Shown: one piece after another, positions 1 to 64,000 of the stretch | Layout: each line of letters opens with the position of its first letter | Numbering within the stretch: position 1 is the first letter of the stretch | Assembly: GCA_029762625.1 (NCBI GenBank) | Contig: JARVGI010000001.1 | Span: 186,001 to 250,000, forward strand | Direction: 5' to 3' | From: Methanomicrobiaceae archaeon | GTDB lineage: Archaea; Halobacteriota; Methanomicrobia; Methanomicrobiales; Methanomicrobiaceae | Length of the DNA: 64,000 bases | Position numbers and translations under genes: made by a program | Notes under the pieces: generated by a model | Databases searched by the model: none | What the model was told of the DNA's origin: nothing | Seen by the model: the letters and a program-made list of their open reading frames with translations, nothing else

Positions 1-210
1 CACGGAACAGCCGCGGTTCATTTTTTCATTGGAGAGGGCGAGCGGGCCGAAGGTATGGTAATGCACCACATCGAAGGTGTTGCTCATCGCATTGTAGCTG
101 ACATCGACGGACATGTCGTGCAGCAGTGCTTTATAGAGCGTTTTTGCGGCTGTAGCGCAGCCGATGTACTTGAAAAAGAGCATATCCTCGACGAAAAAAT
201 TGACGTTCAT
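1..210 (-). CDS. Glycosyltransferase, N-terminal part (gene runs off the window)
   Basis: Seventy codons are present from an ATG at 208-210 to the window edge. The N-terminus reads like a GT-B family 4 glycosyltransferase: MNVNFFVEDMLFFKYIGCAT followed by a DVVHYHTFGP motif near residues 47-56, which matches the donor-domain pattern D-V-V-H-x-H common in this family. The start codon overlaps the stop of the upstream flavoprotein gene as ATGA, so the two are probably translated together and belong to one polysaccharide or glycoconjugate locus. The substrate cannot be told from this fragment. The family call rests on a short motif only. Confidence 0.6.
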   Translation of the reverse strand, partial: MNVNFFVEDMLFFKYIGCATAAKTLYKALLHDMSVDVSYNAMSNTFDVVHYHTFGPLALSNEKMNRGCSV

Positions 211-1520
211 GGAACCGCCTTCACGAACTCGAACGCTTTGCGGATACATGCATCCATATTCAGGTACTCGAACTCGGCAAATCGTCCCACCAGATCGATC
301 CCCTGATCCCTGATATAGGTTCGGACGGTCTCGATATTGTCCCGGTACTCGAGATCGTAGACGACATAGGCAAAGTCCTCGCGTTCCACCGCGTGGTAGA
401 CGACACTCTCTGCGCTTTCGATGAGCCCCATGCGGACAAGCCCCTCCACCACATGGTCGACCACCTCGTCGTCGGAGAGCGCCGATACGGCATCCCCTTC
501 GTTGCAGGTGATCTCCGCGAGGATCGACGAGCAGCCCTCCGGGGCGACGTCGGTGCTGTAATTCGAGGGAAACGAGACGCGGTTGAAAGATCCGAGGTCA
601 TGCTGGGGGACATAGAGCCAGGAATATTCGACAACCCCCCCCGTAATCCCGATGCACACGGAGATCAGGGAATTGTAGCGCAACCCCTCGCAGGCCTTCC
701 GGCATGCCTCGGGCACGCCGTCCATACAGGCGAGAAGGTGCTGGACGGGTATGGTGGAAATGCACCGGTCCGCCTCGATCGACTCCGTCCCGTCGCTCAC
801 GATTACCCCGTTCCCTCTCCTCCATACCGACGCGACCTCGAAGCCCGTGACGATACGATCCTGCACCGGTGCGGCCATCGCCCTGACCAGCGCCTCGATG
901 CCCCCGCGGACCGGGTAGGAGAAGACTGCCTGGTGGGTGTAGCCTTCGGTTTCGATGCCTATTGCGGATTTGACGATATCCTCCACGGGAGGACGCGGGA
1001 TGCGCCCGTCCACCCAGTGCAGCGACATCTTCTCCGCAGGGTAATTCCAGATCTTTTCATTGTACGGCACCATGTAGAGTTCGGCAATCCCCCTGCCGAA
1101 CGTGGCGTAGATCCACTCGCGGAAATTGCGGGGCGGCGGGATCTCGCCTTTCTCGACCGCAATCAGGGTGCGGATATATTCATTGAGGCAGAAGAAGCAG
1201 TCCTCTTTCGGCAGGTCGGAAAGGCCGTTTTCAAAGGGGTATTTCACAAAATTTCCCTTATAGAATATTTTGGTGTTCCGGCGGCGCTCATCGCGGTTGT
1301 CCCCCAGCACCTCGCGCATGAACGAGAGGACTTCCAGATCCCTGCTGAATATGATATGGGACCCGCCGATATCGAAGGTAAACCCCTCCGATGTTCTCGA
1401 ACGGCAGAGACCCCCGATGGTATCCTCACGTTCGAGGACAACGACGTCTTCACCCTTCTCCGCGAGAAGCCTTGCAAGGGTGACGCCGGTCAGCCCGCCG
1501 CCTAAAATTGCCCATCTCAC
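207..1520 (-). CDS. FAD-dependent UDP-galactopyranose mutase/protoporphyrinogen oxidase-like protein
   Basis: A 437-residue flavoprotein. The N-terminal dinucleotide-binding motif is visible (ILGGGLTG, residues 5-12), followed by an acidic residue after VVVLE and the IGGLCR motif (about 36-41) typical of UDP-galactopyranose mutase-like and HemY-like amine-oxidoreductase folds. Such proteins in archaeal surface-sugar loci interconvert or oxidise nucleotide sugars, but the exact reaction here is not determined. It overlaps the next gene (a glycosyltransferase) by 4 bp, supporting a role in polysaccharide or glycan synthesis. It is not likely a heme-synthesis enzyme in this context. The divergent side (1521-1587) is a short gap to the symporter gene. 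Confidence 0.8.
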   Translation of the reverse strand: MRWAILGGGLTGVTLARLLAEKGEDVVVLEREDTIGGLCRSRTSEGFTFDIGGSHIIFSRDLEVLSFMREVLGDNRDERRRNTKIFYKGNFVKYPFENGLSDLPKEDCFFCLNEYIRTLIAVEKGEIPPPRNFREWIYATFGRGIAELYMVPYNEKIWNYPAEKMSLHWVDGRIPRPPVEDIVKSAIGIETEGYTHQAVFSYPVRGGIEALVRAMAAPVQDRIVTGFEVASVWRRGNGVIVSDGTESIEADRCISTIPVQHLLACMDGVPEACRKACEGLRYNSLISVCIGITGGVVEYSWLYVPQHDLGSFNRVSFPSNYSTDVAPEGCSSILAEITCNEGDAVSALSDDEVVDHVVEGLVRMGLIESAESVVYHAVEREDFAYVVYDLEYRDNIETVRTYIRDQGIDLVGRFAEFEYLNMDACIRKAFEFVKAVP

Positions 1521-1587
1521 GATACTATTTTCGGCGCGTCCTCATAAAAAAGTGTTTAATTTCACCGGCAGACACCGGGAAAAAACG

Positions 1588-3093
1588 TCATCTCGGCTGG
1601 ATGAACCAGCCCGTGCAGGTGCTATCGAGAATGCCGGAATCGTTTTTCGCCGTGAGAAGGCTGACTGTGACCATGGCAACGAAGGAGAGGACGAGCGCAT
1701 AGAAGCTGAAATGCATCGGCACGGGTGTGACGTACTGGTGCCAGTAGCCGAATACCCCGGCACTCACCAGCCCGATGCTCATGCTGGCGATGGCCCCCTG
1801 CCGGGTCGCTCCCCTCCAGTAAAGCCCTGCAAGCAGCGGCACGGCAAAAGTGGCAAGCATCACGCCGATTCCCATCCATATCAGCCATGCCAGCATGGGC
1901 GGCGGGTTCACCGCAAGCAGAAGCGTCCCTCCTGCCGCAGCCACCACCGAGACTTTGCTGACCATGAGCACCTCCTTGTCCGAGGCAGAAGGCCGGAGGA
2001 TGTTGCGGTAGACATCCCAGCCGAACATGGTGCCCACGGTGAGCATCAGCCGGTCCGTGGTGGACATCACCGCGGCAAGCACGATGACGGCGAATATCGC
2101 CCATACGAACACGCTGCTCGAGACCAGCTGGATGCTGTACACAAGGATGAAGTCCTGCGCATTGACTGCCTCGGGAAGGACGAGGGTCCCGGCCTCGACA
2201 AGCGTACGGCCCGCGAATCCGGTGAACTTGACCAGAAACATGACCACGGCATAGATCCCGAATGCGATGACCGGCGACCAGCGGAAATACTTCTCGTCTT
2301 TGGCGGCGAGCACATTATTGATGACGTGGGGTGCGCACGCCAGCCCGATCATCAGCAGCAGCCCGAACGAGACCAGGAATTCCGGGGTGAAGGCCGGGGC
2401 GCCTGCGGGCATGTAGGGCTGGACGAAGTTCGGGTTGATTTCGGCAAGCGCCCCGTTGATGCTGGTGAGCCCGCCCGCTTTCAGGATGACGAGCGGCGCC
2501 ATGATCAGAACGCCGAATATGAGAATACCTCCCTGGAAGAGCGTGGTCCAGGATACGGCGTAGAGCCCGCCGATGGTGGTGTAGAGGGTGATAACGATGC
2601 CTGCAATGAGCAGTGCCTGCCAGTGCTGGAGGCCGAACAGCCAGACAAGGATGATGCTGATTGCCGTGTACTGCCCGATCAGGTAGATGAGCGAGACGAT
2701 GATGCCTGCGACGGCACTGAGCCCCCGCATTGCTCTCGGGCTCTCGAACCGGTGGGCGAAATAGTCCTGGATGGTCATGTACCCCTCCTGCGTCCCGACG
2801 TGGTTGAGCTTCACGCCGAAGACGATGATGGCGAACGCCGCCGAGAGGGGCACGAAGATCTGCTCCCAGATCGTCGGCCACCCGGCGGCATACCCGAGCC
2901 CGCTCACGCCGAGAAGGGTCATCCCGCTGCAGATGGAAGCGACGATGAGGATGGTAAACACCCAGAACCCGAGTGACCTTCCTGCGAGGATGTAATCTTC
3001 CGAATTATGGATCTTCTTCGAGGCCCAGCTCCCGATGGCGATCAGCAGGAGGCAGTAGAGCACGACGACCGTGAGGGTCACCATCTCGACCAT
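1588..3093 (-). CDS. Sodium:solute symporter (SSS family)
   Basis: A 501-residue, roughly 13-helix membrane protein of the SSS family. The N-terminus (helix, then SEDYILAGRSLGFW near residues 31-44) is the family's hallmark: the D-Y-x-L-A-G-R stretch precedes the unwound TM1 that binds sodium and substrate. It is of usual family length (about 500). Solute is uncertain: pantothenate, proline and acetate permeases all share these motifs. The start ATG at 3091-3093 lies one base after the stop of a 34-residue membrane protein, so both are probably cotranscribed and translationally coupled, with the palindrome at 3206-3237 as candidate control site. Confidence 0.9.
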   Translation of the reverse strand: MVEMVTLTVVVLYCLLLIAIGSWASKKIHNSEDYILAGRSLGFWVFTILIVASICSGMTLLGVSGLGYAAGWPTIWEQIFVPLSAAFAIIVFGVKLNHVGTQEGYMTIQDYFAHRFESPRAMRGLSAVAGIIVSLIYLIGQYTAISIILVWLFGLQHWQALLIAGIVITLYTTIGGLYAVSWTTLFQGGILIFGVLIMAPLVILKAGGLTSINGALAEINPNFVQPYMPAGAPAFTPEFLVSFGLLLMIGLACAPHVINNVLAAKDEKYFRWSPVIAFGIYAVVMFLVKFTGFAGRTLVEAGTLVLPEAVNAQDFILVYSIQLVSSSVFVWAIFAVIVLAAVMSTTDRLMLTVGTMFGWDVYRNILRPSASDKEVLMVSKVSVVAAAGGTLLLAVNPPPMLAWLIWMGIGVMLATFAVPLLAGLYWRGATRQGAIASMSIGLVSAGVFGYWHQYVTPVPMHFSFYALVLSFVAMVTVSLLTAKNDSGILDSTCTGWFIQPR

Positions 3094-3094
3094 A

Positions 3095-3199
3095 TCACGC
3101 AGCCTCCCTGAAGGTGAGACCCCAGATTAACAATATAAGGAAGGCGAGCAACACCGTCCCTCCCACGAGTACAGTGGTTAACGTTGGCAGACAGAACAT
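3095..3199 (-). CDS. Small one-helix protein, symporter small accessory type
   Basis: A 34-residue reading frame starting at ATG 3197-3199 and ending TGA 3095-3097, one base before the symporter start. Translation begins MFCLPTLTTVLVGG and contains one hydrophobic segment (VLVGGTVLLAFLILLIWG region, about residues 9-27), ending in a short charged tail TFREAA. Position, length and topology match the annotated family of symporter small accessory proteins that precede SSS genes in methanogens. The role in the transporter (assembly or gating) is unproven. No clear Shine-Dalgarno site is seen. It is too short to be found by ordinary gene calls, so the operon context is the main evidence. Confidence 0.7.
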   Translation of the reverse strand: MFCLPTLTTVLVGGTVLLAFLILLIWGLTFREAA

Positions 3200-3205
3200 A
3201 CTATC

Positions 3206-3237
3206 ATGTTATATGTTAGCATGCTACATATTAACAT
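3206..3237. promoter_or_regulatory. Composite palindrome upstream of the symporter operon
   Basis: Two dyads share one centre at 3221/3222: an inner perfect 10-bp palindrome TAGCATGCTA (3217-3226) and an outer ATGTTA (3206-3211) paired with TAACAT (3232-3237), separated by 5 unpaired bases on each side. It lies directly upstream of the 34-residue accessory gene (start 3199), where a repressor would overlap the transcription start. It is a candidate operator; no regulator is identified. Confidence 0.5.
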
Positions 3238-3269
3238 AACCGATCCGGCCACCGCGGGGCCCCGGAGAG

Positions 3270-3282
3270 GGACAAAAAAAGA
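3270..3282 (-). terminator. T-run terminator after ilvN
   Basis: On the minus strand, a run of seven T (plus-strand A at 3274-3280) begins a few bases after the ilvN stop at 3284-3286. Oligo-T runs are the usual archaeal termination signal, so this probably ends the leuA-ilvB-ilvN transcript before the symporter operon. Confidence 0.55.
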
Positions 3283-3283
3283 G

Positions 3284-3793
3284 TTATTCTGGTTTCTGGC
3301 TTTTCACGGTTTTCGAACCCCTCAGAATCGCGATCTTGCCGGTCCTGACGAGTTCCTTTATTCCGTACTGGGGCAGGAGTTTTTCAAGGGCGTCGATCTT
3401 TTCGGAGTCGCCCGTGACCTCGAGCACCACGGTCCGGGTGCCGACGTCGATGATCTTCGCCCTGAATATACTCGCGATCTGCATGATTTCTGCCCGGGTG
3501 GCGCCTGTCTCGGCCCCGACCTTGATGAGCGCGAGCTCGCGGTCGACATGATCGCGGTAGGTGATGTCGGATACCTTGACGATGTCGATCAGCTTGTTCA
3601 GCTGCTTCTTCACCTGTTCGATCTGGGCGTCGTCGCCGTAGGCGACCACCGTGATCCTGCTCATATTGGGCTCCTCGCAGACCCCCACGGCGAGGCTCTC
3701 GATGTTGAATCCCCGCCGGGAGAACAGACCTGCAACACGGCTCAGGACACCTGCTTTGTTCTCAACGAGGATGCTCAGGGTGTGGGCCTTCAT
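3284..3793 (-). CDS. ilvN: Acetolactate synthase small (regulatory) subunit
   Basis: A 169-residue protein with an N-terminal ACT domain (residues about 4-75: HTLSILVENKAGVLSRVAGL, then RGFNIESLAVG) and the family's C-terminal half (DVGTRTVVLEVTGDSEKIDA). It binds the catalytic subunit and, in relatives, confers valine feedback inhibition in the first common step of branched-chain amino acid synthesis. Length is typical (160-170). Its ATG overlaps the stop of ilvB as ATGA (3790-3793), so the two subunits are translationally coupled. Confident call. Confidence 0.97.
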   Translation of the reverse strand: MKAHTLSILVENKAGVLSRVAGLFSRRGFNIESLAVGVCEEPNMSRITVVAYGDDAQIEQVKKQLNKLIDIVKVSDITYRDHVDRELALIKVGAETGATRAEIMQIASIFRAKIIDVGTRTVVLEVTGDSEKIDALEKLLPQYGIKELVRTGKIAILRGSKTVKSQKPE

Positions 3794-5466
3794 TGCTGGT
3801 GCCCCCCGATCATCTCGTTGATTGCCGCTCCAGCCGGCACCATGGGAAAGACGTTCTCCTCGCGCTCAATCCTGAAGTCCAGCACAAAGGGCCCCTCTGC
3901 ATCGATCGCTGCCTGCAGGGCCGGGCGCACCTCATCGCGCGAATCCACCCGCATGCCCTCGACGCCGTAGGCATTTGCTATTTTCACGAAATCCACGGCA
4001 GGGAGCTCGGTATACGAATAGCGGCGGTCGTAGAAGAGCTCCTGCCACTGGCGCACCATGCCGAGGTACATGTTGTTCAGGATGGCGATGCGCACCGGGA
4101 TGGTGTAGTGCGCAACCGTCCCGAGTTCCTGAATGTTCATCTGGATACTGCCGTCCCCGGCGATATCGAAAACCTGTTCGCCGGGGCGGGCGAAATGCGC
4201 CCCGATCGCCGCAGGAAATCCGTACCCCATCGTCCCGAGCCCTCCCGACGAGATCCACTGGCGGGGATGCCGGAAGCAGTAGTACTGGGCGGCCCACATC
4301 TGGTTCTGCCCGACCTCGCTCACGATCACCCCCTCGCCGTTGAGCAGGTCGCTCAGCTGCTGGATGACGTACTGCGGGTGCAGGCCGTCGCCCTCGCGGT
4401 ACCGCAGCGGGTGGTTCTCCTTCCATACATCGATCTTGTGCAGCCACTGCGACGGGCCGTCCCGTTTCCGGATCCGGGCGAGCATGTCCGCGAGCACCGC
4501 CTTCGCATCTCCCACGATGGGTACGTCGACCGGCTTGTTTTTGCCGATTTCCGCAGGGTCGACGTCGATGTGCACGACCTTCGCGTGGGGGGCGAAGGTC
4601 TCGATCTTGCCGGTCACCCGGTCGTCGAACCGCACCCCGATGGCGAGCAGGAGATCGCATTCGGTAACCGCGTAATTGGCATATTCGGTGCCGTGCATGC
4701 CCAGCATGCCAAGGTTGAGAGGATGGTTGCAGGGGATGCACCCGAGCCCCATCAGCGTCGCGGTCACGGGAAGCATGAGCCGCTCGGCAAGCTCCACGAG
4801 TTCTCCGGATGCGCCCGAGGCGATCACCCCGCCCCCGGCGTAGATGATGGGCCGCTCCGCCTTCATCAGGAGGTCGATGGCACGCTCGATCTGCCGGGTA
4901 TGCCCGCGGTAGGTGGGCTGGTACCCGCGAAGCGATACGGTCTCGGGTGCTGGTGCGGGATCCGCTATAAGGTCGGTGTTGACGTCTTTTGGGATATCGA
5001 TAAGCACAGGGCCGTTTCTTCCCGTCTTTGCAATGAAAAACGCCTCCCTGACCACGCCCGCGAGTTCGCCTGCGTGCTTGACCAGGTAGTTGTGCTTGGT
5101 GACCGGCAGCGTGATGCCGGTAATGTCCGATTCCTGAAACGCGTCGTTGCCCAGCATGGAAGTCGGCACCTGCCCGGTGATCGCCACGACGGGCACGGAA
5201 TCCATGTACGCGGTGGCGATGCCGGTGACCAGATTGCAGGCCCCCGGCCCGGATGTCGCCAGGCAGACCCCCACGCGCCCGCTTGCCCGTGCATAGCCGT
5301 CGGCAGCATGGACGGCGGCCTGCTCGTGGCGCATCAGGATGTGCCGGATGGATGAGTCGTAGAGCTCATCGTAGATGGGCAGCACCGATCCCCCCGGGTA
5401 CCCGAAGATAATGTCCACTCCTTCCTTCGCGAGGCTTTCAATGAGAATTTTTGCACCTGTTTTCAT
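3790..5466 (-). CDS. ilvB: Acetolactate synthase large (catalytic) subunit
   Basis: A 558-residue ThDP enzyme that condenses two pyruvates to acetolactate (or pyruvate with 2-oxobutyrate) in valine, leucine and isoleucine synthesis. The activating glutamate sits in RHEQAAVHAADGYARA (E48). The central FAD-binding-like domain follows, and the ThDP/Mg motif GDGSIQMN...ILNN lies in the last third. Length is typical for archaeal enzymes. Its ATG overlaps the stop of the upstream isopropylmalate-synthase-family gene by one base (TAATG), and its own stop overlaps ilvN, giving a compact three-gene operon. Confidence 0.97.
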   Translation of the reverse strand: MKTGAKILIESLAKEGVDIIFGYPGGSVLPIYDELYDSSIRHILMRHEQAAVHAADGYARASGRVGVCLATSGPGACNLVTGIATAYMDSVPVVAITGQVPTSMLGNDAFQESDITGITLPVTKHNYLVKHAGELAGVVREAFFIAKTGRNGPVLIDIPKDVNTDLIADPAPAPETVSLRGYQPTYRGHTRQIERAIDLLMKAERPIIYAGGGVIASGASGELVELAERLMLPVTATLMGLGCIPCNHPLNLGMLGMHGTEYANYAVTECDLLLAIGVRFDDRVTGKIETFAPHAKVVHIDVDPAEIGKNKPVDVPIVGDAKAVLADMLARIRKRDGPSQWLHKIDVWKENHPLRYREGDGLHPQYVIQQLSDLLNGEGVIVSEVGQNQMWAAQYYCFRHPRQWISSGGLGTMGYGFPAAIGAHFARPGEQVFDIAGDGSIQMNIQELGTVAHYTIPVRIAILNNMYLGMVRQWQELFYDRRYSYTELPAVDFVKIANAYGVEGMRVDSRDEVRPALQAAIDAEGPFVLDFRIEREENVFPMVPAGAAINEMIGGHQQ

Positions 5467-6950
5467 TATCGACTCCTCAGCAGCCTGTTCATTCCGTTGA
5501 TCACGGCCTCCACGCTTGCAGTGATAATATCAGTGCGTGCGCCCCGGGATGTAATAACATCTCCGTCCCGCCTCAATTTGACCAAGACGTCGACCATCGC
5601 CTCGGTCCCGCCGGTGATGGCATCCACATGATAGTCTTCAAGCCTGATGTCAGCCACCGCCGCAACCGAGTTCTGGAGGGCTTTTATCGCCGCATCGACG
5701 GGACCTGTCCCGGTGGACGCACCCGTCACCTCGTTGCCGTAGACCTGCAGGGTCACCGACGCGGTGGGGATGGCGTTGCTGCCGCTCACCACGGTAAACT
5801 GCCGGAGATCGAGCACCGGTTCGGTCGCGAGCGAAAGCACCGTTTCGGCGATGGCCATCACGTCGGCATCGGTGATCCGCTTGCCCTCGTCGCCGAGCTC
5901 TTTGATGCGGCCGACGATCTCCCGCAATTGCGCAGGATCCGGCTCGTAGCCCATCTCGTTGAGCGCGGCGAGCACCGATGCGGACCCCGAGTGCTTCCCG
6001 AGGATGATGCGCCGTTTCCTCCCCACGATCTCCGGCTTGATCGGCTCGTAGGTGCTGGAATCGCGAAGGACGCCGTGAGCATGAATGCCGCTCTCGTGGG
6101 TGAACGCCATGGCCCCCACGATGGCTTTGTTGGTGGGCAGTTCCACCCTTGTGAGGCGCGAGACCAGCGAAGAGAGATGGTAGAGCTGGGTTGTCTCGAT
6201 GCCGGTCGGCGTCCCGTAGAGCACCTCGCATGCCATCACCACCTCCTCGAGAGGGGTGTTGCCCGCACGCTCCCCGAGTCCGTTCACCGTCACATGGGCG
6301 CAGGTCGCCCCGTGTTTCAACGCGGCAAACGTATTGGCGAGGGCAAAGCCAAGGTCGTCGTGGCAGTGGATGGAAAGCGGCGCACCGCAGAGCGGCGGAA
6401 GTACCCCGGCGACCCGCTCGGGAGTGAGGAGCCCGACCGTGTCGCAGAAACAGAGCCTGTCAGCCCCGTGTTCGACCGCGGCGGCAAACAGCGATCCCAG
6501 AAACGCCTGGTCCGCCCTCGATGCATCCTCGCCGGAAAATTCCACCACGAGGCCGCGCTCTTTGGCATACACCACGGCCTCCAGTGCCATCTCCCAGACT
6601 TTCTCGCGCGTCTTTCCCAGCTTTTTGGCGATGTGCAGGTCGCTGACCGGGATGACCATGTGCACGGAATCCACGCCGCAGTCCGCGGCGAGGTCGATAT
6701 CGTGCGCAAGCGCCCGGACATAGCAGCAGCATTCGGCGTGCAGGCCCGCGTCCGCAATGAGACGGATCGCCTCACGCTCACCCTCGGACGCCGCGGCTGA
6801 TCCCGCCTCGATCACATCGATGCCGATCCGGTTGAGCGCAGTGGCGATTTCGAGTTTTTCTGCCGGGGTCAGCGAAACGCCCGGTGTCTGTTCCCCGTCA
6901 CGCAAGGTTGTGTCAAAAAAGCGAATCTTTTCAGAGAATAAAGCAATCAC
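5466..6950 (-). CDS. 2-isopropylmalate synthase / citramalate synthase family protein
   Basis: A 494-residue acyltransferase of the LeuA/CimA family. The catalytic barrel opens with [14 protein letters not shown] (about residues 11-24), carries the metal ligands in [14 protein letters not shown] and the GLGERAGN loop, and ends with a LeuA-type allosteric dimer domain (roughly 360-494). Either acetyl-CoA plus 2-oxoisovalerate (leucine) or plus pyruvate (citramalate, isoleucine) is possible; sequence alone does not settle it here, though the operon with ilvB-ilvN fits both. The start is GTG at 6948-6950; the ATG four bases upstream is out of frame and closes after seven codons. A GGTGAG ribosome site lies about 11 bases upstream. 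Confidence 0.9.
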
Positions 6951-6987
6951 TCATAGGATTTCTCACCCATTGTAAATTGAGGGTCGC

Positions 6988-7007
6988 TCTATTTATAATT
7001 TGGGGGG
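6988..7007 (-). promoter_or_regulatory. TATA box and BRE of the leuA-ilvB-ilvN operon
   Basis: Reading the minus strand, a G/C run CCCCCC (7002-7007 in the plus strand as G) precedes AATTATAAAT (6991-7000). This is a BRE/TATA arrangement. Transcription would start near 6966-6968, giving a leader of about 17 bases that still holds a GGTGAG site before the GTG start. Confidence 0.6.
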
Positions 7008-7090
7008 TATGCAATCGTCCTTTCGCAATCCGTAACGGAGGGCTGATCCCCCCCTCCGTCGCATCCCATGCCGCTGCGATAAAAATTGGG

Positions 7091-7747
7091 TTATGCGGGA
7101 GTTCCGCTCTCGTAGAGAATGGTCATGTACCGGGCAGAGAATATCGCAAGGGCCGGGCCGATGAAGAGGCCGATGATCCACCCGATGAGGGGAATCGACA
7201 TAAAAAATCCAAGGATAAACTGTACCACCAGCATCACGATCCAGAGGACGATAAGCGCGATGATGTACTCGACCCAGCCGATGTTCCCGATGGTTTCCAT
7301 GATTGCGCCGAAATTGAATGCCTCCCCCATGCTGTCCTTGCGGGCGAACCGCACCATGCCGAGGGTGGCGATGAGCGAGATGAGAATGGCGAGGATGAAT
7401 ACGACCAGCAGTCCGAGCAGCAGCATACCAACACCGGCCACATTGGCCGCAGAATCGCCCGTGGAAAACGCAAGAACCGATCCCCCGATGAGCACGGCCC
7501 CGACCAGGAGTACCGGGAGTGCATACACAAAGCCGATGATCAGCAGTTTGATGCCGTCGATGAACATCCCCACCCAGTCGTCCACCTCCGGGGCAGGTCT
7601 GGCGCCCTTATAGATCCTGACCACGTATCCCCCAATGAGCGGGAAGATGATATAGCAGATGATGAGCAGGAGCCATTTCTTCCACTTGCCCATCAGTCCT
7701 TCTCTGGTATACTCGAACGAATCTCCAAGCATTTCTCCGATTTCCAT
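7091..7747 (-). CDS. DUF4013 domain membrane protein (first copy)
   Basis: A 218-residue polytopic membrane protein. It matches the archaeal DUF4013 family: an N-terminal amphipathic stretch DSFEYTREGLMGKWKKW, about six hydrophobic segments, and a C-terminal GPALAIFSARYMTILYESG. Function is unknown for the family. A paralogue lies 214 bp upstream (7962-8639); the two share the DSFxYTREAL/GL opening, the DDW/EGWIGLFIDGVKLxxIG core and the ARYxTxIYE end. A TATA box at 7782-7792 lies between them, so this copy is probably transcribed on its own. Confidence 0.85.
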   Translation of the reverse strand: MEIGEMLGDSFEYTREGLMGKWKKWLLLIICYIIFPLIGGYVVRIYKGARPAPEVDDWVGMFIDGIKLLIIGFVYALPVLLVGAVLIGGSVLAFSTGDSAANVAGVGMLLLGLLVVFILAILISLIATLGMVRFARKDSMGEAFNFGAIMETIGNIGWVEYIIALIVLWIVMLVVQFILGFFMSIPLIGWIIGLFIGPALAIFSARYMTILYESGTPA

Positions 7748-7780
7748 GGAATCACCTTTTTACTCATCCGTCTCGATTTC

Positions 7781-7793
7781 CTATATATAAAAG
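7781..7793 (-). promoter_or_regulatory. TATA box of first DUF4013 gene
   Basis: The minus strand reads TTTTATATATAG at this position, about 35-45 bases before the ATG at 7747. That spacing predicts transcription start near 7763 and a leader of about 15 bases, which contains AGGTGATTCC ahead of the ATG. Confidence 0.6.
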
Positions 7794-7866
7794 TTTCCAT
7801 ATGGTTTGAGATACTCCCGCCCTGTCGACCTGAAGTGCGTGATAGCGTGAGACCTCGCATCCGAAC

Positions 7867-7887
7867 CCCGCAGGGACCCCATGCGGG
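7867..7887 (-). terminator. Possible hairpin downstream of second DUF4013 gene
   Basis: CCCGCA (7867-7872) can pair with TGCGGG (7882-7887) around a nine-base loop, 75 bases downstream of the stop of the 7962-8639 gene. No T-run follows, so a role in termination or RNA stability is only a possibility. Confidence 0.3.
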
Positions 7888-7961
7888 AGTCGTGGGGTGA
7901 CGGAACATAGAACAGCGGGAGATGGACATCGCCGTGCACGGGACGAAAAAGAGTGGTACGC

Positions 7962-8639
7962 TCAGGAAGGAGAACCGGCGACGCCCCGCTCGTAGATGAG
8001 GGTGATGAACCGTACCGAATAGATCCCCCATGCCGGCATGAGGAACAGGGCCACGACCCACCCGGCAAGGGGCACGGATTGGAACAGCGCCACACCTGCA
8101 TGGAATATCATGGAAATCAACCAGAGTATCGTGAGCGCAAGCAGGTAATTCCCCCACCCGATTGCGCGGATATCGCCGAGGATCGCCCCCGCCCGGAACG
8201 CCTCCCGCATCCGGCCCGTGCGGGCAAACCTGATCACGCCGATGGTGGAGAGCAGCATGAGCACGAGCCACACGATGAGAATGACCAGCAATGCGGTCCC
8301 CCCAACCGCAACCAGTGCCAGCACGGACCGGACGGCATAATCCGTGAAAATAAGTGCGAAGAACGGGAGCGTCAAAAAGACTGCTGCGACGAGCAGCGCC
8401 AGCACCGGGATCAGGTAGATTGCCCCGATGAGAAAGAGCTTCACCCCGTCGATGAAAAGGCCGATCCAGCCTTCAGGATCTGGGGCGGGGTCGTCACCGC
8501 GGTAAATGCGCAACGAGTAGCCGAGAAACACGGGAAAGATGATGGAGGCGATGAGCAGCTGGAACCACCGCACCCATCGCTCCCAGAGGGCCTCTCTGGT
8601 GTAGGCAAACGAATCGTGCACGAGTGCGTCGATGTCCAT
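7962..8639 (-). CDS. DUF4013 domain membrane protein (second copy)
   Basis: A 225-residue polytopic membrane protein with the same layout as its neighbour at 7091-7747: MDIDALVHDSFAYTREALWE at the N-terminus, GWIGLFIDGVKLFLIG in the middle, several hydrophobic helices, and SVRFITLIYERG near the end. The ATG at 8637-8639 is preferred over an upstream in-frame codon inside purH because it has GGTGA five bases upstream and starts at the family boundary. It begins 25 bases after the purH stop, so readthrough from purH is likely. Family function is unknown. Confidence 0.82.
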   Translation of the reverse strand: MDIDALVHDSFAYTREALWERWVRWFQLLIASIIFPVFLGYSLRIYRGDDPAPDPEGWIGLFIDGVKLFLIGAIYLIPVLALLVAAVFLTLPFFALIFTDYAVRSVLALVAVGGTALLVILIVWLVLMLLSTIGVIRFARTGRMREAFRAGAILGDIRAIGWGNYLLALTILWLISMIFHAGVALFQSVPLAGWVVALFLMPAWGIYSVRFITLIYERGVAGSPS

Positions 8640-8664
8640 TCTGGTCACCGGATTCTGGTCGGGT

Positions 8665-10149
8665 TCAGTGCCTGAAATACCGGACACCGGTAAATATCAT
8701 GGCCACGTTTCTGCGGTTCGCCGCCTCGATGACCTCCGCATCACGGATCGATCCGCCGGGCTGGACGAGGGCAGTCGCCCCGGCACTTGCTGCGACCTCG
8801 AGCGTGTCCGGGAAGGGGAGGAAGGCATCGGAGGCAACCGAACTGCCCTCGAGAGAGCGCCGGGCCTTGTCGATGGCGATCTTTGCCGCGTCCACCCTGC
8901 TCATCTGCCCGGCGCCGATGCCGATTACCGCATGCTCGTCGGCGAAGATGATCGTGTTGCTTTTGGTGTGCTTGCAGACCTTCCATGCCAGCTGCAGCCC
9001 CTGCAGTTCTTTCGCATCGGGGTCACGGTCGGAGACAACCTCCCACGATTCCGTGTACACCGGCGTCCGCTGCACGAGCGCCCCCCCGTCGATCGACCTT
9101 ATGCGATCGGCACCGACCGGATCGGGGAGGGTGAGCACACGCATATTCTCTTTTTTCTTCATGATATCAAGGGCATCCTCCGTAAACGAGGGTGCGATGA
9201 CGACTTCCACGAAGGTCGCAGAGATCTCCTCGGCGAGGGCGGCATCGACGTCCCTGTTGAACGCAATCACCGAACCGTATGCAGAGACGGGATCCACCTC
9301 GCGTGCAGCGATATACGCCTCGAGGGCCGATGAGCCGACCGCCACGCCGCAGGGGTTGTTGTGCTTGACGATAACCGCGCAGGGCCCGCCAAATTCGCGG
9401 ACAAGGCCTGTTGCGGCGTCCGCATCGAGGTAGTTGTTGTACGACATCTGCCTCCCCTGCAGGGGGAGCTGCGCCGCAAGGCCCTTCGTGCCATAGACTG
9501 CTGCCTGCTGGTGCGGGTTTTCCCCGTACCGGAGGACTCTCCCGTTTCCGAACTGCACGGTGAACACACCGGGAAACGCACCCTCGATGCCGTGGAGGTA
9601 ATTGCTGATGGCCGCATCGTAGGCTGCAGTGCTGGCAAACGCCTTTTTCGCGAGATCAAGGCGCAGCTCCGGGGAAAGTTCGCCGCGTACCACTGCGTCC
9701 GCAACGGCGGGATAATCGGCAGGGTCCACCACCACGGCAACGTCCCGGTAGTTCTTCGCGGCCGCACGGATCATCGCCGGGCCCCCGATATCGATATACT
9801 CCACCAGCTCGGCAAGCGGCAGATCCTTTGCCGCCATCACCTCGAAGGGATAGAGGTTGACGGCGACAAGATCGATGCCCTCGATGCCGTGCTCCTCCAT
9901 CACCGCATCGTCGATGCCCCGTCGGCCCAGAAGCCCGCCATGGATCTTCGGGTGTAGCGTCTTGACCCGCCCGTCCATCATCTCAGGCGAACCGGTGTAC
10001 GCGGATACCTCGGTGTACCCGATGCCCGCATCGCCAAGCGCCTTCCCCGTGCCCCCGGAACTGAGGATCTTCACCCCGTTCTTTGCAAGCACCCTTGCAA
10101 GGTCGACAATCCCGGTTTTGTCCCAGACAGAGAGGAGTGCCCGTTTCAT
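8665..10149 (-). CDS. purH: Bifunctional AICAR formyltransferase / IMP cyclohydrolase
   Basis: A 494-residue protein that carries out the last two steps of purine synthesis (AICAR to FAICAR to IMP). The N-terminal MGS-like cyclohydrolase domain (residues 1 to about 130) starts MKRALLSVWDKTGIVDLA and holds the GRVKTLHPKIHGGLL motif; the AICAR formyltransferase domain follows with the catalytic region VKHNNPCGVAVG. It is the bacterial-type fused enzyme, not the archaeal PurO/PurP solution. The reading frame stays open 64 codons further upstream, but the ATG at 10147-10149 begins exactly at the conserved N-terminus, so that start is used. Confidence 0.95.
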   Translation of the reverse strand: MKRALLSVWDKTGIVDLARVLAKNGVKILSSGGTGKALGDAGIGYTEVSAYTGSPEMMDGRVKTLHPKIHGGLLGRRGIDDAVMEEHGIEGIDLVAVNLYPFEVMAAKDLPLAELVEYIDIGGPAMIRAAAKNYRDVAVVVDPADYPAVADAVVRGELSPELRLDLAKKAFASTAAYDAAISNYLHGIEGAFPGVFTVQFGNGRVLRYGENPHQQAAVYGTKGLAAQLPLQGRQMSYNNYLDADAATGLVREFGGPCAVIVKHNNPCGVAVGSSALEAYIAAREVDPVSAYGSVIAFNRDVDAALAEEISATFVEVVIAPSFTEDALDIMKKKENMRVLTLPDPVGADRIRSIDGGALVQRTPVYTESWEVVSDRDPDAKELQGLQLAWKVCKHTKSNTIIFADEHAVIGIGAGQMSRVDAAKIAIDKARRSLEGSSVASDAFLPFPDTLEVAASAGATALVQPGGSIRDAEVIEAANRRNVAMIFTGVRYFRH

Positions 10150-10291
10150 AGCCTGACATATGCATCCTGATCCACTAAAAAGGTAGGTTCTCCCCGGAGG
10201 CCTGGGGAAACGCACGGTCAGGGCTGGACGGCTCCGCCGCGGGTATGCCCCCACGGCATCGCTTATTGCCTCTGCAGGCGACCGTGTACGC

Positions 10292-11716
10292 GTGAAACCT
10301 GCGTCCCTCAAGAGGGTTCTCTTCTGGTGCCCCCGCTGCAATATCCCCCTGCTGGCGCGGCAGTGCAGCTGTGGGGAGACGGGAAAGGAAATCCCCCTTC
10401 TCCAGCCCTATGACGTCCGCCCGGCGCTTGACCACGACCGGGATATCATCAGGGGGCTGCTCCGGGAACGCTTCGGCACGGACTCCCTGCCCCGTATCGT
10501 CCTGTTCAATAAGACCGGGGGCACCGACCGGACCGATCTCATCATCGCCAACGGAGAGCGGTTCGGCTGGCTCTCGTTCGATCCCTGCACGCGATCGTAT
10601 TCGCTCGAGGTCTTGTTTGAGGCGCTCGACTATCTCGCGCCTACAATCAGCACAGGCATCATTGACATCACCGATACTGCAGAACGCATGCGGGGAAGGC
10701 GCCTCGGCGGAAAGCGGATCGAGGTCGCCTCCGATATTAGGGACGGGTGCGTGATCCTGCGTGCGGGAAATCTCTGGGGAACCGGCCAGATCTCAGGCGG
10801 CAGCGTGCGCGTGCGCAAGCTCGGCCCTCGTGCCGGGGCAGCGTATCCTGATCCTGCATGGGAGGACGCGGTGCGGCAGAACCGTCGGCACATAAAAAAC
10901 CTCGAACGCCACGCACTACGGTTCATACGACAGCAGACCAGGGATCACAAGCAGGTGAATGTCTCGTTTTCTGGAGGAAAAGACAGTACGGTAGTGCTCG
11001 AGCTCGCAAAGAGAGCCGGGATCGAGGAGGCATACTTTATCAATACGGGTCTCGAGTTCCCCGAAACACTGGAGTATGTCCGGTCGAGGGGGATCCGGGA
11101 GGTCCGGTGCACCGCAGATTTCTGGGAGGCGGTACAGGCAAAGGGACTGCCGGCGAAAGACGACCGCTGGTGCTGTGAAATGCTCAAGCTCGAACCGGCA
11201 CGGCAATGGCTCGCCCCGCGCGCACCCTGCATCACCGTGCAGGGGAACCGGGCATACGAATCATTTGCCCGGGCGAACCTCCCGGCGGTTGCGCCAAACC
11301 CCTATTTTCCCCGGCAGGTGAACATCTCTCCCATCCTGAACTGGCGGGCACTGGAGGTCTTTTTGTATATCTGGTGGCGCGACCTTCCCTGCAACCCGCT
11401 GTATAATGATGGGTTCGAGCGGGTGGGGTGCTGGATCTGCCCGGCGATGCTCGAGAGCGAGCTGGAACGTACCCGCGAAATTCACCCGGATCTCGTCTCC
11501 CGCTGGGAGGAGGTGTTGCATGCGTGGGCGGCGTCGCGTGGACTGGATGAGCGCATCATCAGCTGTGGCATCTGGCGCTGGAAAACACCTCCCCCCAAGA
11601 TCAGGGAGCTTGCACGGGAGCACGGCATCAAATTGCCGGACAACGGAATGATGAAAATACGAAAAAAGAGCCTACAGCCCTCATTAATGAAATCAGAGTC
11701 CAAAAAAGACTTATAA
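10292..11716 (+). CDS. PAPS reductase-family PP-loop protein with zinc ribbon and PUA domain
   Basis: A 474-residue protein with three recognisable parts: an N-terminal zinc ribbon (C13-P-R-C16 ... C25-x-C27), a PUA-like RNA-binding domain (about 130-180, ending RAGNLWGTGQ), and a PP-loop ATPase domain with SFSGGKDS at 225-232. Additional cysteines at 294-295 (RWCCEMLK), 367, 380 and 383 (CWICPAM) could bind a metal centre. It is a family of archaeal adenylate-forming sulfurtransferase-like proteins; the PUA domain points to an RNA substrate rather than sulfate assimilation. The reaction is unknown. The start is GTG 10292, the first codon at the family boundary; it is divergent from purH. Confidence 0.85.
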   Translation: MKPASLKRVLFWCPRCNIPLLARQCSCGETGKEIPLLQPYDVRPALDHDRDIIRGLLRERFGTDSLPRIVLFNKTGGTDRTDLIIANGERFGWLSFDPCTRSYSLEVLFEALDYLAPTISTGIIDITDTAERMRGRRLGGKRIEVASDIRDGCVILRAGNLWGTGQISGGSVRVRKLGPRAGAAYPDPAWEDAVRQNRRHIKNLERHALRFIRQQTRDHKQVNVSFSGGKDSTVVLELAKRAGIEEAYFINTGLEFPETLEYVRSRGIREVRCTADFWEAVQAKGLPAKDDRWCCEMLKLEPARQWLAPRAPCITVQGNRAYESFARANLPAVAPNPYFPRQVNISPILNWRALEVFLYIWWRDLPCNPLYNDGFERVGCWICPAMLESELERTREIHPDLVSRWEEVLHAWAASRGLDERIISCGIWRWKTPPPKIRELAREHGIKLPDNGMMKIRKKSLQPSLMKSESKKDL

Positions 11717-11735
11717 TGGTCCCGGGGATGGAAAT

Positions 11736-11745
11736 ACATATATAG
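11736..11745 (+). promoter_or_regulatory. TATA box of grpE-dnaK-dnaJ operon
   Basis: ACATATATAG lies about 60 bases before the grpE start, predicting transcription from near 11765-11770 and a leader of roughly 35 bases. A second AT-rich element (ATTTATATCC, 11777-11786) is too close to the start codon to serve as the main TATA box. Confidence 0.5.
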
Positions 11746-11802
11746 AACCACATTCCTATAGTAATGGTGTACGCTGATTTATATCCAATGGCAGGTAGTT
11801 GA

Positions 11803-12354
11803 ATGGAGGAAAAAAACCTGGAGCAGGAAGAATTGAACAATTCATCCGCAGAAAACGAGTCCGTCATGGGTGAGGACGCCGCTATGGCCACAGCAGCGCA
11901 GGATGCGGAGCTCGCCCGGGAGTTCGATGAGCTCCAGCAGAAGTACAGCGAACTCGGCGAGCGCTATCTGCGCCTTGGCGCAGATTTCGACAACTACAAA
12001 AAGCGTGTTGCCAGGGATCAGGAGATGCGCATCGACGCCGCAGTTGCGGCATTCGCCGCAGACATCCTCGAGGTTGCCGACAACCTCGAACGTGCCATCG
12101 CGGCGGAGGATGAAAACCTTCGCGAAGGCCTTGATCAGATCAGGAAACTTCTCATGGCCATTTTCGAACGCCACGAGATCACCCCAATCGAGTCCATCAA
12201 CGAGAGGTTCGACCCTGAGGTGCAGGAGGCGATCGCCTGCGTACCATCCGATCGTGATGAGGGATGTGTCATCGATGAGCTGATCCGCGGGTACCGCATG
12301 AAAGACAGGGTAATCAGATGCGCAAAGGTTACCGTATCGAGAGGAAACGAGTAG
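11803..12354 (+). CDS. grpE: Nucleotide exchange factor GrpE
   Basis: A 183-residue co-chaperone that releases ADP from DnaK. It shows a charged N-terminal tail, a long coiled coil (about 40-95) containing the diagnostic RLGADFDNYKKR stretch, and the C-terminal beta domain with FDPEVQEAIA...RGYRMKDRVIRCAKVTVS. It is first in a grpE-dnaK-dnaJ operon; 13 bases separate it from dnaK. The DnaK system is not universal in archaea and was acquired from bacteria in mesophilic methanogens (general knowledge). Confidence 0.95.
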   Translation: MEEKNLEQEELNNSSAENESVMGEDAAMATAAQDAELAREFDELQQKYSELGERYLRLGADFDNYKKRVARDQEMRIDAAVAAFAADILEVADNLERAIAAEDENLREGLDQIRKLLMAIFERHEITPIESINERFDPEVQEAIACVPSDRDEGCVIDELIRGYRMKDRVIRCAKVTVSRGNE

Positions 12355-12367
12355 GAGGTTTTGAAAC

Positions 12368-14197
12368 ATGACATCGTCAAAAGTTCTGGGAATTGATCTG
12401 GGTACAACGAATTCCTGTATGGCGATCATGGAAGGGGGAAGGGCCACGGTCATCGCCAACGCCGAGGGAGCCCGCACCACGCCTTCAGTGGTCGCCTTCA
12501 CCAAAGAGGGAGAGCGGCTCGTCGGGAACGTGGCAAAACGCCAGGCCATCACCAACCCCGCACGCACGATCCAGTCCATCAAGCGTGACATGGGAACGGA
12601 CCGGAAGGTCATCATCGACGACAAACCTTACACGCCGCAAGAAATCTCCGCAATGATCCTGCAGAAACTCAAGGGCGATGCCGAGGCATACATGGGTGAG
12701 AGTATCACGAAGGCGGTCATCACCGTCCCGGCGTACTTCAACGACGCTCAGCGGCAGGCGACCAAGGATGCGGGCACCATTGCGGGTCTGGAAGTGCTGC
12801 GCATCATCAACGAGCCCACCGCGAGCGCCCTTGCCTATGGTATCGACAAAGAGGAGGAGGCGACGGTCCTCGTCTACGATCTCGGCGGAGGCACGTTCGA
12901 TGTATCCATCCTGTCGCTCGGCGACGGCGTCTTCGAAGTGATTGCCACCGCAGGCGACAACCAGCTCGGCGGCGACGATTTCGACCAGCGTGTGATCGAC
13001 TATATGGTCGGGGAATTCAAAAAGAAGGAGGGCATCGATCTCACCAGAGACCTCATCGCCATGCAGCGCCTGAAGGATGCCGCGGAAAACGCCAAAAAAG
13101 AGCTCTCCACGGTCCAGAAGACCAACATCAACCTTCCCTATATCACCACCGACGCGACGGGCCCGAAATTCCTCGACATTGACCTGTCAAGGGCGAAATT
13201 CGAGCAGCTCATCGAAGACCTCGTGGACAGGACCATCGGCCCGATCAAGCAGACGCTCTCCGATGCCAAGCTCGACCCCGACCAGATCGACCATGTGCTG
13301 CTCGTCGGCGGGTCGACGCGGGTGCCGCTTGTCCAGCAGAAAATCAAGAAAATCCTCAAACAAGAACCTGACAAGGGCATCAATCCCGACGAATGCGTCG
13401 CCCTCGGGGCGGCCATCCAGGCGGGCGTCCTGACCGGCGAGGCCAAGGACATCGTGCTGCTCGACGTCACGCCGCTCACCCTGAGCATCGAGACGCTGGG
13501 CGGCATCGCCACGAACCTCATCGAGCGCAACACCACGATCCCGACCAGGAAAAGCCAGATCTTCACCACTGCCGCCGACCGGCAGACAAGCGTCGAGATC
13601 CATGTGGTACAGGGCGAACGCGCCCTTGCAAAGGATAATATCACGCTCGGCAGGTTCCAGCTGACCGGCATCCCGCCCGCACCGCGGGGCATCCCGCAGA
13701 TCGAGGTCTCCTTCGATATCGATGCGAACGGCATCATCAATGTCTCGGCGAAGGATCTCGGCACGGGGAACGAACAGGCCATCACCATCAAGGGGACCAA
13801 GCGCCTCTCCGACGACGAGATCGAGGACATGATCAACAAATCCCGGCAGTACGAAGAAGAGGACAAAAAGAAACGCGAGGAGATCGAGCTCCGGAACAAC
13901 GCGGACGTGGCGATATTCTCTGCGGAAAAGCTGCTCAAAGAGAGCGCAGAGAAGATCGATGCTGCAGACAAGCAGAAGATCGAGGAGGGCATCGCAGCCG
14001 TAAAAGACGCTCTCGAGAGCGACGACTCCGACAGGATCGAAAAGGAGATGGAAACCCTCACCGAAGCGGTCTTTGCCGCGACCACAAAGATCTACCAGCA
14101 GGCGCAGGCGGAAGCGCAGCAGCAACAGCAGGCGAAGGCCGAACCACCGACCGATGATGCCGTCGTCGACGCAGACTACGAAGTCAAGAACGAGTGA
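12368..14197 (+). CDS. dnaK: Molecular chaperone DnaK (Hsp70)
   Basis: A 609-residue Hsp70. The ATPase domain opens with [14 protein letters not shown] (6-19) and contains [12 protein letters not shown] and [13 protein letters not shown]; the substrate-binding domain and helical lid follow, and the C-terminus is a glutamine-rich linker ending DADYEVKNE. It binds exposed hydrophobic peptides under control of GrpE and DnaJ. A GGAGG site lies 8 bases before the ATG. Length is slightly below the bacterial 638 but normal for archaea. Confidence 0.98.
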
Positions 14198-15351
14198 GCC
14201 GGATGGGTGCGAGCTACTACGATATCCTTAACATCCCCCGCAATGCAAGCGAAAAGGAGATAAAGCGAGCCTACCGCACCCTCTCCAAACAATATCATCC
14301 CGATGTCTGCAAAGAGGAGGGATGCGAGGAAAAGTTCAAGGAGATCAATGAGGCGTACAGCGTCCTCTCCGATCCGCAGAAGCGGGCCCAGTACGACCAG
14401 CTGGGCCATGATGTCTACACGAGCGCGTCCAAGGGTCAGTATACGGGCGGCGGCGGCTTCGGCGGGTTCCAGGCAGATTTCGGCGGCTTCGGCGATATCT
14501 TCGATGCCTTCTTCGGGGGCGGGGGGCGGTACGGGCAGGGCCGCGGCCCGCAACCGGGCGCCGACCTCCTGATGCGGCTGCAGATCACCCTTGAGGATGC
14601 GGTCTTCGGGACTGACCGGGAGGTTGAAGTCTTCCATAGCGAACCCTGCCCCGCCTGCGATGGGACGGGAAGCGCCACGAAAAAGACCAGAACCTGTCCG
14701 CGCTGTGGGGGATCGGGACAGGAGCGCCGTGCAAGTCAGACGCCCTTCGGGCAGTTTGTCCGGATGAGCACCTGCTCGCAGTGCGGTGGGAGCGGAAAAA
14801 TCCCGGAGGAGATCTGTAAAGAGTGCAGCGGCTCAGGTCATGTCAGGGCCCGGCGGAAGGTCAACGTGCACATCCCTCCGGGCATCGATTCGGGGATGCG
14901 CCTGCGGATGGAAGGGTACGGGGAGGCAGGCGACTACGGCGCCCCGAGCGGGGATCTCTTTATTGAGATCGCGGTCGCCCCCCACAAGCGGTTCGCGCGG
15001 AGCGGCGACAACCTCGAGACCACCGTCGAGGTCACCCCGGCACAGGCAGCCCTCGGCTCGATCACCGAAATCGAGACTATCGACGGCCGGCATATCGAAT
15101 TACACATCCCCCCCGGCGTGCAGTACAACACGGCCCTAAAAATCGCCGGCGAGGGAGTGCGCCGCCGCGGCCGCCCGGGCGACCTGCTGGTGCGGGTGAA
15201 GGTCGTGATCCCCAAGCGTCTTACCGAGGAGCAGCAGAACCTCTACGCACACTTGATGGAGCTCGAGGGTACGAAGCCCGGCACTGCCGAACCGCACAGG
15301 AAAGGATTTTTCCAGGACGTCATGGAAAAGGTCAAGGAATCCGTGAAATAA
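14194..15351 (+). CDS. dnaJ: Molecular chaperone DnaJ (Hsp40)
   Basis: A type I Hsp40 of 385 residues (382 if started at ATG 14203). The J domain comes first ([20 protein letters not shown], with the HPD tripeptide near residue 36), then a Gly/Phe-rich segment, four CxxCxGxG zinc-binding repeats ([32 protein letters not shown]) and the C-terminal substrate-binding beta domains. The GTG at 14194 overlaps the dnaK stop (GTGA); the ATG three codons later is an equal candidate. The last 20 bases overlap the convergent DUF5591 gene. Confidence 0.97.
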
Positions 15352-15973
15352 CGGGTCTTCCCACTGTATCGTTTTCCCCCATCCGGAGCAATACTGCGCG
15401 GAATTCCTCGCAGTATGCGTCCATATTGAGGCTTCCGTGACCGAACCGCAGACCCGGGTGATCGTTCGCCTCGAGGGTCGCATCAGAGGGGCAGAGCACG
15501 ACCTCGATTCCCGTCCGTTCCGACGCCATCTGCATCGCTTCGCGGAACGCGCCGAGGCAGTAGGCGACGCGCTGTTGATAGGTCGCAGCGGTTTTCTCCA
15601 GGTACGCTTCGAGACGTCCGGTTTCAATTGTAAGAAAATCGCGCCTCACCCGTTCGCTCCTGCATCTTCCGAGCATGAACCGGTAGTGGGAGTAGGGGTA
15701 CATGCGCTCGAGTTCCCCGGGCACCACGCCGCACGTGCCGAAGACCACGATGTGGGAGCGATCGTCGGGGAGGATGGCACCGATAATCCCCCGGAACATG
15801 ATATGGCTCGGGCTCTCGCTATAGGGCTTTTTCATCGAACAGGGCAGGAAGATGCAGATGTCGCGTGCGGGCGGGATATACTGCCGGATGATGAACCGGT
15901 GTGCCGCTTCAAATGCCGGATGGTAGAAGGACGGGCCGGAGATGCTATCGCCGGATTCCGGGGGCTGGATCAT
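15332..15973 (-). CDS. DUF5591 protein with the archaeosine-synthase ArcS motif
   Basis: A 213-residue protein that carries, at residues 44-57, [14 protein letters not shown], which fits the ArcS signature PC-x3-KPY-x2-S-x2-H exactly. ArcS completes archaeosine (G+) in tRNA by adding nitrogen to preQ0 at position 15. Here the DUF5591 module stands alone: the TGT-like and PUA domains of full-length ArcS are missing from this gene. It could work with separately encoded domains or be a paralogue. Its 3' end overlaps dnaJ by 20 bases in convergent orientation; the neighbour on the other side is a tRNA methyltransferase, which fits a tRNA-modification role. Confidence 0.75.
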
Positions 15974-16122
15974 TGGTGCAGTACTCTTGCCGCCCTGTAC
16001 GCATAAAGTGCGATGAATGGATAACCTGCGGGGATTTCGGGAGGTTATTTCTCCTCGAAGGAAAAATAATAATGATTATTTGTCCTTTCCCACCATGCAT
16101 CGACATCCGGAGGTCATGAACA

Positions 16123-17079
16123 CTGGCACAACTGCTCTTTGAACTTTCCGGGGAGCACCCCGACCTGCCGTTCGCGGAACTGGAATGTGTCGGCCGGATC
16201 CTCGACCGGAAGCCACAGGTCGCGGTCGCTGAATGCCCTGAACCGGGCGCAACGGCGCGGCTGGCCCTCAGCCACGTGGTGATGGAGTACCTCGGGGAAT
16301 GTTCGGCTGCGGCGTCCTCCCTTTGGGAACTGCTCAGGGATCTCGGGATTGCGACCGACCGGCCGTTTGCGGGGAGGGCGAAAAAGATCCACGGGACGGC
16401 GATGGACGCCTCCCAGCTCGATATCGAACGCATGATCGGCACCATGATCGACGGTCCGGTCAGCCTCTCCCGCCCCGAGGAGGAATACCGCGTGGTCTGT
16501 TCGGACGACCGCTGCTATGTGGGAAAGGTCATACGCAGGATCGACCGGGGCGATTTTGCCTACCGCAACCCCATGCGCCGCCCGTTTTTTCACCCCGGCG
16601 TGATGATGCCCGTCACTGCGCGGGCGTTGGTGAACCTCTCGCTCGTCGGGCGGGGCGACCTCCTTTTCGATCCCTTCTGCGGGACGGGAGGCGTGCTGCT
16701 CGAGGGGCGCCTTGTCGGAGCGCGGGTTCTGGGCAGCGACGCGGAGGAGGCGATGATCGCCGGGAGCCGGACAAACCTCCCCGAGGCGGACCTGTTCCTC
16801 GCCGATGCGACCGCAATGCCGGTCCGGGACGATTCCATCGATGCGGTGGTGACCGACCTGCCGTACGGCCAGTCGGTGCGGATACGCGCCGTGAATATGG
16901 AGCGCCTCTATGCACGGTCACTTGCAGAGATACGGAGGGTACTCAAGGAAGGGAGCCGGGCGGTGGTGGTCACCCACCAGGAAATCCCCGCGATTGCCGA
17001 AGAATACTTTGAAATTACCGGGATTTTCCGTCAGCGCGTGCACAAGAGCCTGACGCGCAGAATTATGGTGCTTCAGTGA
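16123..17079 (+). CDS. tRNA (guanine-10-N2) methyltransferase, TIGR01177/Trm-G10 type, apparent CTG start
   Basis: A 318-residue THUMP-class methyltransferase. Conserved N-terminal residues (LLFELSGEHPDLPFAELECV) are read only from codon 16123 onward; the in-frame stop TGA is at 16117-16119 and no ATG, GTG or TTG occurs before GTG/GTG/ATG at 16270-16278. A perfect GGAGGT (16109-16114) stands 8 bases before CTG 16123, the ideal distance, so CTG is the likely start. The SAM-binding loop DPFCGTGGVLLEG and catalytic VTDLPYGQS are intact. In archaea this enzyme makes m2G/m22G at tRNA position 10. A single-base error in the sequence is the alternative explanation. Confidence 0.85.
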   Translation: MAQLLFELSGEHPDLPFAELECVGRILDRKPQVAVAECPEPGATARLALSHVVMEYLGECSAAASSLWELLRDLGIATDRPFAGRAKKIHGTAMDASQLDIERMIGTMIDGPVSLSRPEEEYRVVCSDDRCYVGKVIRRIDRGDFAYRNPMRRPFFHPGVMMPVTARALVNLSLVGRGDLLFDPFCGTGGVLLEGRLVGARVLGSDAEEAMIAGSRTNLPEADLFLADATAMPVRDDSIDAVVTDLPYGQSVRIRAVNMERLYARSLAEIRRVLKEGSRAVVVTHQEIPAIAEEYFEITGIFRQRVHKSLTRRIMVLQ

Positions 17080-17155
17080 GAAAGGGTACCGCAAGCGAGG
17101 GTTGTGCGCATACGAACGGAGAGCGCACTGCCGGAAGAGAGGAAACGAGCAGGAT

Positions 17156-18292
17156 ATGATAGACTGGCTGAGGATCAATTTCAATGAGGTCCAACCCGAT
17201 AAAGCGCTCGCCATCCGGGCAATACGCCACTTGAAGAAGCGGGAAAAGATCAAGCTGTTTTCCCCCGACATCTCCCAGATGCGTGCCGCCGAAGGGAGGT
17301 GGTATGAAGCCCTCGTGTACGAGATGCTGCTTGATATCGCGAAAAAAAGCGATCGTATCGGGGCAGTCGTGCGAAAAGGAGCTGATGCACCCTTCCCCCC
17401 CGACGAGATACTGCTCGGGCAGAACGGGCTTTTTTATTCGACGCGGGGGGATATCAAACTGCGGGGAAATGGCCAGGATCTCGCCGAGTTCGATCTCATG
17501 CTCCTTGACGATACCGGTGCCGTCGCCTTCGGCGAGATCGTCACCTCGCCGTCGGATATCAAGAAAATGGAGGAGGAAATCCTCTACAAAAAGCGTATTC
17601 TCGGCTACCTGTTCGGGCAGGCAACCGTCCCGTTCATGCTCTTTTCATCGGTCGACATCTCGCGCACCACCGCGGCAAAAAGGCTGATGCGCCAGCACGG
17701 CAGCACGATCATCGTCACGCGCTCCTGCGAAGAATTGAAATCGCTGCTCCGCATGCATGATACGAGGGGCATTCCCCGCAAACCCGTCCGCAATGCCAAG
17801 CTGATCGATCTTCACGCGGTACAGCCGAAACGGCCCTTTGATTACCGGCAACTGCATGACCGCAGGAGGGACCGGGTGCTTGAGGCGCTGGTGAAAAAGG
17901 AGAGCACGGAAACGCTCAAAAAAGCGGACGATATCCCCCCCATCGTGAAAAAAATCATCTTCGGGGCGCTCTATCCCTCCGGGATCCGGGCGCTCTGCAG
18001 GGAGACCGAATTCTCCATCAGGGACCATATGTACTCCTGCAACGATGTGCTGGACCACTTCTCGAAGGTGATCATCGCCGCCGATCTGCCCGGGTACGAG
18101 CCCGTGATCTACCTCCGCCTCAAGCACAAAAAGGAGTACCTGAAGATGGTGCCGACCCGGGGAGGGGGGTTCAAAGTGGAGAGCAAACGGTCCGTGCGGA
18201 TGAAGGGATTTTTCCTCTGGCTTGAATCGGTCGAGCCGACTCTCGGGGCGAACATCACCACGCGCTTTGTCGACCAGTTTATCAAACAATAA
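17156..18292 (+). CDS. Conserved archaeal protein, possible PD-(D/E)XK-like fold
   Basis: A 378-residue protein not assigned to a known family by eye. The ATG at 17156 (MIDWLRINFNE) is chosen over an upstream codon lacking conserved features. Residues about 46-150 run in a pattern reminiscent of PD-(D/E)XK nucleases: a helix with E46/E51 (EGRWYEALVYEML), a strand with D113 (AEFDLMLLD), a strand with E127 (AVAFGEIVTS), then a helix; the usual lysine two residues after E127 is Val instead, so activity would need a relocated lysine or be lost. The C-terminal half is basic and helix-rich. It converges with a HerA-like ATPase gene 55 bases away. Confidence 0.65.
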   Translation: MIDWLRINFNEVQPDKALAIRAIRHLKKREKIKLFSPDISQMRAAEGRWYEALVYEMLLDIAKKSDRIGAVVRKGADAPFPPDEILLGQNGLFYSTRGDIKLRGNGQDLAEFDLMLLDDTGAVAFGEIVTSPSDIKKMEEEILYKKRILGYLFGQATVPFMLFSSVDISRTTAAKRLMRQHGSTIIVTRSCEELKSLLRMHDTRGIPRKPVRNAKLIDLHAVQPKRPFDYRQLHDRRRDRVLEALVKKESTETLKKADDIPPIVKKIIFGALYPSGIRALCRETEFSIRDHMYSCNDVLDHFSKVIIAADLPGYEPVIYLRLKHKKEYLKMVPTRGGGFKVESKRSVRMKGFFLWLESVEPTLGANITTRFVDQFIKQ

Positions 18293-18347
18293 CCAAATTT
18301 TTCCCATTTTGCCCGGTCCGGGGTTCATGCCGGGCCCGGCGCGTCTC

Positions 18348-20003
18348 TCAGGAGATGTCGTCGAACGAGATCTCACGCCCCGTGAGGGCGTCAAGGTAGA
18401 AGCTGCGGTCGCCCGCATCGGATGCAAGGTCCACAAGGTACAGCGGGTAGTGGACGGTCTCGATGCAGGTGACTTCCGCAGTCGGCTCGATCCCCTTGAG
18501 AAGGGTCCGCACATCGCCGTCCTCAAGTTCGGGATCTCTTGCCTCCCCGCGCGCGGCCCCGGTCTTTGCCTCGACGGATCCCCCGATCTTCGAGAGACGG
18601 GGGATTTTATGCATCAGCAGGGGAATGTACATTTTTGCCTTCCCCACGCTGCCCGATTCGGTCACGAGTTTTTGCGCTTTGAGTTTTTTTATCGCCCGCT
18701 TCACCGCGGCGAGAGGAAGCTTTGCTTCTGCTTCGATTTCGGCCTCGGTATGGCCCCGGGACGAGAGGTGGGACAGCACCCGGATCGCGTCCTCGTCAAG
18801 GCCGACCAGCTCGGCGAAGCACGGCGAGAGGTACAGGCCGACCCGCACCTGTGCGCAATGCCCGTACACGCCCTCGATGATCACCGTCTTCATCTTTGTG
18901 ACTTTCGTGAGTACTCCTCCGAGGAATTTGCACTCGGCAACGATGAGAGGCCAGTATACCATCTCCACCGATGCAATGCGCTCTTCGGTGCCGAACCCGA
19001 GCAGTTTTTTTCGCCTTCGTTCCCCGGCGATCTCCAGCGCTTCGTCACGAGAGAGGAACGGCAGGACGGCGCACGCGATGGGCGGCCCCTCCTCGTCCCC
19101 CCTCTGCCTCACCTCGGGGGGGTGCACCATCAAATCCGCCTCCTCGTGTGCAGGCTCCGGCTCACGGGGTTCGACGGTACCGGGCGTATCGGCGGGCAGC
19201 GGCGGCTTCATCTCCTCAACGGGGATGAACGAACGGGGCGCAAGCTTCGGGGTGAGGCCGCGGTGCTCGGTCTCCCGATCGGCGAACTTTATTTTCGTTT
19301 TCTCCCGGGACAGTTTACCCATCACGAAGAATTCCCCGGGGTTCAGGAAGGCAAGCTCCTCCACCTCTTTTCTCGACCCGAAGAAGAGATCCACGGCTTT
19401 GAGATCGTTGTCGATGGACAGCTTGCCGATGATCTGGTTGTTGCACTGGCTCAGCACATTCTTGGTGACCAGGGCGGGGCGCTGCGTCGCCACCAGCATC
19501 CCGAGCCCCCGTTTCCGCCCCCGCCTTGAGATCTCCTCGATCTTCTTGATGGATTCCCGTGACTGCGGGATGAACTTGTCCGCCTCCTCGATGATGAGGA
19601 GATAGGGTTTGCGCAGTTCGGAGGAGACGTCGTAGAGCACATTCGCCAGTTTCGAGACGCGTTCCTGCATATCGGTCTCGGATACGTCGTACACAACCGA
19701 CATGTCGGCTTTTACCGCATGCAGCATGACGTCCCTGATGTTGACGGTTTCGATGTCGTGGTCGCACTGCTCGTCGGTGCCGATCCAGAGGACAGGAAAC
19801 TTGTCCCGGAGGGAGAAGTATTCCCCTTCGGTATCGATGAGGCAAAACCCGATACGCGCCCGGCAGAGGCATTCGCACAGAACGGCGATACTCCAGCTTT
19901 TCCCGGCGCCGGACTGGGCAATCACGCACGTCCGTCCGGTCACGAGCTCTTGGGCATCGATTGAAAAATCCCTCTCTCCGGCTTTCCCTATCAAGAGCTC
20001 CAT
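18348..20003 (-). CDS. HerA/DUF87-like ATPase with C-terminal winged helix
   Basis: A 551-residue P-loop ATPase. Walker A is AQSGAGKS (29-36) and Walker B LLIIEEAD (135-142), followed by RRGRKRGLGMLVATQRP, the HerA/FtsK-type arrangement. A Pro/Glu-rich linker (about 265-300) leads to a second half with a winged-helix segment (SSRGHTEAEIEAEAKLPLAAVKRA). HerA relatives pump DNA, usually with a NurA nuclease; no NurA is adjacent, but the convergent gene at 17156-18292 has a nuclease-like pattern. A weak TATA (GATTAAAACC, 20028-20037 on this strand) predicts an almost leaderless transcript. Confidence 0.85.
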   Translation of the reverse strand: MELLIGKAGERDFSIDAQELVTGRTCVIAQSGAGKSWSIAVLCECLCRARIGFCLIDTEGEYFSLRDKFPVLWIGTDEQCDHDIETVNIRDVMLHAVKADMSVVYDVSETDMQERVSKLANVLYDVSSELRKPYLLIIEEADKFIPQSRESIKKIEEISRRGRKRGLGMLVATQRPALVTKNVLSQCNNQIIGKLSIDNDLKAVDLFFGSRKEVEELAFLNPGEFFVMGKLSREKTKIKFADRETEHRGLTPKLAPRSFIPVEEMKPPLPADTPGTVEPREPEPAHEEADLMVHPPEVRQRGDEEGPPIACAVLPFLSRDEALEIAGERRRKKLLGFGTEERIASVEMVYWPLIVAECKFLGGVLTKVTKMKTVIIEGVYGHCAQVRVGLYLSPCFAELVGLDEDAIRVLSHLSSRGHTEAEIEAEAKLPLAAVKRAIKKLKAQKLVTESGSVGKAKMYIPLLMHKIPRLSKIGGSVEAKTGAARGEARDPELEDGDVRTLLKGIEPTAEVTCIETVHYPLYLVDLASDAGDRSFYLDALTGREISFDDIS

Positions 20004-20157
20004 TGCAGAGAATTATTCGGCGGGGAAGGTTTTAATCATTGCTCATTTGCCCCGAATCCATGTTGCGCCAAATTTCAGGGAGTTTCGGAGACGGCGGAAT
20101 GGAGGGGCAGGGTGCAGGGCGCATCTATCACCGCTCTCCGGCAATTGCGTATGCAGC

Positions 20158-20694
20158 TCACTGTTGTATCCAGTGAACGGATGCAACCGCCTCCACTGCA
20201 TATGAAGAGCGCATATCGGGCGTTCCTTCCGGCAGGGTGGGCAGGGGGACGGCTACCGTGACCCTGACGGCATCGACCCCGCTGAAGGTGATATCGGAGG
20301 CGAGGGGAAGGGCGAATTCCCCGATTTCCGTCATACCTTCCCCGAACACCGAAACAGAACCTGCCGCAGGAGCGCCGCCGCCAGTATAAACGGATGCGCC
20401 TGGTGCGTCCTGCCACGCGGACCAGGCCACCCCGCCCGAGACGCCCCCGGCGGTGAAGGTCACGGTGCCTCCGCCGAAGCCGTCGGTGGTGGTGCTGTCC
20501 ATCAGGATTGCCGGTGTGGTATCCAGCGCTCCTGTCAGCGAGAGGTGCGAGGTCGCCATAGCCGTTCCGGCACGCTGCTCCGCCGCAGCGCTGACCGGGA
20601 ATTTTCCTGCCTGTATGACGATCATCGCCAGCGCAATCACCAGTATGAGGGCAAAGAGAACGAATTTTCCTTTCATGTGCACATCATCGTTCAT
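20158..20694 (-). CDS. Membrane-anchored extracellular protein of unknown function
   Basis: A 178-residue protein with a single N-terminal hydrophobic segment (KGKFVLFALILVIALAMIVI, residues about 8-27) and a Ser/Thr/Gly/Ala-rich extracellular part lacking cysteines. It resembles single-pass surface proteins of methanogens; no domain is recognised. ATG 20694 (MNDDVHMKGK) is preferred; a second ATG six codons later is possible. The strong AT-rich element at 20791-20803 likely drives it, with a leader near 75 bases. Confidence 0.6.
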   Translation of the reverse strand: MNDDVHMKGKFVLFALILVIALAMIVIQAGKFPVSAAAEQRAGTAMATSHLSLTGALDTTPAILMDSTTTDGFGGGTVTFTAGGVSGGVAWSAWQDAPGASVYTGGGAPAAGSVSVFGEGMTEIGEFALPLASDITFSGVDAVRVTVAVPLPTLPEGTPDMRSSYAVEAVASVHWIQQ

Positions 20695-20790
20695 CGTTCC
20701 ACGCCCTTTCCGCACCCGCCATCGCCCGAAGATCGAGTGCGATGATCCGCATGCATGCGACACGGGCGATCCGAGCGTCTCGCGTCCACC

Positions 20791-20820
20791 TCTATTTATA
20801 TAGATATATAATATATTGTG
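20791..20820. promoter_or_regulatory. Divergent AT-rich promoter region
   Basis: A 30-base A/T tract in otherwise GC-rich DNA. On the minus strand it reads TATATAAATAG (20791-20802), a good TATA box for the surface protein starting at 20694. On the plus strand AGATATATAATATATTG (20802-20818) could serve the proline-dehydrogenase-like gene at 20947 with a leader of about 105 bases. Confidence 0.5.
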
Positions 20821-20946
20821 TATCGGGAGGGACGCCCCGCTTCATGCCGTATTCAGATTTTCCAATGATGATACCCGTATGCCGCGGGGCTCGTGTTCCG
20901 GGAGGGGGCCCGGTGCAGGCAAGCGGGGGCGAAAGAGGACAGGGGA

Positions 20947-21759
20947 ATGATGAAACAGGATGAATCGCGCTGGATGCTGCCCGATCTCGACGCCGCAATC
21001 TCCCGGTGCAGGGTGCGCAACCGTCAGGATATCCGGTGCATCCTGCATGCTCTCAGGGAATATGCCGCATCGCCCGCCGAGGCCGAACAGTCCTTTGAGG
21101 AATCCCGTGAATGCCTGCAGGCGATCGCCGCCCGCGATCTCGACGCCTCGTTCTCGTGCAAACTCACCGCATTCGGGGCGCCTGCCGACCCGCATCTGTG
21201 CACGGAACTCGTGATGCGGATCTGTGCGGAGGCCGAACCGTCCGGCATAAGGGTTGAACTGGACATGGAGGGGCGAAATCTCGTCGGTTTTACGCTCGCA
21301 AGCGCCCGCCGCTGTGGTGCACGAAATCCCGCCCCCGGTGTCGCCCTGCAGGCGTACCTTGACAGGTCAGACGGGGATCTGGCAGATGCAATTGCCGCGG
21401 GGCTTCGCGTCCGGATCGTCAAGGGCGCCTATATCGGGGATACGGATTATTTTTCGGCAATTCAGCGCCGCTTCAGGGCGCTGTGCACACGGTGCGCACA
21501 GATGGAGGTGCCGTTTGCGGTCGGGACCCACGATCCCGACCTCGTTGCATGGATCACCCGGACCATGCCAGATCGGAAGAACGATATCGAATTCGGATTT
21601 CTCATGGGTCTTGCCGACGAGACAAAGCAGCGCCTGGCGCGGGACGGGTGGCGTGTCGCGGAGTATGTTCCCTATGGAGCGGAAGGCGGGCCGTACGTTG
21701 CCCGGCGGATGCGGTACCTCGAAGCGCTTTCCCACCAGAGAAGGCAGCCGCTTCCCTGA
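20947..21759 (+). CDS. Proline dehydrogenase-like FAD protein
   Basis: A 270-residue TIM-barrel protein with PRODH hallmarks: LQAYLDRSDGDL, LRVRIVKGAYIG, FAVGTHDPDLVAWI, IEFGFLMG and VAEYVPYGAEGGPYVARRMRYL. PRODH oxidises proline to pyrroline-5-carboxylate using FAD. The last motif normally reads YxPYGxxWxxYxxRRL; here GG replaces the Trp position, a change from canonical PRODH, so another amine or imino acid is possible. ATG 20947 starts MMKQDESRW. A P5C dehydrogenase is not adjacent (the aldehyde dehydrogenase at 51.4 kb is distant). Confidence 0.75.
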   Translation: MMKQDESRWMLPDLDAAISRCRVRNRQDIRCILHALREYAASPAEAEQSFEESRECLQAIAARDLDASFSCKLTAFGAPADPHLCTELVMRICAEAEPSGIRVELDMEGRNLVGFTLASARRCGARNPAPGVALQAYLDRSDGDLADAIAAGLRVRIVKGAYIGDTDYFSAIQRRFRALCTRCAQMEVPFAVGTHDPDLVAWITRTMPDRKNDIEFGFLMGLADETKQRLARDGWRVAEYVPYGAEGGPYVARRMRYLEALSHQRRQPLP

Positions 21760-21789
21760 CGATTGTTCCGGATCCCCCCATCGCTGCTG

Positions 21790-22578
21790 TCACACGACAA
21801 GCCGCCGCTTCATCAGGTGGATCGAGAGCAGGAAAAACAGCAGCCCGGCGATGAAAATCCACGCAAGGCTTAAGAAGAAGAGCGGGGTGACTGCAGAGAG
21901 CGTGAGGGAACGGGTTATGTTCACCAGATGCGTGAGCGGCAATACAGCGAGGGCGACGGCCGGGAGGGGCTCGGGGAGGATGGAGAGGGGGAAGAACGTG
22001 CCGCTGAACAGAAACATCGGGGTAATGAAGAGGAACGAGGGGTAGTTGAGCTCGTTTATCCCGGGGGTGATGGCGGTGAAGCACATCCCGATGCCGGCGA
22101 AGAGCAGGCCCCCGGCAAACGAGAAGGGGATAATGAGAAGGGAGAGAGGCAGGTCGATAATCCCGAACAGGGCAAAGACGATGAGCATGATCGTGGCGTA
22201 GATCAGGCTCCTCGTGGCTCCCCAGAGGAGCTCTCCGGCGATTACGTCGTCGATGCTCAGCGGCGTCGCCACCATGGCATCGAATGTCTTCATGTAGTAC
22301 ATGCGGACGAAAGACCCGTAGGTGCACTCAAAAAATGACGAGTTCATGATGGATATGGCGATGAGCGCCGGGGCGATGAATTCGACGTAGGGCACCCCAT
22401 CGATCTCCCCTACGAAGAGGCCCAGCCCGAACCCGATTGCAAGAAGATAGAGGACCGGTTCGAGGAAAGGCGGGAGAAAATTGACCCGGTAGGTTTTGAA
22501 GAACACGTCCCAGTTCCTCCGCCAGACCTTCCATGCCAGCCGCGATACGTTCGGGGAGAAGAACGATGATGCCGTCAT
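21790..22578 (-). CDS. ABC-2 type exporter permease
   Basis: A 262-residue six-helix permease of the ABC-2 (NodJ/DrrB-like) family: N-terminal WKVWRRNWDVFFKTYRVNFL, then FLEPVLYLLAIGFGLG, and a central segment APALIAISIMNSSFFECTYG typical of the family. ATG 22576-22578 lies two bases after the stop of the ATPase gene, so the pair forms one exporter operon. The substrate is unknown; relatives export polysaccharide or drugs. Confidence 0.88.
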   Translation of the reverse strand: MTASSFFSPNVSRLAWKVWRRNWDVFFKTYRVNFLPPFLEPVLYLLAIGFGLGLFVGEIDGVPYVEFIAPALIAISIMNSSFFECTYGSFVRMYYMKTFDAMVATPLSIDDVIAGELLWGATRSLIYATIMLIVFALFGIIDLPLSLLIIPFSFAGGLLFAGIGMCFTAITPGINELNYPSFLFITPMFLFSGTFFPLSILPEPLPAVALAVLPLTHLVNITRSLTLSAVTPLFFLSLAWIFIAGLLFFLLSIHLMKRRLVV

Positions 22579-22580
22579 GG

Positions 22581-23504
22581 TCACTCCCGCAGGTTCCTCC
22601 CGGTCAGTTGCAGGAATACGTCCTCGAGGGTCGCCCGCCGTGCGAACACACGGCCGGGGTTGCATTCCTCGAAGAGCTGGCCTGCGAGCGCCCGCGGCTC
22701 GTCGGTGAAGACCTGCACCATGTCCCCGACGATCTCATAGCGGGCATCGAGGTCGTCGAGGCAGGCGATCACGCCCGCGGTGTTCTCGGCCTCCACGATA
22801 TCGGTTCCCACGTAGTTCGCAATGAGGGCGTCCGGCGATCCCTCCACAAGTGTTTTCCCGTTGTCGATGATGGCAAGGCGGTTGCAGAGTCTCTCCGCCT
22901 CCTCGAGGTAGTGCGTGGTCAGCACGATGGTGTTGCCCTCCGCCTGCAGCTGCTTGAGCTTCTCCCAGATGAGGTGCCGTGCCTGGGGGTCGAGGCCGAT
23001 AGTGGGCTCGTCGAGGATCAGGAGGCTGGGATCGTTGACAAGGGCGCGGGCGAGCAGCAGCCTGCGTTTCATGCCGCCCGAGAGCTGATCGATTTTCACG
23101 TCCCGCTTCTCCTGCAATGCCACGAAATCGAGCAGGCGCTCGATCCGCTCCTTCGCAATACTGCCGGGAATCCCGAAGTACCGCGAATACACGAGCAGGT
23201 TTTCATAACAGGTGAATTCGGTATCGAGATTGGTCTCCTGCGGCACCACACCGATCTGCTGCTTGATCCGTCGCGGCTCTTTCTCCGGGTCCATCCCGAA
23301 CACGCTCACCGATCCCCCCGACCGGGGGGAGATGCACTGGATGACCCGCATGATGGTGGTCTTCCCCGCCCCGTTCGGGCCGAGGAACCCGAAGACATCC
23401 CCGGCGTCTATCCGGAAACTGACGGCCTTCACCGCAACGAGCTCCCCGTACCGCTTGACCAGCGCCTCCGCCTCGATCACCGGCGCCGGATCCGCATCGC
23501 TCAT
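22581..23504 (-). CDS. ABC-2 exporter ATP-binding protein
   Basis: A 307-residue ATPase: Walker A GPNGAGKT (42-49), signature LSGGMKRR, Walker B LLILDEPTIGLD and the switch His in VLTTHYLEEAERL. The C-terminal 80 residues form the DrrA-type extension. ATG 23502-23504 starts MSDADPAPVIEAEALVKRYG; an open frame continues upstream without conservation. It pairs with the permease at 21790-22578. A CATAAATG element about 75 bases upstream is the best promoter candidate. Confidence 0.92.
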   Translation of the reverse strand: MSDADPAPVIEAEALVKRYGELVAVKAVSFRIDAGDVFGFLGPNGAGKTTIMRVIQCISPRSGGSVSVFGMDPEKEPRRIKQQIGVVPQETNLDTEFTCYENLLVYSRYFGIPGSIAKERIERLLDFVALQEKRDVKIDQLSGGMKRRLLLARALVNDPSLLILDEPTIGLDPQARHLIWEKLKQLQAEGNTIVLTTHYLEEAERLCNRLAIIDNGKTLVEGSPDALIANYVGTDIVEAENTAGVIACLDDLDARYEIVGDMVQVFTDEPRALAGQLFEECNPGRVFARRATLEDVFLQLTGRNLRE

Positions 23505-23777
23505 GAATAGTGAAGGTATCACGCGTGGGGGTGATGATGGTTTCGCCGGTCGAACACGCCCCCCTGGCAATATCAACATTTATGCGCAGGAACAATGATT
23601 CTCTCTATATGGCATGGTCAGCACAATTCCACGACTATCCGAACCCCTGCGGACGCGGTGCCCGGCGATGGTTTCGTGGACCTGGTGCCGGCTCGATCGC
23701 ATCACCTCCCGTCCTATGCGGAGATCTGCTCATGTGCACCGAACGTGAGAGGCGTGCACGCAAAGGCGAGAGGGATA

Positions 23778-23963
23778 GTGCATGAACATCAGCCCTCTGA
23801 ACCAGACCACCTCCCGCCGGACTGCATCGACCGGGAAACCCATATCGCACAGATTGCCCCGGCGAACCGGCCCTCGCCCGCTATGACGGGACGCTCATGG
23901 CGATACCGAACCCGGATATTCTGCTCTCCCCGCTCCAGACACAGGAGGCGGTGCTCTCAGCCT
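23778..23963 (+). pseudogene. Remnant of a Fic-family gene (5' end, frameshifted and truncated)
   Basis: Two frames together spell the start of a Fic protein: HLPPDCIDRETHIAQIAPAN from GTG 23778 in one frame, then, after one missing G at 23870/23871, ALARYDGTLMAIPNPDILLS and PLQTQEAVLS in the next. Fic proteins begin with this A-N-R-A-L-A-R-Y-D-G and L-L-S-P-L-x-x-x-E-A-V-L-S pattern just before the conserved I-E-G-T. Homology stops at the Ser codon TCA at 23957-23959, where it meets the stop codon of the APC permease gene on the other strand. The catalytic HPFxxGNGR region is absent, so it cannot be active. Confidence 0.65.
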
Positions 23964-25276
23964 GCTTCGCCGGTGGTACGAATGTCCTGGAGATAGAACT
24001 TCTCAAACGCGGCGATCGCCACGACTGCGACGAGGCTGACGATGACGATGAGCGGGTCGATGGAGCCCTTCACCACCAGAAATGCCCCGAGCGCAATCGC
24101 GTCCAGCACGATTGCCGTGCCCACGACCGGGCGGCTTGCCCCCACGTCCTCGTGGAGGTGGCGCAGGACACCCCAGTGGATGGCGATGTCCATGACCAGG
24201 TAGAAGATGGCCCCCATCGACGCGATGCGGGAGAGATCGAAGAGCGCTGCGAGCACAGCAGCGATGACGACGGTATAGACCAGGGTGTGCTTCTGGATGT
24301 CGCCGGGCATCCCGAAGTGGCGGTGGGGAATCAGGTTCATCTCCGTGAGCATGGCGAGCATGCGTGAGACGGCGAAGATGCTCGCCAGCAGCCCTGATGC
24401 GGTGGCGATGATGGCGATCCCGACGGTATACCAGATACCGTATCCTCCGATGGCCGGCCGCGAGGCCTCTGCAAGGGAGTAGTCCTTTGCCGCGATTATC
24501 TCGGAAAGGGTCAGGCTCGAGGCCACTGCGAAGCAGACGGCGAGGTAGACGACGAGACAGATGACCAGGGCGATGATGATGGCGCGGCCGACGTTTTTCT
24601 CCGGCTCGACAACCTCGTCGCCGCTGTTGGTGATGGTGGTGAAGCCCTTGTAGGCGAGGATCGCCAGGGCGATGCCACCGATAAAGGTCCCGAACGCAGG
24701 ATCACCGCTCGGCGGGATTATGGTGGTCTTTAAGGTAATACCCGAGGCTGCCATGGCGATCGCCGCGAAGACCAGCAGTCCGCCGATTTTGAGGAATGCC
24801 GTGATATTCGAGATCGTGCCGATAACCCGGTTGCCGGAGATATTGACGAGGAAAGCCACCACGATGAGCCCCACGGCGAGGACCGGCACCCAGACCGCTG
24901 CTGTATCCGTGGGGAAGAGCTGCAGCGTGTAGGTGCCGAATGTCCGGGCGACCAGGCTCTCGTTGATGACCATCGAAAACGCCATGAGCAGCGCCGCCGC
25001 CCCCGTGACCCACGTCTCACCGTAGGCCCGCGTAAGGATCATGGCGATGCCGCCGGCAGATGGATACGCACTGGAGACCTTGATGTAGCTGTACGCGCTG
25101 AAACCGCTGATGATCGCAGCGGCGATGAAGGCGATGGGGAAGAGTCCCCCCGCAAGTTCGGCTACCTGCCCGGTCAGTGCAAAAATCCCGGCGCCGATCA
25201 TCACCCCCGTTCCCATCGCCACGGTGGCGGCGAGGCTCAGGCTCCCCTTTTGGTAGGTCGGTTCCCGGTCGCTCAT
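23957..25276 (-). CDS. APC-superfamily amino acid permease
   Basis: A 439-residue, about 12-helix transporter. The first unwound helix motif is present (VAMGTGVMIGAGIFALTGQ, residues about 18-36), as is the GFTTITNSGDEVVEPEKNVG loop (about 213-232) typical of APC permeases. It imports or exchanges amino acids; the substrate is unknown. Its stop codon is the reverse complement of a Ser codon in the Fic remnant (23957-23959), so the extreme C-terminus may have been altered by that recombination. Confidence 0.92.
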   Translation of the reverse strand: MSDREPTYQKGSLSLAATVAMGTGVMIGAGIFALTGQVAELAGGLFPIAFIAAAIISGFSAYSYIKVSSAYPSAGGIAMILTRAYGETWVTGAAALLMAFSMVINESLVARTFGTYTLQLFPTDTAAVWVPVLAVGLIVVAFLVNISGNRVIGTISNITAFLKIGGLLVFAAIAMAASGITLKTTIIPPSGDPAFGTFIGGIALAILAYKGFTTITNSGDEVVEPEKNVGRAIIIALVICLVVYLAVCFAVASSLTLSEIIAAKDYSLAEASRPAIGGYGIWYTVGIAIIATASGLLASIFAVSRMLAMLTEMNLIPHRHFGMPGDIQKHTLVYTVVIAAVLAALFDLSRIASMGAIFYLVMDIAIHWGVLRHLHEDVGASRPVVGTAIVLDAIALGAFLVVKGSIDPLIVIVSLVAVVAIAAFEKFYLQDIRTTGEAG

Positions 25277-25301
25277 ATCCGGTTGCGTGAATTGCCTTGG
25301 T

Positions 25302-25313
25302 ACTATTAAATAC
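25302..25313 (-). promoter_or_regulatory. TATA box of the APC permease gene
   Basis: Minus strand reads AGTATTTAATAG centred about 31 bases before the ATG at 25276. Transcription would start near 25280, leaving a leader of only a few bases. Confidence 0.55.
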
Positions 25314-25371
25314 TGTTCGCGCCGCCGTTCTGCCGGACGTTTTGCAACCCGTGCTTATTCTGCATTGCTGG

Positions 25372-25537
25372 ATGAATAATTGCGAAGAAAAATCAGGATG
25401 ATAGTGTCCTGGCATCTTACTCACGAGAAATTCGGATCAGTACCGGTATTGCTGCCGGTATTTCCATCGGCATTGCCATCGGGGCCGGGATGGGAGCGGC
25501 GTCGAGCATCGCATGCTGGACAAGTGCACAACCATGA
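25372..25537 (+). pseudogene. Possible small glycine-zipper membrane protein, frameshifted
   Basis: ATG 25372 opens MNNCEEKSG and stops at 25399. In the next frame an open stretch continues QDDSVLASYSREIRISTGIA, AGISIGIAIGAGMGAASS and ends TGA 25535. Removing one A from the A-run at 25388-25392 would join them into a protein of about 54 residues with a G-x-x-x-G helix, a layout common to small archaeal membrane proteins. It may be a decayed gene, a sequence error, or chance. It fills much of the 335-base gap between the APC and lipoprotein genes. Confidence 0.35.
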
Positions 25538-25579
25538 AATCCTCTATCATCTCGAGAGGGATGAAAACGGATTTCATAT

Positions 25580-25592
25580 GATTTATATATTC
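25580..25592 (+). promoter_or_regulatory. TATA box placing the lipoprotein transcript start at its ATG
   Basis: GATTTATATATTC is centred about 26 bases before ATG 25612. This is the normal archaeal TATA-to-start-site distance, so the lipoprotein mRNA is probably leaderless; no Shine-Dalgarno site is seen either. Confidence 0.55.
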
Positions 25593-25611
25593 ATCGTACC
25601 CAGTTTGGCCT

Positions 25612-26478
25612 ATGATCGGCAGATATGTGCCGGCGATTGCCGCAATGCTTTTCATCGCTGCCGTTGCCGTTGCGGGCTGTACGGGCACTCCATCGGCCGG
25701 AGAGGCATCGTCGGGTCCTCCGTCAACCCCGAAGAGCCTGGTTACCATCAACGTCCCTCCACAGACCACGGCCGCCCCGACCGCACCGCCGACATTTACG
25801 CCGGCGCCCCCCTCAACCCCCGATATGACCGCGGCGGCCACTTCAACTCCCTCTGCAGTCCCGGCCGGGGAGGGTGACCCGTCACCCCGATATTCTGCCG
25901 GTGACATGCTGGAGGATCCCAGAAGCGGGATGCCCCGCCTGGTGACCCGGGTTCTGCCCGATTCCGAAGAGTACATGATCCGCCTGGTATTCGAAATTGA
26001 CGGGGAGCGTTTCCTCAAAAAGGACGGGAGTTTCCAGGAAATGGGCGAAAAGGTCGATTGCCTGGATTTTGAGAAAATGGGGCTGGTCCCGTCCGGGAAC
26101 GTTGCGAGCATACCGATCTACGTGACCGCTTACAATCTCTACGGCTATCTCGAATACGATACCCCGGAATCAATGGTGTTTGCGAAACCGTGCCCCGACA
26201 AACTGACCGGCGATGTGCATTTTGTGCTGGAACTGTTGCACACCGGCGATGTCAGCATCTACTCAACCATCGGCAACGAGACGGAATCAAGGACCACCCA
26301 TACGATCAGCCAATATCGCTCTTTTGGACTCGGCGAGGCCGACCGAGCGCTTGTGAGAGTTTACAAGAATGCATATGCAGGATGGATGAAAGCCACGTTG
26401 AAGGCCGATGGCGTGGTCGTCAACGAAAAGGAAATCGGTACCGGGAGCAGGGTCGTGACGCTCTCGTTCTCCACGTAA
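25612..26478 (+). CDS. Secreted lipoprotein of unknown function
   Basis: A 288-residue protein with a lipoprotein signal: hydrophobic helix then AVAVAGC with the lipid-bearing Cys at residue 23. A Thr/Pro-rich linker (about 30-85) spaces the globular domain from the membrane. The rest is a beta-rich domain (MPRLVTRVLPDSEEYMIRLV to SRVVTLSFST) with no recognised family. It is typical of surface lipoproteins in Methanomicrobia. It is monocistronic, with a probable leaderless transcript. Confidence 0.8.
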   Translation: MIGRYVPAIAAMLFIAAVAVAGCTGTPSAGEASSGPPSTPKSLVTINVPPQTTAAPTAPPTFTPAPPSTPDMTAAATSTPSAVPAGEGDPSPRYSAGDMLEDPRSGMPRLVTRVLPDSEEYMIRLVFEIDGERFLKKDGSFQEMGEKVDCLDFEKMGLVPSGNVASIPIYVTAYNLYGYLEYDTPESMVFAKPCPDKLTGDVHFVLELLHTGDVSIYSTIGNETESRTTHTISQYRSFGLGEADRALVRVYKNAYAGWMKATLKADGVVVNEKEIGTGSRVVTLSFST

Positions 26479-26600
26479 CGGTTTGCAAGCCGCTTTGCGC
26501 ATCGGCCGGATCACCATGGGGGAAAAATGGGGAATGGTGCTTGATCCTCCCCTCTCTTTGCCGGGAGAGGCGGATCCTGGTGGGGCATTGAAATCGTTGT

Positions 26601-26939
26601 TCACGGCGGAACGGTGAGCTGAGGGAGGAACCATCCCACCACGGACGTGACGATCCAGATGACGACGGCAATTGCCAGGGATTTGAGCCAGCCGATTTTG
26701 TAGAGAGATTGCAGGCCAATCAGCCACGCGATACCCGCAATCAATGCCGCTATCAGTCCCTCCCCCAGTACGGAGTAGGCGATGGTGTAGGTTACCGTTC
26801 CAATGATGGCGGCGATCAACGCCGTGGTGATCCCTTCTTCCTCCCCGAGCAGCTTTGTAACAATGTAAATGATGACCGTTGAAATGATCACGCGGTGATG
26901 AACGACAGCGCAACAGCAACAATCGATGCCATGATGCAT
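26601..26939 (-). CDS. Small multi-pass membrane protein
   Basis: A 112-residue hydrophobic protein. After a Cys/His-rich N-terminus (MHHGIDCCCCAVVHHR, residues 1-16) come four predicted membrane segments: VIISTVIIYIVTKLL, GITTALIAAIIGTVTYTIAY, LIAALIAGIAWLIGL, and LAIAVVIWIVTSVVGWFL. The His/Cys cluster could bind a metal, which is speculation. The ATG 26939 follows AGGTGGTG directly, and an AT-rich stretch (26948-26962) lies just upstream. No family is recognised. Confidence 0.65.
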   Translation of the reverse strand: MHHGIDCCCCAVVHHRVIISTVIIYIVTKLLGEEEGITTALIAAIIGTVTYTIAYSVLGEGLIAALIAGIAWLIGLQSLYKIGWLKSLAIAVVIWIVTSVVGWFLPQLTVPP

Positions 26940-26967
26940 CACCACCTATATTATTATATTAATCTTT

Positions 26968-27638
26968 TCATACATCCTGGGTATTGAGGATGCAATTCCT
27001 CCTTTCAGGCTTGAATCCTGTTCTCTTCTCCAGGATGCTCCACCGGAAGGAACGTCGCGGCTGATACGCATGCCACAATGATCCAGAAAGCGATCGCAGG
27101 AATTCAGACCGGTTGCACACGCATGACAGGATCGGTATCATGGGCCCTTTTCCCACGAACGCACGCTGCCGGCTGATCTCGATCTCTAGCCTTCCCTGTG
27201 ATGGGATCAGAGGGTGCATGAACGGGAAAGGATAGCTCCTTCATCTTCACCATGCACAGGGGCTCCTTACGTCCGCGTGGTGCGATGCCTTCTATCCGCC
27301 GCTCCTCGAATGGTTGCCTGGCCTGAAGACGGTGGCTGCCGGCGATTCCGACGCGGAAGCGCTGGTCGCGTTCTCGGAGCTGGGGATCGAGATCAGATCC
27401 CGCGGGAGCACAATAAAGAGTACGGCTACCAGCTCTTCATTTTTCGGAGCCGCCGAGACGCCCAAGAGAGGGCGAAAGGCAGATGTTTATTGTGCCTCTC
27501 CGTACAAGTCCCTGTTCGCCCGCGCCCGCCGTCGACTTCGTTGTCTCCCCGAACGCCGCCTCGCTCTCAAAGCGGGGACGCCTTCCGTAAGAGCTGGAAC
27601 CTTCCGGTATCAACTCATCTGTCGAAAGAAAAATCATG
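26968..27638. other. Stretch without a convincing gene
   Basis: About 670 bases between the small membrane protein and the PEGA lipoprotein. Open frames exist on both strands but have no start context or recognisable domain. The most protein-like piece is on the plus strand, 27236-27415 (WCDAFYPPLLEWLPGLKTVA followed by AGDSDAEALVAFSELGIE), which has no start codon after the stop at 27233 and may be a gene fragment. Base composition is mixed. I see no RNA gene, array or inverted repeat here. Confidence 0.4.
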
Positions 27639-28319
27639 CTATCGCATCTCACATGGAATCCGGGTAAATGGAGCAGATACCTCTCGCCAGAACAGCGTGT
27701 CAGCGACTTTGTTATATTCAAAATCCATATGGAAAATTCCAGCGGGATTGTTAGGGTTCGGACCAGAGACGTAGATCACGTTTGTGGCTGGATCTTGAGA
27801 CCAGTGGATGATCATCGGGTATCCTACATTAAGCTGCCCGGTTCCTCCCGATTGCAATTCAAGGATATACGCACTATCGGTTTTATTGCCTTTTTGGGTA
27901 TAGAATATCCAGCATCCCAAGAAGGGTTCGGGAGGCACCGTGGTTGGCACGGGTGTTGAGATGGTGGTAGGAACAGGAAGAGGGACGAGGGTCGCGTGAA
28001 CACTGGATGTATTGCCTGCCTGCACCTCGACATCCGTGTCCCATGCCGTATGGTCCCGGAGCCGAAGTTCGACGTGGTAGGACCCGTTCGGCAGATCGGG
28101 AATCGTGGAAGGCGTCGTCCCGCGATAGACGTCGTTCAGATAAATCTCCGCTCCTTGCGGAGTGGACGAGAGTTCAAGCGAACCCGTGGTGGGCAGGGGG
28201 GTTGGAATGGTGGTAGGCTGCACGGGGGGCTGGGGATCGGTGGTGGTCGTGGCACAGCCTGATGCGAGTACAAGAACGGCAAGGACGAACAGCACGAAGA
28301 ATTGCTTATACATATTCAA
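27639..28319 (-). CDS. PEGA-domain lipoprotein
   Basis: A 226-residue lipoprotein: signal helix, VLASGC with lipid Cys at residue 22, a Pro/Thr linker, then a PEGA domain (about 46-113; GSLELSSTPQGAEIYLNDVY and GTTPSTIPDLPNGSYHVEL), a second linker, and a C-terminal beta domain (GCWIFYTQKGNKTDSAYILE to the end) resembling the lipocalin-like modules found in methanogen surface proteins. PEGA domains are short extracellular beta modules. ATG 28319 or the ATG two codons later could be the start. Confidence 0.85.
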   Translation of the reverse strand: MNMYKQFFVLFVLAVLVLASGCATTTTDPQPPVQPTTIPTPLPTTGSLELSSTPQGAEIYLNDVYRGTTPSTIPDLPNGSYHVELRLRDHTAWDTDVEVQAGNTSSVHATLVPLPVPTTISTPVPTTVPPEPFLGCWIFYTQKGNKTDSAYILELQSGGTGQLNVGYPMIIHWSQDPATNVIYVSGPNPNNPAGIFHMDFEYNKVADTLFWREVSAPFTRIPCEMR

Positions 28320-28539
28320 CGAGGAACATTCTCTATACGATATAGATTCCGAAACGTAGCGTTCGTCGCTTTAATAACACATCAGACCTGAAACCATGAA
28401 ACCACCCCGTCGGAGTAAGATCTAAAACAAAAATACCCATTGTTCCTAACTTGAGGCAATAAAAACGGTTAGTTCATGAATTTCGCCATTTATCAATCGT
28501 GATTGTTGAAAAAGAGAAACATATGGGGATATTATATAT

Positions 28540-28575
28540 CGAGATCTCTGCCTGACCAAGGTATCGATCTGCCAG
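28540..28575 (-). pseudogene. Degenerate tRNA-Thr fragment (direct copy)
   Basis: Thirty-six bases match the D-stem/anticodon/variable region of the intact tRNA-Thr at 32526-32561 in 31 of 36 positions, in the same orientation. The core ACCAAGGTATCG (plus strand) is identical and contains the anticodon arm. The acceptor and T arms are missing, so it is not a tRNA gene. It lies 8 bases beyond the stop of the ABC ATPase gene, at the far end of a 4-kb cassette from the real tRNA. Confidence 0.6.
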
Positions 28576-28583
28576 TGATCCGG

Positions 28584-29273
28584 TCACCGGTTGACGTTGC
28601 ACTCCCGCATGCTATTGATGCGTCCGTCTTTAAGGTCAATGATCCTGCAGAAGTAGCGCTCGTGCCATTTCTCGTGTGATACCATCACGATCGTCTGGTG
28701 CAGGTCTTCGTTCAGCTGCTTGAAGAGATCGAGGATGCTCTTTGAGGTCTCCGAATCGAGATTGGCGCAGGGCTCATCGGCGAGCAGAATGCTGGGTTTG
28801 TTCACGATAGCCCGGGCGATCGCCACCCGCTGCTGCTCGCCGCCGGAGAGTTCGCTCTGGCGGTGATTGGTCCGGCCGCCGAGACCGACCTCCCTGAGCA
28901 CCTCCGCTCCCCGTCCGAGATACTCCTTCTCCGAAACACCCCGTGCGAGCGAGGTGATGATGACGTTCTCGATGGCGGTCAGCTCCGGGATCAGGGCGTA
29001 GTCCTGGAAGACGTACCCGAGCCGCTTCAACCGGAAGAGTGTCTGCTGCCGGTCCGAAAGCCTCTGAACGTCCCGGTCGTCGATGAGAACCCTCCCGGAC
29101 GTCGGCCGGTCCAGCAGTCCGAGGATATGCAGCAGCGTCGATTTCCCGCTCCCGCTCGCCCCGGTTATCCCCACAAACTCCCCGTCCGCGATGGTGAATG
29201 AGACGCCTCTGAGTGCACGCACCTCGACCTTCCCCATCCTGTAGACCCGGGTGATCTCTTCTGCGACGATCAT
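28584..29273 (-). CDS. MacB/LolD-type ABC transporter ATP-binding protein
   Basis: A 229-residue ATPase: Walker A TGASGSGKST (38-46), Q-loop YVFQDYALIPELTA, signature LSGGEQQRVA, Walker B ILLADEPCANLDSET and His switch VMVSHEKWHERY. It is the ATPase class that partners FtsX/MacB permeases and moves lipids or peptides outward or acts on surface proteins. ATG 29271-29273 lies 4 bases after the permease stop, so it is the last gene of the three-gene cassette 31737-28584. Confidence 0.93.
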   Translation of the reverse strand: MIVAEEITRVYRMGKVEVRALRGVSFTIADGEFVGITGASGSGKSTLLHILGLLDRPTSGRVLIDDRDVQRLSDRQQTLFRLKRLGYVFQDYALIPELTAIENVIITSLARGVSEKEYLGRGAEVLREVGLGGRTNHRQSELSGGEQQRVAIARAIVNKPSILLADEPCANLDSETSKSILDLFKQLNEDLHQTIVMVSHEKWHERYFCRIIDLKDGRINSMRECNVNR

Positions 29274-29277
29274 GGTT

Positions 29278-30480
29278 TCACCTCTGAATAGCGTCCAGTA
29301 TCTCTTCGCGGGCGGTCTTCCATGCCGGGATGTACCCGGCGATGACCGATACGACGAAGAGGCTTGCGATACTCCGCAACACCGTGGCCGGTTCGACCAC
29401 CGGGAAGACCGGGCCTCCCGGGAAGACGAGCGGGTTGACCGTGAGATAATAAATAACGCCGGCGGTGAGGACGATCCCGACAAGCGCACCCAGCGTGGCG
29501 ATGAAGAGCACCTGCAGAACGTAGGAGTTGATGATGATCTGCTTGTCGATCCCGATCGCCTTTAAGATCCCTATCTGGCGGCGTTTGTTCACGGTGTTGA
29601 TGAAGATGACGATGAAGATCACGACAACGGCGATGATCAGGCTGACCAGGGTCGAGATGGCGTTGATGATCTCAAAGCTCTGGATGGCCTGGTCGACGAA
29701 CCCGGCCGCCTTCTGCTGGAAGGTGAAGACCTGCTGCTGGATGCCGTACGAGAACAGGCGTGTCCGGTACATCTCCTCCTGGCCGTCGACAGCGGTCTTT
29801 ACCAGAATCTCCGATGCCTGATCTTCGAGTCCCAGAACCTGCGCCACCGGGTCGGTGGTCGTGAACGCGGAGGTATCGACGCCGATGGACTGGGTCTCGT
29901 AGATCCCCTTCACCTGGAACGTCCGCCGTTCCCCGTTCGGGAACGCGACCTCGACCGAGTCGCCGACCTGCACGCCCTGCAGCGTCGGAAGGCCGCCTCC
30001 TTCCTCTCCCTCCGTCCCGGCGAGGATCGCCCCCATGATGATCGTGTCCGTATCGCCCGCGCTCAGGAACTCTCCCCGGATCATGTTCTCATGGATCTTC
30101 GTCACCGATCGTTCGTCCTGCGGGTTGATCCCGTAGAGCGTGCTCCGGGCGTCATGCCCTTTGTAGAAGTAGGTAACCCCCGTCGAGATACGGGGCGAGG
30201 TGCCGGCGATCCCGGGGATCCGCTCGACCTTCTTCTGCAGCGTGTCGACGTCGCTGATGTACTGCTCGCCTTCCCGGGGTTCGATGACCAGGTTGCCGTA
30301 GTTGAAGTTGATAGACTGGGAGTTGAAGGTCTCGACGACACCCGAGATGATCGAGGGGAGGAAGACCAGGTTGACAAAGACAAGGGCGATGATCATGAGG
30401 GTGAGGATCAGAGTGCCCTTGCTCCCCCGCTGGATCTGTTTGAAGGCCAGGAAGGATGCGACTTTAAGATTCTCCAGCAT
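29278..30480 (-). CDS. FtsX/MacB-type ABC transporter permease
   Basis: A 400-residue permease with the MacB layout: one N-terminal helix (LILTLMIIALVFVNLVFLPS), a large extracytoplasmic domain (about 45-260), then three C-terminal helices including KRRQIGILKAIGIDKQIIIN, the coupling-helix region. It lies between the surface protein and the ATPase gene. In archaea such cassettes are linked to export or assembly of cell-envelope components; the substrate is unknown. Confidence 0.92.
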   Translation of the reverse strand: MLENLKVASFLAFKQIQRGSKGTLILTLMIIALVFVNLVFLPSIISGVVETFNSQSINFNYGNLVIEPREGEQYISDVDTLQKKVERIPGIAGTSPRISTGVTYFYKGHDARSTLYGINPQDERSVTKIHENMIRGEFLSAGDTDTIIMGAILAGTEGEEGGGLPTLQGVQVGDSVEVAFPNGERRTFQVKGIYETQSIGVDTSAFTTTDPVAQVLGLEDQASEILVKTAVDGQEEMYRTRLFSYGIQQQVFTFQQKAAGFVDQAIQSFEIINAISTLVSLIIAVVVIFIVIFINTVNKRRQIGILKAIGIDKQIIINSYVLQVLFIATLGALVGIVLTAGVIYYLTVNPLVFPGGPVFPVVEPATVLRSIASLFVVSVIAGYIPAWKTAREEILDAIQR

Positions 30481-30489
30481 AGCAGGTTC

Positions 30490-31737
30490 CTACACGATCT
30501 CCTCTTCCTGCTGCCGTCTCCGCCACCACCAGAAGGCGACCGCCGCCGCGATGAGCACAATCACCAACACGGCGATCACGAGGACGGTATTATTCGACTC
30601 GGCGACGGTCAGTTGCAGTGTCTCCTCCGCCATATGCGTCCCGAAGTCGTCGGTGTAGGTGATCCTCAGGGTGTAGTCGAACGTCCCCGCCTCGTCGGCC
30701 GTGAGGGTGAATACGGCAGGAGCATCGTTCTGGGGCTCGATGGTGCCCATGAACGCAATGGTGCTGCCCGGCAGGGGAAGGCCATCGATCGTCGCTCGAA
30801 CGGAGTTCGCATCCCCGGTGCCGACGTTCTCGACCCTGATGATCAGGTCGACCGGATCGCCCGCCGTGATCCTGGTCGGGTCGGTGCTGACCGAAGCGAT
30901 CCCGAGATCCGCCCTGCCCTGGATGGGCACGCCCACGGTCGAGGCCTCCCGGAAGATGGTTCCGTCGGCGTTCCGATACGTGACGGTGACCAGTACGGGC
31001 TGCAGGCCGATCTCGGTCTCCGTATCGGTCAGGAACTGCATATCAATCGCTTCCTGCCCGCCGGGCGGTATCGCCGAAAAATACCATGTCTGTGGGGTGG
31101 CTGCGGTTATCGACCGGGTGGTCGCGTTCGCATTGAGGGTGATGTCGCTCGCCGTCGCTGCACCGTCGTTGGCAAGCTTCAGCGTGAGATTGAAGCGGTC
31201 GCCGGGAACGACGCTCTCCGGGACACTCCGTTCGACCCGGATGGCCGGCTTCTTGATGAGCGCGTACCGGGAGTTCACATTCACCGGGACGGGATACTTC
31301 ACGGCGGTCGCTCCGCGGACCCGGATCCAGACTTCGGGAAAGTAAATACCCTCCCCGGCGGGTGCCCGGAAGAGAAAAGTGAGGGGCATGGACTGCCCGG
31401 GCCCGATCTCCCCGACACGCCCGAAGCTCCCGGTCAGCACCTCGATCCCGTCGCCCTGCAGGGTGGCGTCTTCGACGAACGCATTGATCTGGGTATTCGT
31501 CGTCATGGTCTCCTGGGCTCCCCCGGGCCCCGTCTCGACGACCGTCTCGGTACGGCTTGCAGCTGTTGCGGTGCTGGTCAGGGTGACCGTGATGGTTCCG
31601 ATATCGCCTGGCTGCAGCACGTTCGGGGTTACCGTATAGTTGGAGATGATCACCGTGGGCTCATCGGCGGCAGCAATAGCGGGAACAAAGGCCGCCAGAA
31701 GAACCAGCGCCAGGAGATATATTTCGTGCCTCTTCAT
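30490..31737 (-). CDS. COG1361-type surface protein with CARDB-like repeats and C-terminal anchor
   Basis: A 415-residue protein: signal peptide (MKRHEIYLLALVLLAAFVPA), a series of Ig-like modules (about 25-370; DEPTVIISNYTVTPNVLQPG, PAIRVERSVPESVVPGDRFN, and DLGIASVSTDPTRITAGDPV mark three module starts), then one transmembrane helix (VLVIAVLVIVLIAAAVAFWW) and a basic tail RRRQQ. It is the extracellular partner commonly encoded with MacB-like transporters in methanogens. ATG 31737 follows GGAGG in the leader. First gene of the ABC cassette. Confidence 0.85.
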   Translation of the reverse strand: MKRHEIYLLALVLLAAFVPAIAAADEPTVIISNYTVTPNVLQPGDIGTITVTLTSTATAASRTETVVETGPGGAQETMTTNTQINAFVEDATLQGDGIEVLTGSFGRVGEIGPGQSMPLTFLFRAPAGEGIYFPEVWIRVRGATAVKYPVPVNVNSRYALIKKPAIRVERSVPESVVPGDRFNLTLKLANDGAATASDITLNANATTRSITAATPQTWYFSAIPPGGQEAIDMQFLTDTETEIGLQPVLVTVTYRNADGTIFREASTVGVPIQGRADLGIASVSTDPTRITAGDPVDLIIRVENVGTGDANSVRATIDGLPLPGSTIAFMGTIEPQNDAPAVFTLTADEAGTFDYTLRITYTDDFGTHMAEETLQLTVAESNNTVLVIAVLVIVLIAAAVAFWWWRRRQQEEEIV

Positions 31738-31836
31738 GCCTCTTCCTCCGCAGGGTGCGGAGACCACCCGGGCATCCGGCACCGGTTCTTCGATCCCGGC
31801 TGCTCCTTTTGGTTGATGGGGTGATACATCCCGCCG

Positions 31837-31848
31837 GGTTATATAACC
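31837..31848 (-). promoter_or_regulatory. TATA box of the ABC cassette (perfect palindrome)
   Basis: GGTTATATAACC is a perfect 12-base palindrome about 100 bases before the first gene of the cassette. It could direct transcription on either strand; toward the cassette it predicts a start near 31818 and a leader of about 80 bases. Confidence 0.5.
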
Positions 31849-31958
31849 ATTGCGCCGGCGGCCCGGGCGGGAGGCGGTGCAACCATTCAATACAGGCGAC
31901 AGATACTGGTGAGACGCAATGGAGCGCGGGTGCAATAACTCGTGAGAGGCATCAATAC

Positions 31959-32180
31959 CATGATCAGAGAGTGCGGCGGACGTGGCAGAACCCGGAGTCT
32001 ATCCTGGCCGTCATCGGCCTTGCTCCCGATCAGACGTTCGTGGATATCGGGTGCGGGGACGGCTTCTTCACCATCGCGGCACGGCCGAAAGGTCCGCCGG
32101 TTCCGGAGTGGATGGCGGTGTTGAGCGAGTACGGTATTCCTGTAACGATTCACGGAGGTAGAAATATCAGGTATCGATGA
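31959..32180 (+). pseudogene. Truncated class I SAM methyltransferase
   Basis: The frame reads VRRTWQNPESILAVIGLAPD then QTFVDIGCGDGFFTIAA, the opening of a class I methyltransferase including motif I (D-I-G-C-G-D-G). After about 32087 the sequence stops resembling a methyltransferase and the frame ends at 32178. Only GTG 31971 is available as a start, with no ribosome site. It is a gene fragment, and it lies between the ABC cassette and tRNA-Thr. Confidence 0.6.
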
Positions 32181-32445
32181 AAAGAGGGGCATCTGGCAGG
32201 ATCTGAGAAACGGAAATGAAGATGTCTATCTTTTCGAAGGAGAAAAACCAGGTAATCCAGTGCCAGAATTTCCTTCCGCATGCCTTCATGCCTCATTGCT
32301 ATCCGGTATGATTTGCATTTCATTGCGGATTCGAGGAAAAAATTCCAGACAAAAAATGAGATTGTTGTTTCATTCCAAGAATCACCGATATCGAACCGAT
32401 AGCGGTTATGTTGACGATATTGCCAAGGAGATCCACGGAAGATGA
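32150..32445 (+). other. AT-rich open frame of unknown origin
   Basis: A frame open from a TAA near 32140 to TGA 32443-32445 with clearly more A+T than its surroundings. It translates as EVEISGIDEKRGIWQDLRNG, NEDVYLFEGEKPGNPVPEFP and further without stop, which is protein-like at first and weak later. The only start codons are an internal GTG (32260) and ATG (32309). It may be a decayed gene brought in with the material near the tRNA; no family is recognised. Confidence 0.3.
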
Positions 32446-32488
32446 ATCCATCAAGCGCCGAATATCCGGTGCCCTATAATGGTAACAA

Positions 32489-32498
32489 TTAAAAAAGA
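32489..32498 (-). terminator. T-run terminator of tRNA-Thr
   Basis: On the minus strand six consecutive T (plus-strand A 32491-32496) begin about 8 bases after the tRNA 3' end, the usual archaeal tRNA termination signal. Confidence 0.55.
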
Positions 32499-32503
32499 AA
32501 GCA

Positions 32504-32577
32504 AGCCTCAGGCGAGATTTGAACTCGCGATCTATACCTTACCAAGGTATCGCTCTGCCAGGCTGAGCCACTGAGGC
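32504..32577 (-). tRNA. tRNA-Thr (anticodon GGT)
   Basis: A complete 74-base cloverleaf: acceptor GCCTCAG pairs with CTGAGGC; D-stem GCTC/GAGC; anticodon stem ATACC/GGTAT around loop TTGGTAA, so the anticodon is GGT, reading ACC/ACT; variable AGATC; T stem GCGAG/CTCGC with loop TTCAAAT. The discriminator is T, as in archaeal tRNA-Thr. CCA is not encoded. Its anticodon region is duplicated at 28540-28575. Confidence 0.95.
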
Positions 32578-32604
32578 AGAATGCATCATAAATGTCAGTC
32601 TGCT

Positions 32605-32616
32605 CTCTATAAAACC
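32605..32616 (-). promoter_or_regulatory. TATA box of tRNA-Thr
   Basis: Minus strand GGTTTTATAGAG, about 34 bases before the mature 5' end at 32577. It predicts transcription from near 32585 with a short 5' leader. Confidence 0.6.
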
Positions 32617-32777
32617 TTACTGAATATGATTGGCGGGAAGGGGTAATCGGCAGGCTCCTTCGGCACTATATCGTTTGTTTGTGGTGTTCGCGCCTGCCGG
32701 GTGCGCGAGTTCGAGCCCCCCCCAGCCGCGACGGGCAGGTGGAGGTTCGGGGACGAGGCCCGGGCCAGCCCCGGAGG

Positions 32778-33488
32778 CTACAGCCTTCGCAGGGCATCGA
32801 TGCTCTCACCTGCACCCTCGAAGGTCGCCACCTCGATAATGGCGACGGCGTGGTTCCTGCGCACCGCCTCCATCACGGGTGCAAAATCAATGGTGCCGTC
32901 TCCCACGGTGTTGTGGCTGTCCGCATCGCCGTTGTTGTCGTGGAGGTGGAAGTGGGCGACGGAGCAGTCGAGCCAGTGCTCCAGACAGCCGTTGGTGTGC
33001 GCATGCCCCACGTCGAGGGCCAGGCCGACGCCGTCGATCAGGGTGAGCTCGTCGGGGGTGCGGAGGAAAAAGTGCCCCCAGTTGGGCATGTTTTCGATAA
33101 AAAAGGTGACCGAGAGTTCTTCGGCCGCGGCTTTGAGCTCCCCGAGGGAGCGCCTGAACTGATCGATCGCCGCGTCCCGCTCCTCCTGCCAGGCGCAGTA
33201 GCCCGGATGCACCACCACCCCCGCATCCACCTCGGCGGCGACCTCAAAGCACTGGGCGATCACCTCCACGCTCGCCCGCCGGATGGGTCCCAGCTGGCTG
33301 GCGATATTGACGCTCCGTGCGGGGGCGTGGATGAAATAGCGGAAGCTGAACGTTTCAAGAATATCCGGACCATCGAGAAAATGGAGCCCCTCGTCAACGA
33401 CTTCCACGGTATCGGTGACTGTCCCGAGCGCATCAAGCGCCGCAGGAAGGGGTTTGTGGTGCAGGCAGCAGGTTGACACCCCGAACAT
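32778..33488 (-). CDS. Sugar phosphate isomerase/epimerase-like TIM barrel protein
   Basis: A 236-residue xylose-isomerase-like TIM barrel. Metal-binding strands are visible: FRYFIHAPARSVNI, VVVHPGYCAW, VTFFIENMPNW (Glu ligand), LALDVGHAHTNG (Asp-x-x-His), VAHFHLHDNNGDAD (His-x-His) and AIIEVATFEG (Glu). Members act as epimerases or endonuclease IV-like enzymes; lack of DNA-binding loops favours a sugar substrate. ATG 33486-33488 (MFGVSTCCLH) fits the family N-terminus; starts further upstream would overlap the DUF134 gene. Confidence 0.82.
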   Translation of the reverse strand: MFGVSTCCLHHKPLPAALDALGTVTDTVEVVDEGLHFLDGPDILETFSFRYFIHAPARSVNIASQLGPIRRASVEVIAQCFEVAAEVDAGVVVHPGYCAWQEERDAAIDQFRRSLGELKAAAEELSVTFFIENMPNWGHFFLRTPDELTLIDGVGLALDVGHAHTNGCLEHWLDCSVAHFHLHDNNGDADSHNTVGDGTIDFAPVMEAVRRNHAVAIIEVATFEGAGESIDALRRL

Positions 33489-33519
33489 AGGGTATCGTAT
33501 CGCCTGCGAACACAAGAGA

Positions 33520-33894
33520 TTATTCATCTTCATCGGGCTCGACACCCGGAATACCGCAGGTGTCCCGCATGACCTCATCGCACCCTGCTATCTCGATGAA
33601 CCTGCCGTGCACAAGTGCGTCGGCCACCTTTCGCCGCGCCTCGTGGAGGTCACGCCAGACCGTCTTCCTCGAAACCCCGAGAGTGAGGGCGGCCTCATCC
33701 TGCGTGAGCCCCTGCAGGTCCACGAGCCTGAGCACTTCGACCTCGTCCGGGCGCAAACTGACCGAGCCGGCAGGCGGACCGCTCCGGCACACCGGGGCAA
33801 AACACCGATAGCGGAAGCCGGGATCGCAGAAACGCTCGACCCTGCGCCTCCCCCGCCCTCTCCGAAACCCGCGTCCGAAAGGCTGTCCGTTCAT
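33520..33894 (-). CDS. DUF134 helix-turn-helix protein
   Basis: A 124-residue protein. The N-terminus is Arg/Gly-rich with four scattered cysteines (CDPGFRYRCFAPVC), and the C-terminal half is a sigma-70 region 4-like helix-turn-helix (LRPDEVEVLRLVDLQGLTQD then EAALTLGVSRKTVWRDLHEA). DUF134 proteins accompany NifX/MinD genes across archaea and are presumed DNA-binding regulators. It overlaps the MinD gene stop as ATGA (33891-33894). Confidence 0.9.
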   Translation of the reverse strand: MNGQPFGRGFRRGRGRRRVERFCDPGFRYRCFAPVCRSGPPAGSVSLRPDEVEVLRLVDLQGLTQDEAALTLGVSRKTVWRDLHEARRKVADALVHGRFIEIAGCDEVMRDTCGIPGVEPDEDE

Positions 33895-34760
33895 CCTCTC
33901 TCAAGCCTCGATGCAAGGGTCTCCCACATCTCCCGCAGTGCGTCCGCGGCAGGACAGTCGTAGGCGGTCACCGGCGTTCGGTTCCTGATCGCCTCGATCA
34001 CCATCGGATCGAAAGGGATCCTGCCCACCACGGGGATCCCTTCGTCCTCACAGTACTTCTCGATCCGTGCGGCGACCGACTCTTCGAGATTGTATTTGTT
34101 GATTGCCACGAAGATATCCACGCCGAAATTGCGCGCCACCTTCACCACGCGTCCGAGGTCGTGGAGGCCCGAGGTGCTTGGCTCGGTGACGATGAGCACC
34201 GCATCCATGCCGGTCACGGTGGCGATGAGCGGGCAGCCGATGCCGGGCGGCCCGTCGGTGATCAAAAGATCGCGGTTCCCCGCACGCTCATTGACGCGCT
34301 TTTTCACCTCGGAGACCAGAAGGCCCGAGGTGCCCGAACCGGGGTCGAGGCGGGCGTGAGCGAGAGGGCCCCTGTCGGTGCGGGAATAAAAGATCTTCCC
34401 GCTCTCCCGGTCCTTCATGGCGGTGGCGTCCGCCGGGCAGACGAGGGTGCAGACAGCACACCCCTCGCATTTGACCGGGTCGACGTAAAACCGTTCATCC
34501 CGATACTCGATTGCCCCGAAGCGGCAGTATTCCTCGCAGTTCCCGCACTGGATGCAGAGGTCCTGATCGATGTCGGCCACCTGCATACCCCGGTACGCCT
34601 CGGTGGTCTCGATCTCGTGCTCGAACAGCAGCTCGAGGTTTGCCGCATCCACATCACAGTCCGCAAAGACCAGATCCCCTTTCGCGAGGGTGGCAAGCGC
34701 GCCCGTAATCATGGTCTTTCCCGTGCCGCCCTTGCCACTGATGACCGCGATCTTCTTCAT
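33891..34760 (-). CDS. MinD-superfamily ATPase with inserted ferredoxin domain (second copy)
   Basis: A 289-residue Mrp/MinD-like ATPase: deviant Walker A GKGGTGKT (about 10-17), then an inserted 2x[4Fe-4S] ferredoxin domain (CIQCGNCEEYCRF about 71-83; CEGCAVCTLVCPADA) and the switch regions of the P-loop fold (LLITDGPPGIGCP). Such proteins come in tandem in methanogens and are thought to help iron-sulfur or other metal cofactor handling. Its ATG overlaps the stop of the first copy by 4 bases. Adjacent to DUF134 and NifX-like genes in one operon. Confidence 0.93.
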   Translation of the reverse strand: MKKIAVISGKGGTGKTMITGALATLAKGDLVFADCDVDAANLELLFEHEIETTEAYRGMQVADIDQDLCIQCGNCEEYCRFGAIEYRDERFYVDPVKCEGCAVCTLVCPADATAMKDRESGKIFYSRTDRGPLAHARLDPGSGTSGLLVSEVKKRVNERAGNRDLLITDGPPGIGCPLIATVTGMDAVLIVTEPSTSGLHDLGRVVKVARNFGVDIFVAINKYNLEESVAARIEKYCEDEGIPVVGRIPFDPMVIEAIRNRTPVTAYDCPAADALREMWETLASRLERG

Positions 34761-35608
34761 GGTGCGCCTCCCGTGCGTATGCAGATGTCTTCAAAGAGTT
34801 CGAAGAACCGTTCCTGCCATTCGGGCATGGCGACGGAGAAGAGATCTCCCCTGCTCTGGAGCCGGGCGATCTCGCGGTCAAAGGGAATCTTCATATGAAT
34901 GTCGAGCCCCGCTTCCCGGCAGAAGGCCTCGGTCTCGTCATCCTCCCCGTCGCTGCGGTTGATCACCACGCCAGCGGGAATGCAGAGCTTCCGCACCACC
35001 TCTGCGGCCAGCCGCAGATCGTGCAGCCCGAACGGCGTGGATTCGGTGACCAGCACCACATAGTCCGATCCCTCGATCGTCTCGATCACCGGGCATGCCG
35101 TCCCCGGCGAGGCGTCGTAGATGACAAGATCGTTGCCTTCCGCAGCCTCCTTCGCCGCCTTGATCACGGGTATCCCGTTCGGCTCCCCTTCGTCGAGCAC
35201 GCCGGTGATAAGGCGCAGGTGCTCATCGACGGGTGCATCCCATACCTTCCCGATTACCCGTTCGGTCTCGGAAATCGCCTCTTTCGGGCAGATTATCCGG
35301 CAGCCGCCGCAGGAATGGCAGAGGTCATCGAAGAACATGATCTTCTCCGGGAGCACGGCGATTGCCCCGTACCGGCAGAATTCCCCGCATTTTCCGCAGA
35401 AATCGCACTTCCCCGTATCGAAGACGGGAATCGGCATCGTCACCCCGGATTCGCTCTTCCCTGCAGAGAAAAAGAGATGAAGATTTGGTTCCTCCACGTC
35501 GCAGTCGACCAGCACGACGTCGCGGCCCCGTGAGATGCTCCACGCGAAGTTTGCGGAAAACGTGCTTTTTCCGGTTCCTCCCTTGCCACTCGCCACCACG
35601 ATTTTCAT
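34757..35608 (-). CDS. MinD-superfamily ATPase with inserted ferredoxin domain (first copy)
   Basis: A 283-residue paralogue of the downstream gene: Walker A SGKGGTGKST near the N-terminus, ferredoxin insert with CDFCGKCGEFCRYGAIA and CHSCGGCRIICPKEAI, and VIYDASPGTACPVIETIEG. ATG 35606-35608 (MKIVVASGKGG) is preferred; upstream in-frame codons only add four residues and run into the NifX-like gene. The two copies differ enough to form a heterodimer, as is proposed for this family. Confidence 0.93.
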   Translation of the reverse strand: MKIVVASGKGGTGKSTFSANFAWSISRGRDVVLVDCDVEEPNLHLFFSAGKSESGVTMPIPVFDTGKCDFCGKCGEFCRYGAIAVLPEKIMFFDDLCHSCGGCRIICPKEAISETERVIGKVWDAPVDEHLRLITGVLDEGEPNGIPVIKAAKEAAEGNDLVIYDASPGTACPVIETIEGSDYVVLVTESTPFGLHDLRLAAEVVRKLCIPAGVVINRSDGEDDETEAFCREAGLDIHMKIPFDREIARLQSRGDLFSVAMPEWQERFFELFEDICIRTGGAP

Positions 35609-35623
35609 ATGCCGCAACACACC

Positions 35624-35959
35624 TCACAGGATGCGGTTGAGCCGGTTCTCGCGGTATGCTGTCACCGCCTCCCGCACCGTGCTCCCGGTGACCGCCTGAT
35701 AGACCTCGATGCCGGCCCCTTCAAGTGCACGGCGGGCATTGCCTCCCAGCTGGCCGGTGATAAGGACGGTCGCGCCATGGTCGATGAGCACCTGCGCCGA
35801 CCGCGGCCCGACTCCTCCTGCAGCATCGGCAAACACGTTCGTTTCCGCCGTATAGGTATCCTGTTCGCTCTCGTGAAAGATAAAAAAAGGTGCCCGGCCG
35901 AACCGCTCCTCCACCTGTGCGTCAGGTGTATCTCCTTTGGCAGTGATGCACATTTTCAT
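35624..35959 (-). CDS. NifX/NifB-like dinitrogenase cofactor-binding protein
   Basis: A 111-residue single-domain protein of the FeMo-cofactor-binding family: MKMCITAKGDTPDAQVEERF then GRAPFFIFHESEQD at the N-terminus and QVLIDHGATVLITGQLGGNA in the middle, the ligand-binding loops. In non-nitrogen-fixing archaea these small proteins are found with MinD ATPases and DUF134; a metal-cluster carrier role is inferred. First gene of the 35959-33520 operon. Confidence 0.92.
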   Translation of the reverse strand: MKMCITAKGDTPDAQVEERFGRAPFFIFHESEQDTYTAETNVFADAAGGVGPRSAQVLIDHGATVLITGQLGGNARRALEGAGIEVYQAVTGSTVREAVTAYRENRLNRIL

Positions 35960-36007
35960 ACTAATTTACCTCAAAGTCAATTATTTCTGTAGTGGTAAGC
36001 ATGCAGA

Positions 36008-36017
36008 ACTAAATAAC
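36008..36017 (+). promoter_or_regulatory. TATA-like element of the radical SAM gene
   Basis: ACTAAATAAC lies about 35 bases before ATG 36047, predicting a leader of about 8-10 bases. The opposite promoter for the NifX-like operon is probably the AATAATTG stretch at 35981-35990 on the minus strand. Confidence 0.45.
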
Positions 36018-36046
36018 TGGCGATCGTACAACCTGTACCAAAAACC

Positions 36047-36982
36047 ATGAATTACCATTACCTCTTCGGCCCGGTGCCCTCGAGACGATTGGGGGTGTCG
36101 CTGGGCATCGACCTCGTACCCCACAAGACCTGCAACCTCAATTGTATCTACTGCGAGTGCGGGGCCACCACCGATCTCACCCTCGAGCGGCGCGAGTATG
36201 TGCCGACCGATCGCGTGCTCGCGGAACTGGACGATTTTCTCGAGGGTAAGCCTGCACTCGACTATATTACTTTTTCGGGCTCCGGCGAACCGACGCTCCA
36301 TTCCGGCATCGGCACCATCATCAGGCATATCAGGAAGCACCACCCGGCATACCGCATCGCGGTGCTCACCAACGGCTGCCTCTTTTTCAAAAAAGATGTC
36401 AGGGATGAAGTGCTCGATGCGGATGTGATCGTCCCCTCGCTTGACGCCGCCACCGCGAGGACGTTCAGGCGGATCGACCGCCCCCACCGCGGCCTTGCCA
36501 TAGAGAATATCATATCCGGCCTTGTCTCATTGAGAGAGGAATTTTCAGGAGCGATCTGGCTTGAAGTGTTCATCATCCCCGGTATCAACGACACCGACGA
36601 GGAACTCGCCGCACTGAAGCGTGCAATCGAGCGCATCCGCCCCGATACAATCCAGATCAACACCCTCGATCGGCCGGGCGTGGTGGACTGGATCCGCCCT
36701 GCGAGCGCAGATGAAATGGCGAACGTGGTTGCATCGCTTCATGTGCCCGGCACGCAAATTATCGGGCGGCCCGCCTCGCGCACCGGTATTGCCAGTTTTT
36801 CGGGCGATTGCAGGGCTGCCATCCTGCAGACCCTGCGCCGGCGCCCCTGCACGGTCGATGACCTTGCGAAGGTGTTCGGGTTGCATCCGAACGAGATCAA
36901 CAAGTACATCCAGGTCCTTGTCGAAGAAGGCGCAATCCAGGAAAGGCGGGAAGAACGAGGGATATTCTTCGTCGCAACCTGA
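36047..36982 (+). CDS. Radical SAM protein with C-terminal winged helix
   Basis: A 311-residue radical SAM enzyme with the cluster motif C29-N-L-N-C33-I-Y-C36 and the downstream FSGSGEPTLHSG (SAM-binding GGE-like) and VFIIPGINDTDEEL motifs. The C-terminal 60 residues form a winged helix (CTVDDLAKVFGLHPNEINKY), suggesting sensing or regulation. It belongs to the family beginning YHYLFGPVPSRRLGxSLGID, whose reaction is unknown. It is divergent from the NifX/MinD operon, which hints at a metal- or cofactor-related role. Confidence 0.88.
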   Translation: MNYHYLFGPVPSRRLGVSLGIDLVPHKTCNLNCIYCECGATTDLTLERREYVPTDRVLAELDDFLEGKPALDYITFSGSGEPTLHSGIGTIIRHIRKHHPAYRIAVLTNGCLFFKKDVRDEVLDADVIVPSLDAATARTFRRIDRPHRGLAIENIISGLVSLREEFSGAIWLEVFIIPGINDTDEELAALKRAIERIRPDTIQINTLDRPGVVDWIRPASADEMANVVASLHVPGTQIIGRPASRTGIASFSGDCRAAILQTLRRRPCTVDDLAKVFGLHPNEINKYIQVLVEEGAIQERREERGIFFVAT

Positions 36983-37005
36983 AGCGATCGTTTCCGGGCG
37001 CATCG

Positions 37006-37014
37006 TTTTTATAG
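37006..37014 (+). promoter_or_regulatory. TATA box of the MerR-like gene
   Basis: TTTTTATAG about 30 bases before ATG 37041 implies a very short leader. It also shows that the gene is not only cotranscribed with the radical SAM gene 58 bases upstream. Confidence 0.5.
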
Positions 37015-37040
37015 CAGTACTCCGATGATACGACACGACC

Positions 37041-37334
37041 ATGAGGATCGACTACTTCCGCATCCCCGACATCGCCAAACGGACGGGAATCCCCGAGCAG
37101 ACGGTGGCAGAATATGCGCAGACCTTCGATGAGTTTCTCACCTATGCGACTGACGCTGATACCCGGTACTACACGCCCGATGCCATGCTGCTCATGAGGA
37201 AAATCGATTCGTACGTGCGGGAGGGGAAAACCACCGCGGAGATCAGGGAAGCCATCGACCGCGAGTATCCCCAGCTGCGCGAGCAGAAGGAAATTCCTTC
37301 GCAGGAGACCGCGTGCCCCGAGGATGTGGAATAG
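37041..37334 (+). CDS. MerR-like helix-turn-helix protein
   Basis: A 97-residue protein whose first 70 residues fit a MerR-type winged helix: FRIPDIAKRTGIPEQTVAEY (helix-turn-helix), TRYYTPDAMLLMRKIDSYVR (wing and helix 3) and TTAEIREAIDRE. There is no obvious effector domain; the tail is acidic with one Cys. It is probably a small DNA-binding regulator. The next gene is convergent. Confidence 0.8.
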   Translation: MRIDYFRIPDIAKRTGIPEQTVAEYAQTFDEFLTYATDADTRYYTPDAMLLMRKIDSYVREGKTTAEIREAIDREYPQLREQKEIPSQETACPEDVE

Positions 37335-37359
37335 AATAAAAGAGCATGAGGAGATCGTC

Positions 37360-38391
37360 TCAGGGCTGGTCCCGGATATGGACGTCCATCTGGGGGAAGG
37401 GAATCTCGATTCCCTCCGCGGCAAACCGCTCGTTGATCTGGTAGTTGATGTGATCCTTGACATCCCATGCCATATTAAACTGCCTTGCCCAGAGCACCAT
37501 CATGAAATCGAGGCTCGAAGCCCCGAATTCGAGGAAGTAGACGCTTGGTGCGGGGTCGAGGAGGACGTAGTCCGAGGTCCGCGCCGCTTCGTTGCCGATC
37601 TCGAGGAGGATTTCCTTCACCTTCCGCACATCGCTGCCGTAGGCCACCGAGACCGGGATCTTGATTTTCAGCTTGATATCGGGCATGGCGTAGTTGGTGA
37701 TGATGCTGTTGGCGATCTTCGAGTTCGGGATGGTGAGCAGCTGGTGGTCGAGGGTCTGGATGCGGGTGCTGCGCGGCCCGATGCTGATCACGTCGCCGAG
37801 ATACCCTTCGATCTTGACCCTGTCGTTCATTTTGAACGGCTTGTCGATGAGGATGAGCGCACCCCCGAAAAAGTTTGATATCAAGTCCTGTGCGGCGAGG
37901 GCGATGGCGAGGCCGAATATCCCGGCACCTGCGATAAGCGGGGTGATGTCGATCCCGAGATAGCTGAGCACCAGCAGGAAGGCGATGAACCAGATGATGT
38001 AGCGTGCGGCATGCTCGAGAAATGCGATGATCCGGTCATCCAGGTCCCCTTCGATCCTGGCAGCCATCCACGATCCATAGAGGGCGAGCAGGTTTTGCGC
38101 AAATGTGGAGATAACCCATGCCCCGAGGAGGATGAAAAACGCGCCGAGATATTTGCTGTTCCTGATCCACTCGTAGCCTGCGGGGAGCTCGACCATGCCC
38201 ACCGCCATATAGAGGGAAACAACGAAAATGGCGATGATCAGCGGTCTTCCCACTGCGATGACGAGAATATCGTCGAACTTTGACTCGGTCAGGTCCGCCC
38301 GAGCAGAAAGCCAGCGGTAGATCTGGTAGGCAACAAGAGAAACGACCAATCCCACGAGAATAATTAGCACTCCAACCCAAAGGTCAGCCAT
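37360..38391 (-). CDS. MscS-family mechanosensitive channel
   Basis: A 343-residue channel protein: five or so membrane helices, the pore-lining helix with G/A packing (IAGAGIFGLAIALAAQDLIS, about 152-171), then the cytoplasmic beta domain (FKMNDRVKIEGYLGDVISIG and IPNSKIANSIITNY) and a C-terminal alpha/beta domain ending FPQMDVHIRDQP. It releases solutes at hypo-osmotic shock. Confidence 0.93.
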   Translation of the reverse strand: MADLWVGVLIILVGLVVSLVAYQIYRWLSARADLTESKFDDILVIAVGRPLIIAIFVVSLYMAVGMVELPAGYEWIRNSKYLGAFFILLGAWVISTFAQNLLALYGSWMAARIEGDLDDRIIAFLEHAARYIIWFIAFLLVLSYLGIDITPLIAGAGIFGLAIALAAQDLISNFFGGALILIDKPFKMNDRVKIEGYLGDVISIGPRSTRIQTLDHQLLTIPNSKIANSIITNYAMPDIKLKIKIPVSVAYGSDVRKVKEILLEIGNEAARTSDYVLLDPAPSVYFLEFGASSLDFMMVLWARQFNMAWDVKDHINYQINERFAAEGIEIPFPQMDVHIRDQP

Positions 38392-38432
38392 AGTGTATAT
38401 TTTTGGTCTGGAATCCGTATATATGAGATGTT

Positions 38433-39458
38433 ATGTCGCGGGGAAAGGAAATTATCGAGGCCCTCAGGACACTGGCGGACAGGAACTACACGTTCATGCA
38501 CATCTGCGGCACCCATGAGGCGTCCATCGCCCGGTCAGGGCTGCGCAGCGTGCTGCCCGACAATCTCACGATCGTCATGGGGCCGGGCTGTCCTGTCTGC
38601 ATCACGCCGCAGGGTGAGATCGATGCCGCACTCGAACTGGCGGAGAAAGACTGCATTCTTGCCACCTACGGCGACCTCCTCCGGGTTCCGGGGTCAGAGG
38701 GATCGCTTGAGTCCTGCGGGGGCGAGGTGCGGGTGGTGCAGGGCGTGCACAAGGCCGTGGAGATCGCGGAGAAGACCGACCGCGAGGTGGTCTTTCTATC
38801 GGTGGGATTCGAGACTACGGCACCCACCGTCGCCGCCACTATCCTCCAATCGCCCCCGGAGAATTTCAGCATCCTGAGCCTCCACCGGCTCGTTCCCCAG
38901 GCGATGCAGTGGCTGCTGGAGCAGGGGGAAGCGCAGCTGGACGGGTTCATGCTGCCGGGCCATGTCTGCGCCGTGATGGGCTACGAGGAATATGAGAAGT
39001 TCCCCGTTCCGCAGGTGGTAGCGGGTTTTGAGCCCGAAGACATCCTGCTCGGCCTGCTGATGCTCGTCAACCAGGTCCGCGAGGGGAGGGCGGAGGTGGA
39101 GAACGCCTACCCGCGGGTCGTCTGCAGGGAAGGCAATGTCAGGGCAAAGGAACTCATGTATGAAGTGTTCGAGCCCTGTGACGCGGAATGGCGGGGGTTT
39201 CCGGTCATCCCCCAATCAGGCCTGCGGTTGAAAGAGCAATTCTCGGCGTATGATGCCCGGAAGAAATTTGATGTGGAAATCCGGCACGTGGACACGCACT
39301 CGGCCTGCATCTGCGACCAGGTGCTGCGCGGCGTGGCACGGCCCACCGACTGCAAACTCTTCGGCACGGCGTGCACGCCCCGGAAACCGGTGGGCGCATG
39401 CATGGTGAGCCACGAGGGCGCATGCAAGATATGGTACCTCTACCAGAGGAACCCCTGA
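38433..39458 (+). CDS. hypD: Hydrogenase maturation protein HypD
   Basis: A 341-residue iron-sulfur protein that, with HypC and HypE, assembles the Fe(CN)2CO group of [NiFe] hydrogenases. Diagnostic stretches are FMHICGTHEASI (C25), MGPGCPVCITPQGEID, and the C-terminal cysteine set around DTHSACICDQVLRG and CKLFGTACTPRKPVGACM. It is solitary here; hypC/E are elsewhere. A TATA-like element (GTATATTT, 38394-38401) gives a short leader. Confidence 0.97.
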   Translation: MSRGKEIIEALRTLADRNYTFMHICGTHEASIARSGLRSVLPDNLTIVMGPGCPVCITPQGEIDAALELAEKDCILATYGDLLRVPGSEGSLESCGGEVRVVQGVHKAVEIAEKTDREVVFLSVGFETTAPTVAATILQSPPENFSILSLHRLVPQAMQWLLEQGEAQLDGFMLPGHVCAVMGYEEYEKFPVPQVVAGFEPEDILLGLLMLVNQVREGRAEVENAYPRVVCREGNVRAKELMYEVFEPCDAEWRGFPVIPQSGLRLKEQFSAYDARKKFDVEIRHVDTHSACICDQVLRGVARPTDCKLFGTACTPRKPVGACMVSHEGACKIWYLYQRNP

Positions 39459-39485
39459 TTTTTCCTGAAGCGGCGGCGTTTTCCT

Positions 39486-39494
39486 TTTATACCT
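39486..39494 (+). promoter_or_regulatory. TATA box of tRNA-Arg
   Basis: TTTTATACC about 26 bases before the tRNA 5' end at 39516, the standard distance from TATA to start. Confidence 0.6.
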
Positions 39495-39515
39495 TCAAGG
39501 CCAATAGAACAGGGA

Positions 39516-39587
39516 GTCCCGGTAGGGTAGTGGATATCCTGAGAGCCTCCGGAGCTTTCGACCCGGGTTCAAATCCCGGCCGGGGCG
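39516..39587 (+). tRNA. tRNA-Arg (anticodon CCG)
   Basis: A 72-base cloverleaf: acceptor GTCCCGG pairs with CCGGGGC with one G-T wobble; short D arm GGGT..TCCT; anticodon stem AGAGC/GCTTT around CTCCGGA, anticodon CCG reading CGG; variable CGAC; T stem CCGGG/CCCGG with TTCAAAT. Discriminator G. CCA is not encoded. A T-run (39604-39609) follows as terminator. Confidence 0.93.
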
Positions 39588-39607
39588 TCGATACCAGCAC
39601 ACATTTT

Positions 39608-40903
39608 TTATTCTGTTTCCGGAACCCTGCGCATCGGCTGCACGTTCATGCCTTCCATCTCCCCCAGTGCGAACCGGAAGCGCTTGCGGATGTTCGGCGG
39701 GAGCTCGCTTTCGGGAATCGGGACGAACCCGAAGGTCTCGTAGAAGGAGATCAGCTCGAGCGTCGAGTGCATGTAGAGCGTTTCATGGCCGCAGGCATCG
39801 AGGAGCGCCTGCATGGCCGTGCGGGCATACCCCCGGTTCCTGAACTCGGGGAGGACGAAGACGCCGTCGACTTCGAGGCCGTCGGCATGCTGTTTGCACC
39901 GGGCGACGCCGGCAAGAATGGATTCCACGAACACCCCGAAGATGCGGTCGGTCTCCGGGTCCGCGGTCTGCTGGCGGTAGTGCAGCCACACCTCTTCTGC
40001 AAGGTGGAATTCGTCAGGACCGAGCTCGCGTGCCCGCACCTCGAGGACGATGTCGGGAGAGAGCACGAACACCGGATGCCGGGTGCGTTTCACCACACCG
40101 GCCGTGGTGCTTCCCAGCTGCACATTGCGCACGTAATCGGCCTTGCCGCAGCGGGGCATGATAATCAGGGAGACGTCCTGCGTATCGGCAACCTCGCATA
40201 TCCTGTCGACCGGGTTGCCCGTGCACACGAGCGACGTGATATGCTTCCCGTCCTCTCCGGCGTCGAGGACCATCCGTTCGAGACGCCGCTGTGCGGTGGT
40301 TTCAAAGAATGCAAGTTCGTTTTTCGACTCGGCGCTCCTGATGACATGCAACAGGATGAGCTCGCGGGGATCGCCGTTCTGCCGCAAAAAGACCATCATC
40401 TCCTCGGAAGGCCGGGAAAAATCGACCGGAGCGAGAACGCGGGAAAAAAGCGGCCTGACACTTCCGTTGCCGCCCCGGAGGGGATGCATGATGAGCACGT
40501 TTCTCCGGATCCTGCGCAGCACGCCCGACGAGACGCTCCCCAGGATCAGCCCGCTGATGATCCCCCGTCCCCTGGCCCCCATCACGACGAGCGAGGCGTC
40601 CACCTCCTCGGCGACGGAGCAGATGGCCTGCGGCACATCGCCATGCTCGATAAATTCAAGCCGTGTGCGCACCTTCATGCCCCGGACTTCGAGGCTTTCA
40701 CGCAGGGTTTCAAGGCCTGTTCGCGCCGATTCAAGCGGTGATTCGAGTATCCTGCCCGAGATCCAGTACTGCGTGGATGCACGGGGTGCGTCGAGCACGT
40801 GAAGCAGGACGATTTCATCGATGCCGGGTATCTGGTCGATATTATCGAAAATCGCACGTGAATAGTCGGAAAAATCGGTGGGGATCAGGACGGTCGCAAA
40901 CAT
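39608..40903 (-). CDS. USP-USP-GNAT fusion: tandem universal stress protein domains with a C-terminal acetyltransferase
   Basis: A 431-residue protein with three domains. USP1 (1-140) has the ATP-binding pattern G109-x2-G112-x9-G122-S123. USP2 (about 150-283) keeps the fold but its ATP motif is degenerate (MPRCGK...LGSTT). A linker leads to a GNAT N-acetyltransferase (about 288-425) with acetyl-CoA loop FVLPEFRNRGYARTAMQALL and LISFYETFGFV. A nucleotide-sensing USP pair joined to a protein/small-molecule acetylase suggests acetylation controlled by ATP state. ATG 40901-40903 (MFATVLIPTDFSDYS) fits the USP N-terminus; the open frame upstream is not conserved. Confidence 0.9.
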   Translation of the reverse strand: MFATVLIPTDFSDYSRAIFDNIDQIPGIDEIVLLHVLDAPRASTQYWISGRILESPLESARTGLETLRESLEVRGMKVRTRLEFIEHGDVPQAICSVAEEVDASLVVMGARGRGIISGLILGSVSSGVLRRIRRNVLIMHPLRGGNGSVRPLFSRVLAPVDFSRPSEEMMVFLRQNGDPRELILLHVIRSAESKNELAFFETTAQRRLERMVLDAGEDGKHITSLVCTGNPVDRICEVADTQDVSLIIMPRCGKADYVRNVQLGSTTAGVVKRTRHPVFVLSPDIVLEVRARELGPDEFHLAEEVWLHYRQQTADPETDRIFGVFVESILAGVARCKQHADGLEVDGVFVLPEFRNRGYARTAMQALLDACGHETLYMHSTLELISFYETFGFVPIPESELPPNIRKRFRFALGEMEGMNVQPMRRVPETE

Positions 40904-41111
40904 GGGAGAGCTCCGGGCGGCGGCACATGAGGGGGGAGGGGGGAGTGGTATCATGGGGGGGAAACTTCGTGAGAAACCTTCAACCGGGAACTTCATATAC
41001 TGTACGGTTTGGATATTCCGTTATCCGCAACTGGTACACTCATCGGCCAGACCGGGCGCCCCCCCGGAACACGGCGATACTGACAAGTAGCTGGAAAGCG
41101 ATGAACGCTCT

Positions 41112-41369
41112 ATGCTCAGCACAGATGAGGTCATCAGGAGATTGTGGGACGCACAGGGGTACGGGAATCTCGCAGTATGGGGAGACGGCACGATGAACGT
41201 GGTCACCCCCGGTTCAGAACCGGAAGAAGCACCGGATAACCCCCATGTGGTGTTCAAGCCTCTCCCGCTCGTCGGAGGCTATCCCATGCTGGATCATGCG
41301 ATCGGCGACAAGACCCTCCGGCGTCATATCACCGATGCCGTCCGGGGTGCTGGTATCGAGATCGAGTGA
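41112..41369 (+). CDS. Small hypothetical protein
   Basis: An 85-residue protein (MLSTDEVIRRLWDAQGYGNL ... RRHITDAVRGAGIEIE) with an N-terminal helix and a predicted beta domain; no family is recognised. Composition is protein-like (acidic, few rare residues), and its stop precedes the convergent phosphorylase gene by 45 bases. No clear ribosome site. Confidence 0.55.
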   Translation: MLSTDEVIRRLWDAQGYGNLAVWGDGTMNVVTPGSEPEEAPDNPHVVFKPLPLVGGYPMLDHAIGDKTLRRHITDAVRGAGIEIE

Positions 41370-41414
41370 TGGAATGGAGGGGATCCCGATCGTCGATGAC
41401 GCAGCGGTGTGCCT

Positions 41415-43631
41415 TCAGCGGTACCCGGGTTCCCCAGCCGCATATTTCACGGATCCGCATGCACGTGAGGCCACATCGCCGCAGGCGCAGCGCTCCTCGC
41501 AGCCCATCGCCGGGCTGTAATAGCGGGCCACGTACTCCTTGACCATCCGGCGGGCGGAAAACGCGGGGCAGTTGCTCTGTATGCTCTCCTTCATCATCTT
41601 CACCCACTCGTGGGGCACCCCGTCGCCCGACACCGCGTAGTAGCGGGGGACCACCTGCTGTTCGAGAATGTCGTAAATCGCCGCTGCATCGGCCGCATCG
41701 CGGTCCGAACCGGTGTTTCCGTCGCCGAACGCCCATCCGTTTCGCCCGTTGTAGCCCTCGAGCCACCACCCGTCGAGGATGCTGAGGTTGAGCACGCCGT
41801 TGAGCGCGGCCTTCATGCCGCTCGTCCCGCTCGCCTCCATGGGCGGCAGCGGGTTGTTCAGCCACACGTCGACGCCATGGACGAGATATTTGGCTATTTC
41901 CTCGCCGTAATCCTCGACAAACGCGATCCTGCCGCCGAACTCCGGCTGCCGGGCACGGTGATAGATGGACTGGATGATGCGTTTGCCGTCGTCGTCGGAC
42001 GGGTGGGCCTTGCCCGCGAAGATGATCTGCACCGGCTTGTAGGGGTTGTTGAGGATCGATTTCAGGCGATTGGGATCGGAAAATATTAGTCCTGCACGTT
42101 TGTAGGTGGAGAACCGGCGCGCGAAACCGATGGTCAGCACGGTCGGATCGAGCAGAGCCCCTCCCGCGAGCACGCTCCCGGGGTGCGTCTGCTGGTTCGC
42201 CCAGTCCCGGCGTTTGTATTCACGGATACGGTCGATCAGCTTGCGCTTCAGGGTGAGGTGCACCTGCCAGAGCTCTTCGTCAGGAATGCGGTTGATATAG
42301 CGCCAAGATGAAGGATTATCGTGATTTTCCAGCCACCGGGGGCAGTAGGGATTCATGTACCGGTCGATGAGCGCACGCAGGTCCGGGTTGAGCCATGTCG
42401 TGATGTGGATGCCATTGGTGATGTAGCCGATGGGATCCCGGTCTTCGGCCATCTCCTGCCATAGCGCGCTCCACATCTCCCTCGATACATTCCCGTTCAT
42501 CCTGCTCACCCCGTTATTGTGCGCGGAGAGGCGCAGCGCGAGCGCAGTCATGTTGAATCCCCCGTGCCCCCCCACCGGCTGATCGCCGAGAGCGAAAAAC
42601 TGGGACCCGTCGATACCGAGTTCCGGCGAGAACCTGGAGAAATGACGCCTGATCAGATCGCGGGGGAAGACATCGTGCCCGGCGGGAACCGGGGTGTGGG
42701 TGGTGAACACCGAGGATCGCATCACCAGTCCGGCCGCCTCTTCAAACGAGAGGCCGTCTGCAACGAGTATGCGGATCCATTCCAGCAGGGCGAATGCCGG
42801 GTGCCCTTCATTGAGGTGGACTGCGGAAAAACCGACCCTCATCCTCGCAAGCATGCGGATCCCGCCTATCCCGAGCACGATCTCCTGCAGGAGGCGGCGC
42901 TGCGCATCCCCGGTATACAGCCGCGAGGTGATATTCCTGATGGCGGAATCGTTCTCCTCGATGTTCGTGTCGAGGAGGAGCAGGTCAACCCGTCCCACCC
43001 GTGCCTGCCACCCTGAAACGAATATCCGCGGTTCGATGAAGGGGAGCTCGACGACGAGAGGGCGTCCCTCTTCGTCGAGAATTCTCCTCACAGGCACCGA
43101 GGAGAAATCGATGCGCTCTTCGGCGTTCTGCTGCCACCCCTCCTCCCCGATGCGCTGATGGAGATACCCGTTCGAGTACAGCAGTCCCACGGCGACCATC
43201 GGCACCCCCAGATCGCTGCATTCCTTGATATGATCGCCGGCCAGGAACCCCAACCCTCCGGCAAAAAACGGCAATGATGAGAGCAGCCCGTATTCTGCGG
43301 AAAAATAGGCGATGGGCCTGTTCACCGGGCCCGATATGCGGCCTGCAAACCATGTGCCCTCCGATTGCTTCAGGCGCAGGAACTCCTCCATCACCGCGTC
43401 GTAGCGGCGCATATACTGTCGGTTGTTCAGGGCGCTGTGCAGGAATTCAGCCGGGAGCTGCCGGAGCATCCTCACCGGGTTATGCTCGCTGTCCATCCAC
43501 CCTTGCGGGTTCAGTTCGTCGAACAGTGCCTTTGCATCGGGATTCCAGCTCCACCAGAGATTATAGGAGAGATCCACGAGACCCGAGAGCCGTTCCGGTA
43601 TATGAGAGTAATAGTGGGATATACTTTGCAT
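41415..43631 (-). CDS. glgP: Alpha-glucan phosphorylase (GT35, archaeal/short type)
   Basis: A 738-residue phosphorylase of the short (TIGR02094) class: starts SISHYYSHIPERLSGLVDLS then YNLWWSWNPDAKALF, carries IAYFSAEYGL, the PLP-site region ISLMNEASGTSGMKAALNG-like sequence PPMEASGTSGMKAALNGVLN (about 605-624), and DGWWLEGYNGRNGWAFG. It releases glucose-1-phosphate from storage glucan. A Cys-rich tail (MGCEERCACGDVASRACGS) is unusual for the family and could bind metal. ATG 43629-43631 follows a GGAAGG site; the frame is open upstream. Confidence 0.93.
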   Translation of the reverse strand: MQSISHYYSHIPERLSGLVDLSYNLWWSWNPDAKALFDELNPQGWMDSEHNPVRMLRQLPAEFLHSALNNRQYMRRYDAVMEEFLRLKQSEGTWFAGRISGPVNRPIAYFSAEYGLLSSLPFFAGGLGFLAGDHIKECSDLGVPMVAVGLLYSNGYLHQRIGEEGWQQNAEERIDFSSVPVRRILDEEGRPLVVELPFIEPRIFVSGWQARVGRVDLLLLDTNIEENDSAIRNITSRLYTGDAQRRLLQEIVLGIGGIRMLARMRVGFSAVHLNEGHPAFALLEWIRILVADGLSFEEAAGLVMRSSVFTTHTPVPAGHDVFPRDLIRRHFSRFSPELGIDGSQFFALGDQPVGGHGGFNMTALALRLSAHNNGVSRMNGNVSREMWSALWQEMAEDRDPIGYITNGIHITTWLNPDLRALIDRYMNPYCPRWLENHDNPSSWRYINRIPDEELWQVHLTLKRKLIDRIREYKRRDWANQQTHPGSVLAGGALLDPTVLTIGFARRFSTYKRAGLIFSDPNRLKSILNNPYKPVQIIFAGKAHPSDDDGKRIIQSIYHRARQPEFGGRIAFVEDYGEEIAKYLVHGVDVWLNNPLPPMEASGTSGMKAALNGVLNLSILDGWWLEGYNGRNGWAFGDGNTGSDRDAADAAAIYDILEQQVVPRYYAVSGDGVPHEWVKMMKESIQSNCPAFSARRMVKEYVARYYSPAMGCEERCACGDVASRACGSVKYAAGEPGYR

Positions 43632-43950
43632 GCCACAACCTTCCATGAAACGATGGCAGGAACGGCGTGGAATTCGGCAAAAATGGCTGTATCCACCCTC
43701 CAGACCGAAAGCGGCAAATATGGAGAGTGACGCACCGCACGCTTCCCGCATCAGGTGAACAATGTACGCACCGCACCCCTGCACACACAAAAGTACTATT
43801 GGAAACGCCGGCTAAATAGTCCTCGATCGGAGAATTGAATTTATTAATGCAGAGAATACATGCACGCTACCGCGATGCACCAGGGTCATGCCGTTCGAGC
43901 GGCGCAGGAGGGCAACGCAGCTGTGCCTGCGGGAAAGAAAGGGCTGGAAT
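43632..43950. other. Intergenic region between phosphorylase and flavin-reductase genes
   Basis: About 320 bases with no supported gene. A minus-strand ACTATTTAGCC element (43812-43822) is a possible TATA box for the phosphorylase but would give a leader of more than 150 bases. Confidence 0.4.
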
Positions 43951-44523
43951 TTATTTTTTGAATACCAGTCCTGCGGAAAACGCTTTCCCCACATATCCGC
44001 CGACGGTCCGGTACTCCCTGCGCAGTGAATCGTAGATGAGGGGACTGATCTTCTCAATATCCGGTTTGCCATCCTCCGCCATCACTGCCTCATCGACCAG
44101 CACATCGAGGATCTCGGCGATGAACTGCACATGCACCCCGATTTCCACCGTATTGATAACCCTGCAGCAGAGCACCACCGGGAACTCCTCGATTGCGGGG
44201 GCATGCACGTGGGGGGCGGGGGACGGGGTAAGCCCGCAGACTTCGAATTTGTCGGTGTCCCTGCCTGATACCAGGCCAAAATAGTCCGCTTCAGCCACAT
44301 GCGCCGAAGAGGGGATATTCACCGTGCAGGCAGCGGTTTCATTCAGGTTCGTGCAGGTGTACCGGGATTTCTGGACTGAAAACGCGACGCAGGGGGGATC
44401 GGAACTGCAGATGCCGCCCCAGGCTGCGGCCATGGCATCCGGCCTTCCTCCGGTATCATAGGTGCCAATGATCAGCATGGGGTGGGGATACAGGAGGGTG
44501 CGGGATCCGAGGGAGGTTTTCAT
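43951..44523 (-). CDS. Flavin reductase-like FMN-binding protein (second of a tandem pair)
   Basis: A 190-residue split-barrel flavoprotein: SRTLLYPHPMLIIGTYDTGG, then AAWGGICSSDPPCVAFSVQK (Cys in the flavin loop), YTCTNLNETAACTVNIPSSA and DYFGLVSGRDTDKFE. The family includes flavoredoxins and flavin reductases that pass electrons from F420 or NADH to FMN. It lies 3 bases after the upstream paralogue (about 35-40% similar by eye), suggesting a heterodimer. Confidence 0.88.
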   Translation of the reverse strand: MKTSLGSRTLLYPHPMLIIGTYDTGGRPDAMAAAWGGICSSDPPCVAFSVQKSRYTCTNLNETAACTVNIPSSAHVAEADYFGLVSGRDTDKFEVCGLTPSPAPHVHAPAIEEFPVVLCCRVINTVEIGVHVQFIAEILDVLVDEAVMAEDGKPDIEKISPLIYDSLRREYRTVGGYVGKAFSAGLVFKK

Positions 44524-44526
44524 ATT

Positions 44527-45105
44527 CTAGTACCGCAATGCGATCCGCATTAACTCTTTTCCAATCTCCCATGCCCGGCCGATCCGCGCCCCTATCCGGT
44601 AGTAGCTCCGGTCGTTCATCGAGAAGAGTATGGGCTGCACTTTGTTCACGTCCACCGTACCGTCGGTGATCACGGCAGGGTCGCAGTAGGTGTTTTCGAT
44701 TTTTCCGATAAACACATCATGCGCAGGGAAATCCACGGTTCTGACAAGCCTGCATTCCATATTCACCGGGCACTCGTGTATCATCGGTGCCGTCCCGAGC
44801 GTGCCGTAAAAATTGCGAAACATCGCGGATTTATCGACCTTTTTCCCGGATACCAGCCCGCAATAGTCTGTCTGCCGGACCATATTCACCGACGGAATGT
44901 TCACGCTGAACGTACCGTTCTCTCTGATCCCCGCATTGGTATAGTGCGTCTTCGACATTCCCAGGGAAATGGATCCGAAATCGAGGATCCCGACATGGGC
45001 AATGGTAATGTAGTTCGGTTTTCCGCTGACATTCACCCCGACGAGCGTGGTGGGAAGGGGGTAGAGGCAGTTGACCGGACCTAACTCCGTTTTGCCGCGC
45101 ACCAT
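44527..45105 (-). CDS. Flavin reductase-like FMN-binding protein (first of a tandem pair)
   Basis: A 192-residue paralogue of the next gene: VNCLYPLPTTLVGVNVSGKP, ISLGMSKTHYTNAGIRENGT, FSVNIPSVNMVRQTDYCGLV and SGKKVDKSAMF. Same split-barrel fold and flavin-loop layout. ATG 45103-45105 is preferred over the flanking GTG codons. It has its own TATA box at 45133-45144. Confidence 0.87.
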   Translation of the reverse strand: MVRGKTELGPVNCLYPLPTTLVGVNVSGKPNYITIAHVGILDFGSISLGMSKTHYTNAGIRENGTFSVNIPSVNMVRQTDYCGLVSGKKVDKSAMFRNFYGTLGTAPMIHECPVNMECRLVRTVDFPAHDVFIGKIENTYCDPAVITDGTVDVNKVQPILFSMNDRSYYRIGARIGRAWEIGKELMRIALRY

Positions 45106-45132
45106 CACGTATAATCCCCCAATGGTCGTTGC

Positions 45133-45144
45133 ACTATATACACC
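45133..45144 (-). promoter_or_regulatory. TATA box of the flavin-reductase pair
   Basis: Minus strand GTGTATATAGTG about 33 bases before ATG 45105, predicting a start near 45112 and a leader of about 7 bases. Confidence 0.6.
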
Positions 45145-45179
45145 TAACTGATGCGAAGAAAAGAAAATATGTGAATGGA

Positions 45180-46217
45180 TCAGAGATCAGGCTTGCTCTT
45201 GAGCGCCTCGACGAGCAGTCGCACGCCCTGTTCGATATCCCCGCAGTCCACCACTTCCACGGGGGAATGGATGTAGCGCGATGCGATGGAGAGCGGAATG
45301 CTCGGTATGCCGTCCCGGACGAGGTGGATGATGGTGGCGTCGGTATTCCCGCCCGTTCCCACCTCGAGCTGGTGGGGGATGTCGTGCGCTTCGGCAGTCG
45401 TTCGCAACCACGCCGTCATCGCTTCGCTGGCCATCAGTCCCCGCCCGCTCGCACTCACCAGCACGAGTACCGGCCCTTTCCCCATCACGACCGTCGAGTC
45501 CTTTTTCTTGATGCCGGGATGGTCGCCGGGAATGGTCACGTCGGTGGCGATGGCGCAGTCCGGATCGATGGAGAATGCGCTCACCTTCGCGCCTTTCAGC
45601 CCCAGTTCCTCCTGCACGGTAAAGACCCCGTAGAGGGTGTGCGGCGATTCCACCTCTTTGAGCGCCTTGATGAGCATGGCGACGCCGACGCGGTTATCGA
45701 GGGCCTTGCCGGTGATGCGGTTGTTGGCAAGCTCGACGGCCTCGCGGTCGATGGTAACCGGGGTGCCGATCTCGATGCCCATCCCCGCAACCTCATCGGC
45801 GCTCGCAGCCCCGATGTCGATGAACATATCCTCGATTTTGATCTCCTTCTTGCGTTCTTCCGGGTCCATGACATGCGGGGGTTTCCCCCCGATGACGCCG
45901 TACACCAGACCCTTCGAGCCATGGACGGCAACACGCTGGTTGTAGAGCGTCGGGTTGAACCATCCGCCAAGGGTCACGAAGCGGAGGAACCCGTCGTCGT
46001 CGATATACTGCACCATGAGGCCGATCTCGTCCATGTGCGACGCGATCATGATCTTGAACTCATCGCCGCGCTTGACGGCCACGAGGTTGCCCATGGAATC
46101 GGTCCGGAATTCGTCCACGTGCCCCTCGAGCTGGGCCCTGATGAACGCGGTCACGTTTCCCTCCCGGCCGGAGACGCCATGGAGGTTTGAAAGTTCCTTG
46201 AGAAGCGATTTCACCAT
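45180..46217 (-). CDS. M42-family metallopeptidase (TET/CelM type)
   Basis: A 345-residue dizinc aminopeptidase: IASHMDEIGLMVQYI (His, Asp), GKALDNRVGVAML (Asp), VFTVQEELGLKGAKVSAF (Glu-Glu), IATDVTIPGDHP and a C-terminal metal His in GGNTDATIIHLVRDGIPSI. TET-like peptidases degrade short peptides from the proteasome. Spaced 6 bases after the aminotransferase stop, so the two are cotranscribed. Confidence 0.92.
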   Translation of the reverse strand: MVKSLLKELSNLHGVSGREGNVTAFIRAQLEGHVDEFRTDSMGNLVAVKRGDEFKIMIASHMDEIGLMVQYIDDDGFLRFVTLGGWFNPTLYNQRVAVHGSKGLVYGVIGGKPPHVMDPEERKKEIKIEDMFIDIGAASADEVAGMGIEIGTPVTIDREAVELANNRITGKALDNRVGVAMLIKALKEVESPHTLYGVFTVQEELGLKGAKVSAFSIDPDCAIATDVTIPGDHPGIKKKDSTVVMGKGPVLVLVSASGRGLMASEAMTAWLRTTAEAHDIPHQLEVGTGGNTDATIIHLVRDGIPSIPLSIASRYIHSPVEVVDCGDIEQGVRLLVEALKSKPDL

Positions 46218-46223
46218 ATCCTA

Positions 46224-47327
46224 TCACCCGGTTTCTCCAAGCCTTTCAACGGCTGCACGAAGCGTTTCTCTCGACGCGGCATAACTCATGCGGGCGTAAT
46301 CCGGGGCGTTCTCACCGAACGATGCGCCCGGAACGACGAGGACCCCCTGTTTGACCGCTTCCTCAATGCGATCCTGCCCCATGGGTACGAACATATAGAA
46401 TGCTCCTTCGGGCTTCGGAAACTCGTATCCCAGCGAAACCAGACCTTCGTAGAGGAGATCACGGCGTGCACGGTATTCCTCGCGCATCACGGCAACCGCA
46501 AACTGGTCCCCGGAATAGGCGGCAACGGCGGCGTACTGGGCGATGGAGGTGGCGCATGCCTGGCAATACTGGTGAACCTTGAGGCACTGGTTCACGTAGC
46601 GCTCGTCGGCGGCAAGGTACCCGATGCGCCAGCCGGTCATGGCATAGGTCTTGCTCGCCGCATTGACGGTAATCACGTCGTCCCCGTAGCGGGATGCACT
46701 CAAATGGGGCCGTTCGTAGACAAAATGCTCGTACACTTCATCGCTGACAACCGTCACCGAAGCGTCCATGGCATATTCGACGATCGCCCGGATCGACCCC
46801 TCGCTCTCCACCATGCCCGTCGGGTTCGACGGTGAATTCAGCACGAAGAGCCGTGCGCCGTCCATCATCTCCTGTGCACGTTCGACGTCGATATGCATGG
46901 TTTCGTCACAGGGAACTCCCTCCACGCGGCCGCCTGCGATGCGGGCCAGCGGTGTGTAGGAGACAAATCCCGGATCGGGGACCAGCACACGGTCACCGGG
47001 CTCGACAAGCGCTTCCATGACGAGATGGAGGGCTTCGCTGCCCCCGGCGGTCACGAGTATCTGTTCCTGCCCGAAGGAAAGGCCGTTTTCACGGCGAAAC
47101 TTCTCGACGATCGCGTTGCGAAGCTCGGGGATCCCGGCATTTGCCGTATACCCTGTGTGCCCGTCCCGGATAGCCTGTACTGCCGCCTCTTTGATATGGG
47201 AAGGGGTGTCGAAATCGGGCTGCCCCAGGCCAAGGTTGATTGCGTCGGGGCCGCCCGCATCGAAGAGTTTGCGTATCCCGGAGAGATCGATCCCCGCAAC
47301 CCGGGATGCAACGTGGATATCTCGCAT
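46224..47327 (-). CDS. Class I/II PLP-dependent aminotransferase
   Basis: A 367-residue fold-type I enzyme: INLGLGQPDFDTPSHIKEAA (substrate Arg/Asn region), ITVNAASKTYAMTGWRIGYL (PLP lysine at SK) and YRARRDLLYEGLVSLGYEFP. It transaminates amino acids, most likely aspartate or aromatic ones in archaea; substrate not set by sequence. It lies 18 bases after hxlB and 6 before the M42 gene. Confidence 0.93.
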   Translation of the reverse strand: MRDIHVASRVAGIDLSGIRKLFDAGGPDAINLGLGQPDFDTPSHIKEAAVQAIRDGHTGYTANAGIPELRNAIVEKFRRENGLSFGQEQILVTAGGSEALHLVMEALVEPGDRVLVPDPGFVSYTPLARIAGGRVEGVPCDETMHIDVERAQEMMDGARLFVLNSPSNPTGMVESEGSIRAIVEYAMDASVTVVSDEVYEHFVYERPHLSASRYGDDVITVNAASKTYAMTGWRIGYLAADERYVNQCLKVHQYCQACATSIAQYAAVAAYSGDQFAVAVMREEYRARRDLLYEGLVSLGYEFPKPEGAFYMFVPMGQDRIEEAVKQGVLVVPGASFGENAPDYARMSYAASRETLRAAVERLGETG

Positions 47328-47345
47328 ACTATCACCAGCCCCCGG

Positions 47346-47948
47346 TCACTCGATATTTGCGTGGCGGTCCCGGAGGGAATCCAGGTCGCAGTGCGTTATT
47401 TCCATAAGTGCAGAGATGATGGCATCGGCAAAGACCATTGCGGTGGTTTCAAAGAGCGTCCCCATCGGGGCAAAGGATTTGTGCTCGCCTTTCATCTGCC
47501 GGATTTCGAACTCGGCGGATTCGTCCTTCACTTCATCGCGCTGGCTCTCGAGCACCACGATATTGTCCGCAATTTTGCCTATCCTCGACTCTTTCTTGGA
47601 AGTGACAAGACAGATCCTGCCGCCGATCGCCTTGGCGGTTTCCGAGAGCTCGGCAACGGTCTTCGTCTGGCCCGAACCAGAGAATGCCACGATCATATCG
47701 CCTTTCTTCATCGACGGGGTGATCGTCTCACCCACCACATAGGACTGCAACCCGAGGTGCATCAACCTCATGGCGAATGCTTTTGCGACAAGGCCCGACC
47801 GCCCGGCGCCAACCACGTAGATGCGTTGTGCATCGAGTATTTCGGAGATAAAACCCTGCACCTCGGCATCTGAAATAAGATTGGCAGTGAAGATGATCTT
47901 TCTGCCCATCAGCCGCATCATTTCCTGTACACTGATACATTCATTCAT
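47346..47948 (-). CDS. hxlB: 6-phospho-3-hexuloisomerase
   Basis: A 200-residue SIS-domain isomerase: RIYVVGAGRSGLVAKAFAMR (sugar-phosphate loop), VVGETITPSMKKGDMIVAFS GSG region, and FEIRQMKGEHKSFAPMGTLF ETT near the end. In archaea it converts fructose-6-phosphate toward ribulose-5-phosphate with a hexulose-phosphate synthase, replacing the oxidative pentose pathway. The synthase (hxlA/Fae) is not in the window. ATG 47948 (MNECISVQEM) is chosen; a GTG two codons upstream is possible. First gene of a hxlB-aminotransferase-M42 operon. Confidence 0.92.
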   Translation of the reverse strand: MNECISVQEMMRLMGRKIIFTANLISDAEVQGFISEILDAQRIYVVGAGRSGLVAKAFAMRLMHLGLQSYVVGETITPSMKKGDMIVAFSGSGQTKTVAELSETAKAIGGRICLVTSKKESRIGKIADNIVVLESQRDEVKDESAEFEIRQMKGEHKSFAPMGTLFETTAMVFADAIISALMEITHCDLDSLRDRHANIE

Positions 47949-48175
47949 TGGCACAGTATGATTGCATCGGGAACTACTTTAGAATATTGATGACGGATGC
48001 CGAAAACGGCTACATCTGGCGTTACGGAGAAATTCAGCCCCATGGAATATCCTGATGCAGTTGGGGGGCCGCTTCGTCCGTTCAGAACAGAAAACTACTA
48101 TGCAACGCTCCACCAACACACCTGTACTGGATAGATCCGTGTTCCCGGAAGGAACACCGTGCAGGAGGAACCACC

Positions 48176-49015
48176 ATCTCATCACCCCCCTACTACGCAC
48201 AAGACGGATTCGAACTCTACCTTGCCGACTGCACCAGCTGCATGGAAGAACTCCCCGAAGGTTCGGTGGATCTTGTATTTGCCGATCCCCCTTATAATCT
48301 CTCCAACGGGGGATTCACCTGTCATTCGGGGACGAGAGTGCCGGTGCACAAGGGAGACTGGGATGTGAGCAGCGGCGCCGAAGAGGATTTTGCCTTCCAT
48401 CTGGCATGGATCAACACCTGCCGGCGTGTGCTCAAGGCGGACGGATCCATCTGGATCAGCGGCACCTATCATTCGATCTACGCGTGCGGCTATGCTTTGC
48501 AGGTCGCGGGGTTCCACATTCTCAACGACATCTGCTGGTTCAAACCGAACGCACCCCCGAACCTCAGCGGGAGGTACTTCACCGCCAGCCACGAGACCCT
48601 CATCTGGGCCCGCAAGAACGCCGAAGGCAAACACACCTTCAACTACGATGCCATGAAATCCGGCGACTGGCACGAGGCGGACATGCTCAAGCGGGAAGGA
48701 AAACAGATGCGATCGGTCTGGAGCATCCCTGCTCCCAGACCGGGAGAGAAGGCACACGGAAGACACCCCACCCAGAAACCCCTGCTCCTGCTGCAGCGCA
48801 TTCTCAGTGCCTGCACACATGAGGGGGACTGCGTCCTCGACCCATTCACCGGGAGTTCGACAACGGGGCTTGCGGCGTATGCAATGCACCGCAGGTTCAT
48901 CGGCATCGACAGCGAACAGGCGTACCTCGATCTTTCGATCAGGCGCTTCGAGGATCTGCAGCAGAGTCGCGTTGGTCAGGAAGGCGAGGAAACGCGGCCG
49001 CAAGGGCCGGTGTGA
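48176..49015 (+). CDS. Beta-class DNA adenine methyltransferase, apparent ATC start
   Basis: A methyltransferase of about 279 residues. Motif IV DPPYNLSNGGF and motif I region DCVLDPFTGSSTTGLAAYAM occur in that order (IV before I), so beta class; DPPY favours N6-adenine. Residues SSPPYYAQDGFELYLADCTS before the first ATG (48242) are conserved in the family, yet no ATG, GTG or TTG precedes them in frame. AGGAGG (48163-48168) lies 7 bases before ATC 48176, ideal spacing for a start there; a point error or a leader-free start at 48242 are alternatives. No restriction enzyme is adjacent, so it looks solitary. Confidence 0.8.
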   Translation: MSSPPYYAQDGFELYLADCTSCMEELPEGSVDLVFADPPYNLSNGGFTCHSGTRVPVHKGDWDVSSGAEEDFAFHLAWINTCRRVLKADGSIWISGTYHSIYACGYALQVAGFHILNDICWFKPNAPPNLSGRYFTASHETLIWARKNAEGKHTFNYDAMKSGDWHEADMLKREGKQMRSVWSIPAPRPGEKAHGRHPTQKPLLLLQRILSACTHEGDCVLDPFTGSSTTGLAAYAMHRRFIGIDSEQAYLDLSIRRFEDLQQSRVGQEGEETRPQGPV

Positions 49016-49144
49016 CGCACTGCCGCAGCACGAATGCGTCCTCGCTCCCGACTGCCGGTGACGGTGCCTCATGCAGGCCCCCTCCCACAGCAGATGGCAT
49101 CCGGCGTACGACCGTTCGGATGGAACCGTCGAACCCTCAGATCT

Positions 49145-49450
49145 CTATTTTTTCAGTCTCGCGATCTCTTCCTCGACCTCTTCGGCGCCTTCCCGGTAGA
49201 ACTCATCCTCCTCGGGAGCGAGTTCTTTGAGAAGCCTCAGGAACTCCCCGGCATGGACTTTCTCTTCGTTGGCAACATCCCAGAGCACCTTTTTTGCCAG
49301 TCCATTGTCGGTGGAGTCGGCGATCTGGACATAGATCTGCACGGCTTCATATTCGGCAGCGACGCTGTACCGTATCGCCCGCACCAGTTCATTGTGGGTT
49401 AATGTTCTCTCTGGTGCGAGCCCTGAAAAAGGACTCGAAAATTCAGGCAT
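49145..49450 (-). CDS. Ferritin-like (EncFtn/rubrerythrin-type) small diiron protein
   Basis: A 101-residue two-helix ferritin-like protein: LTHNELVRAIRYSVAAEYEA (helix with Glu ligands E...Y), VQIYVQIADSTDNGLAKKVL, then WDVANEEKVHAGEFLRLLKE (E-E-x-x-H ligand motif) and a charged C-terminal tail. Length and motif match encapsulated-ferritin modules that form open rings and oxidise iron. No encapsulin gene is adjacent, so it may act alone or with one elsewhere. A strong GGAGGTGA precedes ATG 49450. Confidence 0.85.
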   Translation of the reverse strand: MPEFSSPFSGLAPERTLTHNELVRAIRYSVAAEYEAVQIYVQIADSTDNGLAKKVLWDVANEEKVHAGEFLRLLKELAPEEDEFYREGAEEVEEEIARLKK

Positions 49451-49589
49451 CGGATCACCTCCCTTCGAGGATAGCCCCATAGGTGCATACAATAGAAATA
49501 TATTTCGATTGTCATAGAATGTGCCGCGATCAATGCCACCATGTATATGGCATCAGGGAAAACGGGAATAGCAGCAATTGAGGAAAAGC

Positions 49590-49982
49590 ATGTCATCCAT
49601 CGAAGAAGCAATCGCTGAAGAAGGCGTACGTGTCGGTGCACGGGTGGATATTCGCACCCTCAAGCGGATCTCAGCGCACAGAGGTATCAATGTCGTTCTC
49701 TACTGGGAGGAGGAGATGGGGCGCAAAGGCGATTACGAATCAGATCTGGCGGATTACCAGCATCTAGCCGAAGAAAACAGGCCGTTTATCACCATCGACG
49801 CGTTCCTGAAGTTTTTTACGGAGACCTATGCCATGTTTCCCAAACCGGTGGACGAGCTTCTGGCCGAAATTCCCATCGCCATTGAGATCACCGCAGTGCG
49901 CACGTACATCCCGAAAGGGGAGACAGAAACACAAACGCTTATCGCAGGGCTGATGCCGTTCCGGGACGAGATGGAGCCCTGA
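49590..49982 (+). CDS. Hypothetical protein
   Basis: A 130-residue protein (MSSIEEAIAEEGVRVGARVD ... MPFRDEMEP) without recognised domain; helix-rich N-terminus and an acidic C-terminal half with some beta character. ATG 49590 has GAGGA about 8 bases upstream. A GTATATGG element (49543-49550) fits as TATA. Divergent from the ferritin-like gene. Confidence 0.65.
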   Translation: MSSIEEAIAEEGVRVGARVDIRTLKRISAHRGINVVLYWEEEMGRKGDYESDLADYQHLAEENRPFITIDAFLKFFTETYAMFPKPVDELLAEIPIAIEITAVRTYIPKGETETQTLIAGLMPFRDEMEP

Positions 49983-50244
49983 ACCGTGTCATGGCGGGAT
50001 CGTTCACCCCGCACGGTGCATCGGTTTTCCCGCTGTGGCAACAGTCACCAACAAACCGTATCGGTGCCTGACGATGACCAGGCAAAACCTGCCGTCGGAG
50101 GTTTCATCGTCCCGTGGCGATCTTCTCCGGATCCTGTTGACACGCTCATGCAGCGATGGTGCAATACCGCGGCATCGCGCCGTCATAACCATTAATTGCG
50201 TGCAGCACCACCATCCCCCTGTCAGAAAAGGAGGGTACGAAATC

Positions 50245-51159
50245 ATGGCGGCTGCAGGCATCTGGATCAAAGCCCTGAGGCTCCCGTTCCTGACGGCGAC
50301 ATTCGTTCCGGTTGCGCTGGGGACGATCATCGCATGGCATGAGACCGGTGCATTCAACGGAGTCCACCTCGTGCTCGCTACGGCAGGTGTATCGCTCATC
50401 CATCTCGGCGCCAACCTCTCCAACGATTTCTTCGATTTCAAGTCGGAAAACGACCTCATCAACACCGGCTTCAACGCGTTCAGCGGGGGTAGCAGGGTCA
50501 TTGCGGACGGCCAGCTCTCGCCGGGGGAGGTCTTTTCGGCGGCGGCCCTCTGTTACGGGACCGGCGCCCTCGTGGGGCTCCTGCTGGCATGGTTCAACGG
50601 CAGCATCCTCCTCGGAGCACTGATCATTGCCGGGGTGCTGGCGGGCTATTTCTATACCGCACCACCCCTGAAATTCGCCTACCGCAGCACGGGCGAACTG
50701 GTGAATGTCCTTGCTTTCGGGCCGCTGATCGTGGCTATCGCCTGCCTCGCACAGGGAGCAGCGCCGTCACCAGCAGCGATCGCCGCATCGATGTTTCCCG
50801 GGCTGCTGCTCGGGCTGCTCCTGTTGATCAACGAGTTTCCCGATTACGAGGCCGATATCGGTGCAGCTAAGCGGACGCTCGTGGTCAGGCTGGGCACGCT
50901 GCAGGCGCTGAACCTCCACCATGCAGGGCTCGCCGCCGTATTCCTGCTGGTCCCGCTGACGGTCGCCATCGGAAGCCTGCCGCCAACCGTCCTCATCACG
51001 CTCTTCACCCTCCCGCTGGCCGTCCTGATCGTCCGGCAGACACGCGACCACCTCCACGAAGCCTGCATGCCGGCTTCGGCAAACGCCCTCTGCTACCAGC
51101 TTCACTTCGTGTTCGGTCTGTTTCTCTGCACCGGAATTCTCGCCGGGACGCTGATCTGA
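50245..51159 (+). CDS. UbiA-family prenyltransferase (MenA-like)
   Basis: A 304-residue polytopic membrane protein with both prenyl-diphosphate motifs: NDFFDFKSENDLINTG (first Asp-rich, about 66-81) and NEFPDYEADIGAAKRTLVVR (second, about 199-218). It attaches a prenyl chain to an aromatic or polar acceptor; the acceptor is unknown in methanogens without methanophenazine. ATG 50245 follows AAGGAGGG at good spacing. The 260 bases upstream hold no gene. Confidence 0.9.
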   Translation: MAAAGIWIKALRLPFLTATFVPVALGTIIAWHETGAFNGVHLVLATAGVSLIHLGANLSNDFFDFKSENDLINTGFNAFSGGSRVIADGQLSPGEVFSAAALCYGTGALVGLLLAWFNGSILLGALIIAGVLAGYFYTAPPLKFAYRSTGELVNVLAFGPLIVAIACLAQGAAPSPAAIAASMFPGLLLGLLLLINEFPDYEADIGAAKRTLVVRLGTLQALNLHHAGLAAVFLLVPLTVAIGSLPPTVLITLFTLPLAVLIVRQTRDHLHEACMPASANALCYQLHFVFGLFLCTGILAGTLI

Positions 51160-51449
51160 CGCTCCCGGCGCTCCCGCCATGGCGGTGAACGAACGGTGCC
51201 CTCCCGATAAACCAGGTGGTGGCGCATATCGGGGCTCGCATTCTCTGCCACGGGTACGATTGCTACGGGCGCAGGTCATCCCCGTCACACCATCGTCGTT
51301 TCCGTGGCCATCGCCGGGGCGGGGATCCTCTCCGAGCGCCTGACCGGTTCCCGGCGCACATGCATGCCACTGCGGGAACGGGGAACGCAAACAGGTATGC
51401 GAGGCCCGGGCAGGAGATAGGAAATACAAGGAACGAGAAAAAGCACTGT

Positions 51450-52892
51450 ATGAAGATGCGAATTGGCGGCGAATGGACGGAAGCCGCCGGCGGCGCATGG
51501 GTCCGGGTGACCAATCCCGCCACCGGCGAGGGTATCGAGCACGTCCCCTCGGGCGACCGACGCGATGTGGATGCGGCTGTTGCCGCGGCCGAATCCGCAT
51601 TCCCGGCCTGGGAACACCGGACCTACGGCGAACGGGGGATGGTCCTCGGCCGCTGCGCCCGCCTGCTCAGGGAGCGGATCCCTGCGTTCGCTCCCGTGCT
51701 TACCCGAGAGCAGGGAAAACCCCTTGCCGAGGCGACGGGGGAGCTGATGGGGCTTGCCCACGTGCTGGAATACTACCATTCCATTGCAGGATCGGTGTCC
51801 GGCGAATACCGGAACCTGCGCCTCTACGGCAGCGCCATGGTGGCGCATACGCCGCTCGGGGTGGTGGGGGCGATCATCCCGTGGAATATGCCTGCTCTGC
51901 TCATGGGGTGGAAGGTCGGCCCCGCGCTTGTAGCGGGCAATACCATGGTGCTCAAACCGGCGACCTCAACCCCCCTCACCAATCTCGCACTCGCCGGTCT
52001 CTTCGAGGAGGCAGGGCTTCCCCCCGGCGTCCTCAACGTCGTTACGGGGAGCGGGCACGCGGCCGGAGAACCGCTGGTGCTCCATCCGTCGATAAAAAAG
52101 ATCTCTTTCACCGGGCAGGTGGAGACCGGAAGACGCATCGCCGAACTGGCCGCGCGGGATTTCACACCGACGACTCTCGAACTGGGAGGGTGCGACCCGA
52201 TGATTGTGTGCGACGACGCCGATATCGGGACGGCGGTGGAGGGCGCGGTCCGGGGGCGGTTTTTCAACTGCGGTCAGGTCTGCACAGCAGTAAAACGCCT
52301 CTACGTCTTCGAGAGCATCGCCGAACGTTTTGAGACGCAGCTGGCGGCGCGGATAGCAGGGTTGCGGGTGGGCAACGGCATGGACCGCGGCGTGGACATG
52401 GGACCGCTGAACAATGCAGATCAGCACCGCGCCATCGCCGCCCTCGTGGAGGGCGTGCAGGAACGCGGGGAGGGAACTATTGTTGCCGGGGGCGCGGTTC
52501 TCGACGGTGAGAAGTTTGCCCTCGGCAACTTCTACGCCCCCACCCTCGTCACCGACGTGGCAGCCGAATCGCCACTCCTCCGCGAGGAGGTCTTCGGCCC
52601 GGTGCTCCCCGTGGTGAAGGTGGAAAACCTCGATGAAGCCCTCGAACAGGCGAATGCATCCCGGTACGGCCTCGGGGCTTCGATATGGACGCAGGACATC
52701 CGGCGAATCACCACCGCATGCGAACGATTGCAGGCAGGCATCGTCTGGGTCAACCAGCACCTCAGGATACCGCCGGAAGTGCCCTTCGGAGGGATAAAGG
52801 AGAGCGGGACCGGGCGTGAGAACGGGTACGGGTCGATTGATGACTACAGCAACCTCAAATCGATCCTGATAGCCCCGGGGACGGCTCGATGA
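51450..52892 (+). CDS. Aldehyde dehydrogenase
   Basis: A 480-residue NAD(P) aldehyde dehydrogenase. The Rossmann region (PWNMPALLMGWKVGPALVAG) and TLELGGCDPMIVCDDADI are recognisable; the catalytic Cys is in FFNCGQVCTAVKRLYVFES. GGCDP replaces the usual GGK-S/N-P, a variant. The substrate could be lactaldehyde, succinate semialdehyde or another; not set. Start ATG 51450, a second ATG six bases on. Stop overlaps the exonuclease gene (ATGA). Confidence 0.92.
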   Translation: MKMRIGGEWTEAAGGAWVRVTNPATGEGIEHVPSGDRRDVDAAVAAAESAFPAWEHRTYGERGMVLGRCARLLRERIPAFAPVLTREQGKPLAEATGELMGLAHVLEYYHSIAGSVSGEYRNLRLYGSAMVAHTPLGVVGAIIPWNMPALLMGWKVGPALVAGNTMVLKPATSTPLTNLALAGLFEEAGLPPGVLNVVTGSGHAAGEPLVLHPSIKKISFTGQVETGRRIAELAARDFTPTTLELGGCDPMIVCDDADIGTAVEGAVRGRFFNCGQVCTAVKRLYVFESIAERFETQLAARIAGLRVGNGMDRGVDMGPLNNADQHRAIAALVEGVQERGEGTIVAGGAVLDGEKFALGNFYAPTLVTDVAAESPLLREEVFGPVLPVVKVENLDEALEQANASRYGLGASIWTQDIRRITTACERLQAGIVWVNQHLRIPPEVPFGGIKESGTGRENGYGSIDDYSNLKSILIAPGTAR

Positions 52893-53680
52893 TAGAGGAG
52901 CCCTCCGTCAGGCTGATCTCCTGGAATGTCAACGGCCTCCGCGCGATCCTGAAAAAAGGATTCCTCGAATTTGTTGCACGGGAACAACCCGATATCCTCT
53001 GCATCCAGGAAACGAAACTCCAGGAGGAGCAGCTCCCTGCCGAAGTTGCCCGGATGCCGGGATACCGGATCTATCTGGCATCCGCCGAACGCAGGGGGTA
53101 CAGCGGCGTCGCAATGCTCTCGCGCACCGCACCGGAATGGGTGGAGAGGGGGTTCGGCACGCGCCGCTTCGATACCGAAGGCCGCATCCTCATCGCCGGG
53201 TTTCCCGACTTCGACCTCTACACCATCTATTTTCCCAACGGAAAGGCCTCGGACGAGCGGCTGCGCTACAAGCTCGATTTCTACGACGGATGCCTCGACC
53301 GGATGAAAAAGAGCATCGAAGACGGCAGGGAAGTCGTGCTCTGCGGCGACGTGAACACCGCCCACGCGGAAATCGATCTCGCACGCCCGATGCAGAACCG
53401 GAAGGTCTCCGGATTCCTCCCCGAAGAGCGGGCCTGGATCGACCGGCTGATCGCGGAGGGGTTTGTGGATACCTTCAGGATGGTTTCCCGCGAGGGCGGC
53501 CACTATACATGGTGGGACCAAAAAAGCCGTGCGCGGGAGAGAAACGTCGGGTGGAGGATCGATTATTTCCTTGTGAGCGAGGGGCTGGCAGGCAGCGTCG
53601 CCACAAGCAGCATCCATCCGGAGGTCATGGGCTCCGACCACTGCCCCATATCCCTCGTGCTTGACGGCGTACACGTTTGA
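52889..53680 (+). CDS. xth: Exodeoxyribonuclease III / AP endonuclease
   Basis: A 263-residue DNA repair enzyme of the exonuclease III family: RLISWNVNGLRAILKKGFLE, ILCIQETKLQEEQL (metal Glu), VLCGDVNTAHAEIDLA (D-x-N), and MGSDHCPISLVLDG (catalytic Asp-His). It cuts at abasic sites. Overlaps the aldehyde dehydrogenase stop by 4 bases, so translation is coupled although the functions differ. Confidence 0.94.
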   Translation: MIEEPSVRLISWNVNGLRAILKKGFLEFVAREQPDILCIQETKLQEEQLPAEVARMPGYRIYLASAERRGYSGVAMLSRTAPEWVERGFGTRRFDTEGRILIAGFPDFDLYTIYFPNGKASDERLRYKLDFYDGCLDRMKKSIEDGREVVLCGDVNTAHAEIDLARPMQNRKVSGFLPEERAWIDRLIAEGFVDTFRMVSREGGHYTWWDQKSRARERNVGWRIDYFLVSEGLAGSVATSSIHPEVMGSDHCPISLVLDGVHV

Positions 53681-53723
53681 GCAAGGTCTATGGGGCGCAT
53701 TCACCGGAATGCTCTTCCAACCA

Positions 53724-53734
53724 TCTATTTATGT
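53724..53734 (+). promoter_or_regulatory. TATA box of the SLC13 transporter gene
   Basis: CATCTATTTATG about 62 bases before ATG 53791, predicting a start near 53755. Confidence 0.45.
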
Positions 53735-53790
53735 CATGACACAACCACACAGTATCATCCGGCCGTGGCGCACGGACGCAGGGATGGACG

Positions 53791-55578
53791 ATGGATGGAC
53801 AAATTCTCCTGATGCTGCTTGTGCTGGCCGCAACCGTCATCCTCTTCGTCACCGAGGCGCTTCGCATCGATGTGGCGGCCATCGTCATCATGATCGCCAT
53901 CACATGGCTCGGACTGGTGACGCCCGCACAGGCCTTCTCCGGCTTTGCCAGCAACGCGGTCATCTCCATGCTATCGGTGATGATCCTGGGATACGGCATC
54001 GATCGAGCGGGAGTGATGCTGAGGCTGAGCGCCTGGATCATCCGTACCGCCGGCACCACTGAAAAACGATTGATCGGCGTCACGTCCCTCTTTGTGGGAT
54101 CCATTTCAGGGTTCATGCAAAACATCGGAGCTGCGGCGCTGTTCCTTCCGGCACTCATGAGAATCTCGAAAAAAACCGGTATTCACTCATCGAGGCTCCT
54201 CATGCCCATGGGATATGCGGCAATCCTCGGCGGATCGCTGACCATGGTGGGGACCTCGTCCCTTATCGTGCTCAACGATCTTCTCGAGCAGGGAGGATAC
54301 GAACCGCTGGGGCTGTTCGTGGTCACCCCTGCCGGAATCGCCCTCCTCCTTACCGGCGTGGCTTATTTTTATTTCCTGGGCCCTTATGTCCTGCCCGAAA
54401 AGGGCAGGGCAATGCCTGCAGGCGTGCAGGAGGAGCTGATCGAGACCTGGCAGCTCCCGGAGAGTATCAGCTATGTAGCGATCACGGAGACAGGCGGGCT
54501 CAACGGGCTCACACGGGAGGATGTGCACCTGATCGAGACGTACGGGATCCACCTCGTCGCCCTCGTCGACGGAGAGGAGATCCTCTATGCGCCATGGCGC
54601 CACACCCGGTTTGTTGCAGGACAGGAACTGGCCATCATGGGCGATAAAGAAGAGATTAATAAATTTGCAGACGACTACGGGCTCGAGATGGTGCAGGGAG
54701 ACCCGCGTATCGTGAAATCCCTGAGCGGGGATATCGCAGGCTTTGCCGAGGTCATCATCCCCCCGAGGTCCGATATCGCCGGGAGAACCCCCCGCGAGAT
54801 AGCCCTCCGCAAGAATTACAGTGTCGAACCGCTCCTCCTTCTTTCGCACGCGGAGAGAAAAACGGCGGACTTCTCAGACATTCCACTCCAGCCAGGCGAC
54901 ACCATCGTGGTGTACGGATTGTGGGACCGTATCCGAGCGCTTGGGGACGAGGGGAATTTCGTTCTTATTACCCGGGTGGAGGGAGAGCCATTCAGGGAAT
55001 CAAAGGCACTGAGTGCTTTAATCTGCTTTATGGGAGCCATAACGCTCACGTTCACGGGGGTGCCCATCTCGATCAGCTTCTTTTCAGGGGCGATCGCCAT
55101 GGTGCTGCTCCGCGTGATCACCATTGACGAGGCGTACCGTTCGATCGACTGGCGGACCATCTTTTTCATCGGCTCCCTGATATCGCTGGGCATCGCCATG
55201 GAGTCAAGCGGCACGGCGGCATTTCTTGCAACCATGGTGACAGAAGTGGTCGCGGGCCAGCCGGTGGTGGTAATCCTGCTTGCGTTCGGGCTCCTCACCA
55301 CCGTATTTTCACTCTTCATGACCAATGTGGCGGCCACCGTGCTGCTCGTCCCGCTCATGCTCGTGCTGGCACGGGAGCTGGGCATCAGTGCGCAGGCACT
55401 GGTGCTGCTCGTGGGCGTCTGCGCCTCCAATTCCTTCGTGCTCCCCACTCACCAGGTCAATGCCCTCTTCATGGCGCCGGGCGGATACGACAACCGCGAT
55501 TATATGCGCGCGGGGAGCATCATGACCGTGCTCTTCCTGCTGGTGGCCGTCGGGCTCATTTATATACTATACCTCTGA
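53791..55578 (+). CDS. SLC13-type anion/dicarboxylate transporter with two RCK_C domains
   Basis: A 595-residue transporter: an N-terminal bundle of helices (about 1-200), two TrkA-C/RCK_C cytoplasmic domains (about 225-300, 305-395; SISYVAITETGGLNGLTRED and GFAEVIIPPRSDIAGRTPRE mark their starts), and a second helix bundle (about 410-595) with FMTNVAATVLLVPLMLVLAR. Such proteins import sulfate, dicarboxylates or similar anions, with the RCK_C part as a sensor. Solute unknown. Confidence 0.9.
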   Translation: MDGQILLMLLVLAATVILFVTEALRIDVAAIVIMIAITWLGLVTPAQAFSGFASNAVISMLSVMILGYGIDRAGVMLRLSAWIIRTAGTTEKRLIGVTSLFVGSISGFMQNIGAAALFLPALMRISKKTGIHSSRLLMPMGYAAILGGSLTMVGTSSLIVLNDLLEQGGYEPLGLFVVTPAGIALLLTGVAYFYFLGPYVLPEKGRAMPAGVQEELIETWQLPESISYVAITETGGLNGLTREDVHLIETYGIHLVALVDGEEILYAPWRHTRFVAGQELAIMGDKEEINKFADDYGLEMVQGDPRIVKSLSGDIAGFAEVIIPPRSDIAGRTPREIALRKNYSVEPLLLLSHAERKTADFSDIPLQPGDTIVVYGLWDRIRALGDEGNFVLITRVEGEPFRESKALSALICFMGAITLTFTGVPISISFFSGAIAMVLLRVITIDEAYRSIDWRTIFFIGSLISLGIAMESSGTAAFLATMVTEVVAGQPVVVILLAFGLLTTVFSLFMTNVAATVLLVPLMLVLARELGISAQALVLLVGVCASNSFVLPTHQVNALFMAPGGYDNRDYMRAGSIMTVLFLLVAVGLIYILYL

Positions 55579-55621
55579 TATTCTTCACCCGTACGAATTA
55601 CAGTTCACAGCTGCAGAGGAG

Positions 55622-56134
55622 ATGTATCGGATGGATATGACGCCCTATCTTGCGGGAATCGGCATCGGCGTACTCAGCTGGTTTGCGTTTTTGCTCTCTG
55701 ACAGGCCGCTCGGATGCTCGACCGCGTACGCGCAGACGTTCGGGATGATCGAGCACCGCATCAGGGGTGCTGCCACCCTGGAAAAACCGTACTGGCAGAA
55801 GGTGACGCCCTCCATCGATTGGCAGTGGATGCTGGTGGCCGGGGTGGTGATCGGCTCGTTTCTTGCCGCGACCCTCTCGGGAGAATTCGGCCTGCTCTGG
55901 GTCCCCTCCACATTCAGCGCCGCATTCGGCGAGAGTGTTCCCCTCCGGCTCATCGTCGCCCTGATCGGAGGGGTGCTGATGGGCATCGGTGCGCGCTGGG
56001 CAGGGGGATGCACGAGCGGTCACGGGATAAGCGGGGCGCTGCAGCTGGCGGTGGCAAGCTGGATCGCCGTCATCTGCTTCTTCATCGCCGGCATCGCCAC
56101 GGCGATGGTTATGTACGGGGTGTTTGCGCCGTGA
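55622..56134 (+). CDS. YeeE/YedE-family protein, N-terminal half type
   Basis: A 170-residue membrane protein with the YeeE cysteine motif GGCTSGHGISGALQ (about 124-137) and SDRPLGCSTAYAQTFG (about 29-44). YeeE/YedE proteins import thiosulfate or transport selenium/sulfur compounds. With the next gene (15 bases away) it makes up the two halves of one transporter. Confidence 0.88.
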   Translation: MYRMDMTPYLAGIGIGVLSWFAFLLSDRPLGCSTAYAQTFGMIEHRIRGAATLEKPYWQKVTPSIDWQWMLVAGVVIGSFLAATLSGEFGLLWVPSTFSAAFGESVPLRLIVALIGGVLMGIGARWAGGCTSGHGISGALQLAVASWIAVICFFIAGIATAMVMYGVFAP

Positions 56135-56149
56135 CGAGGTGGATCGGGG

Positions 56150-56707
56150 ATGTTTGAGCAGCTGCACGCAAATCGGGAGGCCCAGCTGGCACTGGGCCTT
56201 GTCATGGGAATCGCCTTCGGGTTTTTCCTGCAGACCGGTGGCGTCACCGACTACGACATCATCATCGGCCAGCTCCTTTTCACCGACTTCACCGTCGTAA
56301 AAGTGATGCTCTCGGCAGTGCTGGTGGGCATGATCGGCGTCTACCTCATGAAGGGAAAGGGGCTCGTGCGCCTGCACGCCAGGACCGGATCGGTGGGATC
56401 GACCGTCGTGGGCGGCCTTATCTTCGGCGCGGGATTCGCCGTCCTCGGGTACTGCCCGGGAACGGTCGCCGGTGCCGTGGGGCAGGGAGCGCTCGATGCG
56501 CTGTTCGGCGGTGCGCTGGGCATTCTCCTTGGAACCGGGATCTATGCCGCCATCTATCCTGCGCTGCAGCGGCGCATCCTCGGGGTGGGTACCTTCCCGT
56601 CGGAGACCGTCCCTGCCATGCTCCGCGTGAATCCCTGGATGGTCATAGTCCCTCTCGCTGTGCTGATACTCGCCCTGTTCTGGGTGCTGGAATCGCTGGG
56701 GCTGTAG
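56150..56707 (+). CDS. YeeE/YedE-family protein, C-terminal half type
   Basis: A 185-residue partner of the preceding gene: LALGLVMGIAFGFFLQTGGV, then GAGFAVLGYCPGTVAGAVGQ with the conserved Cys (about 97-116) and GALDALFGGALGILLGTGIY. The two genes correspond to the halves of single-chain YeeE. No rhodanese or TusA gene lies next to them. Confidence 0.88.
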   Translation: MFEQLHANREAQLALGLVMGIAFGFFLQTGGVTDYDIIIGQLLFTDFTVVKVMLSAVLVGMIGVYLMKGKGLVRLHARTGSVGSTVVGGLIFGAGFAVLGYCPGTVAGAVGQGALDALFGGALGILLGTGIYAAIYPALQRRILGVGTFPSETVPAMLRVNPWMVIVPLAVLILALFWVLESLGL

Positions 56708-56823
56708 CGGACAGCCCCGCCCATCCAACCCCATTTGGCCGGAGGTCCTCCCTGCGACATGTCCATCCGGGGCAAACTATATTGCGGCCAACGCCTGACT
56801 GGGGTGCGGAGGTAATCCCACAC

Positions 56824-57093
56824 ATGGAGCCGGTAGAAGAAAATGCCAATAAAGTGATGCTCGCCCTTCTCGGGACAGAAATGAGGCCGTACAGTGGTGA
56901 GGAACTGACGATGGAGCTTGAAATGTCACCGCAGGAGCTCAACAGCGCCGTGGATCTGCTGCACGGTCAGGAGATGCTCGCCATTGCGGATGAAACGCCC
57001 CGGGATCCGTACGCATTCGGAACCGTACTTATCACCGAAAAGGGAAAGAAAACCTTCCTCGCACTGAAGAGCGAGACGAGCTGCCACATCTAA
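56824..57093 (+). CDS. Small winged-helix protein
   Basis: An 89-residue winged helix: NKVMLALLGTEMRPYSGEEL, TMELEMSPQELNSAVDLLHG QEM, and a wing FGTVLITEKGKKTFLALKSE. It is probably a small DNA-binding regulator, of unknown target. ATG 56824 follows GGAGGT. Converges with the aldolase gene. Confidence 0.75.
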   Translation: MEPVEENANKVMLALLGTEMRPYSGEELTMELEMSPQELNSAVDLLHGQEMLAIADETPRDPYAFGTVLITEKGKKTFLALKSETSCHI

Positions 57094-57114
57094 CAGGGCA
57101 AAAGGGGAGGGTTT

Positions 57115-58032
57115 TCACGATCCCTCGTAGATCCGGATCGCTTCTTCCGCGCTTGCATCGTCCATGGTGATAGCGGAGATGGCATTGCACATCCGGACCG
57201 CTTCTTCGAGGGATTTCTGGTGGATGTTGCGGCCCGTGGCGTTTCCGGACGTCCCGCCGATGTGAATCTGCTCGTGGAGCTGCTTGAGGAATGCCGGGAC
57301 ATCCATACTGGAACCGCCCGCACAGACCACCTTCGTCTTCCCGGCCGTGGTCGTCGCCTCTTTCAGCATGTCGGCAGACGAAACCCCGTCCTTCTTGGGA
57401 GCGTTCACCTTGACGAAATCGCTGCCCAGAGTTGCGGCCACTGCGGCAGCTCCGGCGATGAGATGAGGGTCTTTTTCTTCCTTCACCGCGTTTCCCCGCG
57501 GGTAGATCCAGAGAACGGTCAGGAGCCCGTGCTGGTGGGCTTCGATGACCACCTGTGCGGCCTGGTGGAGCATCTCGGCTTCGAATTCGCTTCCCAGGTA
57601 GATGGTGTAGCCGACTGCGGCGATCTTCAGCCCGCTCTGCTCCCTGAACCGGACGATCTGGTCGATGGTGAACCACTGGTTGCTCATCGGGTCCTGCTGT
57701 GCGGTCTTGACGAGATTGGTCTTCGAATTCAGTTTCACCAGGTAGGGGATGTCGGGGTACTGCCTGCCGTACCGTGCGATAAGGCCGAGCTGGGTTGCAT
57801 ACACCCCGATACGGCCCTGCTGTGCGATGCGGAACAGGTGCTCGGGGTCGGCATCATCCTCGTGGATCCCCTCGCCGTAGAAATCATCGTTCAGGTGCTC
57901 GACCCGCTGGTCTCCTGCAAGCAGCATCAACCTGCCGGTGCCGTGCGTAATCAACTCAAAATTCTTGCGATAGATATCGTGTGCTTTTTTTGGCACATCA
58001 AGAGGAATTTCAACATCAGAAGCGCTCGACAT
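57115..58032 (-). CDS. Class I fructose-bisphosphate aldolase, archaeal (DhnA) type
   Basis: A 305-residue TIM barrel: RLMLLAGDQRVEHLNDDFYG (phosphate and Asp), then LTVLWIYPRGNAVKEEKDPH, GSDFVKVNAPKKDG (Schiff-base lysine region) and KVVCAGGSSMDVPAF. It cleaves or makes fructose-1,6-bisphosphate in gluconeogenesis/glycolysis. ATG 58032 (MSSASDVEIP) preferred; a GTG two codons upstream is possible. An ATTTTTAAGTG element (58059-58069) gives a short leader. Confidence 0.92.
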   Translation of the reverse strand: MSSASDVEIPLDVPKKAHDIYRKNFELITHGTGRLMLLAGDQRVEHLNDDFYGEGIHEDDADPEHLFRIAQQGRIGVYATQLGLIARYGRQYPDIPYLVKLNSKTNLVKTAQQDPMSNQWFTIDQIVRFREQSGLKIAAVGYTIYLGSEFEAEMLHQAAQVVIEAHQHGLLTVLWIYPRGNAVKEEKDPHLIAGAAAVAATLGSDFVKVNAPKKDGVSSADMLKEATTTAGKTKVVCAGGSSMDVPAFLKQLHEQIHIGGTSGNATGRNIHQKSLEEAVRMCNAISAITMDDASAEEAIRIYEGS

Positions 58033-58089
58033 ACACACCCATATTTTCCCTTCACACTTAAAAATTGCGGGGAGCGGGTGGATGCGGAA

Positions 58090-60951
58090 TCACAGCAACG
58101 CGGAAATATCCTCGCCCGTCTCCTCGCGGTAGCGGCACACTGCGTCGGGAGAGCCGCGCAGGAGCCTGCGGGTGGTATTGTACACGCTGGGCGTCGATTC
58201 GGGGTCGGTATGCTTCAGCAGGTTCACCAGCACCCCGGCGACCGTTGCCCGGAACATCGCTTCCATGCAGTCGATATTACCGAAGACGGAGAGGGCGCTG
58301 ACCGTACTGTATTCGTTGATCCGGGCGAGACGGCAGAGTGCCTCGCCGAGAAACGCCCTGCCTTCGGCCGTTTGCAGGGCCTTCTTTTTGTTCTGGGCAA
58401 ACCGGACATAGAGGGCCCGCTGGTCGTTCGCCTGCTCGATCTGAAAATACGGCGATCTTTCGATGCGTCGTACCAGATCGACGACGTCGGGGCTGTTTGC
58501 ACCCGCGACCGAGGAGAGGAATGCCTCCCACGACACAGGGTGCGTGCTGCTCTCCTCCATGAACCGATCGAGAACGGAGAGCCGATCGGGAGTGCTGCTG
58601 TTGAGGATGCAGGCGAAGGCGACAAGCCGGTCCGTGGGGTTGGGGCTCTCCTCGAACTGCCGGCGTGCAAGGACGGTCATCTCTTCTGTGTCGAGCGCAC
58701 AGAGCACGGAGAGGCAGGTGTTCTTCAGCTGCCGTTTCTTGATATCGCCACGACGCGCTGCAAACTCGTCACGGTCGCTGATTGCAGCGCTGGTGCGGGC
58801 ATAGAGGTCCATGATCACCGGGGCGTGCCGCCGGGCGATGGCGCACAGGATCCGCTGTCTGGCCTCGAAGAGATCCCCGTAGCGGTGGGCATACCTCCCG
58901 TCGGCAACCGACTCGAATATGGTGAGAAACTGGCCTCCCGCACGGTCCATGAGCGCTGCATCGAGCATCAGCCCGGAATACAGACGCGTGATGGCTTCCG
59001 GCACTTCTGCAGCATCACCGTCCATCAGGCGCATTTTCTGGCGATCGAAGAGGCGGTTGAAGGCCATGAACCGGTTGATCACGTCGGGATCGAGTCTCGC
59101 CTGAAGGAGGAGATCGGCATCCGCAACATCATACTCAACCTGCCCGTAGAAGGATCCGCCGCGGTTGAGCGAGAGAAACGCCGGCGTGCCGGAATACGAG
59201 AACGCGATCCGTTCCACGGGATGCTGCACCCATACCACCCGTTCCTCGATATCGTTCCCGTCTTCGTCCACGAGCGCCGCAACAAACGGGAATTCCCAGA
59301 ACTGCCCTTCACGGGGCGAACCCTGCGTGAGCACCAGCACAATCCTCCCATCCTCAGCGCGTTCCTCCCTGCGGAGGCGCACTGTCGGAAAACCGGTCCG
59401 CTTGAGCCACTGCGCCGCCATCGCCCCAAACGTTGTCCCCGCTTCCGCCTCCATCGACTCGATCCACTGTGCGCGGGAGGCGTTCTGGTGCCGGAAGACG
59501 GTGTGGTAGCGGTCGAGGCCCCTGACGAAGGCTTCCTTTCCCATCAGCGTCTCGATCATGCGGACGAATTCCGGGGCTTTCACGTAGGTGACGTTGGTGA
59601 TGAGCTCGTTGGGATCGTTGAACCCGTCCGGCTCGATGGGCATGGACCCTGCGCCGCGGTCGAAAAAGAAGGTACCGCCGTCGGGGGAGAGGAGGCGGAG
59701 TACTGTCTGCAGCCTGCTGTAGTCTTCGCCGAAGAGGAATGCGTGGTACCAGTCTTCGACATGCACCGTCACCGCCTCGTTCAGCCAGAGCTCGAACGGG
59801 GTCTTTCCGGTCACCTCGGACCCGTTGAGGTTGTGGTAGAACTCGTGGGCCTTCACCCGCACCATGTACTCGTAACCGGGATCGGTTGCCTGCGCAAAGG
59901 GGATGATGCGGTTTGCAGTGATGGTGGTGGCGCCCACGTTCTCCATCCCCCCGAAATCGGAGTTCTGCATGGCGATTTCACGGTACACCGTCCCCGTGTA
60001 TTGGTATCCGGGACGGATCCGGCGTGAGAGATCCGCAAGACGGGCGCGGAGATCGTGGATACGGGATCCGCCGTTTCCTGCCAGCAGCAGCAGGTCACGT
60101 TCCTGCGAAAGACGGTATATCTCGTCCCGCAGATCCCGCGCCTCATAGCGTCCGGGGCCGGTATAGCAGTAGATCCACAGGATGGCGTCGGCAAGAATGT
60201 CCAGCGCCTGCCGGGCTTTTTCCTTGTCCGCACCGGGAGGGAGGAGCAGTTCGAGGTCGAACGTGTTCCCGTCGGGGTACTCGAAGGGGCGGCCGAACGC
60301 GTCATAGGTCCCCACCCCGATAAAAAAGAGGTACGGCGCCATGGGCGTGGTCTCGTTGGAGTAGGTGACCGCATCCCGCCCTCCCCCCGCCGGGTGGCGG
60401 GACACCGCCACATCGCCGTTGGTGATCAAATGGGTATAGCGCTCATCGGCGGAAATCGTGGTACGGTAGGTGCATTTTGCCGCCATGTCATCGATGCAGG
60501 GGACGATACGCTGGAACCCCCATTGCTGGCACTGCGAGATCTGCTGGGGCGGTGCGCCGGGGGGGGTTGTGTCGTAGTAGATCCCCTCGAGGAGGTGATC
60601 GGAGGGGCGGCAGACGGTATCGGTGCGGACAGTCGCCTTCGTGTGCGGCGGAAGGGGGGCTGCGAACATGATGTGCAGGAGACTGTGCGCACGGTCATAC
60701 TCCCACGCGGTACCGCATTCCTCGCAGCCCGCGTCGAGAACCTCCAGATCTTTTGCGTTCAGCGCAAGGCGGGCGAGAGGCTCGCCGCGCGTAGTGAAAT
60801 GCAGGCGGGAGCCGACGCGGGTATGGTCGTCGTAGATGTCGATCTCCAGATCCATGTGGTCGACAATCACCGGGGGTTCGCCAAAATTCCGTGGCCGGTA
60901 TTTCCAGATGTCGCGAGGGGGTTGATCTTCACGGATTTCCGGATCACTCAT
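58090..60951 (-). CDS. M1-family metallo-aminopeptidase
   Basis: A 953-residue zinc aminopeptidase. The exopeptidase motif reads GGMENVGATT in place of GAMEN, and the zinc site is AHEFYHNLNGSEVTGKTPFE followed by LWLNEAV (H-E-x2-H-x18-E), both near residues 330-385. N-terminal beta domain and a long C-terminal helical domain complete the M1 plan. It trims N-terminal residues from peptides. ATG 60951 (MSDPEIREDQ) is one candidate; ATG 61038 overlaps the upstream CDF gene stop and could be coupled to it. Confidence 0.92.
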   Translation of the reverse strand: MSDPEIREDQPPRDIWKYRPRNFGEPPVIVDHMDLEIDIYDDHTRVGSRLHFTTRGEPLARLALNAKDLEVLDAGCEECGTAWEYDRAHSLLHIMFAAPLPPHTKATVRTDTVCRPSDHLLEGIYYDTTPPGAPPQQISQCQQWGFQRIVPCIDDMAAKCTYRTTISADERYTHLITNGDVAVSRHPAGGGRDAVTYSNETTPMAPYLFFIGVGTYDAFGRPFEYPDGNTFDLELLLPPGADKEKARQALDILADAILWIYCYTGPGRYEARDLRDEIYRLSQERDLLLLAGNGGSRIHDLRARLADLSRRIRPGYQYTGTVYREIAMQNSDFGGMENVGATTITANRIIPFAQATDPGYEYMVRVKAHEFYHNLNGSEVTGKTPFELWLNEAVTVHVEDWYHAFLFGEDYSRLQTVLRLLSPDGGTFFFDRGAGSMPIEPDGFNDPNELITNVTYVKAPEFVRMIETLMGKEAFVRGLDRYHTVFRHQNASRAQWIESMEAEAGTTFGAMAAQWLKRTGFPTVRLRREERAEDGRIVLVLTQGSPREGQFWEFPFVAALVDEDGNDIEERVVWVQHPVERIAFSYSGTPAFLSLNRGGSFYGQVEYDVADADLLLQARLDPDVINRFMAFNRLFDRQKMRLMDGDAAEVPEAITRLYSGLMLDAALMDRAGGQFLTIFESVADGRYAHRYGDLFEARQRILCAIARRHAPVIMDLYARTSAAISDRDEFAARRGDIKKRQLKNTCLSVLCALDTEEMTVLARRQFEESPNPTDRLVAFACILNSSTPDRLSVLDRFMEESSTHPVSWEAFLSSVAGANSPDVVDLVRRIERSPYFQIEQANDQRALYVRFAQNKKKALQTAEGRAFLGEALCRLARINEYSTVSALSVFGNIDCMEAMFRATVAGVLVNLLKHTDPESTPSVYNTTRRLLRGSPDAVCRYREETGEDISALL

Positions 60952-61027
60952 CGGTTCACTATTGGCCGCCGGCACCATATCACTGCGCCATGCGGACAGG
61001 GACTCCCCGCTGCGCCAATGCGAATGT

Positions 61028-62251
61028 TCACCCTTCATCGAGGCGCAGGATCAGCCTGTCGAGAAGGTCGGGGAGCGTTGAGGCGCCCGTCCTCTCCGTG
61101 AGGACGCCCGAGGTTGCAAATGCGTAGCCCGGGCCTTTTCCCTCAAGATCCTCCCGGGTGATGACGGTGTCGATCTTGCGGGAGAGCAGCTCTTCGGCCA
61201 CCCTGATGCCCTTGCCCTTCTCGTTGCCCGCATGCCGGTTTTCGACAATCTCCTGCCGCTCGATCCTTTTTTCGATCAGGTCGATATCGACAAGGGCAAA
61301 AAAAGGAGCATCCCCAAAATGATCGCTTATCGTGCCTTTGTGGTCGGCGAGTGGAACGGCATACCGGATGCCTGTTTTCTGCCGGGGTTCGTAATGGATG
61401 ATGAGCCGATCGACATTGGGCACCTGTGCTCTGATGGCGGACTCGATCCGCTGGCTGACCAGGTGGGCGCGCTCGAGGTCACCCAGGCGCAGCACCACGT
61501 CCGCCTCCACGAAGATGTACCTGCCGGAATTTCTCCCGGTCACGCGCCGTACCTCGGTCACTCCCGGTTCGGCAAGGATGATCCCACGGATTGCCTCAAG
61601 GGTCTCGTGATCGACCGATGCATCAAGAAGGACCCTCATGCCCGCCTTGAGAATGTCCCATCCCGACCGGAGGATGAAGATCGAGATGATGACCGCACCG
61701 ATGCGGTCGAGGGGGAAGGACAGGTACTGGCCGACAAGAGCGAAAAAAACGACCAGCGAGGACAATACATCGGCCTTGTGCTGGATACCGTCCGCGATGA
61801 CGCTCGGTGAGGTGTACCTGCGCCCCACACGTTCCTGGTACGCGCCGAAGAGATAGGGCACGGGAATGAGAGCGGCAACCGCGACCAGCACCCACCCGCT
61901 GTATGACACCACCGACGGATCGCCCAGCACCGCCTCCGTCATGATCTCGTACACGGTGAGAAAAAGGAGAAACGCAATGGCGACCGATACCACATTTTCC
62001 ACCTTATAGAGCCCGTACGGGAACTCTGCGCTTTTCCTCATTGACAGGTGCAGTCCGATAATCAGTGCTGCAGCGGCGAAGACGTCGACAAGCGAATGAA
62101 TGGCGTCGGCACGAAGCGTGAGGCTTCCCGAGACCTGCGAGAGCGCCAGCTTGATGGCCACGAGGGCGATATTGAGCCCAAGGGAGAGGAACGCCACTCT
62201 GAGCACCGCTGATTCGGGCGATCGCTCCGGTTCGGGGTTGTGGTCCGGCAT
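61028..62251 (-). CDS. Cation diffusion facilitator fused to a C-terminal NifX-like domain
   Basis: A 407-residue protein. The N-terminal two thirds are a six-helix CDF metal exporter: LRADAIHSLVDVFAAAALII (metal Asp/His), SPSVIADGIQHKADVLSSLV (second site) and a cytoplasmic domain. Residues about 305-405 form a NifX/FeMo-cofactor-type domain (VPLADHKGTISDHFGDAPFF, ALVDIDLIEKRIERQEIVEN, LSRKIDTVITREDLEGKGPG). The fusion could sense a metal cluster or oxoanion and gate export. Metal unknown. GTG/ATG choice: ATG 62251. Confidence 0.9.
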   Translation of the reverse strand: MPDHNPEPERSPESAVLRVAFLSLGLNIALVAIKLALSQVSGSLTLRADAIHSLVDVFAAAALIIGLHLSMRKSAEFPYGLYKVENVVSVAIAFLLFLTVYEIMTEAVLGDPSVVSYSGWVLVAVAALIPVPYLFGAYQERVGRRYTSPSVIADGIQHKADVLSSLVVFFALVGQYLSFPLDRIGAVIISIFILRSGWDILKAGMRVLLDASVDHETLEAIRGIILAEPGVTEVRRVTGRNSGRYIFVEADVVLRLGDLERAHLVSQRIESAIRAQVPNVDRLIIHYEPRQKTGIRYAVPLADHKGTISDHFGDAPFFALVDIDLIEKRIERQEIVENRHAGNEKGKGIRVAEELLSRKIDTVITREDLEGKGPGYAFATSGVLTERTGASTLPDLLDRLILRLDEG

Positions 62252-62297
62252 CTGCCACCTGTTTGGCCGTAATCAATGGCGATAGGAGCCGGATAGT

Positions 62298-62309
62298 CAA
62301 ATATATTGC
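62298..62309 (-). promoter_or_regulatory. TATA box of the CDF gene
   Basis: Minus strand GCAATATATTTG about 52 bases before ATG 62251, predicting a start near 62277. Confidence 0.5.
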
Positions 62310-62363
62310 GCAATCTGGATTCGGGAGGAAATGGGAACGGCCCGCGTGTCGACATATCCCTGC

Positions 62364-62442
62364 ATTCGCGATCTATTTCAGCCCTCAACCGGCATTGCTC
62401 TCGATTCGCAATCTATTTCAGCCCTCAACCGGCATTGCTCTC
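62364..62442. repeat. 39-bp tandem repeat upstream of the DUF1622 gene
   Basis: Two copies, 62364-62402 and 62404-62442, are identical except one base (G or A at the seventh position) and are one base apart, so the period is 40. They end one base before ATG 62444. The repeat contains GATTCGC/GCAATC-like half sites. No third copy is seen, and there is no spacer, so it is not a CRISPR array. Confidence 0.9.
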
Positions 62443-62443
62443 C

Positions 62444-62785
62444 ATGGCGGATCTGATCCTCGGCATCTGGATCGTCGAGTACGCTGCAGTGGTATTCAGC
62501 TGGGCGGGAGCGCTCATCACCATCTACGGGGGGTTGTTTGCCCTCGTCAGGATCGTCCAGCGCGAAGTCTTACACCACCCCATTAAATACAATGATATAA
62601 GGCTGAATTTTACTAATAAAATCGTATTCGGCCTTGAATTTTTTATCGCCTCCGATATTCTCACCACGCTCATCGCCCCCTCGCAGGAAGAGCTCATCCT
62701 CCTCGGCGCCGTCGTCGTCATCAGGTCGGTCCTCGGCTACTTCCTCGAAAAAGAGGCGGAGGAGTTTAAAATCGAGCGGGACTGA
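62444..62785 (+). CDS. DUF1622 small membrane protein
   Basis: A 113-residue membrane protein: VVFSWAGALITIYGGLFALV (helix 1 region), FGLEFFIASDILTTLIAPSQ (helix 2) and ELILLGAVVVIRSVLGYFLE (helix 3), ending in the charged EKEAEEFKIERD tail typical of DUF1622. Function unknown. ATG 62444 has no Shine-Dalgarno site; the tandem repeat lies immediately before it. Confidence 0.88.
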   Translation: MADLILGIWIVEYAAVVFSWAGALITIYGGLFALVRIVQREVLHHPIKYNDIRLNFTNKIVFGLEFFIASDILTTLIAPSQEELILLGAVVVIRSVLGYFLEKEAEEFKIERD

Positions 62786-62805
62786 AAGGGTCTCTTTTCC
62801 TATCG

Positions 62806-64000
62806 CTATCTCCGGTCGATGAACCGTTTCGGGCGGCCCTTCGCCCGGTAGAGTTCAAGCCCGCCGGGATCGGCGAAATGAAAGGCCACATCGAACATAC
62901 CGTCGTTGTACTGGTCGAAGAGCGGGCGTTTCGCGCCGAAAAAGGATGTGATGAAGGTGTGCTCGACCAGTTCCCGGTCGCATGCTGATGTTTCCTCGCA
63001 TTCCACGCTCACCCGTAATGTGGTTCCGCTCTCTCCCCCTCCTCCATACAAAAACGCCTCGTACTCACCGGTGAGGTACTCCATGTTGTCGCGGGAAAAG
63101 ACCCCCCGTTCGATGTCGACGCGGTTCACCGGCACGCCTGCGACCCAGAAAGTCTCCGCCTCGCGCTGGGGATTGAGGACCTTCATATGAGTCCTCCCGC
63201 AGGCGCACCGCTCTCTCGTCATTACCATGGTGGTGTCCTCGGTATCATAATTGATGAGCACCATCCCGGCCTTTTCGCCGACCGGGATGAGCGTGGTAAG
63301 CACGATCCGCCCGCACTCGCCGTCCTCCACGAACCCGCTGATGCCCGGGTCGTAGAGATCCATGTGCACCAGGTCTTCGGGCACGTGGAGCCCGCTCATT
63401 TCGCTGCATTCTCCGCACATCGTCCCTTCCGTCGACCCGTAGGTGTTGTAGACATCGACGCCCCAGACTTCAGCGAGAAATGCCCTGGATTCGGGAGCAA
63501 AACTCTCGCCCCCCACAACCAGCCTGCGGATGCCGCTCTCTGCGGGGTCGATGCCCATATCCCTGAGGCGACGGGCGAGCCGGAGCAGCTTGAAGACGCT
63601 CCCGATGATTGCGGTGGGCCGGTAACTGGTGATCACGCGGGGGGGGAAGGTGCACCTCCCCTCCGGAATAACACAGAATCCCACGTTGCGGGCGGCAAGG
63701 GTCATCGTGTTCGCTCCCACGTTCATGCCGTAGTTTGCACAGACCACCACGCGGTCGTCAGGGCCAAACCCCTGCGATGTGAAAATGCGCGCGTATTTTT
63801 CCGCGTACCGCAGCCAGTCCCCCCATGTCAGAAAGAAGGCTTTTGGGATTCCGCTCGTCCCGCTGGTCTCATGGAGGGTAAAGATGCTGTTCCAGTCAAC
63901 GCTCATGAACCCGAAATCACCGGTGAACGGCGGCTGGTGTTCCCTGATGGTTTCCCCGCCGACAACAGGCAGTGACAACAGGTCTTCGTGCTCCCGGATC
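62806..64000 (-). CDS. Coenzyme F390 synthetase-like adenylate-forming enzyme (5' end outside the window)
   Basis: About 398 codons of a gene whose start lies beyond 64000; the frame continues IREHEDLLSLPVVGGETI to the edge. It is an ANL (phenylacetate-CoA ligase-like) enzyme: FTLHETSGTSGIPKAFFLT (ATP motif), VVVCANYGMNVGANTM, VYNTYGSTEGTMCGECSEMS (A5 motif) and CACGRTHMKVLNP. In methanogens this family makes F390 by adenylating or guanylating coenzyme F420, a redox signal. Other ANL roles are possible. Confidence 0.85.
   Translation of the reverse strand, partial: IREHEDLLSLPVVGGETIREHQPPFTGDFGFMSVDWNSIFTLHETSGTSGIPKAFFLTWGDWLRYAEKYARIFTSQGFGPDDRVVVCANYGMNVGANTMTLAARNVGFCVIPEGRCTFPPRVITSYRPTAIIGSVFKLLRLARRLRDMGIDPAESGIRRLVVGGESFAPESRAFLAEVWGVDVYNTYGSTEGTMCGECSEMSGLHVPEDLVHMDLYDPGISGFVEDGECGRIVLTTLIPVGEKAGMVLINYDTEDTTMVMTRERCACGRTHMKVLNPQREAETFWVAGVPVNRVDIERGVFSRDNMEYLTGEYEAFLYGGGGESGTTLRVSVECEETSACDRELVEHTFITSFFGAKRPLFDQYNDGMFDVAFHFADPGGLELYRAKGRPKRFIDRR

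Follow-up and report, generated by a model that had tools for sequence, protein, structure and literature searches.

A conserved CTG codon as the probable start of a Trm-G10-like tRNA methyltransferase gene in Methanomicrobiaceae

Introduction

Translation from non-canonical start codons is known but rare, and few archaeal cases have been described. The AUU start of Escherichia coli infC is a deeply conserved weak codon that keeps output low or lets it be regulated, and to our knowledge archaea have no IF3, relying on aIF1 and aIF2. For infC, autoregulation by IF3 has been discussed (PMC13009471), and aIF1 is presented as a fidelity factor that acts against non-AUG complexes (PMC6237735). The archaeal case described here differs from infC in codon, gene and initiation factors.

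The closest precedent that we found is in Staphylococcus aureus, where infC, ccpN, cvfC1 and citZ have conserved AUA or AUU starts behind extended Shine-Dalgarno (SD) motifs; these starts are reported to give about 10% of AUG output, a figure that for ccpN rises to as much as 30% in rich medium (Nature Communications 2026, PMC13009471). Near-cognate codon, strong SD at proper spacing and conservation across species are common to those genes and to the case presented here. The Staphylococcus starts, however, are bacterial, AUU or AUA, and experimentally shown, whereas ours are archaeal, CUG or AUC, and read from sequence only. Nearer in phylogeny, the available part of a Ribo-seq study of Methanosarcina mazei gives CTG starts for 5% of unannotated sORFs (PMC11456600). 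That too is CUG initiation in a methanogenic archaeon, but it concerns short unannotated ORFs, with no comparative conservation given in that part, whereas the gene considered here encodes a conserved housekeeping enzyme. Our literature search found no paper on conserved non-canonical starts in the Methanomicrobiales, which is not proof of absence.

Results

The start region of the Trm-G10 gene

The DNA analysed, here called the window, is a stretch of 64,000 nucleotides from a Methanomicrobiaceae archaeon (part of contig C11 of genome G000). Its genus is represented by three genomes: G000, G001, which by identity and sequence is apparently DSDF01, 'Methanoculleus sp. SpSt-1212', and G002, apparently JAENYT01, BL5_bin.5. 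The features discussed are collected in Table 1.

Table 1. Positions of the features discussed, in window coordinates unless a genome and contig are given
Feature	Position	Strand	Basis or remark
SD motif GGAGGT	16109..16114	+	Sequence read; kept in G000, G001 and G002
ATG in another frame, TGA after 8 codons	16116..16118	+	CTG in the third species, hence not a conserved start
In-frame TGA closing the frame 5' of the gene	16117..16119	+	Kept in all three species
CTG, proposed start codon	16123..16125	+	Sequence and conservation in the genus
Trm11/Trm-G10-like tRNA (guanine-10) methyltransferase gene, predicted, 318 aa	16123..17079	+	Frame, profile, fold
GCA, lost canonical start	16126..16128	+	ATG or GTG here in other genera, GTG in the third species
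GTG, first canonical start codon	16276..16278	+	A start here means loss of the first 51 residues
SD motif AGGAGGA	48163..48169	+	Sequence, conservation
ATC, proposed start codon of DNA methyltransferase	48176..48178	+	Kept in three species
N6/N4 DNA methyltransferase (CcrM-like, PF01555), 279 aa	48176..49015	+	Profile searches
Usp-CBS gene pair (CBS-domain gene behind universal-stress-protein gene)	G000:C11:103357	minus	Loci L277-L303, L338-L382
gatD without canonical start	G000:C23:80252	minus	Lacking in all three genus genomes; loci L251-L276

The letters from 16109 to 16125 are GGAGGT C ATG A ACA CTG. As the first-pass annotation had it, the SD motif stands 8 nt before CTG 16123 (9 nt when counted from GGAGG), and the in-frame TGA lies between the two. 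From 16120 the gene's frame continues without interruption to its stop at 17079 and holds no ATG, GTG or TTG ahead of GTG 16276, which agrees with the earlier statement that the conserved stretch has no canonical start. In ATG starts the spacer after GGAGG ranges from 5 to 11 nt with a peak at 7, so that the 9 nt of the CTG falls inside the range while exceeding the optimum by 2 nt. The frequency of GGAGGT in 849 kb of G000 (both strands) is 4.8e-4 per base, from which the chance of finding it in a spacer window of seven positions is about 0.3%. CTG is one position off AUG, as is the ATC considered below; both are near-cognate codons. We conclude that CTG 16123, which the first-pass annotation had proposed, is very probably the start codon of the Trm-G10 gene and the best supported of the starts that can be predicted here.

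Conservation of the start across genomes

Aligning the locus in relatives, a check that the first-pass annotation had suggested, places the SD, the TGA and the CTG in all three genus genomes. The block GGAGGTC(A/C)TGAACACTGG is retained in both of the others: G001 (94% aa) is letter-identical to G000 from GGAGGT to CTG, and G002 (87% aa), which reads GGAGGTCCTGAACACTGGTG at the start region, keeps the TGA and the CTG but not the out-of-frame ATG 16116. Of the 17 positions in the core from SD to start, G000 and G002 share 16; in the alignment upstream of it they share 65 of 105 columns.

Outside the genus the start lies one codon downstream of the CTG. A family search gave 25 N-terminally resolved loci (6 further ones are paralogues or fragments), and in all 22 of those outside the genus query position 3 is ATG, as in 'ATG AAA CTG ATC TTT GAA'; in a set of named genomes the same position is ATG in 39 and GTG in 2 of 41 loci outside the genus. 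By eye, no GGAGG precedes the gene in other genera. Within the genus the codon after CTG is GCA in the first two species and GTG in the third. Since this is the position of the start in other genera, the CTG before it most likely took over from a canonical codon that the first two species have lost. It seems, on this comparison, that the genus gained an SD-bearing leader and that two species then lost the canonical codon. The third species may start at its GTG, in which case CTG would be functional in only two close species (94% aa), and the CTG could have been kept merely because the short block around it is kept.

Sequence alone cannot fix the position of a start among non-AUG codons, and ACA 16120, GCA 16126 or CTG 16132 might be used in place of CTG 16123, or several of them weakly. 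We give this a small chance: ACA and GCA are very poor initiators, CTG 16132 sits 18 nt after GGAGG, and CTG 16123 combines a workable spacing with conservation in all three species. Quite improbable, in our judgement, is a start at ATG 16116 (or ATG 16095) followed by a programmed frameshift into the gene frame. ATG 16116 does follow closely on GGAGGT, and the 8 codons that it opens overlap the CTG; the gap of 1 nt from GGAGGT, however, puts it outside the range of 5-11 nt after GGAGG, the third species has CTG in its place, and no slippery site was seen by eye.

Evidence that the N-terminus is translated

A start at GTG 16276, the first canonical codon, would leave the upstream frame untranslated, an outcome for which the first-pass annotation had left room. 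Codons 4-52, however, are strongly constrained at the protein level and kept in relatives. Between G000 and G002, 11 of these 49 codons differ synonymously and 4 nonsynonymously, and dN/dS over the stretch is 0.11-0.15 in the three genus pairs, similar to the 0.10-0.21 of the rest of the gene. By this measure the upstream codons are translated and purifying selection acts from codon 4 onwards. An alignment of 29 sequences shows LLFELSGEHPDLP as a conserved motif.

The structure model points the same way. Codons 4-52 build its first strands and helices (strand 2-8, helix 15-22, strands 25-30 and 33-38), residues 1-51 have a pLDDT of 93 or more in each ten-residue block, and residue 52, encoded by GTG 16276, falls within strand 50-61. 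The first 51 residues are thus modelled with confidence as an integral part of the Trm11 (Trm-G10) fold, and we regard a start at GTG 16276 as very improbable. The full-length model matches Trm11 (6zxw and 5e71) with a TM of 0.85-0.87, N-terminal domain included, and by sequence the relatives in the PDB are 6zxw, 6zxv and 5e71. The best NCBIfam family is TIGR01177, at 252.8 bits and so below its curated cut-off of 316.55 bits. The predicted product is a Trm11/Trm-G10-like tRNA methyltransferase, alike to the archaeal enzymes in whole-length fold and sequence and differing only in the start codon and in its score under the TIGR01177 cut-off. The first-pass annotation had spoken of the conserved N-terminus of a THUMP domain: the conservation holds and the fold is that of Trm11, but at E<=0.001 the protein has no Pfam THUMP match, and the THUMP label is partly our assumption, set beside the fold match.

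That the missing start is a base error or indel, as the draft or metagenome-assembled state of the genomes might suggest and as the first-pass annotation had considered, or that the gene is decayed, is scarcely credible, given that three separate assemblies share the arrangement and that the frame is intact and under purifying selection.

A second gene in the window

The first-pass annotation had pointed to a DNA methyltransferase gene at 48176 as being in the same situation with ATC, and the SD motif and the ATC are indeed present and kept in 3/3 genus genomes. The gap from AGGAGGA to the ATC is 6 nt, or 7 nt after GGAGG, which is the peak for ATG starts. In G000 and G002 there is no in-frame ATG, GTG or TTG from the upstream stop to ATG 48242, which is preceded by the conserved PYY..G..LY..DC stretch; G001 has some in-frame canonical codons 33-43 codons upstream of the ATC. 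In other genera all nine resolved intact loci start three codons upstream of the ATC, with ATG (8) or GTG (1), a count that omits a disrupted copy in G007, which had two entries. The case is weaker than that of Trm-G10, because the conservation of its SD region (14/16) is little above that of its flank (69/88).

In the region 5' of this gene, 48070-48120 is near-identical in all three species (ATGCAACGCTCC.CCAACACACCTGTA, in another frame) and is a candidate promoter or leader element; a promoter scan, of bacterial type while the host is archaeal, came back empty.

gatD and the Usp-CBS gene pair

The gatD frame runs through about 70 codons without ATG, GTG or TTG in both G000 and G002, and its first 30 codons hold none in G001. 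The GatD_N profile requires a start at or before the CTG at position 11. This CTG shares bases with the argH stop (CTGA), and 12 of 26 family loci have ATG in the aligned place. It is a candidate start, the alternative candidate being an ATC at position 7 (12 nt upstream). Two gatD loci of genus g9 (L257 and L258) are likewise without a canonical start, with an ATA close to the stop of argH.

An older case, spanning the order, is the CBS-domain gene that follows a universal-stress-protein (Usp) gene. In 69/69 loci GGTGGTGAG-N3 is followed by ATA (55), ATC (10), ATT (3) or ATG (1), so that the AUA/AUC/AUU context is found in 68 loci, from six families of Methanomicrobiales, and AUG in one. These loci comprise 27 of the family, 22 more (30 listed, of which 8 repeats of family genomes were dropped) and 20 chosen by hand from the same listing, mostly for other families; in all, 188 genomes had a match. 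Synonymous codons are frozen over the SD: the two Val codons within the GGTGGTGAG region are GTG in every one of the 69 loci, whereas 9-10 positions upstream Val is written with all four of its codons. The codon after the two GTG always has A as its third base, whatever the residue; it is followed by TAG or TAA in 55 loci and, in 1, by a TGA that creates AUG. In most loci the CBS start overlaps the stop codon of the upstream gene. Counted by eye, 17/27 family loci have no ATG, GTG or TTG between the AUH codon and the conserved D-Y-M motif. In other families many loci carry an ATG 3-7 codons downstream of it, which makes the use of AUA there less than certain.

Initiation machinery and genome screens

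A search with the pattern GGGNTNNNAACCC found one initiator-type arm, GGGCTCATAACCC with CAT, per genome, and ARAGORN confirmed tRNA-Met(cat) in G001 and G002. Further arms considered as altered initiators, among them GGGCTCAAAACCC, GGGCTCAGAACCC and GGGCTCACAACCC, were rejected, since ARAGORN predicts no tRNA for them at the loci scanned (18 of 30, and the window). One such initiator-like arm, GGGCTCAAAACCC, lies at 39023-39035 on the minus strand of the window, outside any tRNA predicted by ARAGORN. aIF1 is single, intact and nearly identical to that of other genera. Neither an altered initiator anticodon nor a divergent aIF1 was found in the genus genomes, and judged by the initiator tRNA and aIF1 the initiation machinery looks ordinary.

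Non-canonical starts were also sought in screens with a home-made gene finder, which covered up to 849 kb in G000, 400-800 kb in G002 and, as controls, 400 kb from three other genomes; the screens are noisy, and the controls gave no usable contrast. Without a filter for the onset of conservation, 152 pairs gave 13 identical SD-preceded ATC codons, second to ATG (35), most of them inside genes. At the onset of conservation, 326 G000-G002 pairs (849 kb and 800 kb) gave ATG 39, ATC 3, ATT 3, CTG 2 and ATA 1, with background codons at 5 or fewer. In these samples CTG is no more frequent than many other codons that follow an SD where conservation sets in, and, within the noise of the screens, the 326 pairs show no general surplus of non-canonical codons behind SDs beyond single genes. 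A second screen flagged 11 of 324 pairs, among which Trm-G10 alone was clear in our judgement. These results do not establish new start rules for the genus as a whole.

Two further candidates came from these genomes. An HD-domain gene with ATC in G002 (L305) was dropped, given that G000 (L306) has an in-frame GTG there; the 1-nt difference is possibly an error or a real shift. A surface protein with a signal peptide (G000:C23:26153-27451, minus strand) has an 8-nt SD, GAGGTGAT, before ATA in both G000 and G002, and is a lead only, with an in-frame TTG TTG 5-6 codons later.

The first-pass annotation had wondered whether the two cases in the window are a feature of the organism. Several genes of the clade do lack a canonical start, which speaks for the suggestion; against it, the machinery looks ordinary, the gene screens show no general enrichment, and at least one case is common to the whole order rather than peculiar to the organism.

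Discussion

The Trm-G10 start is, on the comparative sequence evidence, conserved, slightly surprising and ordinary in mechanism. In the reading that we prefer, with CTG 16123 as the start, GGAGGT would hold the 30S subunit so as to place the CUG in the P site, where the normal initiator tRNA (anticodon CAU) would initiate through a first-position mismatch. Methionine would presumably be inserted at low efficiency, so that we infer a CUG that is the codon actually used, read as Met, with output reduced. The same reading would fit ATC 48176. No change of genetic code and no new machinery are implied, and the gene is another archaeal example of the habit outlined above.

For the wider group, there is in our estimation an even chance that in the Methanomicrobiales a small number of genes are deliberately held under weak AUH or CUG starts, with Usp-CBS across six families and with trm-G10, gatD and the DNA methyltransferase having slid likewise in the genus of the window.

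Gene callers commonly accept ATG, GTG and TTG only, and such genes are therefore truncated or missed; a miscalled start would cost the tRNA methyltransferase 51 residues and shorten gatD by some 60-70. If our reading is true, these genes would be natural substrates on which to test how far the archaeal ribosome, policed by aIF1 and aIF2 and not by IF3, tolerates near-cognate codons, and they would let one ask whether weak starts tune expression or couple adjoining genes.

Follow-up and report, generated by a model that had tools for sequence, protein, structure and literature searches.

To our knowledge, little is known about how protein acetylation is controlled in archaea. The closest described systems are mostly bacterial: the inputs named for type III GNATs are cAMP, NADP-binding, and ACT domains, the acetylase MsPat modifies a universal stress protein (USP), and acuABC combines a GNAT and an HDAC (PMC8556138). 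Among archaea, the pat2 gene of Haloferax volcanii adjoins a UspA gene (PMC12323606). A literature search, with most subscription journals lying outside its coverage, returned no paper on a USP-GNAT fusion or on a chemosensory acetyltransferase.

The USP-USP-GNAT gene described here was found in a 64,000-nucleotide stretch of DNA from a Methanomicrobiaceae archaeon, the whole of which is called the window below (Table 1). In the alignment, homologues begin at the same MFxxVLIPTD as the 431-aa window protein. The gene appears solitary, with a hypD-like ORF (identified by eye) and a tRNA-Arg gene on one side, both on the forward strand, and on the other a small ORF that runs divergently. A gap of 20 bp separates the end of the tRNA-Arg (CCG), at window positions 39516-39587 (+), from the 3′ end of the USP-USP-GNAT gene, and a T-run just past the tRNA could be its terminator.

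Table 1. Features of the USP-USP-GNAT gene and its product, in window coordinates
Feature	Position	Strand	Details and basis
USP-USP-GNAT gene	39608..40903	-	ORF, 431 aa; ATG 40903, stop TAA 39608-39610; start common to homologues
GGAG Shine-Dalgarno-like site	40911..40914	-	7 nt upstream of ATG; read from sequence
USP1 domain, residues 1-141	40481..40903	-	Pfam PF00582 best stretch 1-139; AF2 model
USP1 nucleotide loop G109-x2-G112-x9-G122-S123, intact	40535..40579	-	Sequence and alignment
USP2 pseudo-domain, residues 153-285	40049..40447	-	Second Pfam Usp stretch; own HMM
USP2 degenerate loop P250-R251-x-G253-x2-D256-x7-G264-S	40109..40156	-	Homologue alignment
GNAT domain, residues 290-428	39620..40036	-	Pfam PF00583; family alignment
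Acetyl-CoA pyrophosphate loop R355-x-x-G358-x-A360	39824..39841	-	R/G/A invariant in 30/30 homologues
Glu344 codon, 11 residues before loop Arg	39872..39874	-	Invariant in 30/30 homologues
Tyr388 codon, candidate general acid	39740..39742	-	28/30 homologues

Usp and GNAT were the only families matched by Pfam in the window protein, PF00582 over two stretches (E 4e-36, 125.1 bits against a gathering score of 24) and PF00583 (Acetyltransf_1) over residues 300-393 (E 1e-10, 42.4 bits against 20.7). The Pfam order and the AlphaFold2 model (mean pLDDT 85.7, pTM 0.77) place an N-terminal ligand-type domain ahead of a single C-terminal GNAT. The USP1 loop reads G109-ARG-RGIISGLIL-G122-S, an exact G-2x-G-9x-G(S/T) ATP motif, and the USP2 loop reads P250-RCG-x10-G264-ST, in which the first Gly is gone and one residue is too many; this failure of the ATP motif (first Gly replaced, spacing 10) is shared by nearly all aligned homologues. 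The GNAT loop, R355-NRGY-A360, satisfies the R/Q-x-x-G-x-G/A pattern, and E344 occupies what we take to be the general-base position of Gcn5. Pfam, motif reading, and alignment thus bear out the initial annotation, which had described two USP domains, the first with a full ATP motif and the second degenerate, in one chain with a GNAT carrying an intact acetyl-CoA loop. The best Foldseek matches in the PDB to the N-terminal part were the tandem USPs Rv2623 (3cis), 3loq, and TTHA0350-ATP (3ab8), and lower matches were the single-domain GNATs YjcF, RimI, and Gcn5. The same annotation had proposed an archaeal counterpart of mycobacterial PatA, which stands as an analogy of layout and no further, since Pfam found neither a cyclic-nucleotide-binding domain nor any known type III input domain (cAMP, ACT, NADP Rossmann) in the window protein, and PatA was absent from its PDB sequence matches.

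The full USP-USP-GNAT architecture was recovered from 105 of the 232 genomes of the class and 22 of its 40 genera, with no internal stop among the matches listed; a few relatives are truncated where a contig stops or carry USPs of reduced length. Frequent separate functional halves betraying a sequencing fusion were not found, and such a fusion was rejected by the conservation of the full-length gene across these genomes. One MAG contig (L071:3500-5900) holds a copy frameshifted in USP2 with an HDAC gene just downstream. The GNAT family itself is present in 168 of the 232 genomes. Because its matches outside Methanomicrobiales in the phylum sample reach only E 1e-9 to 1e-11, whereas those listed inside score 1e-29 or better, the family looks specific to this order; in a species-wide contig scan, all 80 named loci kept were titled Methanomicrobiales or unclassified Euryarchaeota. 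The possibility that the family is common to Haloarchaea was rejected, the matches there being generic GNATs at E 1e-9 to 1e-11, and among eight such loci a USP-like ORF was present at only one, where it overlaps in the opposite orientation.

Conservation is uneven along the chain, with a mean pairwise identity of 62% for the GNAT versus 36-37% for the USPs. R355, G358, A360, E344, and D346 are invariant in 30 aligned homologues and Y388 is kept in 28, and the loss of acetyl-CoA-binding residues in homologues, which would have counted against the initial annotation, was not found. USP2 carries a signature of its own, R251-x-G253-x2-D256-x7-G264, in which R251, G253, and G264 are invariant and D256 is kept in 29 of 30; as a whole it is absent from the 11 readable tandem USPs without GNAT, nearly all of which keep normal spacing. 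The USP1 ATP motif is intact in 36 of 68 distinct homologues and is lost across the whole Methanoculleus branch, and since the GNAT there is intact, nucleotide binding is not needed for the protein to be conserved. When the same 68 homologues are sorted by the presence of an upstream sensor gene, 36 have an intact motif and no sensor, 25 a broken motif and a sensor, 7 a broken motif and no sensor, and none an intact motif with a sensor, an association that comes from about two lineages (Methanoculleus and L011) and fits the replacement of one input by another.

Other input modules accompany the same GNAT. It forms fusions with TM-PAS-HATPase_c proteins that are about 615-690 aa long, follows a TM-PAS-HATPase sensor as a separate gene, and in the Methanocalculus genus group is joined in one chain to a reduced USP pair of 200 aa (profile match to tandem USPs with probability 89, E 2.5e-6); further forms stand alone or bear an N-terminal extension of about 80 aa. 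This extension is conserved (DxTLLTLYxLAGEESGGFVTF...) in Methanoregula proteins of about 220-240 aa (L094, L107, L128, and similar loci), and it had no Pfam match in the two scanned (L123, L169). On contig C22 of the window genome, a second GNAT of the family (L039:3779-4222) lies 124 bp downstream of a single-domain USP gene with an intact ATP motif (L039:3170-3655), forming a split USP/GNAT pair. The PAS-HATPase sensors are related to histidine kinases, but the phospho-acceptor His is missing in most of them: it is absent in 20 of 20 GNAT-fused sensors, and N, S, R, or D takes its position in the Methanoculleus sensors directly upstream of USP-USP-GNAT (L064:3838-5193 and about 25 sister loci), whereas all eight control kinases fetched from the window's own genome have it. 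The exceptions are four sensors beside the reduced-USP form, which keep the His as HG and not HD. ATP binding by the GNAT-linked sensors is plausible because a simple pattern check found the HATPase G1 and G2 boxes kept in almost all.

The sensors linked to GNATs group in a single clade (SH-aLRT 99). In the GNAT tree, whose root is placed by a very distant outgroup, the sensor-linked GNATs nest among the USP-USP-GNATs (98/93, 95/88, 95/80, 96/87), next to lineages with a sensor gene directly upstream. The tree does not show the USP-USP-GNATs as a single clade, an arrangement that the AU test does not firmly reject (p 0.057), so that an origin of the sensor-linked GNATs among USP-USP-GNATs is likely but not certain.

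In the genomes examined, unfused sensor-GNAT forms close a chemosensory (CheW-MCP-CheA) operon. In four genomes (G034, G013, G014, and G197), the sensor and GNAT come after genes encoding CheW, a Cache/HAMP MCP, CheA (HPt-HATPase-CheW-REC), and a REC-HATPase kinase, identified by scanning a selection of these proteins across the genomes, and a fifth (G195) has the same layout by gene order. At L169 (G197:C2:1017500-1037400) and L173, a chemosensory operon ending in the PAS-HATPase sensor and GNAT is followed by genes for an HDAC, a GNAT of the N80 type, and a USP-USP-GNAT, all in a span of about 14 kb that may be an acetylation-signalling island. Across 40 genomes, 9 pairs of an HDAC-family gene and a GNAT family member stand no more than 2 kb apart, versus 0.3 expected under random placement, a count from related and non-independent genomes (four of family f1 and five of genus g18). 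The HDAC gene is downstream of USP-USP-GNAT on the same strand at L071, L075, and L090, and farther down at L069. Beside the GNAT at L170 (G008:C1:119500-130500), both the sensor gene and the HDAC gene are interrupted, apparently through insertion of transposase-like ORFs (judged by eye), and the GNAT is intact. The window genome has two HDAC genes, both on other contigs and neither near USP-USP-GNAT, and no Sir2. Most cases of linkage to HDAC and chemosensory genes belong to sensor-linked relatives of few independent lineages, and neighbours are conserved at lineage level, none over the whole order.

The GNAT family thereby appears as a recurrent signalling output coupled to several alternative input modules. 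By analogy, the window protein is probably a regulated acetyltransferase working like bacterial type III GNATs, and it possibly acts on proteins. The earlier idea of USP-controlled acetylation keeps its core of a regulated acetyltransferase, given the conserved architecture, the loop and Glu invariant in 30 of 30 homologues, the other sensory modules, and the occasional deacetylase gene; its suggestion of ATP or AMP sensing is weakened by the loss of the USP1 motif in the Methanoculleus branch and by a USP2 that is a pseudo-domain throughout. We infer the ligand, the direction of regulation, and the substrate as follows. USP1 would bind ATP or a related nucleotide, as its motif suggests, and is predicted to form with the USP2 pseudo-domain an intramolecular tandem like Rv2623; ligand occupancy might then shift the USP pair and turn the C-terminal GNAT up or down, as in type III GNATs. 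The GNAT, with its conserved loop, would use acetyl-CoA, with Glu344 and Tyr388 as likely catalytic residues, and its most likely targets would be protein lysines, deacetylated by an HDAC-type enzyme as gene linkage in relatives suggests. A signal-regulated acetyltransferase with the USP pair as input is the best joint explanation that the sequence offers, and with nucleotide ligand and lysine substrate included we regard it as evenly poised between right and wrong.

It is rather unlikely that the GNAT instead acetylates a small amine or metabolite (a polyamine, amino acid, or toxic compound), with the USP pair as its stabiliser or its link to energy state and with an acetylpolyamine amidohydrolase as the linked HDAC-family enzyme. 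Coupling to chemosensory and kinase-like sensors, like the Glu at the Gcn5 position, suits protein acetylation equally or better, and no polyamine gene came to notice in the recurrent neighbours inspected; yet the GNAT's PDB sequence matches include spermine/spermidine acetyltransferases and ElaA. The HDAC family also includes polyamine deacetylases (PMC8556138). We think it improbable that the USP domain is a substrate or docking partner rather than a sensor, with the GNAT acetylating USPs in cis or trans like the mycobacterial cAMP-dependent acetylase. This would agree with a USP being the physiological substrate of MsPat (PMC8556138), with the place of H. volcanii pat2 beside a UspA gene (PMC12323606), and with the split USP and GNAT neighbours in G000, but none of the lysines in the USP half is shared by as many as half of the 30 homologues, and the replacement of the USP pair by a kinase-like sensor in related genes fits an input role. 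Autoacetylation of the USP half at a fixed site was rejected on the same absence of a conserved Lys. That the domains are fused but not functionally coupled, or that the fusion arose in assembly, is very improbable: separate USP-USP paralogues and stand-alone GNATs do occur in Methanomicrobiales, but the architecture spans 105 genomes and 22 genera with no internal stops among the matches listed, its specific USP2 signature is absent from USP pairs without GNAT, and alternative input modules are swapped in.

More tentatively, the window protein could be the nucleotide-sensing form of a Methanomicrobiales acetylation-signalling system. Its output would be the order-specific GNAT family; a USP nucleotide sensor, a PAS-HATPase sensor that resembles histidine kinases but lacks the His, and a chemosensory array would be interchangeable inputs; and an HDAC-type enzyme would be the eraser. 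Such an archaeal system would be previously undescribed. If the USP pair gates the GNAT, universal stress proteins would gain an enzymatic output and acetylation would be linked to energy state. Judging by the relatives, acetylation may serve chemosensory and kinase-like sensors in place of phosphotransfer or alongside it.

Like the type III bacterial GNATs (mycobacterial PatA/KATms with a cAMP domain, the ACT-GNAT AAPatA, and the NADP-binding MxPat), the window protein joins an N-terminal small-ligand-type domain to a single C-terminal GNAT in one chain, with the catalytic Glu in the same position; unlike them, it is archaeal and has a tandem USP input outside those named in PMC8556138, with putative ligand and allostery. 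It shares two USP domains in one chain and the USP1 ATP motif with the tandem USPs (Rv2623, TTHA0350, and Archaeoglobus 3loq) and departs from them in its degenerate USP2 loop, with its own conserved R-x-G-x2-D, and in its appended GNAT. The linkage of GNAT and HDAC-type genes in Bacillus subtilis acuABC (GNAT AcuA, regulatory AcuB, and HDAC-type AcuC) recurs in relatives of the window protein, whose regulatory part is however fused in cis and whose own-genome HDACs are on other contigs. Haloferax volcanii Pat1 and Pat2 are likewise archaeal GNAT lysine-acetylase candidates, pat2 lying beside a UspA gene, but they are separate genes, and outside Methanomicrobiales the window GNAT family finds only weak generic GNAT matches.
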